Shown here piece after piece: positions 1 to 36,352 of a stretch of DNA of 36,352 nt. The translations under genes and the position numbers were made by a program. The notes beneath the pieces are model-generated. The model ran no database searches, had not been told where the DNA came from, and was given only the letters and a program-made list of their open reading frames with translations. Position 1 is the first letter of the stretch; every line of letters begins with the position of its first letter. Source of the DNA: a virus; IMG/VR virus record IMGVR_UViG_3300030329_005767, positions 1 to 36,352 of that record; one strand, written 5' to 3'.

Positions 1-99
1 ACATTAGTACCTCTAACTCTTTGATACATTTTAGAAGCATAACCTAATCTATATGCTTTTTTACTAGCTTTATCCAATTCTGATAATTCTCTCCTTACC
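1..99. repeat. 99-bp terminal direct repeat, left copy
   Basis: Bases 1-99 are identical to 36254-36352. A repeat of exactly this k-mer-like size at both contig ends usually marks a circular or circularly permuted molecule assembled by a de Bruijn graph method. The gene reading through it stays in frame after joining, which supports a closed map of 36,253 bp. A genuine short terminal repeat of a linear virion genome is possible but less likely, since the repeat lies inside a coding sequence. Confidence 0.93.
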
Positions 100-1718
100 A
101 TATCCCCTGTATGTTTACTACCTTTTTCGGAAGCTTTAACTCCTGCATCAAATGCTTCAATAAAATCAGAACGACTTTTATATATATCAGAAGCTTTCTT
201 ATAATCTGGAGAAGAATCTTTTAAAACATTAGTAATTTTACCCATTATATTTTTTAATTTACCAGCATCAATTGAAGCAAATGGTTTTGATTTAGGTCTA
301 TCTGGTTTTGGTAAAATATCATATTGTTGTTTAATTAATAATTTTAAAGCATGAAGATGATTAATTGGTACTTCTCCTATTAATTCTTTTGATGGTAAAT
401 TACCTTTTAATCCTGTTATTTCATTTAATGATGGTATTTCCATTCTTGTATCAAGATAAGCTTTCCTCATCATTTTACCAACATTATCTTTTCGTTTCAT
501 TAAAGTATTAATTTCATTCCATAAATCTGAAGAATTCACCATAACAGAATCTGCTTTTTTATAAAAAGGTTTTGCTAATTTTTCTGATTTTTCTTTAAGT
601 ATTTTTTTCCAATTAGGAGCATCTCCAATTCTACCTCCTAAGAATTTTTTAATTGATTTTTCAGCTATTGGTTTAAATTTTTCAATTTTATTCTCTAAAG
701 CAGTAATTGCATCTACTCTACCTGTTGGAGATGTTTGATTTAATTTTTGACTTAATGCTCTGATATTAGAACCAGGTTTTGTTAAGTCAGGAAGTGTAGT
801 AATATCAGCAATATCCTTATCTAATTCAATAATTCTATTTAAATGATCTCTTAAATCTTGTATTCCTTCATAACCTCTTGCTAATTCATCATTCATAAAT
901 TGTAATGAATCCCTATCTACTTTAGCAGGATAACCTTCATGTATAACATTACCATCAATATCAATTGTTTCCATCCCTTTTTTAGCCATTTTATTTGAAA
1001 GGGCTTTAGCACCTGCATCAATTATTCCAGTAAATGGACCAGAAACCATTCCTATTCCAGCACCAACTTTTGCACTATCTGATGCTGATTCTATTCTTTC
1101 TGGTGAATCAAAACCTCCAGTACCTGTTCCATATCCATATAATCCCATATCAATAGTTCCTGCAGTTCCTCCAAGGGTCATTCTTTTTATAATATTTTGG
1201 AACCATTGTCCTTCTTTTATTTTACCTACATAAGGTAGATATTTCCCCATTTTAGCAACAACCATCCCTGGTACTAAAAGGGCACCTGCAGTCTCAGCTA
1301 AGGCAGCAGAAGCAGGATTTTCCTTTACATAATTATTAATTTCAGACCTAACCTTTTTTATTTCTTCATCATAAGTTCCATATCCAAAACTATCTGGCAT
1401 TTCAGATCTAATGTAAGCTTCTAATTCATCAGACCCACCAAATGTAAGACCTTGACCAATTTGTCGCATAACATTCCAAGCTGCCTCACCATGACGTTCC
1501 ATTTCTTCAGCAGATGATTTATAATAGTCTTCGGTTTCTTTCTCTTTTTGGTATGCCTGACGTTCTGGAGTATTACCAAATAATCCTAAACCTTCACTTC
1601 TTTTTTGGTCAAGGTCAACCCCCGATCTTTCTAAAAAAATACTTTTGATTTTTTCTTCAGAAAATCTTCCAGAATTTTTTAATTTATTATAAATTTCTAA
1701 AATTTCTCTATCTGTCAT
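1..1718 (-). CDS. Large virion protein, probable ejection (internal) protein; N-terminal part, continues across contig ends
   Basis: The reading frame starts at ATG 1716-1718, overlapping the TGA of the preceding gene (ATGA), and is open to base 1. On the closed circle it continues from 36253 to the stop at 35746-35748, giving 741 aa. The N-terminal 150 residues are charged and helical. Gly/Ala-rich hydrophobic stretches follow (residues about 120-240), then long charged helices. No enzyme motif is recognised. It is the last gene of the late block, behind two other large proteins and the nozzle, where podophages keep internal proteins that leave the head with the DNA and make a conduit through the cell envelope. 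The role is inferred from size, composition and position. Confidence 0.82.
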   Translation of the reverse strand, partial: MTDREILEIYNKLKNSGRFSEEKIKSIFLERSGVDLDQKRSEGLGLFGNTPERQAYQKEKETEDYYKSSAEEMERHGEAAWNVMRQIGQGLTFGGSDELEAYIRSEMPDSFGYGTYDEEIKKVRSEINNYVKENPASAALAETAGALLVPGMVVAKMGKYLPYVGKIKEGQWFQNIIKRMTLGGTAGTIDMGLYGYGTGTGGFDSPERIESASDSAKVGAGIGMVSGPFTGIIDAGAKALSNKMAKKGMETIDIDGNVIHEGYPAKVDRDSLQFMNDELARGYEGIQDLRDHLNRIIELDKDIADITTLPDLTKPGSNIRALSQKLNQTSPTGRVDAITALENKIEKFKPIAEKSIKKFLGGRIGDAPNWKKILKEKSEKLAKPFYKKADSVMVNSSDLWNEINTLMKRKDNVGKMMRKAYLDTRMEIPSLNEITGLKGNLPSKELIGEVPINHLHALKLLIKQQYDILPKPDRPKSKPFASIDAGKLKNIMGKITNVLKDSSPDYKKASDIYKSRSDFIEAFDAGVKASEKGSKHTGDMVRRELSELDKASKKAYRLGYASKMYQRVRGTN

Positions 1719-3205
1719 CTATTAAACCTTGGAAAAACTTGATCTAAAAATTGTTTATCTGTTAAATTATTATTAGAATTATTTACTTCATTTGTTTCTT
1801 CATTAACTATTTTTTCAATTTCAGCAGGATTTGGTGCAGTTTTATTTGTTGCAGCATCAAGAACTCTATTAAATATTTTTTTACTAATTTCAGGACTCAT
1901 ATAAGTTTTATATAAATCAATAACAGTCTCCCTGAATCGTCTTTTTCTTTCCACATCTTTTGGTAAATCCCCAGGCATTGGATATAATGCAATTCTCATA
2001 GCTCTATTTTCATCATCCTTAACAGTTGCACCAGAAAATAAATAACCAAACATTCTGGATCCTATTAATGCCTGTTGTTCGTAGGTTCGTGCTGCAGCCC
2101 AATCTGCATCGTCTTTAAAAGGTAATTGGCCACCAGAAAAAAATTGACCATATTGTATTAATGATACCTTTGTTGGGTCCCATTTTGAACCTTTTAATGA
2201 AAATTCTACCTGTGTAATTAATCCTACCTTACTAATATCTTTTGCTTCAGCAATTGATTTTTTAGCTTCACTAGAATATTTTGATATATCAATATATCTA
2301 TCAAGATCTCCTTCCAACTGTTTAATTTTATCAGTAGGCAAGCCTTGGAGTATTCCATATTCAACTGGACTAATAGCATTTTTTAAATAATCAGTAATAA
2401 ATTGAACTGTTTCTTTACCATGCTCATCTCTAGTTTTTACTTTTCTTTCCTGATTTTTTACTACCTGCCCATATAATACAGAATAATGGCCAGAAGGTAA
2501 AATATCTTTTGGTTTTATTAAACTACCTGAATCACTCCATTCTTTAAGTTTAGTACTTGAATTAAGTACTCTCCCCAGTACTTTATTTGGACTAAGATCA
2601 TAATTATCTTTTGAAGGTGTATGAATTAAATGATATTTTCCTGTATTTATTTCTTTCTGTAAAACACTGCCTCCTATTACTTCTGGAGGATCAAATTTTT
2701 CTTTATCATTAGCACTTAATAAATTATAAACTGTATTATATGCTGTATCAATATCACCTTGTGCTAAAGTATATAATGAAGGAATTTTTGAATTAATTGA
2801 TGTATTATTATAATCTTTTAATGCTTTAATAATTTTTGGAAAATTTTCTATTTTTTTATTTCTATTTTGTAATTGCTGATATGCTTGTTGATTTTTAATT
2901 AACTGATCTTCTTCTGCTCTTCTATGAGTATAATAATCAGATCGTCTGTCTTGTAAACCCTGATGGCCTTGAAGAAATGCTTGAGTACCTAATCGCATTC
3001 CTCTTCCAATATCATCCCAAACTGCACCTCCACCACCAACCCAAGGGGTAGCTCCATCACCTACCATGCCAGATCCTAAAGCCATTAACCCTTGTGCTAA
3101 TGGTGATGGACCTGATGCCCAAGGTTCTCTAATTCTTTTACCACTTTGGGTAGTTCTCATTGCATAATCTGGATATTGTTCAAAGTCATCTAGTAATCCA
3201 AACAT
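1715..3205 (-). CDS. Late virion protein, probable internal/ejection protein (496 aa)
   Basis: This 496-aa protein starts with MFGLLDDFEQYPDY. It has a Gly-rich weakly hydrophobic segment at residues 35-75, then a Gln/Arg-rich helical stretch (about 85-120) and a charged C-terminal half ending in Asn-rich sequence. It lies 1 bp from the 250-aa gene upstream and overlaps the next gene by an ATGA, so the three are translated as a coupled set. No catalytic motif is seen. A Gly-rich segment in a large late protein downstream of the nozzle gene fits a podovirus ejection protein, but a tail-associated role cannot be excluded. Confidence 0.85.
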   Translation of the reverse strand: MFGLLDDFEQYPDYAMRTTQSGKRIREPWASGPSPLAQGLMALGSGMVGDGATPWVGGGGAVWDDIGRGMRLGTQAFLQGHQGLQDRRSDYYTHRRAEEDQLIKNQQAYQQLQNRNKKIENFPKIIKALKDYNNTSINSKIPSLYTLAQGDIDTAYNTVYNLLSANDKEKFDPPEVIGGSVLQKEINTGKYHLIHTPSKDNYDLSPNKVLGRVLNSSTKLKEWSDSGSLIKPKDILPSGHYSVLYGQVVKNQERKVKTRDEHGKETVQFITDYLKNAISPVEYGILQGLPTDKIKQLEGDLDRYIDISKYSSEAKKSIAEAKDISKVGLITQVEFSLKGSKWDPTKVSLIQYGQFFSGGQLPFKDDADWAAARTYEQQALIGSRMFGYLFSGATVKDDENRAMRIALYPMPGDLPKDVERKRRFRETVIDLYKTYMSPEISKKIFNRVLDAATNKTAPNPAEIEKIVNEETNEVNNSNNNLTDKQFLDQVFPRFNR

Positions 3206-3206
3206 T

Positions 3207-3959
3207 TTAATTTACCTCCATCCAATCGGATTGTCCTTGAAAAAGAGGACTAGCACCGATATTCATTAAATATTCAGCAAAAGGATTTCTTCTACGAAAT
3301 CTAGGGTCATCAGTATATTTACCACCTACACCTTCTCCCGTATTTGTATCGAGAATACCTTGTGGAGTAGGTGGGGATTGTGAAAATTGAGCTTGTTGAG
3401 CACGTCTGAATTGGGCATAATCTTGTGGATTGTGTTCCATATTTTCCAACTGAGGTCCTCTTAACCAATGCTTTATTTCAGAAGGGGTTAATTGAAAATT
3501 TGCTGTTTCAGGTCCTTCATTCATATATCTTGGGTCATTTATAGGAACTATTTGATTAGACATTCCAATATTATTATTTGAATAAGAATGAGGTTGAGGT
3601 ACTGTCATTCCTTGTACTCCATACCCACCTAAAGTAGTTTCTGGATCTTCAGGAGCAAAAGTATTTCTAGTATCTGCTAATTCCATAGTGATTGGAGCAT
3701 TAGCTTGAGTATTTGGACCTGTATACAATTCATTATCAATTTGTTTCCATTTTTCATCTTCGGTTAACATATCCCAATCAGATAATAAACCCCTAAATTG
3801 TTGTTCTGAAGTGTTTACTGGGAATGATCGATTTAAAAATCTTTCTGTTTCCCCGGGAGTTACTTCTCTATGCTTACCACTAAGTAAACCTGCATTTTTT
3901 ACACCATCTAGATAAGCTTCCTCACGTTGTCTTTGAATTCTTTGTGCTTGAGTTTCCAT
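3207..3959 (-). CDS. Late structural protein of unknown function (250 aa)
   Basis: This 250-aa protein is rich in Gln, Asn, Pro and Met with few hydrophobic stretches. Residues 80-200 look low-complexity and partly disordered. It sits between two probable internal proteins with a 1-bp gap downstream and 17 bp upstream, and its ATG is preceded by an AAAAAGGAAAA ribosome-binding site. It has no recognisable domain. The tight context suggests a virion component or a chaperone for its large neighbours; that is inference from position only. Confidence 0.82.
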   Translation of the reverse strand: METQAQRIQRQREEAYLDGVKNAGLLSGKHREVTPGETERFLNRSFPVNTSEQQFRGLLSDWDMLTEDEKWKQIDNELYTGPNTQANAPITMELADTRNTFAPEDPETTLGGYGVQGMTVPQPHSYSNNNIGMSNQIVPINDPRYMNEGPETANFQLTPSEIKHWLRGPQLENMEHNPQDYAQFRRAQQAQFSQSPPTPQGILDTNTGEGVGGKYTDDPRFRRRNPFAEYLMNIGASPLFQGQSDWMEVN

Positions 3960-3976
3960 GTTTTTCCTTTTTATAA

Positions 3977-4963
3977 TTAACCCATACCAAATTTTAAACC
4001 ACCACTAAGACCTGCACCCAAAAGACCTACTCCCATTCCTGCTAGGTTCATTAAATCTGATTTACCCTGACCTTTTGCAGTTTGACTACCACCCCATTGA
4101 CCTTGGTTTACAAAATTACCAAATTGTCCTAGCATTTGTGGTTCCCAATTTTGTTTTCTTAAAAATTGATCATAATCAAACATATTTGCACGATCTCGTT
4201 GTTGTTGTTGATTTAATCCAACATTACCAAAAGCACCTGCAAGTCCTAATTCAGGATTAATATTTCTTGCTTGGCTAGCTCCTGCTAGATTTAAGTTTTT
4301 TGCTGCCATTTGATTTTGAATATTTTGATTTTGTAATGCTCGTTGTAATCCTATATCCACTCCAGCCAAATCTGCAGCCCTATCCCAAGTTTGTGATCTT
4401 ACATTTTGTTTCATTCTATCATATGGCAGAGCAGCATCCATCATAGCTTGGAGTCTTTGGTCTCGACTACGAGTAGAACCTGGCCCTGCTGCTCCAAGTT
4501 GTTGGGCCATATCACCTTCTGTATTATATGCCATTTGAATTGCAGCTTGTTTATCTGCATCTATTCCTTCAAACATTTGTTTTTGCATAGGATTCATAAA
4601 TTTATCAATCCCTTGTTGTAATGTATTAGAAGTAACTGCATTTGGATTATATTGTGCTGCATTTTGTTGAGCTTGTCTAATAGCCTGCATATTTGGTCCA
4701 CTAAAATAGTTTTGTAATCCACCAAGAAGATTTTGTTGTTGTTGTTGTCCTTGTGTTGCAGCAGTACCATAAGGATTTGCTCCTGTATATTCTTGGAATC
4801 CTCGGTCTAATAAACCTTGGTATCCTTTAGCAATATTATGTCTATATGGATCCCCTTGGTTTGATGTAGAACTTGTTTTAGTTAAACCTTTTGGTACTCC
4901 ACCAAAAATTTCTGTCCCTTGATTAAAAATATTTGTAGCTCCTTTTACTAATTTATCTAGCAT
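3977..4963 (-). CDS. Gln-rich virion protein, probable internal/ejection protein (328 aa)
   Basis: The start is placed at ATG 4961-4963 because AGAGGA lies 3-5 bases before it and the upstream gene ends at 4971; a longer frame to 5020 lacks such a site. The protein begins MLDKLVKGATNIFNQG, is very rich in Gln, Asn and Ala, has long amphipathic helical stretches (residues 60-260) and ends in a Gly-rich hydrophobic tail (LLGAGLSGGLKFGMG). Such Gln-rich proteins with a glycine-zipper-like end are common among short-tailed phage internal proteins injected with DNA. Function is inferred from composition and location next to the nozzle gene. Confidence 0.82.
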   Translation of the reverse strand: MLDKLVKGATNIFNQGTEIFGGVPKGLTKTSSTSNQGDPYRHNIAKGYQGLLDRGFQEYTGANPYGTAATQGQQQQQNLLGGLQNYFSGPNMQAIRQAQQNAAQYNPNAVTSNTLQQGIDKFMNPMQKQMFEGIDADKQAAIQMAYNTEGDMAQQLGAAGPGSTRSRDQRLQAMMDAALPYDRMKQNVRSQTWDRAADLAGVDIGLQRALQNQNIQNQMAAKNLNLAGASQARNINPELGLAGAFGNVGLNQQQQRDRANMFDYDQFLRKQNWEPQMLGQFGNFVNQGQWGGSQTAKGQGKSDLMNLAGMGVGLLGAGLSGGLKFGMG

Positions 4964-4970
4964 AATTCCT

Positions 4971-5237
4971 CTACGAGTATGGATTAGTGGAAGCAATATT
5001 TGGTCGACCTTCTGAGTCAATCATTGTCCCTGTTAATTCTGTTGTTACTAAATTACCGGAATCATTAACTGTTAACTTCCACCATTTACCATTTGATGAT
5101 TGTAAACATATTGTTCCTGATTTAAAAAAATTATCTTTATCCAATTTTAAATTTTGATCATTTGCTTTTCTTAATTCATCTTGTAAAACAGTCTGTATGG
5201 ATGGGTCATAATTATTTGGTACTGGTGGTAAATTCAT
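4971..5237 (-). CDS. Small late protein (88 aa), unknown function
   Basis: This 88-aa soluble protein (MNLPPVPNNYDPSIQ) has a helical charged first half (residues 15-45) and a beta-rich half (50-75) with a CLQSSNGKWWKLTV segment. It overlaps the stop of the nozzle gene by 4 bp and ends 7 bp before the Gln-rich virion gene, so it is translationally embedded in the tail/ejection block. A small tail or plug component is possible. The family is not recognised. Confidence 0.8.
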   Translation of the reverse strand: MNLPPVPNNYDPSIQTVLQDELRKANDQNLKLDKDNFFKSGTICLQSSNGKWWKLTVNDSGNLVTTELTGTMIDSEGRPNIASTNPYS

Positions 5238-7153
5238 CTTCTACCTCCTGGTGCTATATCTGCTCTAATAGTACCAATTTCCCAATCTTGATCAAATGGA
5301 CTTTCTACTCTATATTTAAATTGTCTTCCTTGTTCTCTAACATCTACATAACCATCAGATGTAACATCATAATTATTACTAGAAGATTCTTGCCCATTTG
5401 GGGTATATGATGTCTTAAATTTAAATCTAAGGCCGTTAGTTCCTTGTGTGCTGTCAGTTATTAATTGAGTGATATTAGTTATATTCTCTCCATTTTCTAT
5501 TTCCATAGCGCCCGTTTCAGCATAACATAACCCTGCATCAGTAGTTGAGTCTGTTCCATTTACTAATACCCTTTCATAATCTGAAAGATCACTTACTGAT
5601 TGAGCAACCTGTTCTGTTGTTCTACTGGTTGTTAATGGATCAATTTCATGTTCGTATATAGTACCATCATCTGCTATTCCAATTGGATTATCAAATACAC
5701 CAGGACTTCCAACTGCAAATGCTGTTCTACATAATTCTCCAATTGACCACCAATTTTCAGCATAATTATAAGTAACATATTTTAATATTTCATCTGATGT
5801 TGAAGATGCATACCACCAAGTAACTTCAAAAAATTCTGGATTAACTGAAGCATATATTTTAGAATCCTGTACTCTATTTAATTCCTTAAAAACATGATCT
5901 TGTACATCACAATTTAATGGTTGTACTGAACCTTGATATTTAAAAAATCCACCTTGACTCATCCAAAATGCCATATCACCAACAGCAATCATTGAACGAT
6001 TTGAAATTGCTCCACAACTATCTCCTATCTTTTTTCTTCCATAAACATAGGGAGCACCAACCCAATCAATAGCATGTACATCTGTTGTGGTCCAAATTAT
6101 TATTCTATCTCCTACAGTCTTGCCTGCTAGAATTTTCCCAAAAGTATCAACTTCAAAAGCACCTGCTAAATTAGTAGATGTTGCTCCCCATGTAGTACTA
6201 GATTCCTTATGAGACCATTGTATTTTTCTATTATTCCCTCCAGCTCCTAATGCAAATAAATGTCTTTCTTTTGAGACTAAAATAGACGAATTATTTATTG
6301 GAGCATTTGACACCACAGTTGCCTTTGTTCCTGTTGGGTTTGTAGTTGTTGGATCCCATTCATAAATTTTACCATCTGATGTGGATAACCCAATTAAATT
6401 TTCTCCCCATAAATCAAATACCCAAGATGATGCTTCCAGAACTAATGAACTATTGGCAGAATTTTCATTTCCAAATCTTCTTGCTCTTTTAATTGTTACC
6501 TCACCATTTCCTGCTGCTGCATCATTTACTATTCCTGATGAACTATAAACAGCAGAACCATTAGTTGGCCCAACTGTCATTGAATTTGCTGAAATAGTAA
6601 CTATCCTATGGGAATTGGGATATGTTTTATTATTATCCCCTTGAGTTGAACCTGATATTTCTATTTCATCTCCTACTGCAAATGGAGAAGGGCCATCTGG
6701 GGATGTTGTTGCATCAGTAAATGTAGTTGAAGAACTTGAAATTGTTGCAGGGGCAGTAAAGGTAATATCTGTACCTGTAACTGTTTTTCTTGTACTGTAA
6801 CCACCAAAATTTCCTGCACCAAAACCTAGTCCTAATTTAGCATCTGAATCACCTGCAACAAAATTTAATGGAGTTATATCTGTAGCTGATCCACTAAGTG
6901 AAGTATAAATATATAAATTAGAATTAGTACCAATTGCCATCCATCTATCACCTGTATAGTCTCGCCAAGTAATCATAGCCCTTCCAACTCCAGTAATTGG
7001 AGAATCAATAACTTTTTGCCATCCCCCTAAAGGTTGTAATCTATTATCTTTCCAACGAACCAAATTACTATCATGCCATCTGCCCTTTGCTTGATAAGCA
7101 GTACCATTTCTCCAAACTCCTGGTGGTGGTTGAAAAGGAACTATTTTACCCAT
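5234..7153 (-). CDS. Tail nozzle / tail tubular B-like protein (639 aa)
   Basis: The start is set at ATG 7151-7153, which follows a GAGGA ribosome-binding site by 6 bases and overlaps the preceding stop (TAATG). An upstream in-frame start at 7177 has no such site. The N-terminus (VPFQPPPGVWRNGTAYQAKG, then WHDSNLVRWKDNRLQPLGGW) is typical of large beta-propeller-like tail proteins of short-tailed phages. The rest is beta-rich, with repeated GDRIIIW and AFWMSQGGFFKYQG-type strands, matching the nozzle protein that closes the tail tip. Size is in the usual 600-800 aa range. It follows the lysis genes and precedes the probable ejection proteins. Family assignment is by pattern only. Confidence 0.87.
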   Translation of the reverse strand: MGKIVPFQPPPGVWRNGTAYQAKGRWHDSNLVRWKDNRLQPLGGWQKVIDSPITGVGRAMITWRDYTGDRWMAIGTNSNLYIYTSLSGSATDITPLNFVAGDSDAKLGLGFGAGNFGGYSTRKTVTGTDITFTAPATISSSSTTFTDATTSPDGPSPFAVGDEIEISGSTQGDNNKTYPNSHRIVTISANSMTVGPTNGSAVYSSSGIVNDAAAGNGEVTIKRARRFGNENSANSSLVLEASSWVFDLWGENLIGLSTSDGKIYEWDPTTTNPTGTKATVVSNAPINNSSILVSKERHLFALGAGGNNRKIQWSHKESSTTWGATSTNLAGAFEVDTFGKILAGKTVGDRIIIWTTTDVHAIDWVGAPYVYGRKKIGDSCGAISNRSMIAVGDMAFWMSQGGFFKYQGSVQPLNCDVQDHVFKELNRVQDSKIYASVNPEFFEVTWWYASSTSDEILKYVTYNYAENWWSIGELCRTAFAVGSPGVFDNPIGIADDGTIYEHEIDPLTTSRTTEQVAQSVSDLSDYERVLVNGTDSTTDAGLCYAETGAMEIENGENITNITQLITDSTQGTNGLRFKFKTSYTPNGQESSSNNYDVTSDGYVDVREQGRQFKYRVESPFDQDWEIGTIRADIAPGGRR

Positions 7154-7341
7154 TACATTCCTCTGTATTCGTTGCAATTTAATCTTATTAATGTTTTGTA
7201 TTCTTTCATCTTTTTTGCACTCAAATGTAAATTATTTAATTCTTTTAATTTCCAAGTTCTAATAGTATAATTAGTACTACAATCACATCCTAACTGTACC
7301 AATATAGGTGATATATTTGGGATTATCCTCCTTGTTGACAT
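7153..7341 (-). CDS. Small Lys-rich protein (62 aa)
   Basis: A 62-aa frame starting at ATG 7339-7341 (MSTRRIIPNISPILVQLGCD) with GGGAGG about 9 bases upstream. The frame could be read back to 7500, but the longer form has no ribosome-binding site and would overlap the 66-aa gene fully. The product has a CDC motif near residue 19 and a basic helical C-terminus. Its stop overlaps the nozzle start (TAATG), suggesting translational coupling. Function unknown. Confidence 0.6.
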   Translation of the reverse strand: MSTRRIIPNISPILVQLGCDCSTNYTIRTWKLKELNNLHLSAKKMKEYKTLIRLNCNEYRGM

Positions 7342-7483
7342 GGCACATGCCTCCCATAGAACCCTGATTTGACCTACCGAATACCCATTTAGTTTTTGTA
7401 TGGTCGGAGAAATTTTCTCGCATCCAATCAGGCTCGAATTCCACAATAACATCATAATCATCGAACTCAAAAATAATATCCAT
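7283..7483 (-). CDS. Small acidic protein (66 aa)
   Basis: A 66-aa frame (MDIIFEFDDYDVIVEFEPDW...), acidic and aromatic in its first 20 residues, with a GGMCHVN segment near residue 45. Its ATG follows directly on the stop of a 25-codon mini-ORF (TAAATG), so it is probably translated by coupling. It overlaps the next small gene by 59 bp and contains that gene's ribosome-binding site. The function is not recognised. It lies between endolysin and nozzle genes. Confidence 0.55.
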   Translation of the reverse strand: MDIIFEFDDYDVIVEFEPDWMRENFSDHTKTKWVFGRSNQGSMGGMCHVNKEDNPKYITYIGTVRM

Positions 7484-7561
7484 TTAATTTTTTGCTTCAT
7501 CGTGTAATTTTTTTAATCTTTTTAAATGCTCTTTTATTTGTTCTTTAGTCATATTACCCAT
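7484..7561 (-). CDS. Possible mini-ORF / coupling peptide (25 aa)
   Basis: Reading from ATG 7559-7561, inside the last codons of the endolysin gene, gives 25 residues (MGNMTKEQIKEHLKRLKKLH...), a strongly basic amphipathic helix. A second in-frame ATG lies three codons on. The stop codon abuts the ATG of the 66-aa gene. No strong ribosome-binding site is seen, so translation would depend on coupling to the endolysin. It may act only as a translational bridge. Confidence 0.35.
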   Translation of the reverse strand: MGNMTKEQIKEHLKRLKKLHDEAKN

Positions 7562-7940
7562 ATGTCCAAACAGTTGGTCTTGGTCCTTCACTTGGTGATA
7601 AAGAATCTATATGAACAAATCTTTTTGAATGCTCACCTCTCTGATTCATTCCTATTCCTGATACCCCATATTTTTGAGCAATAGCAAATAATCTCATTGC
7701 ATCTGCTCCACTTATTAATATATCAACTGCTTTAGCTTTTGTATGTGGTCCATTTTTACCTGTGGATGAAATTTTATTATTGTGGTATTCACATCTAAAT
7801 CCACTACTTATTTTTAAAGGTCGTTGCATTTCATCTCTAATTGCTTGTAGCATTTTCATAAAATCATTATCCATTTCGGATTTACCACACCCACAATGAC
7901 ACATCATTTCGTTAGTAGTAAAATTTTTTGTTATGTGCAT
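7554..7940 (-). CDS. Endolysin: M15-family zinc peptidase (128 aa)
   Basis: The 128-aa protein is a single-domain M15 (D-Ala-D-Ala/L-Ala-D-Glu type) peptidase that cuts peptidoglycan cross-links at lysis. The zinc ligands of the family are visible: His66 in GPHTKAKAVDI, Asp73, and His110 in RFVHID. The SGFRC segment near residue 46 is also typical. An N-terminal CHCGCGK motif (residues 14-20) is common in the phage M15_3 subset. No signal peptide or membrane segment is present, so release needs a holin. The start has AGGG 7 bases upstream. It closes the lysis cassette of small membrane proteins encoded just before it. Confidence 0.93.
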   Translation of the reverse strand: MHITKNFTTNEMMCHCGCGKSEMDNDFMKMLQAIRDEMQRPLKISSGFRCEYHNNKISSTGKNGPHTKAKAVDILISGADAMRLFAIAQKYGVSGIGMNQRGEHSKRFVHIDSLSPSEGPRPTVWTYG

Positions 7941-7944
7941 AGTT

Positions 7945-8009
7945 ATCCCTACTATAATTAATTTTCCAAATTCTCTACGAGAGAGTAAGATACTACCTTT
8001 TCGGTAATT
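7945..8009 (-). other. Short hairpins between the 59-aa gene and the endolysin
   Basis: On the minus strand the leader of the endolysin gene contains TACC-GAAAA-GGTA and then TCTCT-CGT-AGAGA, two short stem-loops in about 40 bases. Neither is followed by a clear run of T, so a terminator is not supported. They may tune mRNA stability or endolysin translation. Confidence 0.3.
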
Positions 8010-8189
8010 TTATTTATTAATACTTTTTTCATATGCTTCTAGAATCTTATCGTCTACTTTATTTTCTGTGGATTCTACAAGCCGTCTTAAAAGTATTAAA
8101 ATTACTTGCTGTAGTAGCTTTTCCGAAAGCATACTCATACACATTGTTTTTACTGCACCTCCTATTACTGGTGCTAACATTGCTATCAT
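8010..8189 (-). CDS. Small hydrophobic protein (59 aa), lysis cassette
   Basis: A 59-aa frame starting at ATG 8187-8189, overlapping the TGA of the upstream gene (ATGA). The N-terminal 35 residues (MIAMLAPVIGGAVKTM then LLQQVILILLRRLV) are hydrophobic and could form one membrane or amphipathic helix; the C-terminus is charged. It sits between single-span proteins and the M15 endolysin, so a holin, antiholin or pinholin role is plausible. No family is recognised. Confidence 0.65.
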   Translation of the reverse strand: MIAMLAPVIGGAVKTMCMSMLSEKLLQQVILILLRRLVESTENKVDDKILEAYEKSINK

Positions 8190-8368
8190 TTACCCTCATT
8201 TGTTAAATGGTTTAATTTTTCAGAATTCTGATTAACTTGAAATCTAATAACTTTCACATCACCAGATAATTCACTTACTGTAACCATGAGCCAAGAAATA
8301 CTTGCTATCACTAAACCCCCTACGACCAATAGTATGTTTTGTGGTGAAATCATTTTTTCGTTTTGCAT
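8186..8368 (-). CDS. Single-span membrane protein (60 aa), holin/antiholin candidate
   Basis: The 60-aa product has a short polar N-terminus, one strong membrane segment (residues 12-32, ILLVVGGLVIASISWLMVTV) and a charged C-terminal helix (VIRFQVNQNSEKLNHLT) that could form a short coiled coil. This layout resembles small XhlA-like or class III holin-associated proteins. Its start lies inside the 3' end of the nested lipoprotein gene (19-bp overlap), and it overlaps the next gene by 4 bp. Confidence 0.75.
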   Translation of the reverse strand: MQNEKMISPQNILLVVGGLVIASISWLMVTVSELSGDVKVIRFQVNQNSEKLNHLTNEGK

Positions 8369-8511
8369 TTAATGTTTAAAAATTCTTTGTTAATACATTG
8401 CCATTGAATAGGTTTACTTTTTCGTTGATCAATAAAATATCCAAGTTCACCTGAATTATTTGTACATGAGATTAACCCAATACTAATGATGAGGATTATT
8501 CCTACTACCAT
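8350..8511 (-). CDS. Nested small lipoprotein, candidate outer-membrane spanin (53 aa)
   Basis: A 53-aa frame, too short for usual gene callers, starts at ATG 8509-8511 inside the end of the 89-aa membrane-protein gene. It begins MVVGIILIISIGLISCTNNS: a hydrophobic signal followed by a lipobox-like LISC with Cys16, as in lipoproteins cut by signal peptidase II. Rz1-type outer-membrane spanins are short lipoproteins encoded overlapping an inner-membrane partner, which is the arrangement seen here. Mature length would be about 38 residues. It lacks the usual Pro-rich tail, so the spanin call is a reasoned guess. It would imply a Gram-negative host. Confidence 0.6.
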   Translation of the reverse strand: MVVGIILIISIGLISCTNNSGELGYFIDQRKSKPIQWQCINKEFLNIKCKTKK

Positions 8512-8752
8512 TACCAATATAAATTCTTAGATTAGTTACATCTCTTTGTAATTCTTCAATGTCATCCCAAACATCATCCGAATCCGATTGTATTACAATG
8601 ACTGCTTGATTATTTTTTAATGCTGTTTTTTCTAATTCCATAACTGTGCTAAATAACCAACCCACAACTGCCATGATACCTGCTACAACAAAAGGTAAAA
8701 CAGCCTTTACCATCTGTTGTTCTGCTACTGCTTCCATCTGTTTAATAGGCAT
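8483..8752 (-). CDS. Membrane protein with coiled-coil tail (89 aa), inner spanin or holin candidate
   Basis: The 89-aa protein has one membrane segment (residues 17-38, AVLPFVVAGIMAVVGWLFST) followed by a charged, probably coiled-coil stretch (residues 40-78, including DDVWDDIEELQRDVTNLR). An N-terminal anchor plus a helical outer part is the architecture of Rz-type inner spanins; a holin-associated role is the alternative. Its start overlaps the stop of the upstream two-span gene (TAATG), and the nested lipoprotein starts within its last 29 bases, which favours the spanin-pair reading. Confidence 0.72.
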   Translation of the reverse strand: MPIKQMEAVAEQQMVKAVLPFVVAGIMAVVGWLFSTVMELEKTALKNNQAVIVIQSDSDDVWDDIEELQRDVTNLRIYIGNGSRNNPHH

Positions 8753-9015
8753 TAATGTTCCTCCTCAGGTTCTTTTTTATCTTTATACCAATAATCTGTA
8801 CTTTTCGCCAAAACTGCCACATAAGCCCCAACAAGAATATTGACAAGGTCCCTCGATGTTTCTTTAACCTCTGCAAAAAACAGTAAATAGAGTAACGCCA
8901 AAAAGGTAACCGCATTTGAAATTGAAATAATAAATCTTGCCCAAAAGTGTAAAAGTCTCCTATTTTCTTTCGCATTCCCTGAACCCCCCAGTAAAGATTT
9001 TGAATACTTTTTCAT
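8752..9015 (-). CDS. Two-span membrane protein, holin candidate (87 aa)
   Basis: The 87-aa product has two hydrophobic segments (about residues 28-48, FIISISNAVTFLALLYLLFF, and 57-72, VNILVGAYVAVLAKS) and charged ends, with an acidic tail (KDKKEPEEEH). Two spans, small size, charged C-terminus and location at the head of the lysis cassette fit a class II holin, which would release the signal-less M15 endolysin. Another frame over the same bases (8742-8975) is a shadow. Four further small membrane or lipoprotein genes follow with overlaps. Confidence 0.75.
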   Translation of the reverse strand: MKKYSKSLLGGSGNAKENRRLLHFWARFIISISNAVTFLALLYLLFFAEVKETSRDLVNILVGAYVAVLAKSTDYWYKDKKEPEEEH

Positions 9016-9060
9016 TCATTATTCCCACCCTCACCCGATATTGAAATACCTCGCTCAAAG

Positions 9061-9375
9061 TTAAGGTTTTGGGTTATCGGATTTAACTTTGGCTATTGCT
9101 TTATACCACTCCCCATTTTTATCCCCTTTACCAGAAGTCATGTCGTGAAAAAGTAGGTCTAGCTGTTCTCCTAATTGAGGATACTTTCTGGCTCTTTGAT
9201 AGGATTTTGAATCAAAATCATCTCTTAATTCTTGTCGCTTGGTATCAATTTCAGATTGGCTTGGTAATTTTTTACCTTCTGGTAAAATCCATTCATCACC
9301 AACTTTTGTAACTGGGCCGATCAAAGCAGTTACTACAGCTACGTCTGAATCTATATATGTAGGATAATCACTCAT
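9061..9375 (-). CDS. Small tail-associated protein (104 aa)
   Basis: The 104-aa protein starts MSDYPTYIDSDVAVV and carries a C-terminal segment ARKYPQLGEQLDLLFHDMTS followed by GEWYKAIAKVK. That YPxLGEQLDxLxHD pattern is common in small proteins encoded at the end of tail-fibre cassettes in marine phages, where a fibre-assembly or virion role is suspected. It overlaps the preceding fibre gene by 4 bp, and a 45-bp gap then separates it from the lysis genes. Confidence 0.75.
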   Translation of the reverse strand: MSDYPTYIDSDVAVVTALIGPVTKVGDEWILPEGKKLPSQSEIDTKRQELRDDFDSKSYQRARKYPQLGEQLDLLFHDMTSGKGDKNGEWYKAIAKVKSDNPKP

Positions 9376-10004
9376 GCTTGTATTTCCTCTAAAATAACAT
9401 GTTGTTGGTTAGCTCCTGCTGTAATTCCCATTTCAAAAAACCACCCCACTTCAAATTTATAATATAACGTATAATGGTGATGTGTGTCTGATGATGGTGT
9501 GTGTATTCCTGTAAAATTATTATTAGCAGTCAGAGTAGTATAAGAAGGAAGATTACCATTGACATCCTGATAAAAACTTCCAACATAATCGCCATTATAA
9601 ATATCTGCAAAAGTTCCTCCATCTACTTTATGATACATATACCATTTACAAGCCTGATAAGCACTACCATCAGTCGCCATCATGTTGTGAGCAAAATTAA
9701 ATGTCCATCGGATCGTATTCCCTGCTGTAATTTGAATGTCTTTAGTCAAATGACTAGCGAGAATAGAAGTTCCAGTAGTTGTAGATGATGTAACCCCAGT
9801 AGAACTTCCATAAACAGTCTGTACAACGTGTCCTGATGGAAACGTAGCATTACTACCGAGTGTTACTGTTGGATTTGAAGCTAAATGAGTTAAACCAGAA
9901 CCTCCTGTGACTCCTACGGGTAAAACTCCTGTAGTAATATCAGAAGCATCTAGTCCTGATTCTGCTTGTGTTCCAAGATTTGCGATATCTCTTGCTCGTG
10001 TCAT
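9372..10004 (-). CDS. Tail fibre protein (210 aa)
   Basis: The N-terminus MTRARDIANLGTQAESGLDASDI is a recurrent start of tail-fibre or collar proteins in marine phages. The remaining residues are Ser/Thr/Gly-rich beta sequence (TVTLGSNATFPSGHVVQTVY), ending in an aromatic, His-rich distal portion (SSDTHHHYTLYYKFEVGWFF) that could be a receptor-binding or trimerisation tip. It is one of about seven short fibre-like genes arranged head to tail. Host adhesion is inferred from composition and context. Confidence 0.82.
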   Translation of the reverse strand: MTRARDIANLGTQAESGLDASDITTGVLPVGVTGGSGLTHLASNPTVTLGSNATFPSGHVVQTVYGSSTGVTSSTTTGTSILASHLTKDIQITAGNTIRWTFNFAHNMMATDGSAYQACKWYMYHKVDGGTFADIYNGDYVGSFYQDVNGNLPSYTTLTANNNFTGIHTPSSDTHHHYTLYYKFEVGWFFEMGITAGANQQHVILEEIQA

Positions 10005-10013
10005 AATTTATCC

Positions 10014-10610
10014 TTATCCTTCTAATCCAGTTACTCTTGCTTCAAGAGAGTCTAGTTTGGTTTTTAACTCAGTATTTTCAACAGATAATTCTTGAATAGC
10101 TTTTACTACAATAGGGATTAAGTAGGTCATATCCATGTGTTGTTTTACAATATCACCATTTTTATCTACTGCATCTTTTTCACCAGAAACTGCGATTGGA
10201 ACTACTTGTTGAACCTCATGTGCCAGAAACCCTTCCTGATTATCTCCTCCTCTCTTCCACTTAAAAACTATTGGTTTTAAAGAATTAACTTTTGATAAAG
10301 CATCTGATATAGTTGATACCACATCTTTTAATCTATAATCTGAAGAAGTTGAGTATTGTGTGGATGATGTTGATGCTACATTTATTCTTCCTATATCTCC
10401 TGCAGAATCGTAAAAATTAATAAAATGTCCACCAGTTGCATCTCCATCACCTGAAAACTGAAGTCTCATTATTTCATCTCCAGCTTCTACAGTCGAATGT
10501 GAATTTGCAAATAATACTGTTCCACCTGCATCAGTAGTAGAATCTAATGATTCAAAAATATGGCCTATTATTCCACTTTTATTTTTTGACGATCCAATTA
10601 ATCCAGACAT
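10014..10610 (-). CDS. Tail fibre with C-terminal S74 intramolecular chaperone (198 aa)
   Basis: Residues 88-198 match the peptidase S74 / endosialidase-type chaperone: SSDYRLKDVV with candidate catalytic Ser90 and Lys95, then LKPIVFKWKR, GFLAHEVQQVVP and a C-terminal coiled coil (ELSVENTELKTKLDSLEARV). This domain trimerises the fibre and then cuts itself off just before the Ser. The N-terminal 87 residues are a short beta-rich fibre piece. The mature fibre part would be under 90 residues, unusually short, so it may complete a larger fibre assembly made with its neighbours. Confidence 0.9.
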   Translation of the reverse strand: MSGLIGSSKNKSGIIGHIFESLDSTTDAGGTVLFANSHSTVEAGDEIMRLQFSGDGDATGGHFINFYDSAGDIGRINVASTSSTQYSTSSDYRLKDVVSTISDALSKVNSLKPIVFKWKRGGDNQEGFLAHEVQQVVPIAVSGEKDAVDKNGDIVKQHMDMTYLIPIVVKAIQELSVENTELKTKLDSLEARVTGLEG

Positions 10611-10611
10611 A

Positions 10612-11004
10612 TTAACTCCAATTTTGAACTATATAACTATAAGTAATATCAACATTTCCTGCTGTCATTAATTTTGATTTTAATTTCCATGTTGGTTGAA
10701 GAACTAATTTCTCATCCCAAACAAACGTATCCTGTCTATTTAAAGTTTGTTCATTTAATAACCAAATATCAGTACTACCATTGTATACAAATAGACTTAC
10801 CTTTTCATCGGCATCATCTGCATGATTAACAAATATAATATTTAATATAGTTATGATGTGATTTGTTGGTACTGCAGAATTAGAAGTGTTTCCAGATGTA
10901 GTCTCATATGACCCATCTAATTTATACTCTGTGAGAGTATTACTGAGTTCATGAATTGATCCTGTTTTTAAAACTTCACTACCCGATCCACTTGGGATTG
11001 CCAT
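10612..11004 (-). CDS. Tail-fibre-like protein (130 aa)
   Basis: A 130-aa beta-rich protein (MAIPSGSGSEVLKTGSIHEL...) with a KVSLFVYNGSTDIWLLNEQT stretch and a basic aromatic end (TYSYIVQNWS). It has the look of a small virion decoration or fibre head. It resembles the 122-aa gene at 11437-11805 in its plan: both have polar N-termini, an internal VPTNHIITILNI / VPSSTTTIILGI strand and a C-terminal ISY- or ITYSY-type strand, suggesting they are distant paralogues. It is spaced 1 bp from its upstream neighbour. Confidence 0.75.
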   Translation of the reverse strand: MAIPSGSGSEVLKTGSIHELSNTLTEYKLDGSYETTSGNTSNSAVPTNHIITILNIIFVNHADDADEKVSLFVYNGSTDIWLLNEQTLNRQDTFVWDEKLVLQPTWKLKSKLMTAGNVDITYSYIVQNWS

Positions 11005-11005
11005 T

Positions 11006-11437
11006 TTATCCTCCTAAAACCCATGATTGATGTGTTGAATGTTGCATAAATCTACCTTTATCTTTAATGATTGAATTAGTATCTGTTTCTAAGCCACCAT
11101 TAGCTGTAATTGAACCTGTATGAGTAACATCACCAGAAAATGTTCCACCAGAAGCAGGTACAGTATCAAATATAGTTATTGAACCAATCACATTTATTTT
11201 TATCAAGTCTCCATCTGATGGAGCTGTTGCAAATGTAATAGTAGATGTTGTTCGGGTATAATCATTTGATCCCCCTTCCACAATAAGAATCCCATTCAAA
11301 TAAACTTCAATATGATCACCTGCATTAGATGGGATCGAAAAAGCAGTTGTACCTGTTGATGTATCGGTACCTTGTAAAAATTCATACGAATTTATAACTG
11401 CACCATTTTCATCTGCTTGTTTACCTAAATATGGCAT
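11006..11437 (-). CDS. Tail fibre protein with NG-strand domain (143 aa)
   Basis: The 143-aa protein begins MPYLGKQADENGAVINSYEF and contains HIEVYLNGILIVEGGSNDYT followed by ITFATAPSDGDLIKINVIGS. This vxvYLNGxxL...DYT...APxxGDxIxI pattern is the familiar beta domain at the start of many marine-phage fibres. The rest is a Thr/Gly-rich shaft (SGDVTHTGSITANGGLETDT). Its start overlaps the stop of the upstream gene by 1 bp. Role: adhesion or fibre attachment, inferred. Confidence 0.82.
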   Translation of the reverse strand: MPYLGKQADENGAVINSYEFLQGTDTSTGTTAFSIPSNAGDHIEVYLNGILIVEGGSNDYTRTTSTITFATAPSDGDLIKINVIGSITIFDTVPASGGTFSGDVTHTGSITANGGLETDTNSIIKDKGRFMQHSTHQSWVLGG

Positions 11438-11805
11438 TATGTTATCTCCATGTATGAAATTGCAATATCCAAAGCACTAGCAGTATCCGATTGTGCTTTT
11501 AAAATATCACCGACTTGCATTACTATTTTATTTCCTCCCATAATTTCAAGAGAACTTGAATTATTAATTGGTGCATCTTTTATTAAATATGTTGATTCAT
11601 TTGCATTTGAAGCACCAGAGTTTGAAACACCAGAACCTACAGCAGATGTTGATACTAATTGTACTGAAGCTTTAATTGTTCCTCCACTAGTGTTACTCAT
11701 CATAATTCCAAGAATAATCGTTGTAGTCGAACTAGGTACTGTGTATAGTGTTTCAAGAGATGTTGTTACTCCTGATTCATTTGTCATCCGAAAAGTATTT
11801 GCCAT
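11437..11805 (-). CDS. Small fibre-cassette protein (122 aa)
   Basis: A 122-aa Ser/Thr-rich beta protein (MANTFRMTNESGVTTSLETL...), with a central TTTIILGIMMSNTSGGTIKA and a late GGNKIVMQVGDILKAQSDTA segment that resembles small jelly-roll virion decoration proteins. It overlaps its downstream neighbour by 1 bp and follows the 269-aa fibre by 1 bp. It probably decorates or caps the fibre. The family is not firmly recognised. It shares a general plan with the 130-aa gene two positions downstream. Confidence 0.77.
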   Translation of the reverse strand: MANTFRMTNESGVTTSLETLYTVPSSTTTIILGIMMSNTSGGTIKASVQLVSTSAVGSGVSNSGASNANESTYLIKDAPINNSSSLEIMGGNKIVMQVGDILKAQSDTASALDIAISYMEIT

Positions 11806-11806
11806 G

Positions 11807-12616
11807 TCATCCTAAAGCAATTGAAAGAGCAACTATATTATCTTCGGTTGCTCCTGTAAAAGCAGATGTGGTTGCATTTGTAATTCTACCTTTTGCATCT
11901 ACTGTTAAAACAGGAATATTACTAGAATTTCCATATGTTCCTGCAGTTGCCCCTGAATTTGCTAAAGTTAGAGCAAGACTTGTTGTTCCTGACCCTGTTG
12001 CATCTCCTGAAGCAGTTATAGTCTGATTTGCAGTTAAATAAGTTGAAGTGTCAATATCATAAGTTTCTGATCCTGTTCTTTTAACCAACCCTGTGTCTGA
12101 ATCAGGGATGTCGGTGTGCATCAAGGCTCCTGCACTATTGACATTGGTTGCATCTGTGACATCAGCACTTGCTTCAATTGCATCTAATTTTGAATGATCT
12201 GCATCTGTAAAAGCATTTGTGTCAGAATTTTGTTCATATAATACCTTAATTTCTCCGGCATTCTGATCACCTGTTGCTCCCTCTTCTGCACTTATAAATG
12301 ATAAAAGTGTAGCTTTATTGATACCTATTGTTATATTCCCTGATGTTGTAACAGGAGAGCCAGAATCCACTTCTATTCCATCTGTCCCAACAATTCCTAC
12401 TGATGATAATCTATTTGACCATTCTGTTGCATAATCAGTTGTTCCATTTTTAGTTAAAACCTGATCATCAGTTCCACCTGCAGGTACACCTCTTTCTGCA
12501 ATTGCAGTATCCAATTCCTGAATACCATCATTTAAAGTACCACCCCATGATCCTCTTGAACTTTCAGAACCTGGGACTGGTAAAGTAATATTTAAATTAG
12601 TTGTTGGATTTGCCAT
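11807..12616 (-). CDS. Tail fibre protein with WG-LN attachment motif (269 aa)
   Basis: The N-terminus (NITLPVPGSESSRGSWGGTL then NDGIQELDTAI) has the P-G...WG..LN.....LD.AI pattern used by many tail fibres to attach to the tail. The same pattern is in the 294-aa fibre at 13503-14387, so the phage encodes two fibres with related anchors. The body is a Thr/Ser/Asp-rich shaft with TASGDATGSGTTSLALTLAN and GTYGNSSNIPVLTVDAKGRI, typical fibre repeats. It ends without a clear tip domain; following small genes may supply tips. Confidence 0.85.
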   Translation of the reverse strand: MANPTTNLNITLPVPGSESSRGSWGGTLNDGIQELDTAIAERGVPAGGTDDQVLTKNGTTDYATEWSNRLSSVGIVGTDGIEVDSGSPVTTSGNITIGINKATLLSFISAEEGATGDQNAGEIKVLYEQNSDTNAFTDADHSKLDAIEASADVTDATNVNSAGALMHTDIPDSDTGLVKRTGSETYDIDTSTYLTANQTITASGDATGSGTTSLALTLANSGATAGTYGNSSNIPVLTVDAKGRITNATTSAFTGATEDNIVALSIALG

Positions 12617-13500
12617 CAGCTTACACCATATTGCCAGATTGAAACATTACCATCTACACCATCAGTCCCAAGAGTAGGAGAAGTTGTTTGATTATAACTT
12701 CCACCAACTCCATGACTCATTGTTCCTGCTCCATTTGTAACTGTTTCAACCAAATTTGTTGCACTAATTGTATTTGAACCTGTTGCAGTCTGACTAGGGC
12801 TAGTTTCAGTCACATTATAGGCTCTAGTCTGATTTCCTGACATCAAACAAACAGTATTAACTGCTACTGTTGCTCCTACTCCACCACCACCTCCTACTGC
12901 AGTTAAAGTTGCTTTTGGTCCTGTAAATACTAAATTTGATCCTGCAGAACCTGAAGGGGCAGAATTTGAATCTCCTGCACCATATGCTAATGTATCATAT
13001 GCCGATCTTGTTAATTCCATTGATCCCCAATCTCCTGCTCCTAATCCCTTAACTCCTCCTGACCAAGTGTAAGTTTCCCCGGGAGTTACTTCAAATTTAA
13101 CATTAATAAGTCCTCCCTTTGCACCATCACCACTTTTTGGAGTTTCAAAAACAGCAGGAGCAGTCCCAACACCAGAACTACATTGGAAATGTCCTCCTGT
13201 AACTCCATCTCCACCTGTTCTTATTGTGCCTCCACCTCCACCAGATGCTCCATTTATTTTTACTTGTAAATAACGAACACCTGCAGGGACTGTATAAGTT
13301 CCAGTATTTCCCATATCTATTAACTCAGTATTAGTAATTTGAGAATATCTTCCAATTGCTGTTTTGTGGGAGAGTTCCCAATCTCCTCCATGTTTAATCC
13401 AAACATGGTGTACTGTTTTCCATTGATTATCTACTTTTATATATGGTTCTACAACTGTTTCCCAACTACCATCAACTTTAACTTTTAATGATGTTCCCAT
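12616..13500 (-). CDS. Gly-rich tail-tip / fibre protein (294 aa)
   Basis: Residues 1-60 form a charged segment with three successive W-bearing repeats (KVDGSWETVVEPYIKVDNQW, KTVHHVWIKHGGDWELSH), as in baseplate or fibre adaptor heads. Residues 80-290 are Gly-rich (LQVKINGASGGGGGTIRTGG, LTAVGGGGGVGATV), recalling the polyglycine sandwich receptor-binding domains of some adhesins. Its stop overlaps the start of the next fibre by 1 bp. A receptor-binding role is an inference from the Gly-rich domain. Confidence 0.83.
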   Translation of the reverse strand: MGTSLKVKVDGSWETVVEPYIKVDNQWKTVHHVWIKHGGDWELSHKTAIGRYSQITNTELIDMGNTGTYTVPAGVRYLQVKINGASGGGGGTIRTGGDGVTGGHFQCSSGVGTAPAVFETPKSGDGAKGGLINVKFEVTPGETYTWSGGVKGLGAGDWGSMELTRSAYDTLAYGAGDSNSAPSGSAGSNLVFTGPKATLTAVGGGGGVGATVAVNTVCLMSGNQTRAYNVTETSPSQTATGSNTISATNLVETVTNGAGTMSHGVGGSYNQTTSPTLGTDGVDGNVSIWQYGVS

Positions 13501-13502
13501 CT

Positions 13503-14387
13503 CTATGCATACTCATAATGTATATCACCATTTGCTCCTGATTCAGCAGAAGGAGCAGAGGTACTTACTGTTCTTGCACCTTGACCATTTGATCCAATTG
13601 TTGGGTTAGTATAACTTCCTGATGTCATTGTAAGAGTAAGTGAAGTAATTCCATCAACAGTACCACCATTTATATCTGCTGTATCAGCCACTAAACTATC
13701 AACATTGGCAGTTCCTGTAATATGTAAATTATTCCATTCTGACCCTGAAGCTCCCAAATCATAAGTTGCATCTGCATTTGGAATTAAATTTGCTTTTATT
13801 TTCCCTTTTGGTTCAATTGTATTTGAAGCAGAAGCTCCAAGTATTACATTACCATCTGCTTTTAAAGCATTTGTCGTAAACTCACTTGCTCCTGCTTGAC
13901 CTGTTCCTCCTGCTGCTCGAGTAGTTGCACTAAGTGATGTAAGTGGGGCACAAACAATAGGACCAGAATTTATATGAACAGGTTCCAAAACTTTTGCAAC
14001 TGTAATAGTAGAACTAGAATCATCAACTAATTGTGTTTCTACAGTAATACTATTAGCAGAAGTTTTAGATTTTACAGTATGTATAACAGGGGCTGCAGCT
14101 GTCCCATTTGTAGCACTTGAAGAACCTGAAACTCTAATTTTATCTCCAACTTTTACATTTTGAAAATATTTTAAATCTCCTGTTGTGGAAATTGTTCCAT
14201 CTGAACCTGCAGCAGCAAGATCAATATTTGTTGAAGTAATTCCAGATAATATTTGATCCTCTAATTGATTTATTATAGCTGAATCAATATTATCTAATGA
14301 AGTATGTAAATTTGTTCCCCAAGTTTGATTATCCCCACCTATTTCCGATTTAATTAATGAATAATTAGTTGTAAATGTATTTGCCAT
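13503..14387 (-). CDS. Tail fibre protein with WG-LH attachment motif (294 aa)
   Basis: The N-terminus (MANTFTTNYSLIKSEIGGDN, then WGTNLHTSLDNIDSAI) matches the NYxLxxxxxGxxxxxWGxxLxxxxxxID.AI motif of phage tail-fibre anchors. The body is beta-rich with ILGASASNTIEPKGKIKANL and YDLGASGSEWNNLHITGTAN segments; the latter is a well-known repeat in marine-phage fibre shafts. It is the first large fibre gene after the connector genes, so it may be the fibre bound directly to the tail. Confidence 0.87.
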   Translation of the reverse strand: MANTFTTNYSLIKSEIGGDNQTWGTNLHTSLDNIDSAIINQLEDQILSGITSTNIDLAAAGSDGTISTTGDLKYFQNVKVGDKIRVSGSSSATNGTAAAPVIHTVKSKTSANSITVETQLVDDSSSTITVAKVLEPVHINSGPIVCAPLTSLSATTRAAGGTGQAGASEFTTNALKADGNVILGASASNTIEPKGKIKANLIPNADATYDLGASGSEWNNLHITGTANVDSLVADTADINGGTVDGITSLTLTMTSGSYTNPTIGSNGQGARTVSTSAPSAESGANGDIHYEYA

Positions 14388-14388
14388 A

Positions 14389-14613
14389 TTAATTCCAAGT
14401 TTGTGTTCCTAAAGTTTCTTCAGTATAAGTAACAGTGGTTGAATCAAGATTAGAATAACTTACAGAGGGGTTAGCAATATTAGAATAAGTTTGAGTTGGT
14501 ATTGATTTATCATACCAATCTAATGCTCCAAAATATCCATTACCATAAATTGTTTCAGTTTCCCCATATAATATTCTACCTGCAATTTCTTCTGGATGCC
14601 AAATTTGACTCAT
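14389..14613 (-). CDS. Small virion protein (74 aa)
   Basis: A 74-aa protein (MSQIWHPEEIAGRILYGETE) rich in Tyr, Thr and Asn and ending in LGTQTWN. It overlaps the connector gene by 4 bp and precedes the first fibre by 1 bp. Similar short proteins sit between connector and fibre genes in podophages and are probably tail components. Family not recognised. Confidence 0.72.
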   Translation of the reverse strand: MSQIWHPEEIAGRILYGETETIYGNGYFGALDWYDKSIPTQTYSNIANPSVSYSNLDSTTVTYTEETLGTQTWN

Positions 14614-15245
14614 GTATAAATATATTTAGGTTTCATATTTAAAGTTCCTCCTGCATATCTACTGTTATCATCTGACCCAATAACTTCTTGCATTGCTCTT
14701 GATAATAATCCATCCCAAATTTGTGTTGATTGAGGGTCCATTAAATATGGACTAGCCTGCAAAAGAGTCCCATAAAGATAAACATCAGGATGAGACACCA
14801 ATAACCAATTATCACCAGAGTCAGCAACCCCAGATAAAGCAGGAATAGATTTATAATAATTAATCTGTAAAGTATATGAAGCATCTGGAGTTGGTAAAAG
14901 TTGAATTGCTGTTCCTTCTATTGTAAAATATTTTGGTTTTCCAGTAGTATTATCATCTTGTTCTCTAAAATCATCTGATCTATCTGATGTAACATAAATT
15001 AATCTTTTAGGTGGTGATGTAGATGTTAATTCTATATTTAACATTTCTTGAAAATCAGAAGGTAGTCCAATATATTGAGCAGTAGCAGTAGTAGTTGTTC
15101 TTGTTAACATTTGTCTTGTTCTTAAATTTCTGTTAAATGAAGCTTCTGCTAATGTAATAAATTCTGGAATTCTGGATGTTAAATCACTTCTATTCAACCA
15201 ATTAGCTACTGCTGTATGTAATTCTGATTTTGTAGATATAGCCAT
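14610..15245 (-). CDS. Head-tail connector / adaptor protein (211 aa)
   Basis: The 211-aa protein begins MAISTKSELHTAVANWLNRS and includes RIPEFITLAEASFNRNLRTR, YIGLPSDFQEMLNIELTS, FTIEGTAIQLLPTPDASYTL and WLLVSHPDVYLYGTLLQASP. This order and spacing are those of the Gp4/Gp11-like adaptor that forms a ring between portal and tail tube in short-tailed phages. Length fits the family (about 190-230 aa). It follows a 102-aa gene by 0-1 bp and heads the tail block. Confidence 0.9.
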   Translation of the reverse strand: MAISTKSELHTAVANWLNRSDLTSRIPEFITLAEASFNRNLRTRQMLTRTTTTATAQYIGLPSDFQEMLNIELTSTSPPKRLIYVTSDRSDDFREQDDNTTGKPKYFTIEGTAIQLLPTPDASYTLQINYYKSIPALSGVADSGDNWLLVSHPDVYLYGTLLQASPYLMDPQSTQIWDGLLSRAMQEVIGSDDNSRYAGGTLNMKPKYIYT

Positions 15246-15554
15246 TTATGATAAATGTCCTTCCCATGTTCTAAATGGTTTATTTTCTGGTTTATCTAAC
15301 CATTTTAATAATCTTTTTTTATCTTGTAAAATACCTTTCCTAGAAAGTTCTGCTGCTATTACTGGAGGAATTTCTGCAACTTTTCTTGATTCGTCATGTC
15401 TATTAATAGGAGTTTCTCTTAAATATTTTGCATAATCAAGAGTTGCTTGAATATCCTGTTGTTTTGTAACATGGAAAGTACCATCTCCATCTTCAGTATG
15501 GACTTTAGTCTCCACACCATTTAATTTTCCTAAATCAGTTGTTGTTTTTGGCAT
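15246..15554 (-). CDS. Small head-associated protein (102 aa)
   Basis: The 102-aa protein is polar and helical, with QATLDYAKYLRETPINRHDE and AEIPPVIAAELSRKGILQDK. Small proteins with a similar ExPxxIxxELxxxGIxxD pattern occur after the capsid gene in podophages and may be head-completion factors. Its ATG lies immediately after the T-run of a strong minus-strand terminator and has no ribosome-binding site, so expression would need read-through; this could keep it far below capsid level. Confidence 0.8.
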   Translation of the reverse strand: MPKTTTDLGKLNGVETKVHTEDGDGTFHVTKQQDIQATLDYAKYLRETPINRHDESRKVAEIPPVIAAELSRKGILQDKKRLLKWLDKPENKPFRTWEGHLS

Positions 15555-15583
15555 AATAAAAATGGGCCCCTTTTCAGAGGCCC
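15555..15583 (-). terminator. Rho-independent terminator after the capsid gene
   Basis: On the minus strand an 8-bp stem (GGGCCTCT / AGGGGCCC, one T-G wobble) with a GAAA tetraloop is followed by ATTTTTATT. It starts 12 bases after the capsid stop codon. Shape, loop and T-run are textbook for an intrinsic terminator. The T-run touches the ATG of the next gene at 15554, so it probably acts as a partial terminator that lowers downstream tail expression. Confidence 0.85.
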
Positions 15584-15595
15584 TTAATTTAAGGT

Positions 15596-16561
15596 TTACG
15601 GATCAACGTCTGCAACAAGTCCATGTGCTGCTTCATTATCCACTTGGAGACCACCCTCCCAAGTAATAAACCTGGAAGTTGCATCCCCAGTTGTACCAAG
15701 TTCACCAACCTCGAAAGGTCTTAGTTGTGCAACCTTAGCATATTCTGGATTAATTAACCAGCAATCACTAGCTCTTTGAAAACGATTTGCATGAACTGTA
15801 TATGTTCCAAAGTCACCAATATATACTGAAACATTAGCTTGTACTTCATCAGCTTTTGATGGGAGTGCTACAACCTGAGTGGCTGATGCTCTACCTCCGA
15901 ATGCACTGATTAATTGCTTTTGAGCAGATCCAGCCATAATCATTGTAGGTTGATCTCCTGAATTATCAAAGCAACTTTTCATTACAACTTTTAACAAAGC
16001 TTCTGTTAAAGCTCTATCAGTACCATCTCCTCTAGCATCTGTTCCCCCAGATGTATCAGTTGGGTTACTAGGACTACCAGAATGTGTTACTGGACAGTTT
16101 GTTGCTACATAGGAACTTAATCCTGCCGATGTTCTAGCAGTAGTTGCATTCCCTGTATTAACTACTGAATTACTAAGTACTAATGTTTCGACATCACGCT
16201 TCATAGCTCTAGACAATAAAGCAATTTGATGGGCCATTGCATCAGAAACACCTGCACGATTAATTGCAGCTTGTGTTCCAGTTACTGCTGCTGATCTTAC
16301 CAAAATTTGACATTGATTAGAACAACGAACAGTATTAGTTGGGGCAGCAGTAGAAACTGCATTACCTTCAATTTGTGCTGTTGTTGAAACAGCAGGCAGG
16401 GCTTCCGTCTGCCATTCAAATTTAGTATTACTTACGCTACGTTTACCAACAGCAGATACAAAAGGAGTTTCTTCTGGAGAGATATTATATATCACATCCG
16501 AAAGATCTTCCCTAATACCTTTTGCAGTATATGTATCGAAAGCGTTTGTTACTTTCGCCAT
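15596..16561 (-). CDS. Major capsid protein, SU10/DUF5309-type (321 aa)
   Basis: The 321-aa protein begins MAKVTNAFDTYTAKGIREDL and continues with YNISPEETPFVSAVGKRSVS and FEWQTEALPAV. This opening (N-terminal helix, SPEETPFxSxxG, xxFEWQTDxL) is characteristic of the HK97-fold capsid family found in phage SU10 and many marine podophages. A central mixed Gly/Ser segment and a C-terminal FITWEGGLQVDNEAAHG fit as well. Length is typical. It follows the scaffold gene by 15 bp and is followed by a strong terminator. Expected to be the most abundant virion protein. Confidence 0.93.
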   Translation of the reverse strand: MAKVTNAFDTYTAKGIREDLSDVIYNISPEETPFVSAVGKRSVSNTKFEWQTEALPAVSTTAQIEGNAVSTAAPTNTVRCSNQCQILVRSAAVTGTQAAINRAGVSDAMAHQIALLSRAMKRDVETLVLSNSVVNTGNATTARTSAGLSSYVATNCPVTHSGSPSNPTDTSGGTDARGDGTDRALTEALLKVVMKSCFDNSGDQPTMIMAGSAQKQLISAFGGRASATQVVALPSKADEVQANVSVYIGDFGTYTVHANRFQRASDCWLINPEYAKVAQLRPFEVGELGTTGDATSRFITWEGGLQVDNEAAHGLVADVDP

Positions 16562-16576
16562 GTTGTTTTTCCTTTC

Positions 16577-17524
16577 TTACAACAGATGTTTAAAAATTTG
16601 TTCAGCATCAGACATTTTGCCTGTTTTTGCTAATTTCTGTTTGGCTTTTGAAACAGCTGTATGTTTTTTAGGTTGTTGGGCAGCAGAACCTGGAGATATT
16701 GGTCTTATTGCTTCTCTTACAGGTTTAAGCTTAGTAGCTCCTTTACCTGATAATCCTGAAGCTTTCATACCTGCTCTTAAGGCTAATACTGCTCTACTAT
16801 CATAAATTTGAGAAATTTCATTAGGAGTATAACCAATACTTTGTGCATACATCTTAATTTCATTTTTTTCTCTTTGCATAACTTGAGGATCTTTCCACTC
16901 TGGGATTGTATTAATTAATACATCATGTTGTTGAGTTAAATATTCTTGCATTTGAGCATTTTGTTCTTGATACTGTTCTTGTTGTAATCGAAATTGCTCT
17001 TGCTTTAACTCTAATGCTTTCTCTTTTTGTGAACGATGAGCTTCTTTTTGTCTCATCCATTCAAGAGGGTCAGCTTCATACAATTTATCCCAATCTGGTT
17101 CTTTAACAGTTTGGGCTTGTTGTTCTAAAATTAACTTATCAACATTTTGTTTATAATATTCCCTTTGTCTTAAAATATCCTGTTTTGCTGCTTCAAGTTG
17201 CTTTCTTTCGTCAGCAAGTGCCTGAGTTTTCTTTGTATAATCACTTTGCCTTTGGTAACCTTTTAAAGCTTCATCAAGGGTAATCTCCATATCTTCACCA
17301 TCCAATTTAATTGGATAATATTGTTCTTCAGAAGATTCCTGTTCTGTTACCTCTTCAGTTTCCTCTTGCTCAGTAAGTTCTGGTTCGGAAGTCTCCGATT
17401 CCGTTTGTACTTCTTCTTGAACTTCCTCTGCAGTATCTGAATCCATCTGCTGTTGGGTATCGGGTGGATTCCCGGCCAACATTGACTGAATTTGTTCTTC
17501 TGCCTGTTGGAGTCCTGTTTCCAT
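16577..17524 (-). CDS. Capsid scaffolding protein (315 aa)
   Basis: The 315-aa product has an extremely acidic Glu/Gln/Thr-rich N-terminus (residues 25-75), then YPIKLDGEDMEITLDEALKG, a motif common in phage scaffolds, and a long Gln/Glu/Lys coiled coil (about 90-210) with many EQ repeats. The C-terminus is basic (KHTAVSKAKQKLAKTGKMSD), as expected for the part that binds coat protein. It lies directly upstream of the capsid gene. Scaffold proteins guide procapsid assembly and then leave. No protease domain is visible. Confidence 0.9.
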   Translation of the reverse strand: METGLQQAEEQIQSMLAGNPPDTQQQMDSDTAEEVQEEVQTESETSEPELTEQEETEEVTEQESSEEQYYPIKLDGEDMEITLDEALKGYQRQSDYTKKTQALADERKQLEAAKQDILRQREYYKQNVDKLILEQQAQTVKEPDWDKLYEADPLEWMRQKEAHRSQKEKALELKQEQFRLQQEQYQEQNAQMQEYLTQQHDVLINTIPEWKDPQVMQREKNEIKMYAQSIGYTPNEISQIYDSRAVLALRAGMKASGLSGKGATKLKPVREAIRPISPGSAAQQPKKHTAVSKAKQKLAKTGKMSDAEQIFKHLL

Positions 17525-17550
17525 GGTTGCTCCTTATATAAAAAATTTAA

Positions 17551-17820
17551 TTAACGTTTACGCTTCAATGATTTTTGAAGTCGGTCTTTGTGAAATTCAC
17601 CTTTTTGCATTATAACAGATAGATGTGTCCGGAACTCTCCTATTGCCCAAACCAACTGCCATAAAATATCTCTTTGTTCGATTTCATCTGTTTTAGAATG
17701 TTTCCATGTTTGGATATATTCTTCTTCCATTTTATCAAGAGCATTCTGAAAAATTGGGTCTTCCAATATCTCTTTAGCTCGTTCTGCATCCCTTAATTCC
17801 TTTTTTTCTTCACTCTCCAT
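17551..17820 (-). CDS. Small helical head-region protein (89 aa)
   Basis: The 89-aa all-helical protein (MESEEKKELRDAERAKEILE) contains DPIFQNALDKMEEEYIQTWK and DILWQLVWAIGEFRTHLSVI. Small proteins with DPxFxxALxxLxxxYxxxW and a later RxHLxxV segment are frequently encoded between portal and scaffold/capsid genes in podophages. Its precise role is not known to me; head assembly is inferred from place. It starts 1 bp after the 1206-aa gene. Confidence 0.8.
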   Translation of the reverse strand: MESEEKKELRDAERAKEILEDPIFQNALDKMEEEYIQTWKHSKTDEIEQRDILWQLVWAIGEFRTHLSVIMQKGEFHKDRLQKSLKRKR

Positions 17821-17821
17821 A

Positions 17822-20800
17822 TTATTCCAATAATGATTGTTGTTGGTTTTGTTGTCTTAATGCTTCACCTGCTAATAAACCTGGAGGTATTAAACTATAA
17901 GGGAAAGGACCGTCAGATAATTCTTTTTTTAATTTATCATTTAATTTTACAGACCACTGCATAAAATCACTACCTCTTTTTGGTTTTCTATAATATGAAT
18001 CCTGGATTGGGGCTTCAGTAAGATCAGCTTGACCAATTTGTATATCTTGATTATTTAGTTCTGTATCTCTTAATTTTCTACGGAATTCTTCATTTATTAT
18101 CACAACTTCTTCCACTTTTTCTCTAAATGTATCTACAGGATATCCTTCTAAGTAATTTTCAAGATGTTCAAAAACACTTATATCGGTAATACCTTCAGCA
18201 GTATATGAATTATTTCCTGCAATAAAAGCTGGTGTATTTGCTGAATAATCTATTTTTATATCAAACACATCATCAAAATGTGTAGCATAATCTTGTAATC
18301 GTGTTAAATCATTTTGAGTACTTTCTTCAAGAGAATTAAATATAGCATTACTTCTTGATAAATCATTTGAATTAGGTGGAGATGATCTTATATCATTCAT
18401 AACTTCCTGAAAATTAATTTGCTGTGTAGATAGGGAAGTATCAATTGGTTCACTTAAATGATGAGGTACAGGAGTTTGGGCTAACAATTGTTGACGACTT
18501 CCAAGATCATCACCTATCACACCATGAATATCCATTTCTATATGAAAAGGTATTTGTTCAGCCTGTGATAAATTTAATACTTCATATTTGTCTACACTAG
18601 GATCACCTGCAACTTCCAATCTTCTCATTAAATTATATAAATTTTCAGAAGCTCCTCTAGCATCAAGCATTTCGTCAGCAGACCATTTATCAGCACTTGG
18701 GGAGTCAGCCCAATTAAATTTTATTTTACCATTTTCAACAAATATTGTTTTAATATTTCTATTTGCTAAAGTATTATTGATATGTGTTAATTCAACTTGT
18801 CTTGTTTCAGGATTCATAAGGTTTAAAAACTGATTATCTACCAAAACACCTTCACCAAAATCACTTAATCCATCAAGTACATTTTTTATTTCTAATTCTC
18901 TCATTGCTCTTACTTCTTCAGGAATATCAGTTGGATGACCACCTGCAGCTCTAACAGCATGTAAATATTGACCAGAAGAAGTATAAACATCTGGAGTAAC
19001 CCTTTGTAAAGGAGCACTTTCATCAACATTAAATATTAACTCACCATCCACCATATCATAATAAATACCATTTCTTTCTAACATTGAACTAGCATCTGCA
19101 GCTGTCGCATTACGAGAATTTGGATGTAAAAGTCGTTCAGTCCTCTCCCTAGCACTAGAAGTAATATTTCTAGAATGAATATTAGGGTCGGGTAAATCCA
19201 CAAATGGTCCTTGAACCCCCAATTCCAACCTTTCTTGTATAATCCTTGCATTATCTCTAATTTCATTATAATCAATACCACCTGGTGGGGCTACTAAACG
19301 ACCTTCCTGTGCTGATGCTAAAAGTCCTTCGATTGGAGCAGTAATTTCTTTACCTTCGGTATTAGTAAAAGTGAAAGTTACTTCACCACCTCCTTGATCA
19401 TTTATATAAATACCTCTATCACTTAAATATCGTTCACGCATACGGAAGGATTCATTAAGACTAACTATTTCAGCAGGAGTAACTGTATTCCCCATTGATG
19501 TTTTTTCTACTTTTAATTTAAATTTTTTAAATGGTTGTTTTTTCAAAAGAGATGGAATTAATACTTCATAATGAACTCTTAAATTTTCCATTCCAATATC
19601 TATATTTTCATGCTCATCTGGAATTATTTTTAATAATTTACCATGTTTAGCTTTATTTTCAATAACATTTGTTAAATTTTTACCAAAAGTATTAATTAAA
19701 TTATCCTTACTAAAATAATTTACAGTAAAATTTTTACCTTTTTGATGTTCTATTTTATTTCCATTTTTATCAAATGCTTCCACATAATATGGAAAATTAT
19801 CTCCTGATGTTTTCATTGAACTTTCATTTACTGTACCATCTGGATTAAAACTCTTTTTTGGTAAAATAAATTCATCAGATCTTTTCATTTTTTTAACTTT
19901 AATATGATCAACTGTATGGACACCACCATAAAGTTCATTTTGGATTTGTCTTGTTCCAAATGATACTCTATCATACCCTTCATCAACAGCTAATTTTAAA
20001 ATCCTTTTTAAAGCTAATTCTACCCATTCATTACCTTTACCAGGACTCATAAATGGGACTTTAGGAGCTGCATTTTCATCACTCATTTCGTTAAATATTT
20101 TAGCTTTTAATTGTTCTTGTTCACTTATTTTAGCTTTTAATTGTTCTTGTTGATGAAGAATTCCTGCAATTTCTTCAGGAGTTTTATTAATATTTTTTTG
20201 TTGTTCTAATAATTTAATTTTATGATTCAATTCACTAATAGCATTATCATAATTTTCTAGATTATAAACACCTTCTCTATTTGCACGTTGATACCAATCA
20301 CTTTGTATTTCAAATACATTAAGTATTTTTTCTCCAGATTGATCACCAACTCCAATCCTATCATCCATTCTAAGATGGAATAAAATATTTTCTCGACCAT
20401 GATGCATTTTAGTATTATCATCTTCAAATGGGAACCTATTTCCAGGATCTGGGGGATCAATAGTTAGATCATCTGGGTACCATGTTTTATATTCTTTTTC
20501 TAATTCACTTTGTGCTTTTTTATCTAAGTCACTAAAATTTTTTCCAAATTTTTTATTTGAAATTCCATTTAATCTTTCAAGAGTTTCTTTAGTAATAGGT
20601 TTTTGTTTTCCATTATATGAAATTAATAAAGTTCTTTGATTTTCACCTCCAGGAATAGAATATTGACTATCAAAATTAGAAACCCAAGACTCTGTAATAT
20701 CAAGATTATTTTTTGCCCAATGATCTTCAACATCATTTAATGAGATTTTTTTCTTACCTTCTTTTAATTTATCATTAAGAAATTTTTCATATCCTGAATA

Positions 20801-21442
20801 TTCTATATGCTTTTTCCCATAATGTTCATTCATTTTTGATTTTAACCAATCAATATTTACTAATATTTCCCCTGTATCTGAATTAATAGTAGAATATTGA
20901 GTATTACCTTTAGATGTTAAATCAGAAACTATTTCTTGTGTTTTAATTGCAGGACCACTTAAAAAAGGAGGCTCCCCTTTCCCAAAAACTCTATTTAAAG
21001 CAATACCTGATTTTTTAGTAGCTTTAGAAAGAAGATTTTTAGCTGTCATTCCTGCCATACCAATACCTCCTAAAAGGATATTACTTGGGTCTGCAAATAA
21101 TTCACTAAGAAATTCAACAGATGGCTCTTCCATAGGTTTTATTGGAAGTGGCCCTTTAATTAATTCTTGACGTTCTTCTTCATAACGAGGTAATGGGTCT
21201 TCTGATTGAAATTGTGTTTGAAGGATTTCTTTATATTGATCTGGTGTTATTAATCCCTTAGTTAATAAAACAGTCGGACTACCATATCTTAATAAATCCC
21301 ATAAATCACCTGAAGCTCCATAAGATTTAGTAATTGCGGTAGGAGGTCTCATAAGTGCATGAGTTTGGTCTCCTAATTTTTCAGATATAGTTGGTCCTTG
21401 TGTTATATCTCTTCTTTTTCTTAATCCATGTCGTCTACGCAT
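17822..21442 (-). CDS. Very large polyvalent-type virion protein (1206 aa)
   Basis: The 1206-aa protein overlaps the portal gene by 8 bp. Residues about 350-510 carry a phage polyvalent-protein domain signature: NVFEIQSDWYQRANREGV at 376-393 and, after a charged coil (395-455), PFMSPGKGNEWVELALKRIL (463-482) and GYDRVSFGTRQIQNEL (489-504). In known relatives the same EIQSDWxQ ... WxELAxKRxLxxAxxxGYDxxxxxTxxQ order appears in huge phage or conjugative proteins thought to be delivered into the host. A short Gly/Ala-rich segment lies at 121-140. The rest (510-1206) contains no motif I recognise. Position between portal and scaffold suggests packaging inside the head and injection with DNA, but no toxin or protease active site is evident. 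Confidence 0.85.
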   Translation of the reverse strand: MRRRHGLRKRRDITQGPTISEKLGDQTHALMRPPTAITKSYGASGDLWDLLRYGSPTVLLTKGLITPDQYKEILQTQFQSEDPLPRYEEERQELIKGPLPIKPMEEPSVEFLSELFADPSNILLGGIGMAGMTAKNLLSKATKKSGIALNRVFGKGEPPFLSGPAIKTQEIVSDLTSKGNTQYSTINSDTGEILVNIDWLKSKMNEHYGKKHIEYSGYEKFLNDKLKEGKKKISLNDVEDHWAKNNLDITESWVSNFDSQYSIPGGENQRTLLISYNGKQKPITKETLERLNGISNKKFGKNFSDLDKKAQSELEKEYKTWYPDDLTIDPPDPGNRFPFEDDNTKMHHGRENILFHLRMDDRIGVGDQSGEKILNVFEIQSDWYQRANREGVYNLENYDNAISELNHKIKLLEQQKNINKTPEEIAGILHQQEQLKAKISEQEQLKAKIFNEMSDENAAPKVPFMSPGKGNEWVELALKRILKLAVDEGYDRVSFGTRQIQNELYGGVHTVDHIKVKKMKRSDEFILPKKSFNPDGTVNESSMKTSGDNFPYYVEAFDKNGNKIEHQKGKNFTVNYFSKDNLINTFGKNLTNVIENKAKHGKLLKIIPDEHENIDIGMENLRVHYEVLIPSLLKKQPFKKFKLKVEKTSMGNTVTPAEIVSLNESFRMRERYLSDRGIYINDQGGGEVTFTFTNTEGKEITAPIEGLLASAQEGRLVAPPGGIDYNEIRDNARIIQERLELGVQGPFVDLPDPNIHSRNITSSARERTERLLHPNSRNATAADASSMLERNGIYYDMVDGELIFNVDESAPLQRVTPDVYTSSGQYLHAVRAAGGHPTDIPEEVRAMRELEIKNVLDGLSDFGEGVLVDNQFLNLMNPETRQVELTHINNTLANRNIKTIFVENGKIKFNWADSPSADKWSADEMLDARGASENLYNLMRRLEVAGDPSVDKYEVLNLSQAEQIPFHIEMDIHGVIGDDLGSRQQLLAQTPVPHHLSEPIDTSLSTQQINFQEVMNDIRSSPPNSNDLSRSNAIFNSLEESTQNDLTRLQDYATHFDDVFDIKIDYSANTPAFIAGNNSYTAEGITDISVFEHLENYLEGYPVDTFREKVEEVVIINEEFRRKLRDTELNNQDIQIGQADLTEAPIQDSYYRKPKRGSDFMQWSVKLNDKLKKELSDGPFPYSLIPPGLLAGEALRQQNQQQSLLE
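20096..20151 (-). repeat. 30-bp tandem duplication within the polyvalent gene
   Basis: A 26-bp stretch at 20096-20121 recurs exactly at 20126-20151 (period 30 bp). It encodes two copies of EQLKAKI in a coiled-coil insertion that splits the conserved domain of the 1206-aa protein. The exact identity points to a recent in-frame duplication. Confidence 0.8.
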
Positions 21443-23543
21443 TTGGCAGGTTTTGTTTTGCTAGTTGTGCTTGAAGTAATGCAGTATTTTGTTTCATTTG
21501 TTCACGATCACGTTCCATCATTGCTTTTATTTTAGAACCATCCATTTGTGTATTATATTTAGCTTCCATCTCCATAATTTTTAATTGAGCATCAGCTTCA
21601 ATTTTGTCTTTTTCACGATCATCCAACCTAACCATTTTTTCTCGTTCAAGTTCCAATTTACCCATATCATTTTGAGCATCAGCTTGAGCTTTCTGCATTT
21701 GTATTTGGATATATTGTTCTTCAGCAGAAGGTTGTGGAGGTTCCTGAGGTGGAGCCTGATATTGTGCTGGATCACCAAAAAATGAATCAATATCTTTGAA
21801 TCCTGCCAACTCGACCATACGGGAGAGAGTCATATAGTACTGTCTCAAATTAACAATAGGATTTTCCAACCCAAACTGCTGAAGCAGGGTTTCCTGTTTT
21901 TGAGATATAGTTGACAGGAATTGCATTTTCTCCATATCATTACCAGCACCAAGAGGTATATCAACCATAACATCCATATCAACATCCCAATATCTTGGAT
22001 CAATAGGAATCCATTGATTATTTAACCTTACCATTGATTCTCTATCTTGGTGCCGGTGCACTAATTGAAGAATACCTTTATAAAGTGGTTTTAATCCAGA
22101 TTCAGCAAAAATCCGTGCAATTAATTCAATATGAGCTTGTGCAGCTTTTACTGTTGAGTCAACTGCAAGCCGTGTTGATGATTGCATATTTTCTGAATCC
22201 ATTCCTTGTGATGCTTTTGTAATCCCTGTTCTTGTTGACTTAATTTCATCAAGCATTCCTAAAATTGGTAGAGCTTGCTGACCAACAAAAGGCATATCCA
22301 ATTGTGTTACAGCTCCAGGTGACCGTGCTCTAATAATTGACCCAACTTCGGTATTTAAAACATCTTTTAAATTAACCATATTTTCTTGTACCAACATTCT
22401 TGGATTAACTGCCATTACTAAAGAATCCATAACATTCCTTAATATAGCACTTTTAATTCTTTGAATATCAGCAACAATATCTGTAATTGAAGACCCAATT
22501 GCTGTATGAGGTTCTGGTGAAGGGCAAAATAAAACAAAAGGAATATAATCACATGAATGATTATCCACCACATTATGTGTATTACCAATTGTACATATTC
22601 TCCTTAATTCAGAAATACCATCTTGATCTACATCTAATTTCATATATGATTCACAATATAAAACCTTTCTTTGTGCTGGTTCCATACTTGTTCTACCACG
22701 ATCTGGTGTTTCTGTATGTCTTGCAATAAATTCTTCGTTAGTCCCAAAAGATTCATCTGTGGAAGCATATTCCTCTAATTCTTCAGGATCATACCCTAAA
22801 CTTGTTAATTCCGAAATTGTTTTATAGGAACGATGAGCTACTATATCTGCTTCATTAACATTTTTTGCTCGACGATCAATAAGGAATTCCTCTGGTGGTA
22901 ATGCTTCAACTCTGATTTTTCCTTTTTTAATTCTTTTCTTAACAGAAACATCAAATAGTTGTATACCTTCTGGAGTTTGTTCTTTTGATTCCATTTCAAC
23001 TGATTCAATATCTTCACCACCTGCAAGTATTTGAGCTTGTTGTTCATCAAGACCACTGAATTTTGATGTTGTTACTTTCTCTGATTCTTCCCACCAATAT
23101 TTTATTACTCCTGTTCTTCTAATAAGTGCATCCTTAAACACAGACATCATTGTGTTAAAAAAATCTGATTGTTGTTCCATTAATAAATTATTTACATAAT
23201 CAGAACATTGTTCTGCCATTTGAACATCTTCAGGACTATTAGGAGTAAAATTTAGGATTTTTTTCGTACCAAAAAAGATACGCATTAAGGAAGGTAATAT
23301 TGAATTGACTGTATCTCTAACATCATATGATACAACCCCTGAACGACCATCATCATTTTGTTCCGGAATATGACCAGAGTAATATTTACCAGAAGTTATT
23401 CTATCTTGCCCAAGCTCATCATCGGAATAAGTAATAGCATCATCAAGAAGATGACCTACATAAGATTGAATTTCTTCTTCATCCATTTCTTCAGGAGAAT
23501 CATCAAGTTCAATTAATTCTTCTGATTCATCTTCATATGCCAT
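21435..23543 (-). CDS. Portal protein (702 aa)
   Basis: The 702-aa protein has a highly acidic N-terminus (ESEELIELDDSPEEMDEEEI), then conserved-looking portal segments: KRIKKGKIRVEALPPEEFLI, VLYCESYMKLDVDQDGISEL and SIIRARSPGAVTQLDMPF. The C-terminal 100 residues are Gln/Lys/Glu-rich coil, typical of long P22-type portals with a barrel. It forms the dodecameric ring through which DNA is packed and ejected. It lies between the HNH/TerL genes and the head genes, and its ATG is inside the last 31 bp of the HNH gene, preceded by AAAAAGGAAAAA. Confidence 0.93.
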   Translation of the reverse strand: MAYEDESEELIELDDSPEEMDEEEIQSYVGHLLDDAITYSDDELGQDRITSGKYYSGHIPEQNDDGRSGVVSYDVRDTVNSILPSLMRIFFGTKKILNFTPNSPEDVQMAEQCSDYVNNLLMEQQSDFFNTMMSVFKDALIRRTGVIKYWWEESEKVTTSKFSGLDEQQAQILAGGEDIESVEMESKEQTPEGIQLFDVSVKKRIKKGKIRVEALPPEEFLIDRRAKNVNEADIVAHRSYKTISELTSLGYDPEELEEYASTDESFGTNEEFIARHTETPDRGRTSMEPAQRKVLYCESYMKLDVDQDGISELRRICTIGNTHNVVDNHSCDYIPFVLFCPSPEPHTAIGSSITDIVADIQRIKSAILRNVMDSLVMAVNPRMLVQENMVNLKDVLNTEVGSIIRARSPGAVTQLDMPFVGQQALPILGMLDEIKSTRTGITKASQGMDSENMQSSTRLAVDSTVKAAQAHIELIARIFAESGLKPLYKGILQLVHRHQDRESMVRLNNQWIPIDPRYWDVDMDVMVDIPLGAGNDMEKMQFLSTISQKQETLLQQFGLENPIVNLRQYYMTLSRMVELAGFKDIDSFFGDPAQYQAPPQEPPQPSAEEQYIQIQMQKAQADAQNDMGKLELEREKMVRLDDREKDKIEADAQLKIMEMEAKYNTQMDGSKIKAMMERDREQMKQNTALLQAQLAKQNLPNA

Positions 23544-23947
23544 TTTTTCCTTTTTATAAAATCGTTATAATCTAGCTTACCTTTTTCATAATTACATTTA
23601 TGGCAGCTAATAACTAAATTAGTAATATCGGTAACTTTCTCCCTAGTTTTTAATTTTTTCCTAGGTATTTTATGTTCAATAACAAAAATATCAGGATATA
23701 AAATATCTCCACAATAATGACAAGGAGCAGATGTATCAGCAATACCTTTTGCATCAAGCCAAAGTCTGATGTGAGTTTCTCTACTATAACCACCTTTATA
23801 AATACCTGCTTCTTTTTCTAATTTTCCTCTTTGCTTCCATTTACAATTTAAAGAACAGTATTTTTGTCTGTGGTATTGGTATTTTTTAGGAAAATATAAT
23901 TTCCCACATTGTTCACAATGTTTTTTTAATTCTTGATTTTTTAACAT
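23513..23947 (-). CDS. HNH endonuclease with N-terminal zinc finger (144 aa)
   Basis: Residues 11-35 form a zinc finger (CEQCG ... YCSLNC: Cys11, Cys14, Cys31, Cys35). Residues 76-130 hold an HNH core: CHYCG (Cys76/79), VIEHKIPRK (Glu91, His92), DITNLVISCHKCN (Asn110, Cys115/118), then KG. It cuts DNA; in phages such enzymes either home into intron-less sites or assist terminase cutting in cos-type packaging. Location between TerL and portal fits both. The start codon has no ribosome-binding site and lies inside a large inverted repeat (23941-23997), hinting at controlled expression. It overlaps the portal gene by 31 bp. Confidence 0.9.
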   Translation of the reverse strand: MLKNQELKKHCEQCGKLYFPKKYQYHRQKYCSLNCKWKQRGKLEKEAGIYKGGYSRETHIRLWLDAKGIADTSAPCHYCGDILYPDIFVIEHKIPRKKLKTREKVTDITNLVISCHKCNYEKGKLDYNDFIKRKKWHMKMNQKN

Positions 23948-23997
23948 ATAGCAATAATAGTATCATAAAAATTATACTAATAATATGCTATTGTTAA
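23941..23997 (-). repeat. Imperfect inverted repeat spanning TerL stop and HNH start
   Basis: The arms 23941-23963 and 23974-23997 are nearly complementary (TTAACA[T]ATAGCA...ATAGTAT against ATACTA...TGCTATTGTTAA), with about 10 unpaired bases between them. In the minus-strand mRNA this would fold into a stem of about 20 pairs that covers the TerL stop codon and the HNH ATG (23945-23947). T4 homing endonuclease genes are known to be silenced early by such hairpins. It could also be a weak terminator, though no long T-run follows. Confidence 0.7.
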
Positions 23998-25406
23998 ATA
24001 ATTCCAGGGATATTACGCATTAATGGTTTTTGCCATGAAGCACCCAATCCTGCTGTTGTTGCAGCATTTCCAGCAAATGTTAATACAAAAGCATCGGCAA
24101 AATCTGGAGAACCACGATGACCAATCCGTTTTTTCATTTCTTCTTTTGTTTCCATCCTTATTTTCCCTGATGATTCAAATGAATATCTTGGAGAACATAA
24201 TTCAAACATTAATCGTTCATCTCTAGGGATTCTACAATGTCTCTGTTCAAACCATTCTTTTGCTTTGTGCCACAATTCACACCTTAAATTTTTATATTGG
24301 CCACTAAGAGAAGCAGATTCACCTGTATTAATACCAACAACTGGTAATCCTAATTCCATACCTCTATCAACAATAGAGGCTCCAATACCAATTACATCAA
24401 CAAGTATTTCAACTGGAGCTACTTGATCTTCTTGAGCTTTTTTATATTCTGCATTTATTGCTCCCATTAATTTCATTGTATCAAGTTTTGCCCAAGATTT
24501 AATAGGTTCTAAGATAGTATTACCTCTACGTTTACATAATGCTGATTTATCAGATCCATACCTAGCAACATCTAATCCCCATGAAATACCTCCTTCAGTT
24601 GGGTCTACATCTCTAGTAACAGCACTTTCAACTAATTCATTAGAAATGATAGTATCATCTGATGACTCAGCAAATTCTCCTAAAACACGAATACGATAGG
24701 TATTTGAATCACTACCATATCTTTCTGCCATTTCATCGATATATTCTTTTTTAACACGAGGTGATTCTTCACAATTAACTGTTAAAGTCCACCATCTATC
24801 TTTTAATCTTGTAAAAGCATCATAAAAATACCCTTCTGGTCTAGTTGGGTTACCTAATAATAATAAAGTAGCATTACCAGATAACGACCCACCTGCAGCT
24901 GAGAAAATAGCATCATCAACCGAACTTGCCTCATCAACTATCAATAAAACTTTATCTGAGTGAATACCTTGAAGTGCCTCTGGAGTTTCTTTTCGTGCAG
25001 TTCTACACGATATAAACGAACCAGATGGGTCTGATTTCAATACTATTCTTTCTGAAAATACTTCAAATAATTTCTGCAAGGCAGGAGGTAACCGAGTTAA
25101 TTGACTTTTTAACTCAGCAAATAAAGCATCAAATAATTGACTAGCAGTTGGTGCTGTACAAACAGTTTTTTGTGGATAATAACATAACATATGATGCATC
25201 ATTAACCATGCAGCACAAGTTGATTTACCAACCCCATGACCAGATTTTACTGCTAATAATCTGGATTTTAGAGACTCCTGCATAACTTTTTTCTGCCAAG
25301 GATCTGGTTCTTCCTCTAAGATATCTCTAACGAATTGTATGGGATCGTTCTTGTATTTTCCAATGAATTCTGTAAAAACATTTTGTTTATTTCCTGTAGA
25401 TGACAT
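23994..25406 (-). CDS. terL: Terminase large subunit (470 aa)
   Basis: The 470-aa packaging motor has an adenine-binding Q segment (EPDPWQKKVM, residues 34-42), Walker A SGHGVGKST (55-63), Walker B VLLIVDEA (153-160) and coupling motif LLLLGNPTR (181-189). The RNase H-like nuclease carries the acidic residues GLDVARYGSD (Asp279), ILVDVIGIGA (Asp337) and GSPDFADAFVL near 445. All expected motifs are intact, so it should pump and cut DNA. It overlaps the upstream PD-(D/E)XK-like gene by 91 bp; the start is kept because the Q segment needs the full N-terminus. Confidence 0.97.
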   Translation of the reverse strand: MSSTGNKQNVFTEFIGKYKNDPIQFVRDILEEEPDPWQKKVMQESLKSRLLAVKSGHGVGKSTCAAWLMMHHMLCYYPQKTVCTAPTASQLFDALFAELKSQLTRLPPALQKLFEVFSERIVLKSDPSGSFISCRTARKETPEALQGIHSDKVLLIVDEASSVDDAIFSAAGGSLSGNATLLLLGNPTRPEGYFYDAFTRLKDRWWTLTVNCEESPRVKKEYIDEMAERYGSDSNTYRIRVLGEFAESSDDTIISNELVESAVTRDVDPTEGGISWGLDVARYGSDKSALCKRRGNTILEPIKSWAKLDTMKLMGAINAEYKKAQEDQVAPVEILVDVIGIGASIVDRGMELGLPVVGINTGESASLSGQYKNLRCELWHKAKEWFEQRHCRIPRDERLMFELCSPRYSFESSGKIRMETKEEMKKRIGHRGSPDFADAFVLTFAGNAATTAGLGASWQKPLMRNIPGII

Positions 25407-25927
25407 AAATCCTCTGGTAAAGTTCTAATATCATGTAAAGCTTCATCTGGTACCCAATAACTAGTGGATGTTCTTCCATTATTATTATGATACCATTCCT
25501 CATGGGCAAAAACTTCTGGAGCAGAAACCCATCCTTTTAACTGATAAATACCATAAGAACCAATAACAAGTATATAATATTTATCTTTTTTATCTCTTTT
25601 CTTCATAAAAAGAATATCTCTGGGATGTGGTCTAGTTCTAACTTCATAATGTTCACCAACATCGGTCGAGTCGTAACCAGAAATCCCAGAAGGATAAACA
25701 CCTAGATATTTCGCAACAGCAATTTCACCAAGTGCACCTTCAATAGAATTTCCCCATAATCCTTTAGCTCCAGGATTTCCCCAATATTCCTTATAATCCT
25801 TTAGACTTTTTCCAACTCTTGAATTTTGCAGGCATTTTAGTTGTCTTTGAAGGCCTACTGTTGAGCCAATCGAAAGTTCTGCCGGTGTCAGAGTTACTGT
25901 CAATAATTCTGTAGACATTGATTTCAT
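25316..25927 (-). CDS. PD-(D/E)XK-like nuclease-fold protein (203 aa)
   Basis: The start is taken at ATG 25925-25927 because GGGAGGG lies just upstream. The 203-aa product has NSIEGALGEIAVAKYLGVYP (helix with Glu), GYDSTDVGEHYEVRTR (Asp ... Glu-Val-Arg) and KKDKYYILVIGSYGIYQLKG followed by W. This E-helix, D, ExR, then YxLVIG...Y.LKGW order resembles phage proteins with a restriction-endonuclease-like fold. The usual Lys of the ExK motif is Arg, so catalysis is uncertain. It precedes TerL and overlaps it by 91 bp. A role in packaging or DNA processing is possible. Confidence 0.78.
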   Translation of the reverse strand: MKSMSTELLTVTLTPAELSIGSTVGLQRQLKCLQNSRVGKSLKDYKEYWGNPGAKGLWGNSIEGALGEIAVAKYLGVYPSGISGYDSTDVGEHYEVRTRPHPRDILFMKKRDKKDKYYILVIGSYGIYQLKGWVSAPEVFAHEEWYHNNNGRTSTSYWVPDEALHDIRTLPEDLCHLQEINKMFLQNSLENTRTIPYNSLEIS

Positions 25928-26105
25928 TTTCCCTCCCTGGTACATCAATTATCCATACCCCAAATCCCTCGGGTAATTTATTCTCAAGCCATTTATACAT
26001 TTTTTCTGCATGTTCTCTTGAGTCTAATTTTACTAAACCAGATCCTGTTTCCTTAATTTGTTTTCTAAGATTTTCCAGTATCGGTTTTGATAAATTTTTG
26101 GTCAT
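25791..26105 (-). CDS. Small protein of unknown function (104 aa)
   Basis: A frame starting at ATG 26103-26105 (MTKNLSKPILENLRKQIKET) within the last 41 bp of the preceding gene. It includes EGFGVWIIDVPGRENEINVY followed by RIIDS, then a basic C-terminus (KTTKMPAKFKSWKKSKGL) that overlaps the PD-(D/E)XK-like gene by 137 bp. No ribosome-binding site is seen, so coupling from the upstream gene is likely. The middle part looks like real protein; function unknown. Confidence 0.62.
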   Translation of the reverse strand: MTKNLSKPILENLRKQIKETGSGLVKLDSREHAEKMYKWLENKLPEGFGVWIIDVPGRENEINVYRIIDSNSDTGRTFDWLNSRPSKTTKMPAKFKSWKKSKGL

Positions 26106-26430
26106 ATGGTACTGTATAAACAAATTCTTTATTATCTAAATCAGCACAATCAAATGCTAAATACTCACAGCATTCTCCTATTTTCTTTGGATATAATCTC
26201 AAAATTTTTGCATGAACTAATCTAACTCCTTTTTCATGTAAATGATCATCTATTTCAAAATAAACCTTATCTCCTATTTTAGGTTTTGTGTATGTTTCCA
26301 TATTCCTTTTTTCTTTTCTTTCAGCTATCGGAATTCTCGGTAATAGATTCCAATGATTAGCATATGTCCCATGATCGAATTTAACAGTTTTTTCAATATA
26401 ACCTGGATCGGTAGGTTTTTTCTTACTCAT
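26065..26430 (-). CDS. Small protein of unknown function (121 aa)
   Basis: The 121-aa frame starts MSKKKPTDPGYIEKTVKF with AAAAAGGA four bases before its ATG. A second in-frame start (METYTKPKIGDKVYFEID, at 26301) also has AAGGA just before it, so a shorter 78-aa form may be made. The C-terminal part is a small beta-rich domain (VYFEIDDHLHEKGVRLVHAK). It is the first gene after the large non-coding region and opens the packaging block. It overlaps the following gene by 41 bp. Confidence 0.7.
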   Translation of the reverse strand: MSKKKPTDPGYIEKTVKFDHGTYANHWNLLPRIPIAERKEKRNMETYTKPKIGDKVYFEIDDHLHEKGVRLVHAKILRLYPKKIGECCEYLAFDCADLDNKEFVYTVPYDQKFIKTDTGKS

Positions 26431-26734
26431 AAATTCCTTTTTTGGTTTTCAAAATTTTTTTGAGCTATATTTTGGGTGTGTGTTACGTTAGGCAAATGGC
26501 ACCCACCGGGGTAGTGAACCCAGGGGGGCAAAATAATAAAATATATGTTACACTAGGCCTAGCCTACAAACCATTCTCCACCCCTAATAGTATTCAATAA
26601 GTACAAATTTGAACACTTTATGTATAAGTATTGATATTATTAACCTTTTTTACCATAAAATCATAAAATCTGAGGTCCCATGCCCACATGGGAGTGACTC
26701 TTTAGGACCCTCTAGCCTTGGTACTCCCATTAAT
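26431..26734. other. GC-enriched structured non-coding island between terminase genes
   Basis: About 300 bp without a convincing gene on either strand. It contains G/C blocks unusual for this genome: GGCACCCACCGGGG and CCCAGGGGGGC (26498-26529), a direct repeat TGTTAC[GT/AC]TAGGC at 26481-26493 and 26547-26558, the palindrome TAGGCCTA at 26554-26561, and hairpins near 26678-26730 (CCCATG...CATGGG; ATGGGAGT...ACTCCCAT with 27 bases between). It separates the small- and large-terminase clusters. A packaging (pac/cos) site or a structured 5' leader of the terminase operon are the main options; both are inference. Confidence 0.6.
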
Positions 26735-26873
26735 TATTATAACCATATATTATAACCATAATATTATAATCATTAACTTTAATACCAATAACTATAATGA
26801 TATTAACTATAAATAAGGCCTATAGTTTAATAATATATAGTTATATTATAGTTATATATATATAGTTATTACC
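26735..26873. repeat. Mirror-image array of TAACTATA / TATAGTTA repeats
   Basis: On the plus strand, 26735-26810 carries four TAAC[C/T]ATA copies and related variants, and 26821-26870 carries four TATAGTT[A/T] copies in the opposite orientation. The two arms meet at AAGGCCTATAG (26815-26825). The right arm runs over the stop codon of the zinc-finger gene at 26869. Such iterated AT-rich sites suit a DNA-binding protein array: replication iterons, a partition-like site or a multi-operator control region. The right arm is shared almost intact with 30847-30905. Confidence 0.75.
26817..26850 (-). promoter_or_regulatory. TATAAT-N24-GGCC module-start element, copy A
   Basis: On the minus strand a consensus -10 box TATAAT (26845-26850) is followed 24 bases later by GGCC in CTATAGGCC (26817-26825). 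The same pair with 25 and 27 bases between recurs at 30847-30881 and 32796-32832. No clear TTGACA is seen upstream. A transcript started here would carry a leader of about 390-410 bases through the GC-rich island before the first packaging-block gene. Confidence 0.5.
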
Positions 26874-27492
26874 ATCTCCAACTGCTTCCTGTCCAAAAAT
26901 CTCTTGAATGTTTTATAAATCTATTTCCATAAGAAGTAAGATGTTCTTCATTCAAGTGATCAGGTTCAGTATATTCTTCTGACCCAAAATAACTAAGTCC
27001 AACAGTTTTTTCCCATTCCCAATCTTTTGATCCAACTGATGGTAGACTTGGGTCTGGTAATGATTCACATTTAGTAATAGTTCCACCTTTATTAAGGTAA
27101 ACCTGTACTGCCTCGTTAATTGCTATCCTGTGTTGTTCCTTTTGTTCAGGAGTATCTGTTTTAACTGATAAGATATAATCCTTAAAAGGTTTAACTTTTG
27201 GTTTATGTTTATATTGTTTATCAACATTTTTATTAGGTACAAAGCTTTCTCTGCATTCCTTATTACAAAACACTCTATTTATTGGTACTGCTTTAAAGTC
27301 AGATTTACAATTCTTACATTGTTTAATTGGTGCTTTATCATAACGTTGTTGTTTAATTTTCTGATTTCTTTCATGTGCCCATTGTCCCCATCCTATTCTT
27401 CTGCATCTTTCAGAACATCTCACCATTTTAAGTGATTTTGGAGTAAAATATTTATTACAAACAATACATACTCTAAGCATTTCATCTCCCAT
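26869..27492 (-). CDS. Double zinc-finger DNA-binding-type protein (207 aa)
   Basis: Two zinc fingers of the same design lie in the first 80 residues: CIVCNKYFTPKSLKMVRCSE then RC (Cys9, 12, 26, 30) and CKNCKSDFKAVPINRVFCNK then EC (Cys59, 62, 75, 79). A basic linker separates them. The C-terminal 120 residues are acidic and aromatic (DWEWEKTVGLSYFGSEEYTE) without nuclease residues. Similar fingers precede the HNH domain of the nuclease near TerL, so it may derive from an HNH-type protein. The start could be 27492 or, with GGGAG before it, 27480. DNA binding is inferred; a regulatory or packaging role is possible. Confidence 0.8.
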   Translation of the reverse strand: MGDEMLRVCIVCNKYFTPKSLKMVRCSERCRRIGWGQWAHERNQKIKQQRYDKAPIKQCKNCKSDFKAVPINRVFCNKECRESFVPNKNVDKQYKHKPKVKPFKDYILSVKTDTPEQKEQHRIAINEAVQVYLNKGGTITKCESLPDPSLPSVGSKDWEWEKTVGLSYFGSEEYTEPDHLNEEHLTSYGNRFIKHSRDFWTGSSWRW

Positions 27493-27679
27493 TTTTTCTC
27501 CTTTTATTTAATAATATTTCTTTATCAATATCACATTTTTTATCATATACGATTTCCATTAACATAATTAATTGTTTTTTATCAATTCCTCTCAGATCTT
27601 CTGCAGGTAAATCTTGTACCAAATCAAGAATATCATCAAGACAGTCTAGCATATTAAGGGTTAAATGTAGCCGTAACAT
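27482..27679 (-). CDS. Small helical protein (65 aa)
   Basis: A 65-aa protein (MLRLHLTLNMLDCLDDILDL), Leu/Asp-rich in its first half and Lys/Arg-rich at the end (LNKRRKNGR). It lies 3 bp after the small-terminase candidate and overlaps the zinc-finger gene by 11 bp. No domain recognised. Compact position in the operon supports it as a real gene. Confidence 0.65.
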   Translation of the reverse strand: MLRLHLTLNMLDCLDDILDLVQDLPAEDLRGIDKKQLIMLMEIVYDKKCDIDKEILLNKRRKNGR

Positions 27680-27682
27680 TTC

Positions 27683-28153
27683 TCATTTTTCTATTTGTTT
27701 CTTTTTAGGTGTTATATTTTTAATTGTTTTCATTTGTTGTCGTAGTGCTTCAAGGTGTAGTTGTGTTGCATCACTTACTTGCATATCAATAGTTTGTCGT
27801 TCACCATATTCAATTGGAGCATATTTACTAGCAACCCATTGTTTAGCATTAATTATTGTTTTTGCACTTGCAGGGTCAATATGTCCTTTTTCAAGTTTTT
27901 CGGTAATCTCTTGTATTTGGCTTACTGTCATTTCAGCATATGCCTTTTTTGCTTCCTTATATCTAGCATTTAATTCATCATTAGTTGATATTTGGTAATA
28001 TAATCTTTTATAAGGTATTTCAAGTTCTTTAGCCATTTTAGGTAAACTACCAAACTCGGCATAGCCATCAAATATTTTGTCCCAAAATTCTGAATCATCA
28101 AACATCCGACGTTCTCTTGCTCTTCTAGCTCTCCTTATTGGTGTTCCTGCCAT
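27683..28153 (-). CDS. terS: Terminase small subunit candidate (156 aa)
   Basis: The 156-aa protein has an N-terminal basic stretch, then a helix-turn-helix-like region (FGSLPKMAKELEIPYKRLYY), a long helical middle (ARYKEAKKAYAEMTVSQIQE) and IINAKQWVASKYAPIEYGER. The order HTH, RYxxAKxAxxE, then KWxASKxxPxxYGDR/ER is that of many phage small terminase subunits, which bind pac/cos DNA and load TerL. TerL lies 2.3 kb further on, separated by the non-coding island that could hold its binding site. It overlaps the glycosyltransferase gene by 29 bp. Confidence 0.85.
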   Translation of the reverse strand: MAGTPIRRARRARERRMFDDSEFWDKIFDGYAEFGSLPKMAKELEIPYKRLYYQISTNDELNARYKEAKKAYAEMTVSQIQEITEKLEKGHIDPASAKTIINAKQWVASKYAPIEYGERQTIDMQVSDATQLHLEALRQQMKTIKNITPKKKQIEK

Positions 28154-28991
28154 TTTTCCCCATTTGTTTAATTTGTTTTAATACTAACCCATAATTATTA
28201 ATTCCTCGAGGAATATTTATACCTTGTTTTTTAATTAATTTATTATTCCTAAATCCTCTGTAATTTACAACATGTTGCCATCTACCCCATCTTTTTTTAA
28301 TTTTGGTAATATCAGGATGTTGGTCTTTAAGTGATTGTGCCATTTTTAATCTACCATCATCAGCATATAATTCATCTGTATTCCCACCTGTCATAGTCAT
28401 TGTTGCTTGTTTTTCTTGAAGAAATGCATAAAATAATATAGTACACCACCCATCTTTTAATGCTCTGATGGATAAATCAGTATCTTCATTATATCTTCCT
28501 CTCCAACGATATGGAATATCATTTTTAATAAGAATACACGAATATATCCTAGTATTAAACGCTATGGCTGGTCTAACTGATATATCGGGTATAAAAAAAC
28601 GATATTGAAGTCCAGATAATGCAACATTTTCATACCTATCAGTAAAATCCTCTGCTGCTTTCAATATTGTACCTGAAGAAACATTGATTTTCATGTTATT
28701 ATTTCTTCTGCAAAAGTTTCTGATATTATCATCCATTATCCAATGTCTATCAGCACCAATTGAAATAGAATGCTCCCAAACCCAATTTCTTGCAGGTATA
28801 CTTCCTTTTCCTAAATTACTAAAAGGTAAAGTATATATTTTTTCTGAATCTATATATTTTGCATAATCATCATACTCTTGAGGTTCGATAACTATGTGAT
28901 ATGGAACTTTCATCCTTTCAAGTGCTTTACTTGTTAGTCTTGTTTCTGATCTTCCTTTACTTATTATGTAAACTGGGTATTTCGGGTTCAT
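28125..28991 (-). CDS. TAGT-type (TET-associated) glycosyltransferase, likely DNA-base modification (288 aa)
   Basis: The start is set at ATG 28989-28991 (MNPKYPVYIISKGRSETRLT), with AGAGGA just upstream and the domain starting at once; a 314-aa form from 29069 is possible. The GT-A-like features are an acidic WIMDDN motif (residues 85-89), GKGSIPARNWVWEHS (61-75), and YNEDTDLSIRALKDGW (167-182). This pattern is that of the TAGT family, predicted to glycosylate hydroxylated DNA bases in phages. No TET/JBP dioxygenase or hydroxymethyl-pyrimidine synthase is found in the window, so the acceptor is unknown. Its partner gene (124 aa) overlaps by 35 bp. Confidence 0.85.
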   Translation of the reverse strand: MNPKYPVYIISKGRSETRLTSKALERMKVPYHIVIEPQEYDDYAKYIDSEKIYTLPFSNLGKGSIPARNWVWEHSISIGADRHWIMDDNIRNFCRRNNNMKINVSSGTILKAAEDFTDRYENVALSGLQYRFFIPDISVRPAIAFNTRIYSCILIKNDIPYRWRGRYNEDTDLSIRALKDGWCTILFYAFLQEKQATMTMTGGNTDELYADDGRLKMAQSLKDQHPDITKIKKRWGRWQHVVNYRGFRNNKLIKKQGINIPRGINNYGLVLKQIKQMGKNGRNTNKES

Positions 28992-29331
28992 ATTCCTCTT
29001 GAGTTTCACCAAATTCTGTATATTCTCTATCGAATTCATCTTCATCAACCCAAAGTTTATCTGAGGCAACTCTAATTTCTGCTTTTGGGTGCCAATATGA
29101 TTTTGTTAAAGCATGAATTTTTTGTCCTATCTTTTTTTCAAAATCTTTTACATCTTCTTCAGATTTAAAGAACATATATATCATTCTATATGGTGTAAGA
29201 TCTTTTTGTTCATATTCTGGCATTTGTTGCCATTCTGTCTCCCATAAGGCTTCCCAACCCTCTTTATCATCTGTAATGTCACATAATAATGGTTGTTCCA
29301 TTGGTTTTGGTTTTCCACTTCTATATCCCAT
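28957..29331 (-). CDS. Partner protein of the TAGT glycosyltransferase (124 aa)
   Basis: The 124-aa protein contains WQQMPEYEQKDLTPYRMIYM, a FKSEEDVKDFEKKIGQKI helix and TKSYWHPKAEIR. A FxSxEDVxxFxxxIGQxxxxxTKSxWxPxxE pattern is found in small phage proteins or domains next to DNA-modification genes, to my recollection; no catalytic residues are evident. The C-terminus is acidic. Overlap with the glycosyltransferase suggests they act together, perhaps in DNA modification or target recognition. Function uncertain. Confidence 0.75.
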   Translation of the reverse strand: MGYRSGKPKPMEQPLLCDITDDKEGWEALWETEWQQMPEYEQKDLTPYRMIYMFFKSEEDVKDFEKKIGQKIHALTKSYWHPKAEIRVASDKLWVDEDEFDREYTEFGETQEEYEPEIPSLHNK

Positions 29332-29447
29332 ATTTATTCCTAATTAATTTTAATTTTTATTTAAAAAATGTTGTCTCCACACCCAATTGTCCCAAATTTT
29401 CAATACAAAGTATTGTGGTTGGATTCCCTGCCACCCCACAGCATTTT
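29332..29447. other. 116-bp intergenic region with small hairpin, no gene
   Basis: Between the RusA gene and the glycosyltransferase partner. It holds a GC-richer stretch (GTGGGGTGGCAGGG on the minus strand) and a 6-bp hairpin CAATAC-TTT-GTATTG, then T/A-rich sequence before the next ATG. A 38-codon plus-strand frame exists but has no ribosome-binding site and opposes the operon. A processing site or weak promoter is possible; nothing stronger is supported. Confidence 0.5.
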
Positions 29448-29906
29448 TTATAATTTATTATCCCATCCAATACCTGTGTTATGAATTCCTTTAACTAAAA
29501 AACTAAATATATTATCATCCTTAACATCGTGATGATCATTACATTTTTTAATCCATACTATAACACCACCTTTTGGATCAATAGTTGACGCTCTAGTTAA
29601 TTGTATATGTTTAAATTGTTTATCATTAGGGAATATTTGTGCAGTTTCCATTGCATCAATAAGAACTTTACACAGATTATCCAAATCAGTATCTGGACCT
29701 CTTTTTATTGGGTAATGTACTTCAACTGCTAATGCTAAATTATCATTATCATTAAATGATTTTGTCCCTTTTGATTTTTCAGTTATCCATAAATATACTA
29801 CTTCAGCAATAAACTGTCTTGCTTGTTTTGTTTTTATTAATCTTTTACCAACTATTTGCCAATATCTATTAGCACTAATCGGGAATGGTAGTTTTAATTT
29901 CAGCAC
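29448..29906 (-). CDS. rusA: RusA-type Holliday junction resolvase (152 aa)
   Basis: The 152-aa protein begins LKLPFPISANRYWQIVGKRL and carries the family's acidic core PDTDLDNLCKVLIDAM (Asp72, 74, 76 with Asn77) plus FPNDKQFKHIQLTR (Asp95). RusA dimers cut Holliday junctions formed by recombination. Length is slightly above E. coli RusA (120 aa). It overlaps the loader-like gene by 32 bp and complements the ERF/exonuclease system: branched concatemers must be resolved before packaging. Confidence 0.93.
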   Translation of the reverse strand: MLKLKLPFPISANRYWQIVGKRLIKTKQARQFIAEVVYLWITEKSKGTKSFNDNDNLALAVEVHYPIKRGPDTDLDNLCKVLIDAMETAQIFPNDKQFKHIQLTRASTIDPKGGVIVWIKKCNDHHDVKDDNIFSFLVKGIHNTGIGWDNKL

Positions 29907-30306
29907 GAAAATCCTCCAATGATTGTTTTTGTTTTGCTGCTTTCTGTAGTTTATGTAGTAATATTTTCATTTTATCAGGCATAGGAACTGGTTTACTTTT
30001 TGGTGATGGTAGCATTTTCTTTTGTTCTTCCAATTGTGCCAAATAAATATTATCTTCACAAGCCATTCTTTTTGGGTTGTTCATAGTTCCCTCTCGTATA
30101 TCTTTAATTGTTGGGAAAAAACTTTCACTATTAATATGACTATCAAAAGATTTTTTTATTCTTTCTGAAGTAAAATCATTTAAAGCTTCTGCCCATAAAT
30201 TAATTTCTGGTTTTCCTAATTTACCAAATTCTCGAACATGAGCATGATAATTTAACTCACATTTTTTTAAACTGATTAATAATTGCTTGTAAGCTTCCTT
30301 TTGCAT
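29875..30306 (-). CDS. Helicase-loader-like replication protein (143 aa)
   Basis: Residues 30-75 (KPEINLWAEALNDFTSERIK, then FDSHINSESFFPTIKDIREG) follow the W-x-x-x-L.D...E.I..x...H....FFPTI.DI pattern of the G39P-like/phage loader N-terminal domain that binds the replicative helicase. The C-terminal part is Lys/Gln-rich helix. No helicase gene is present, so the target would be host DnaB. It overlaps RusA and the upstream zinc-finger gene. The family call is by pattern only. Confidence 0.75.
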   Translation of the reverse strand: MQKEAYKQLLISLKKCELNYHAHVREFGKLGKPEINLWAEALNDFTSERIKKSFDSHINSESFFPTIKDIREGTMNNPKRMACEDNIYLAQLEEQKKMLPSPKSKPVPMPDKMKILLHKLQKAAKQKQSLEDFRAEIKTTIPD

Positions 30307-30458
30307 TTTTCAAATTTATAATCTTCAACACAATCATCTGAACAAAATTGTGTTCGTTTATGGATTTCATCAGGATGATTATTAATAATCTTATTACACA
30401 TCTTACAAATTCTAATTTTATTTTTCCTTAAGAATTTATATTTTTCCCAATTATTCAT
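30276..30458 (-). CDS. Small zinc-finger protein (60 aa)
   Basis: A 60-aa basic protein with one zinc finger: CKMC (Cys18, Cys21) and FCSDDC (Cys39 to Cys43), with the same plan as the fingers in the 207-aa and HNH proteins. Its ATG overlaps the stop of the upstream gene (TAATG) and it overlaps the loader-like gene by 31 bp. Small DNA-binding accessory role presumed. Confidence 0.75.
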   Translation of the reverse strand: MNNWEKYKFLRKNKIRICKMCNKIINNHPDEIHKRTQFCSDDCVEDYKFEKCKRKLTSNY

Positions 30459-30841
30459 TAATTTAATGTTTTTTGATTATTTTCCATATTAAAGAATTCA
30501 ATATCTAATTGTGATAATTGATCTCTAGATTTATTTTTTAAAATAACATCTTTATTACGATCAGGAATTAAATCAAACCTTATCCCAATCCATTGATTAA
30601 GCATACTCTGATTTATTACATGATATATATCCCTTCCTTCCATATATCTATTCCTAATTTCTGATAACATACGACTAGCAGCATTAAGAGAATTCCAAGG
30701 TTTCATTTTCCCATTATGTTCTGCTTCCTCTTGTTTATATGCTACCCATTCGGGCCATATTTCTAAAAATTCAGTATGATTTTTTAATTCTTCTGGAATT
30801 AATACTTTCTCCAAAATATCATTAGTGGATGGATGTTTCAT
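30458..30841 (-). CDS. Replication initiator-like protein (127 aa)
   Basis: The 127-aa protein has LIPEELKNHTEFLEIWPEWV, YKQEEAEHNGKMKPWNSLNA and GRDIYHVINQSMLNQWIGIR. The order FxxxWxxWxxYK...K..xS..AA..L..I......G.DI..VI..S....W.GI is that of the C-terminal helicase-loading part of phage replication initiators; the usual N-terminal DNA-binding domain is absent. Copy B of the module-start element lies directly upstream, and its ATG has no ribosome-binding site. With the next genes it probably recruits the host replisome. Confidence 0.75.
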   Translation of the reverse strand: MKHPSTNDILEKVLIPEELKNHTEFLEIWPEWVAYKQEEAEHNGKMKPWNSLNAASRMLSEIRNRYMEGRDIYHVINQSMLNQWIGIRFDLIPDRNKDVILKNKSRDQLSQLDIEFFNMENNQKTLN

Positions 30842-30846
30842 AACAG

Positions 30847-30905
30847 GGCCTATAGTTTAATATTTATAGTTATATATTATAGTTTTATATATATATAGTT
30901 ATACC
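30847..30905 (-). promoter_or_regulatory. Module-start element, copy B, with four TATAGTT repeats
   Basis: This 59-bp stretch matches 26817-26873 nearly base for base: GGCCTATAGTTTAATA, then three more TATAGTT units and a final TATACC. On the minus strand TATAAT lies at 30876-30881 and GGCC 25 bases after it. It begins inside the stop codon of the ERF gene and ends 6 bases before the ATG of the initiator-like gene. Promoter/operator or iteron function inferred. Confidence 0.65.
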
Positions 30906-31528
30906 TTCATACTAAGTTCCGATTTTCTGGAATCTTTAAGATCTTTTATTGCTTTATTACTTTTAAAAGTATCAGATTGTTGTGACCACCATTTAGCTAA
31001 TTGATCCATTGTTTTAATATTTTTAATTTCTTGTTTTGCTAATGAAAAAGCATTTTTTTGAGAATTTAAATTATTTTTATTTTTAATATTTTCTGCTTCA
31101 GTATCATCATCATTTTCAGCATATTCTCCATCATCATCTTCCTCAGGGCCTGCCGAAAGTCCAAACATGGCCTGTAGTATTTGTCTTTTAGCATAGGTTA
31201 AAGCTGAACCCACACCCTGAGGAGTCTTTTTGTCAAGATGAACTAAAGAATAATATGTTTGTATATAATGTCCAGATGTTTTATGCAGAATTATTGTGAT
31301 AATACCATCTCCTGTTGGTAATTGCATTATACCTAAATTATGTTTAACACAAGCTTTATCAATTTTATTGATTAAAGTATCTAACATTATATAATCATTT
31401 TTATAATGGGGATTAAGTCCTTTTGCTACAATATGACTACCCAATTCCTCTTTTACTTTAAACCATGAAGCAAAAAGTTCTTTACCTGTCCCTACTACTT
31501 TAAATTTATCTAATAACTGTGTATCCAT
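30899..31528 (-). CDS. erf: ERF-family single-strand annealing recombinase (209 aa)
   Basis: The 209-aa protein shows the ERF core: LNPHYKNDYIMLDTLINKID (residues 38-57), HNLGIMQLP, HKTSGHYIQTYYSLVHLDKK and PQGVGSALTYAKRQILQAMF (103-122), then GLSAGPEEDDDGEYA. ERF proteins anneal complementary single strands in phage recombination. A charged linker (130-160) leads to a C-terminal helical tail. It works with the RecE-type exonuclease upstream and the RusA resolvase downstream. Confidence 0.93.
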   Translation of the reverse strand: MDTQLLDKFKVVGTGKELFASWFKVKEELGSHIVAKGLNPHYKNDYIMLDTLINKIDKACVKHNLGIMQLPTGDGIITIILHKTSGHYIQTYYSLVHLDKKTPQGVGSALTYAKRQILQAMFGLSAGPEEDDDGEYAENDDDTEAENIKNKNNLNSQKNAFSLAKQEIKNIKTMDQLAKWWSQQSDTFKSNKAIKDLKDSRKSELSMKV

Positions 31529-31547
31529 TTTAATTCCTATTTTAGTG

Positions 31548-32372
31548 TTAATACCATTTTACATTAAGTGTCATAACCCCATTATAATATCCAGATAAAC
31601 TTTTTCTTTGATTAGGGTCAGTTTTATTATATTCAATATATTTATTTAAAAAATTTCTTGTATCATCTCTACCTTTTTCTAGAGATTCATCATCTAATCT
31701 ATAACATTGGACATTAAATGGTCTAGATTTTTCACATACAATAAAAATAAAATCAAATTTTCTACCAGTAATAGCTTTTAGTCCATCAATATACCAACTG
31801 GCTTGTATATCATATCTGTATTTTTTTATTGAATGCATAAAAGATTGAGGTGACCCCGAGAGCATAAATTTTAAATCAATACACAAATCTCTTTCAATTA
31901 ATAGTTTATCAGCTCTAAAACATCCTTGTACACCTATAGGATGATTAAAAAATCCACTAACTTCATTTTGTCCTAAATTTTTTAAAAATAAATCACTAAC
32001 AATTTCATCATCATGTATTTGATCTCTCCATCTATTTATTTGTAGAAATTCATCTTGTGTTAAAATTATTTTTCCTTCATTATGAGCTTGTTCCTCAATA
32101 AGTAATTTTTGGGACTTACCTGCTTTTGTTCTAGCATCAATTTTTGGCATTACCAAATGTCTTTCATTAAATTTATCAAATTCCAACATTATAGTATGTC
32201 CACCAGTCCCTAATCTTAACCCATCCGAAGATTCCTGTTCATGTCTAGTATTATAATGATTCATAGATTGACCAAATAATTTAATATCTGAAGAATGGAT
32301 AACTTTTTTTATATTAAGATATTCCTCAAAAGGCATATCAGTAATTAATTTTCCAATTAAATTATTTTCCAT
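31548..32372 (-). CDS. RecE-type exonuclease (PD-(D/E)XK), 274 aa
   Basis: The 274-aa protein has HSSDIKLFGQSMNHY (residues 26-40), LRLGTGGHTIMLEFDKF (52-68), and the nuclease core GVQGCFRADKLLIERDLCID (148-166) with Asp155 and D166-L-K168, followed by SPQSFMHSIKKYRYDIQASW (174-193). This is the layout of RecE/exodeoxyribonuclease VIII-like phage nucleases, which make 3' single-stranded tails. Strong GGAGGGA precedes the ATG by 2-3 bases. A hairpin sits just upstream of that site. Confidence 0.92.
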   Translation of the reverse strand: MENNLIGKLITDMPFEEYLNIKKVIHSSDIKLFGQSMNHYNTRHEQESSDGLRLGTGGHTIMLEFDKFNERHLVMPKIDARTKAGKSQKLLIEEQAHNEGKIILTQDEFLQINRWRDQIHDDEIVSDLFLKNLGQNEVSGFFNHPIGVQGCFRADKLLIERDLCIDLKFMLSGSPQSFMHSIKKYRYDIQASWYIDGLKAITGRKFDFIFIVCEKSRPFNVQCYRLDDESLEKGRDDTRNFLNKYIEYNKTDPNQRKSLSGYYNGVMTLNVKWY

Positions 32373-32387
32373 GTCCCTCCTTGTGAA

Positions 32388-32418
32388 ACCTCACCTTATT
32401 AAAATAATAAAGTGAGGT
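32388..32418 (-). promoter_or_regulatory. 14-bp hairpin upstream of the exonuclease ribosome-binding site
   Basis: In the minus strand, ACCTCACTTTATTA and TAATAAGGTGAGGT pair over 14 bp (one T-G wobble) around a TTT triloop. The stem ends about 10 bases before AAGGAGGGAC-ATG of the exonuclease. On the plus strand it is followed by T-rich sequence, but on the coding strand there are only three Ts, so it is better read as a translation, processing or partial-termination control than a full terminator. Confidence 0.65.
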
Positions 32419-32425
32419 ATTTATT

Positions 32426-32758
32426 TTAAAAAGGATAATCATCCTTGGTTTTTGTTTCACCTGATTCATTATCATTTGTGCTAATTCTCCAGCACTGTAA
32501 TGAATTGACATACCCAGATCCATTATCATTTTCCCATTTTCTACCTTTTAAATTAATATCACAAGTGACATTATCACCAATTTTATATTGGTCAAGTAGA
32601 TCTGTTTTTTGATTAATAAATTCGACCTTTAATAATTCAGGCCATTGTGGGTCGGGTGCATGTTTTAAAACAAATTCCCGTTTTTTGAACTTTTCTGAAT
32701 ATTCATGGGTATCAAAAATCTCCTCAATTACACCAGAGATCTGAATTGAATCACTCAT
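32426..32758 (-). CDS. DUF3127-type ssDNA-binding protein (110 aa)
   Basis: The start is placed at ATG 32756-32758 (MSDSIQISGVIEEIFDTHEY), which has GGAG 7-8 bases before it; a frame from 32776 lacks it. The protein has an OB-fold-like pattern: SGVIEEIFDT, FKKREFVLKHA, LLKVEFINQKTDLLDQY and IGDNVTCDINLKGRKW, typical of DUF3127 proteins used as phage single-strand-binding proteins. An acidic C-terminus (NESGETKTKDDYPF) recalls SSB tails. It is first in the exonuclease/ERF recombination operon. Confidence 0.88.
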   Translation of the reverse strand: MSDSIQISGVIEEIFDTHEYSEKFKKREFVLKHAPDPQWPELLKVEFINQKTDLLDQYKIGDNVTCDINLKGRKWENDNGSGYVNSLQCWRISTNDNESGETKTKDDYPF

Positions 32759-32795
32759 TTGTACTCCTACCTTCAATGGTTAGATGGCCTTCCAT

Positions 32796-32832
32796 GGCCT
32801 ATAGATACCAATTTTCCAAATTGGCTATTATA
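32796..32832 (-). promoter_or_regulatory. Module-start element, copy C, with operator-like inverted repeat
   Basis: On the minus strand TATAAT (32827-32832, inside the end of the HTH gene) is followed after 27 bases by GGCC in CTATAGGCC (32796-32804). Between them, at 32808-32824, lies a 7-bp inverted repeat CCAATTT-tcc-AAATTGG, placed about where transcription would begin, as expected for a repressor operator. The HTH protein encoded just upstream is a natural candidate to bind it. No good -35 hexamer is seen. Confidence 0.55.
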
Positions 32833-33037
32833 AATATGTACCTGAATTGGCACTATCCATAATTTCTTTATCAACAACCGAACATAACCTATCAGCTGTT
32901 GTTTTAATTTTATTATTTAATTCTTCGTTTAGAATTTGGCTTACTGTTGAAGTAGAACATCCTGATGCAGCAGCAACCATATTAATAGTTATACCCCTTT
33001 TTTTAAGCCTATTTTTTAGTGTATCTGTTTCAATCAT
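32828..33037 (-). CDS. Small helix-turn-helix regulator (69 aa)
   Basis: The start is ATG 33035-33037 (MIETDTLKNRLKKRGITINM), preceded by AAGGAG 4 bases before. Residues 16-40 (INMVAAASGCSTSTVSQILN) form a clear Cro/LacI-type HTH with the A-x-x-x-G-C-S-x-x-T-V-S core. The rest is a short helical end, so it may dimerise weakly, like small Cro proteins. It faces the plus-strand DUF932-integrase block across the switch region and lies before the recombination module, so it probably controls the lysis/lysogeny choice. Confidence 0.87.
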   Translation of the reverse strand: MIETDTLKNRLKKRGITINMVAAASGCSTSTVSQILNEELNNKIKTTADRLCSVVDKEIMDSANSGTYL

Positions 33038-33065
33038 CGAACTCCTTTTTATTAAATTTTGAATC

Positions 33066-33094
33066 ATTATATATAATAAATTGTAAAAAGTAAA
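33066..33094 (-). promoter_or_regulatory. Sigma70-type promoter for the HTH regulator
   Basis: On the minus strand TTTACT (33089-33094) is followed by exactly 17 bases and then TATAAT (33066-33071). Transcription would begin near 33059, giving a leader of about 22 bases that holds the AAGGAG site of the HTH gene. The surrounding DNA is almost pure A/T, which would aid melting but also makes chance matches more likely. Confidence 0.6.
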
Positions 33095-33281
33095 TAGAAT
33101 TTTAAAAAAAATTAAAATTATTTTAATATATAAATATATGATTTTATTATAAAAATAAAAAAAGTTTAATTTTTATTAAAAAAAGTGTTTACAAATGTTT
33201 ACAAGTTTGATACCATGTTTATACATTATCAATAACGATGATGTATTTTTATAAAATAACCAATGTTCATAAGGAGATATT
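33095..33281. promoter_or_regulatory. Divergent switch region, with AT tracts and TGTTTA repeats
   Basis: The 187 bp upstream of the DUF932 gene hold long A/T runs (33095-33185) and, at 33186-33225, three repeats: TGTTTACAA (33186-33194), TGTTTACAA (33196-33204) and TGTTTATACA (33216-33225). Starts are 10 and 20 bp apart, so they lie on one face of the helix. Both TGTTTACAA copies contain a -35-like TTTACA; possible -10 boxes are TACCAT (33211-33216) and TATACA (33220-33225). This fits an operator for a repressor over the plus-strand promoter; replication iterons are an alternative. Confidence 0.6.
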
Positions 33282-34325
33282 ATGGGAACATTAATCGTAG
33301 AGAAAAAAACAACAATGTCAGAACTAAACAAAATGCCTAATCCAGTTCCGGCAACAAAATGGCATAAACCAATCCCTCATTTTCAAGCAATAACATCTGT
33401 TATAAATAATATTGAATCAAGAGGACTTGAAATTTCAGATCTTGAAGTTGGTACAAGTCATAAAAATCAAAGATGTTTTTGGTTAGCAAAATTAAAAAGT
33501 AAAGAAGGTGATTATGCCCCAATGATTGGTGGTAGGAATGCACACGATAGATCAGTATCACTTGCACTTTATGGTGGTGCTTCAATTTTTATTTGTAGTA
33601 ATCTTATGGTTTCTGCTAAATTTCAGGATCGTAGAAAACATATGGGAGATATCCAACAAGAACTTCCAGAATTAATACAAACATCTATTGATAGAGTATT
33701 AATGGATAATACAATTAATAAAAAAAGAATTTCATATTATAAAAATCAGTCATTATCTGATAAAGATGCATATTATTTTATGATTGATGCTATGAAAAAA
33801 GAAATTCTTGGCCCATCCAAAATTAAATACTTAGTAGAACAATGGGAAAACCCACTTCATGATGAATTTTCTAATAAAAATGCTTGGAGTCTTCATAATT
33901 GTTTTACTGAAGTATTTAAGGATTTAACTTCTGCTGATTTGGTTTACCATAGGAACACAGTCCTTAATGGAATGTTGGATGATTTTACTGATTTCAAAAA
34001 ACCTATAATTGATATTACTCCTGCAAAACCTAAGGAAGAAAAAACTACTCCAGTTGTAGTTAAAACTAAACTTAAGGTTAATAAACCTAAGAAAAAAGCA
34101 AAAGTTAATATCAAGAGAAAAAAGGTTGTCGTTTCTGATAAGCATAAAAAACTTCTTAAGTCCAAAAATATCCAAATAACTAATACTGGGGCTGATGTAT
34201 TAGCTGATATTTTAAATGTGCCAATATCAAAAATGACAAAGAAACGAAAAGAAATTAGTGATGGAAGTAGATTAAGAGCAAAAAAAGTGATGGAAAAAGT
34301 TAGATTAAGAGCAAAAAAAGCTTAA
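33282..34325 (+). CDS. DUF932-family protein with basic tail (347 aa)
   Basis: Residues 1-230 match the DUF932 phage/plasmid family: HFQAITSVINNIESRGLEIS, RCFWLAKLKSKEGDYAPMIG and AHDRSVSLALYGGASIFICS followed by NLM. The last motif (sSLALxxGxxVFxCSNLxxS) is the hallmark. Residues 240-347 form a Lys-rich, Pro-spaced tail (KPKEEKTTPVVVKTKLKVNK) with a repeated RLRAKK at the end, probably binding nucleic acid. AAGGAG sits 5 bases before the ATG. The biochemical role of DUF932 is not established; here it leads the plus-strand block. Confidence 0.88.
   Translation: MGTLIVEKKTTMSELNKMPNPVPATKWHKPIPHFQAITSVINNIESRGLEISDLEVGTSHKNQRCFWLAKLKSKEGDYAPMIGGRNAHDRSVSLALYGGASIFICSNLMVSAKFQDRRKHMGDIQQELPELIQTSIDRVLMDNTINKKRISYYKNQSLSDKDAYYFMIDAMKKEILGPSKIKYLVEQWENPLHDEFSNKNAWSLHNCFTEVFKDLTSADLVYHRNTVLNGMLDDFTDFKKPIIDITPAKPKEEKTTPVVVKTKLKVNKPKKKAKVNIKRKKVVVSDKHKKLLKSKNIQITNTGADVLADILNVPISKMTKKRKEISDGSRLRAKKVMEKVRLRAKKA
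34268..34320 (+). repeat. 20-bp direct repeat in the DUF932 C-terminus
   Basis: The sequence TAGATTAAGAGCAAAAAAAG occurs at 34268-34287 and 34301-34320 (period 33 bp). It encodes two copies of RLRAKK at the basic C-terminus. Exact identity suggests a recent in-frame duplication that extends the positively charged tail. Confidence 0.8.
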
Positions 34326-34335
34326 TTGTGGTGAG

Positions 34336-34359
34336 GTAGCATCTCTTAGGAGGTGCTAC
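34336..34359 (+). promoter_or_regulatory. 10-bp hairpin after the DUF932 gene
   Basis: Eleven bases after the DUF932 stop, GTAGCATCTC pairs with GAGGTGCTAC (one T-G wobble) around a TTAG loop. It is followed by TCTAAGTATAATT, not a T-run, on either strand, so it is not a standard intrinsic terminator. The stem includes AGGAGGTG, a perfect ribosome-binding sequence, but no start codon lies at a usable distance. mRNA 3'-end stabilisation is one reading; a recombination core near the integrase is another. Confidence 0.55.
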
Positions 34360-34365
34360 TCTAAG

Positions 34366-34371
34366 TATAAT
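34366..34371 (+). promoter_or_regulatory. Possible -10 box upstream of the integrase pair
   Basis: A perfect TATAAT lies 11 bases before the ATG at 34382. No good -35 box is seen at the right distance (the hairpin occupies it). If active, transcription would start within a few bases of the 66-aa start codon, giving an almost leaderless message, and could express the integrase separately from DUF932. Confidence 0.35.
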
Positions 34372-34381
34372 TAAAAAAAAT

Positions 34382-34582
34382 ATGGAAAATAAAACATTTA
34401 CAGAATATTTAATGGAGTGCCTCGATCCAGAGGAATGTGTTAGAATCTATAGGGAGAGAAAATATGGGAAAAAAGCCTTTCACAAAAAAACAAATTCAAA
34501 AAATAAGAATAAAAATAAAAGGGAATCCACTTCAAGAACTATTATTAAACCTGTCAGTGGATCTGATGTTAAGAAGCTCTGA
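34382..34582 (+). CDS. Possible small protein overlapping the integrase (66 aa)
   Basis: The frame MENKTFTEYLMECLDPEECV looks like real protein for about 35 residues; the rest (Lys/Asn/Ser-rich) reads in a different frame over the first 119 bp of the integrase gene. No ribosome-binding site precedes it. It may be an excisionase-like or leader protein whose translation feeds the integrase start, or its 5' half may be a remnant. Uncertain. Confidence 0.45.
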   Translation: MENKTFTEYLMECLDPEECVRIYRERKYGKKAFHKKTNSKNKNKNKRESTSRTIIKPVSGSDVKKL

Positions 34583-35033
34583 TTTGTTATCCTTAAAAAT
34601 TTCGGATGTTATTAATCAGAATGGTTCAATTAAATCAGAAATTAAGGTTAAACAGAAAAAAACAGGGAAGTCCACATTACCCATACCCTTGAGTGAACTA
34701 TCTCTTAAAACGATAGCTAAACACCTTATTAATAAACCATTAAATGATTATATATTTAAAAGTCAAATGTATAATTATACTAAAAAACCAATAACTAGCC
34801 AACAGTATGCTAGAATTGTTAAAAAATGGGGAGAATATGCAGGGATTGAAGATGTGTCTGAATATTCCACTCACAGTATGCGTAAAACAAAAGCCTCTGT
34901 TATATATATGGAGACCAAAGATGTTGAAGCATGCAGACGTTTACTTGGTCAGACAAGTGTAATAGCAACTAGTGCATATTTAGGAGTATCTGACAACTCT
35001 GCACTTAAACTTGCAAAATCAATAATGATATGA
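34464..35033 (+). CDS. int: Minimal tyrosine recombinase / integrase (189 aa)
   Basis: The start is ATG 34464-34466 because GGGAG lies 7 bases upstream; GTG 34437 is an alternative. The protein is nearly only the catalytic domain. Visible residues: Arg37 (LMLRSSDLLSLKISDV), Lys66 in the beta-hairpin, His137-x-x-Arg140 (STHSMRKTKAS), Gln163 in LLGQTS where His is usual, and Tyr172 (TSAYLGV). It lacks the N-terminal arm-binding and most of the core-binding domain of typical phage integrases (over 300 aa). It may integrate the phage, resolve dimers or invert DNA. It overlaps the next gene by 4 bp. Confidence 0.88.
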   Translation: MGKKPFTKKQIQKIRIKIKGNPLQELLLNLSVDLMLRSSDLLSLKISDVINQNGSIKSEIKVKQKKTGKSTLPIPLSELSLKTIAKHLINKPLNDYIFKSQMYNYTKKPITSQQYARIVKKWGEYAGIEDVSEYSTHSMRKTKASVIYMETKDVEACRRLLGQTSVIATSAYLGVSDNSALKLAKSIMI

Positions 35034-35287
35034 GAAGAATCTATTTTAGTGAAGAAGATTTTGTTGCATTAAAAAAATATTTTGATTTAACCAAGCATAT
35101 CTATCATAAGTCTTATATTGAAAGTGTAATTTCATTAAAAGATTATCAAAGAATGGATAAAATTATTAATAGAGTACACAAAACAAAAAAACTTAGGGAA
35201 AGATATGATAAAACAAAAACAGAAGGGTTTAATAACTTTATTATAAAGGAGAAATTACATGGAAGTAAAACGAAAAATGATTCCTAG
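35030..35287 (+). CDS. Small basic protein (85 aa)
   Basis: The 85-aa protein (MRRIYFSEEDFVALKKYFDL) is helical and Lys-rich, with YHKSYIESVISLKDYQRMDK and a C-terminal TKTEGFNNFIIKEKLHGS. Its ATG overlaps the integrase stop (ATGA), so it is coupled to it. No domain recognised. A recombination directionality factor or regulator would suit the position, but nothing in the sequence proves it. Confidence 0.72.
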   Translation: MRRIYFSEEDFVALKKYFDLTKHIYHKSYIESVISLKDYQRMDKIINRVHKTKKLRERYDKTKTEGFNNFIIKEKLHGSKTKNDS

Positions 35288-35429
35288 TAATCCTTCATTA
35301 CATAATAAAGTAATGGAGCATTTAGGAAAAATAAGACAACAAACAGGGGTAAAAATAACTATTACTTCATTTTATGAAAGTGCAGTAATTGAAAAACTTC
35401 AACGAGATAAATTCAAAAGGTCTATATGA
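35259..35429 (+). CDS. Small protein with ribbon-helix-helix look (56 aa)
   Basis: A 56-aa frame missed by length filters. It has a strong AAAGGAG site 7 bases before its ATG and overlaps genes on both sides (29 bp upstream, 4 bp downstream). The sequence MIPSNPSLHNKVMEHLGKIR followed by QQTGVKITITSFYESAVIEK has a strand-helix pattern (VKITITSFYESAVIEKL) like Arc/MetJ-type DNA-binding proteins. It could regulate the switch region. Family call is tentative. Confidence 0.65.
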   Translation: MEVKRKMIPSNPSLHNKVMEHLGKIRQQTGVKITITSFYESAVIEKLQRDKFKRSI

Positions 35430-35749
35430 AAACTAATTTTTTAATAATATTCATATTATTTATAATAGTAATAATTTCTATAGGAGGAACTATTATTTAT
35501 GGTTATGAGGAATATTGCCCTAATATTAAAGGTTGTGAAATTATTAATGGAGAATGTCCTAGTTGTATAAAAATTGGAGTAAAACCTATAACTGATCTTG
35601 ATTTAAAAAAATTGGAAAATAATTTTAAAAAATCATATCCAAAAGTTTTTAAACAAAATAACTTTAAATTAAAAGAAAATAATATTTTACCAGGAGGTTG
35701 GGATACTTATTCATATCCAACTTGGAAAGGTATTAGAGTTTTATTTTAA
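35426..35749 (+). CDS. Membrane-anchored or exported Cys-rich protein (107 aa)
   Basis: Residues 5-27 form one strong hydrophobic segment (NFLIIFILFIIVIISIGGTI) after Met-Lys-Thr, then a Cys-rich region (YCPNIKGCEIINGECPSC, four Cys at about 31-46) and a polar C-terminus. The N-terminus could be a signal peptide or anchor; no lipobox is seen. It ends the plus-strand block and its stop codon overlaps the stop of the converging virion gene. Exported proteins beside integrases are often superinfection-exclusion or lysogenic-conversion factors; that is inference. Confidence 0.72.
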   Translation: MKTNFLIIFILFIIVIISIGGTIIYGYEEYCPNIKGCEIINGECPSCIKIGVKPITDLDLKKLENNFKKSYPKVFKQNNFKLKENNILPGGWDTYSYPTWKGIRVLF

Positions 35750-36352
35750 CGAGGACCTAATAATCCAAAAGGATTCATATCTCTAGTTTCTTCATGAGGT
35801 GCTAAAAGAGAAGGGAACATCATAGGATAAAGTGCTCTTGCTTGGTTTTCATAACTTGACCTTCTCTTTTCATCTTCCATTCTTCTCATTAATTCATTAA
35901 CCTGATTTGGCCCTTGTTGACTAAGTGCAGCTCCAGTAGCAGATGCTCTATTTTGAATTTTTGTATCATCTAATCCAGGTACTGGTAAATTATTTCCTCT
36001 TAATTTATTAATTGAACTTGATATATCTGATGAAAATGAAGGCCCTGGGTCTGCTAGTCTTTCTCCAACTTCTCTCATTTGGTCTGTTTGACTTCCTAGT
36101 AAAGCTCTTTTAGCTCTAAAATCCATATCCCCAATAATTTGCATTTTTTCCAAAAATTCTTTAAATAACCCTTGGGATTTATATAGAGCACTTAATTTAT
36201 CTTTTTCCTCTGTTTCAAATAATTTATTTATTTTTTCAGCATTCATTGATTCAACATTAGTACCTCTAACTCTTTGATACATTTTAGAAGCATAACCTAA
36301 TCTATATGCTTTTTTACTAGCTTTATCCAATTCTGATAATTCTCTCCTTACC
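35746..36352 (-). CDS. Large virion protein, C-terminal part (continues from base 1)
   Basis: This is the C-terminal part of the 741-aa gene whose first 1718 bases lie at the left end. The frame is open to the right edge; a TTG at 36330 is internal, not a true start. The C-terminus is helical and charged (KINKLFETEEKDKLSALYKS, MRRMEDEKRRSSYENQARAL), ending NPFGLLGPR. Bases 36254-36352 duplicate 1-99. The stop overlaps the stop of the converging 107-aa gene by 2-3 bp, leaving no room for a terminator between the two strands. Confidence 0.85.
   Translation of the reverse strand, partial: VRRELSELDKASKKAYRLGYASKMYQRVRGTNVESMNAEKINKLFETEEKDKLSALYKSQGLFKEFLEKMQIIGDMDFRAKRALLGSQTDQMREVGERLADPGPSFSSDISSSINKLRGNNLPVPGLDDTKIQNRASATGAALSQQGPNQVNELMRRMEDEKRRSSYENQARALYPMMFPSLLAPHEETRDMNPFGLLGPR
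36254..36352. repeat. 99-bp terminal direct repeat, right copy
   Basis: Identical to bases 1-99. Removing this copy and joining 36253 to 1 restores one uninterrupted 741-aa frame (the codon at the seam is formed by bases 2, 1 and 36253). It is most simply an assembly overlap of a circular map. Confidence 0.93.

Follow-up and report, generated by a model that had tools for sequence, protein, structure and literature searches.

Facing repeats between the terminase genes of a virus and a second copy of one half at the replication genes: possible sister sites of one phage protein

In this study, we analyzed an array of short repeats in the genome of an uncultured and probably marine phage, the window being its entire record of 36,352 bases, and determined that one half of the array has a second copy in the gap between the Erf gene and the gene p127, at the head of the replication genes. 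This copy (c2; its counterpart in the array is c1) had been overlooked in the preliminary description of the array. Based on sequence comparison, the half adjoining the zinc-finger gene, together with its second copy, is the conserved core of the array, rather than the mirror symmetry by which it was first recognized. Our best explanation, which we put forward tentatively, is that the array belongs to a pair of sister cis-sites, c1 and c2, through which a single phage protein would control the replication operon and the late operon, each site being a promoter-operator. The array thus looks like a two-site control element, a kind that is unusual but has precedents.

The first and last 99 bases of the record are identical and a reading frame crosses the join, and therefore the genome as assembled is circular with 36,253 bp; the overlap lies at a place unrelated to the features described here (Table 1). 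The window encodes an SU10-type capsid protein and adaptor, a portal protein, an Sf6-type small terminase, Erf, an exonuclease, SSB, RusA, a helicase loader, a TET-associated glycosyltransferase and an integrase-family protein (34437-35033), the last of which suggests lysogeny by integration. The glycosyltransferase (28125-29069; Pfam TAGT, E=1.2e-44) suggests that the DNA may be modified, and no TET-like gene was found among the scanned window proteins. Related HNH genes lie after TerL in the window (23513-23947) and, in distant relatives (L053:4392-4781, L056:2932-3333 and L058:1022-1423), in the interval from p127 to the helicase-loader gene, as if the gene had moved. Relatives, which are referred to by L-numbered loci, were drawn from IMG/VR, and a TerL scan of GTDB genomes identified none. 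One of them, L012, has at its end (positions 1-54) 54 bases that are 100% identical to window positions 33257-33310, whereas the stretch adjoining them is ~71% identical. A marine alphaproteobacterium is our guess for the host, because the lineage of the related phage phiM5 has been placed, for its early descent, in marine alphaproteobacteria (SAR116; PMC10386132).

Table 1. Positions of the array, its second copy, the adjoining block and neighboring genes in the window
Feature	Position	Strand	Remarks
Left half of array	26735..26816	-	Tandem block with AAC[C/T]ATA units (TATRGTT on the transcribed minus strand)
Right half of array (copy c1)	26817..26869	-	Minus-strand AACTATA units ending in TTAAACTATAGGCC
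Copy c2 of right half	30847..30903	-	Fills the Erf/p127 gap; 89% identical to right half
Conserved non-coding block	26466..26725	-	~260 bp, adjoins array; dyads A, B and C; probable packaging terminus
Dyad A	26676..26693		TCNCATG-N4-CATGNGA; symmetric changes (C/G, G/C, A/T) among relatives
Dyad B	26590..26616		TGTTCA-N13-TGAA(C/T)A with adjoining conserved ATATCA
Dyad C	26498..26529		C-run/G-run inverted repeat; G arm degraded to GGTGGG in the window
Zinc-finger ORF, 207 aa	26869..27492	-	Found in distant relatives; missing in L009-L014
Terminase small subunit (TerS, Sf6-type)	27683..28153	-	Protein scan
Terminase large subunit (TerL)	23994..25406	-	Protein scan; 48.6% identical to phiM5 TerL
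p127, conserved protein downstream of c2	30458..30841	-	Weak O-like signal in one relative
Helicase loader p143	29875..30306	-	phrog_2289, E=1.9e-8

Structure and conservation of the array

The preliminary description had reported four units on either side of a GGCC core, facing each other between the terminase genes, and this was confirmed. The array (26735-26869) has exactly eight units, all of which face the central GGCC (26817-26820): on the plus strand, AACCATA at 26741 and 26754 and AACTATA at 26790 and 26805 on one side, and TATAGTT at 26821, 26836, 26847 and 26861 on the other, the whole lying between the TerS and TerL genes. None of 5000 dinucleotide shuffles reached eight units (mean 0.42), a test that is partly circular as its unit pattern came from the earlier finding. 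Since the unit had been read off the sequence first, 8-mers were also scored without any preset unit, which gave 24 direct repeats in the array versus 10.8 (P=0.005) and 11 inverted matches across its center versus 4.8 (P=0.06). None of the 68 other AT-rich 139-bp windows of the genome matched the array in either score. Together, these results demonstrate that the array exceeds AT bias, as had been proposed, although its inverted symmetry taken alone is modest.

Spacing of the units is irregular (13, 36 and 15 on one side; 15, 11 and 14 on the other) and therefore they are not textbook iterons. Their core is 7 bp, with spacings in the conserved half of 11-16 in the window and 10-21 in relatives, and the 17-22 bp direct repeats at regular helical spacing that characterize iteron origins were not found in the array. 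An exact search for GGCCTATAGTTTAAT among viral contigs returned 17 contigs, many with the match in a tRNA-like or coding context and none of them relatives. The contig ends near the array in L004, L013 and L021 were considered as physical ends and set aside, assembly breaks at repeats being the more likely cause.

Comparison with relatives revealed that the two halves of the array differ. Wherever close relatives cover the right half it is conserved, being retained in L005, L009-L012, L014 and L114, and the mirrored layout is common to three of these (L011 and L012, <<<<>>>>>; L114, <<<<>>>>). In L005, L009, L010 and L014 the right half is retained partly or wholly and the left half consists of different tandem repeats. 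The left half falls in an untranslated region read in the direction of the genes (minus strand), and its identity between clades is 0.25-0.39 versus 0.47-0.56 at TerL fourfold-degenerate sites, a deficit that is as expected from tandem-repeat turnover. In more distant relatives its place is often taken by tandem repeats that are poor in C, with units of ~15-24 bp and TATAG cores. The left half is thus a fast-changing tandem-repeat block that has been replaced in sister clades. Accordingly, conservation of the region in relatives held for the right half, and for the mirrored layout in three genomes, but not for the left half.

A link of the array to the 207-aa zinc-finger protein, a candidate for its binder, was not supported in the same comparison. 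The zinc-finger gene is absent from L009-L014 while the right half is kept, indicating that the gene is not needed for the array. Among distant relatives the protein has mostly 24-36% identity, with 45% in L143.

The second copy and the genes around it

Copy c2 ends at most 6 nt from the p127 start codon. It was found in the same Erf/p127 gap in L010, L012, L112, L114, L115, L116 and L123, and all nearer relatives that cover the gap have c2 there; a diverged AT-rich version occupies the gap in L053, L055, L056 and L058. The order of the genes on the c2 side, including the helicase loader, is also conserved in relatives. In the window, the start of c1 and that of c2 each coincide with the stop codon of the preceding gene or ORF, and the two copies have an identical orientation relative to transcription. 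Of all non-coding gaps in the genome, the one with c1, which precedes the late operon, is the largest.

The two copies co-vary. The k-mer make-up of c1 is closest to that of the c2 of its own genome (permutation P 0.0002-0.0006 in seven genomes; by lineage, P 0.008-0.017 in five lineages), with the proviso that AT-rich sequences may resemble each other by composition, which could inflate the similarity. In addition, L125 and L130, from which the c1 array is absent, have no such units at c2 either. The simplest reading of these sequence patterns is that one factor would read both c1 and c2 and change with them.

In nearer relatives the p127 ATG is 5-7 nt after TATAGG and lacks a clear Shine-Dalgarno sequence, which is what would be expected if TATAG is a -10 element. 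Distant relatives have TTAAYTATAG followed by a longer leader and a Shine-Dalgarno sequence before p127. A scan for the sigma-70 consensus (-35/-10) identified no minus-strand sites at c1 or c2.

Conservation of p127 is strong; all nine p127 family members matched phrog_18589 (function not known) and one of the nine matched phrog_678 (replication initiation, O-like; E=0.0024). The predicted fold of p127 is of low confidence (mean pLDDT 66.7), and the sole significant match in a structural search with the model was the same protein, UniProt A0A516LE15. As p127 is 100% identical to this entry, the window virus or a near twin has already been deposited elsewhere, and the record behind the entry might show the physical ends of the virus.

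Other features of the surrounding region were also observed. In L130 (7440-8010) the AT-rich region on the Erf side is separated from p127 by an inserted HTH (repressor-like) gene. In the window, two hairpins that are retained in relatives occupy the HTH-SSB intergenic gap (32777-32827), in one of which the arms change together (GGCC..GGCC, GGAC..GTCC), making it a possible attenuator. A third GGCCTATAG at 32796 was considered as a further copy of c1 and rejected; relatives read CTATTGGAC or CTATAGGAC there, and it is part of a different hairpin.

The conserved non-coding block

The block adjoining the array exceeds neutral sites in conservation. In between-clade pairs, the first half, which has dyads A and B, shows an identity of 0.74-0.79, and the second, with dyad C, one of 0.61-0.71, compared with 0.47-0.56 at TerL fourfold sites. 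A C-run/G-run dyad is present within 300 bp upstream of TerL in 43 of 52 TerL relatives (42-56% identity), versus 17 occurrences elsewhere in the same loci in 482,780 bp, and closer relatives carry it inside the conserved block. In most TerL relatives of 53-55% identity (loci L059-L111) a C-run/G-run dyad, usually GACCCCCCCC...GGCGGGG, is present 100-230 bp upstream of TerL. Since such a dyad near TerL is also found at the direct-terminal-repeat boundary of phiM5 and LUZ24, the block is probably, by analogy, a packaging terminus at which terminase would cut. The retention of dyad C in L125 and L130 without the array indicates that array and block are separable.

The block could instead act at the RNA level, as a structured leader of the late mRNA, as its several conserved dyads with symmetric changes might suggest. 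We consider that improbable, as the block shows no sign of being RNA: its folding energy is near that of shuffles and no better for the sense than the antisense strand (mean z ~-1 vs -1.7), dyad A has as many G-U as A-C pairings (nine of each), and an Rfam scan of the block produced no matches.

For a phage with direct terminal repeats, the cutting of concatemers requires that the repeat be duplicated. The mechanism of that duplication has been described as unknown for phages without their own RNA polymerase (SU10 paper, PMC4281155). The block is short and bears a recognizable C-run/G-run mark common to the terminal repeats of phiM5 and LUZ24. The array is linked to a further site beside the replication genes. 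Block and array both provide testable predictions for a large group of uncultured viruses.

Possible functions and known systems

In the explanation we tentatively prefer, c1 and c2 would be sister sites of one phage-encoded DNA-binding factor, whose existence we infer, with c2 directly upstream of the operon of p127 and the helicase loader and c1 immediately before the long operon of late genes (p121, TerL, portal, capsid). Each site would be an AT-rich promoter-operator, with cooperative binding to the AACTATA units and with TTAAACTATAGGC as the -10/start region. The second, oppositely oriented repeat cluster at c1 would lie in the untranslated leader and create the mirror look, and the non-coding block behind the array would be a DNA element in its own right, for which the role of packaging terminus is the most likely one. 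Counted for the promoter-operators are the synteny of c2, the co-variation of the copies, their shared orientation and stop-codon starts, the c1 gap ahead of the late operon, the TATAGG-ATG distance and the double absence in L125 and L130. Counted against them are the absence of a sigma-70 site, the irregular spacing and the possibility that composition drives the resemblance of c1 to c2.

Of the functions originally suggested for the array, an operator and a replication origin both remain leading readings, whereas a partition center does not. If c1 and c2 formed a pair of origins, as in SPP1, initiator repeat sites and an AT-rich unwinding zone would be found at each, with one site by the initiator and helicase-loader genes and the other 4 kb away. 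We regard this as somewhat unlikely, yet it stays alive because of the helicase loader p143 beside c2, the weak O-like match of the adjoining p127 and the SPP1 precedent of two similar origins with repeats and AT-rich zones, one in an initiator gene (PMC6316719); the co-variation of c1 and c2 would suit it as well. Weighing against origin activity are the irregular spacing, the shortness of p127 (127 aa), whose other family matches are without known function, and the missing c1 array in L125 and L130. GC skew, which had been proposed as a check for an origin, likewise has no inflection at c1 or c2; it changes sign only once, near 33 kb, at the switch in gene direction, and because all genes at the two sites run one way it is uninformative on this question.

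The array itself might also be part of the packaging site, such as TerS-binding repeats or one boundary of a terminal repeat. It abuts the block with the dyad by which the boundaries of the direct terminal repeats are marked in phiM5 and LUZ24, and its distance from dyad C (~320-370 bp) is near the length of the 357-bp phiM5 repeat. Nevertheless, there is no such block beside c2, and L125 and L130 have the dyad and no array, so that we judge this role unlikely. More speculative still is that the c1 array and the packaging terminus are one machine, in which initiation at c1, of replication or of late transcription, would run into the terminal-repeat region and duplicate it or expose it for cutting, while c2 would set the timing via the same factor. 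This is a long shot; if true, the formation of genome ends would be coupled to both replication and late transcription in a phage that has no RNA polymerase of its own. A phage partition center (parS-like) has only the clustered inverted repeats in its favor and is very improbable, given that no ParA/ParB-like protein was found among the ~27 window proteins scanned (some small ORFs being outside the scan) and that the integrase-family protein suggests lysogeny by integration.

The closest counterparts to the conserved block are in Sinorhizobium phage phiM5 and Pseudomonas phages LUZ24 and tf, which likewise have a C-run/G-run inverted repeat near their terminases. In phiM5, the sole dyad in C-first order lies in the reported 357-bp direct terminal repeat, once per copy, and ends 12-13 bp before the repeat boundary and 36 bp before TerL. 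LUZ24 has such a dyad at the very start of its genome and one further at 431. In its relative tf, whose ends were mapped experimentally, the genome ends are CCCCGG / ATCTC and the genome starts with CCCCGG (PMC3517423). Unlike in those phages, the dyad of the window is partly degraded and its terminus is predicted from sequence. In phiEco32 and 7-11 the dyad is absent from the first 1.5 kb of their records, and therefore it is not general to podophages of this capsid type.

For the pair of sites, the parallel is Bacillus phage SPP1, which has two origins of similar build (direct repeats and an AT-rich zone), one inside the initiator gene, and whose initiation needs a helicase loader (PMC6316719). 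As with SPP1 oriL and oriR, c1 and c2 are two distant, similarly built sites per genome with repeats and AT-rich sequence, one of which (c2) is tied to replication-initiation genes and adjoins the helicase-loader gene. They differ from the SPP1 origins in being 4 kb rather than about 13 kb apart, in the mirror arrangement of the repeats at c1, and in that c2 is upstream of, not inside, p127, whose role as initiator is a candidate one. With respect to the promoter-operators that we prefer, the spacing of the units is irregular compared to that of cooperative phage operator clusters, the regulator is one we infer, and two coupled sites are present at different operons. What the array has in common with such clusters is that a promoter-like region is flanked by several short sites, with both orientations represented.
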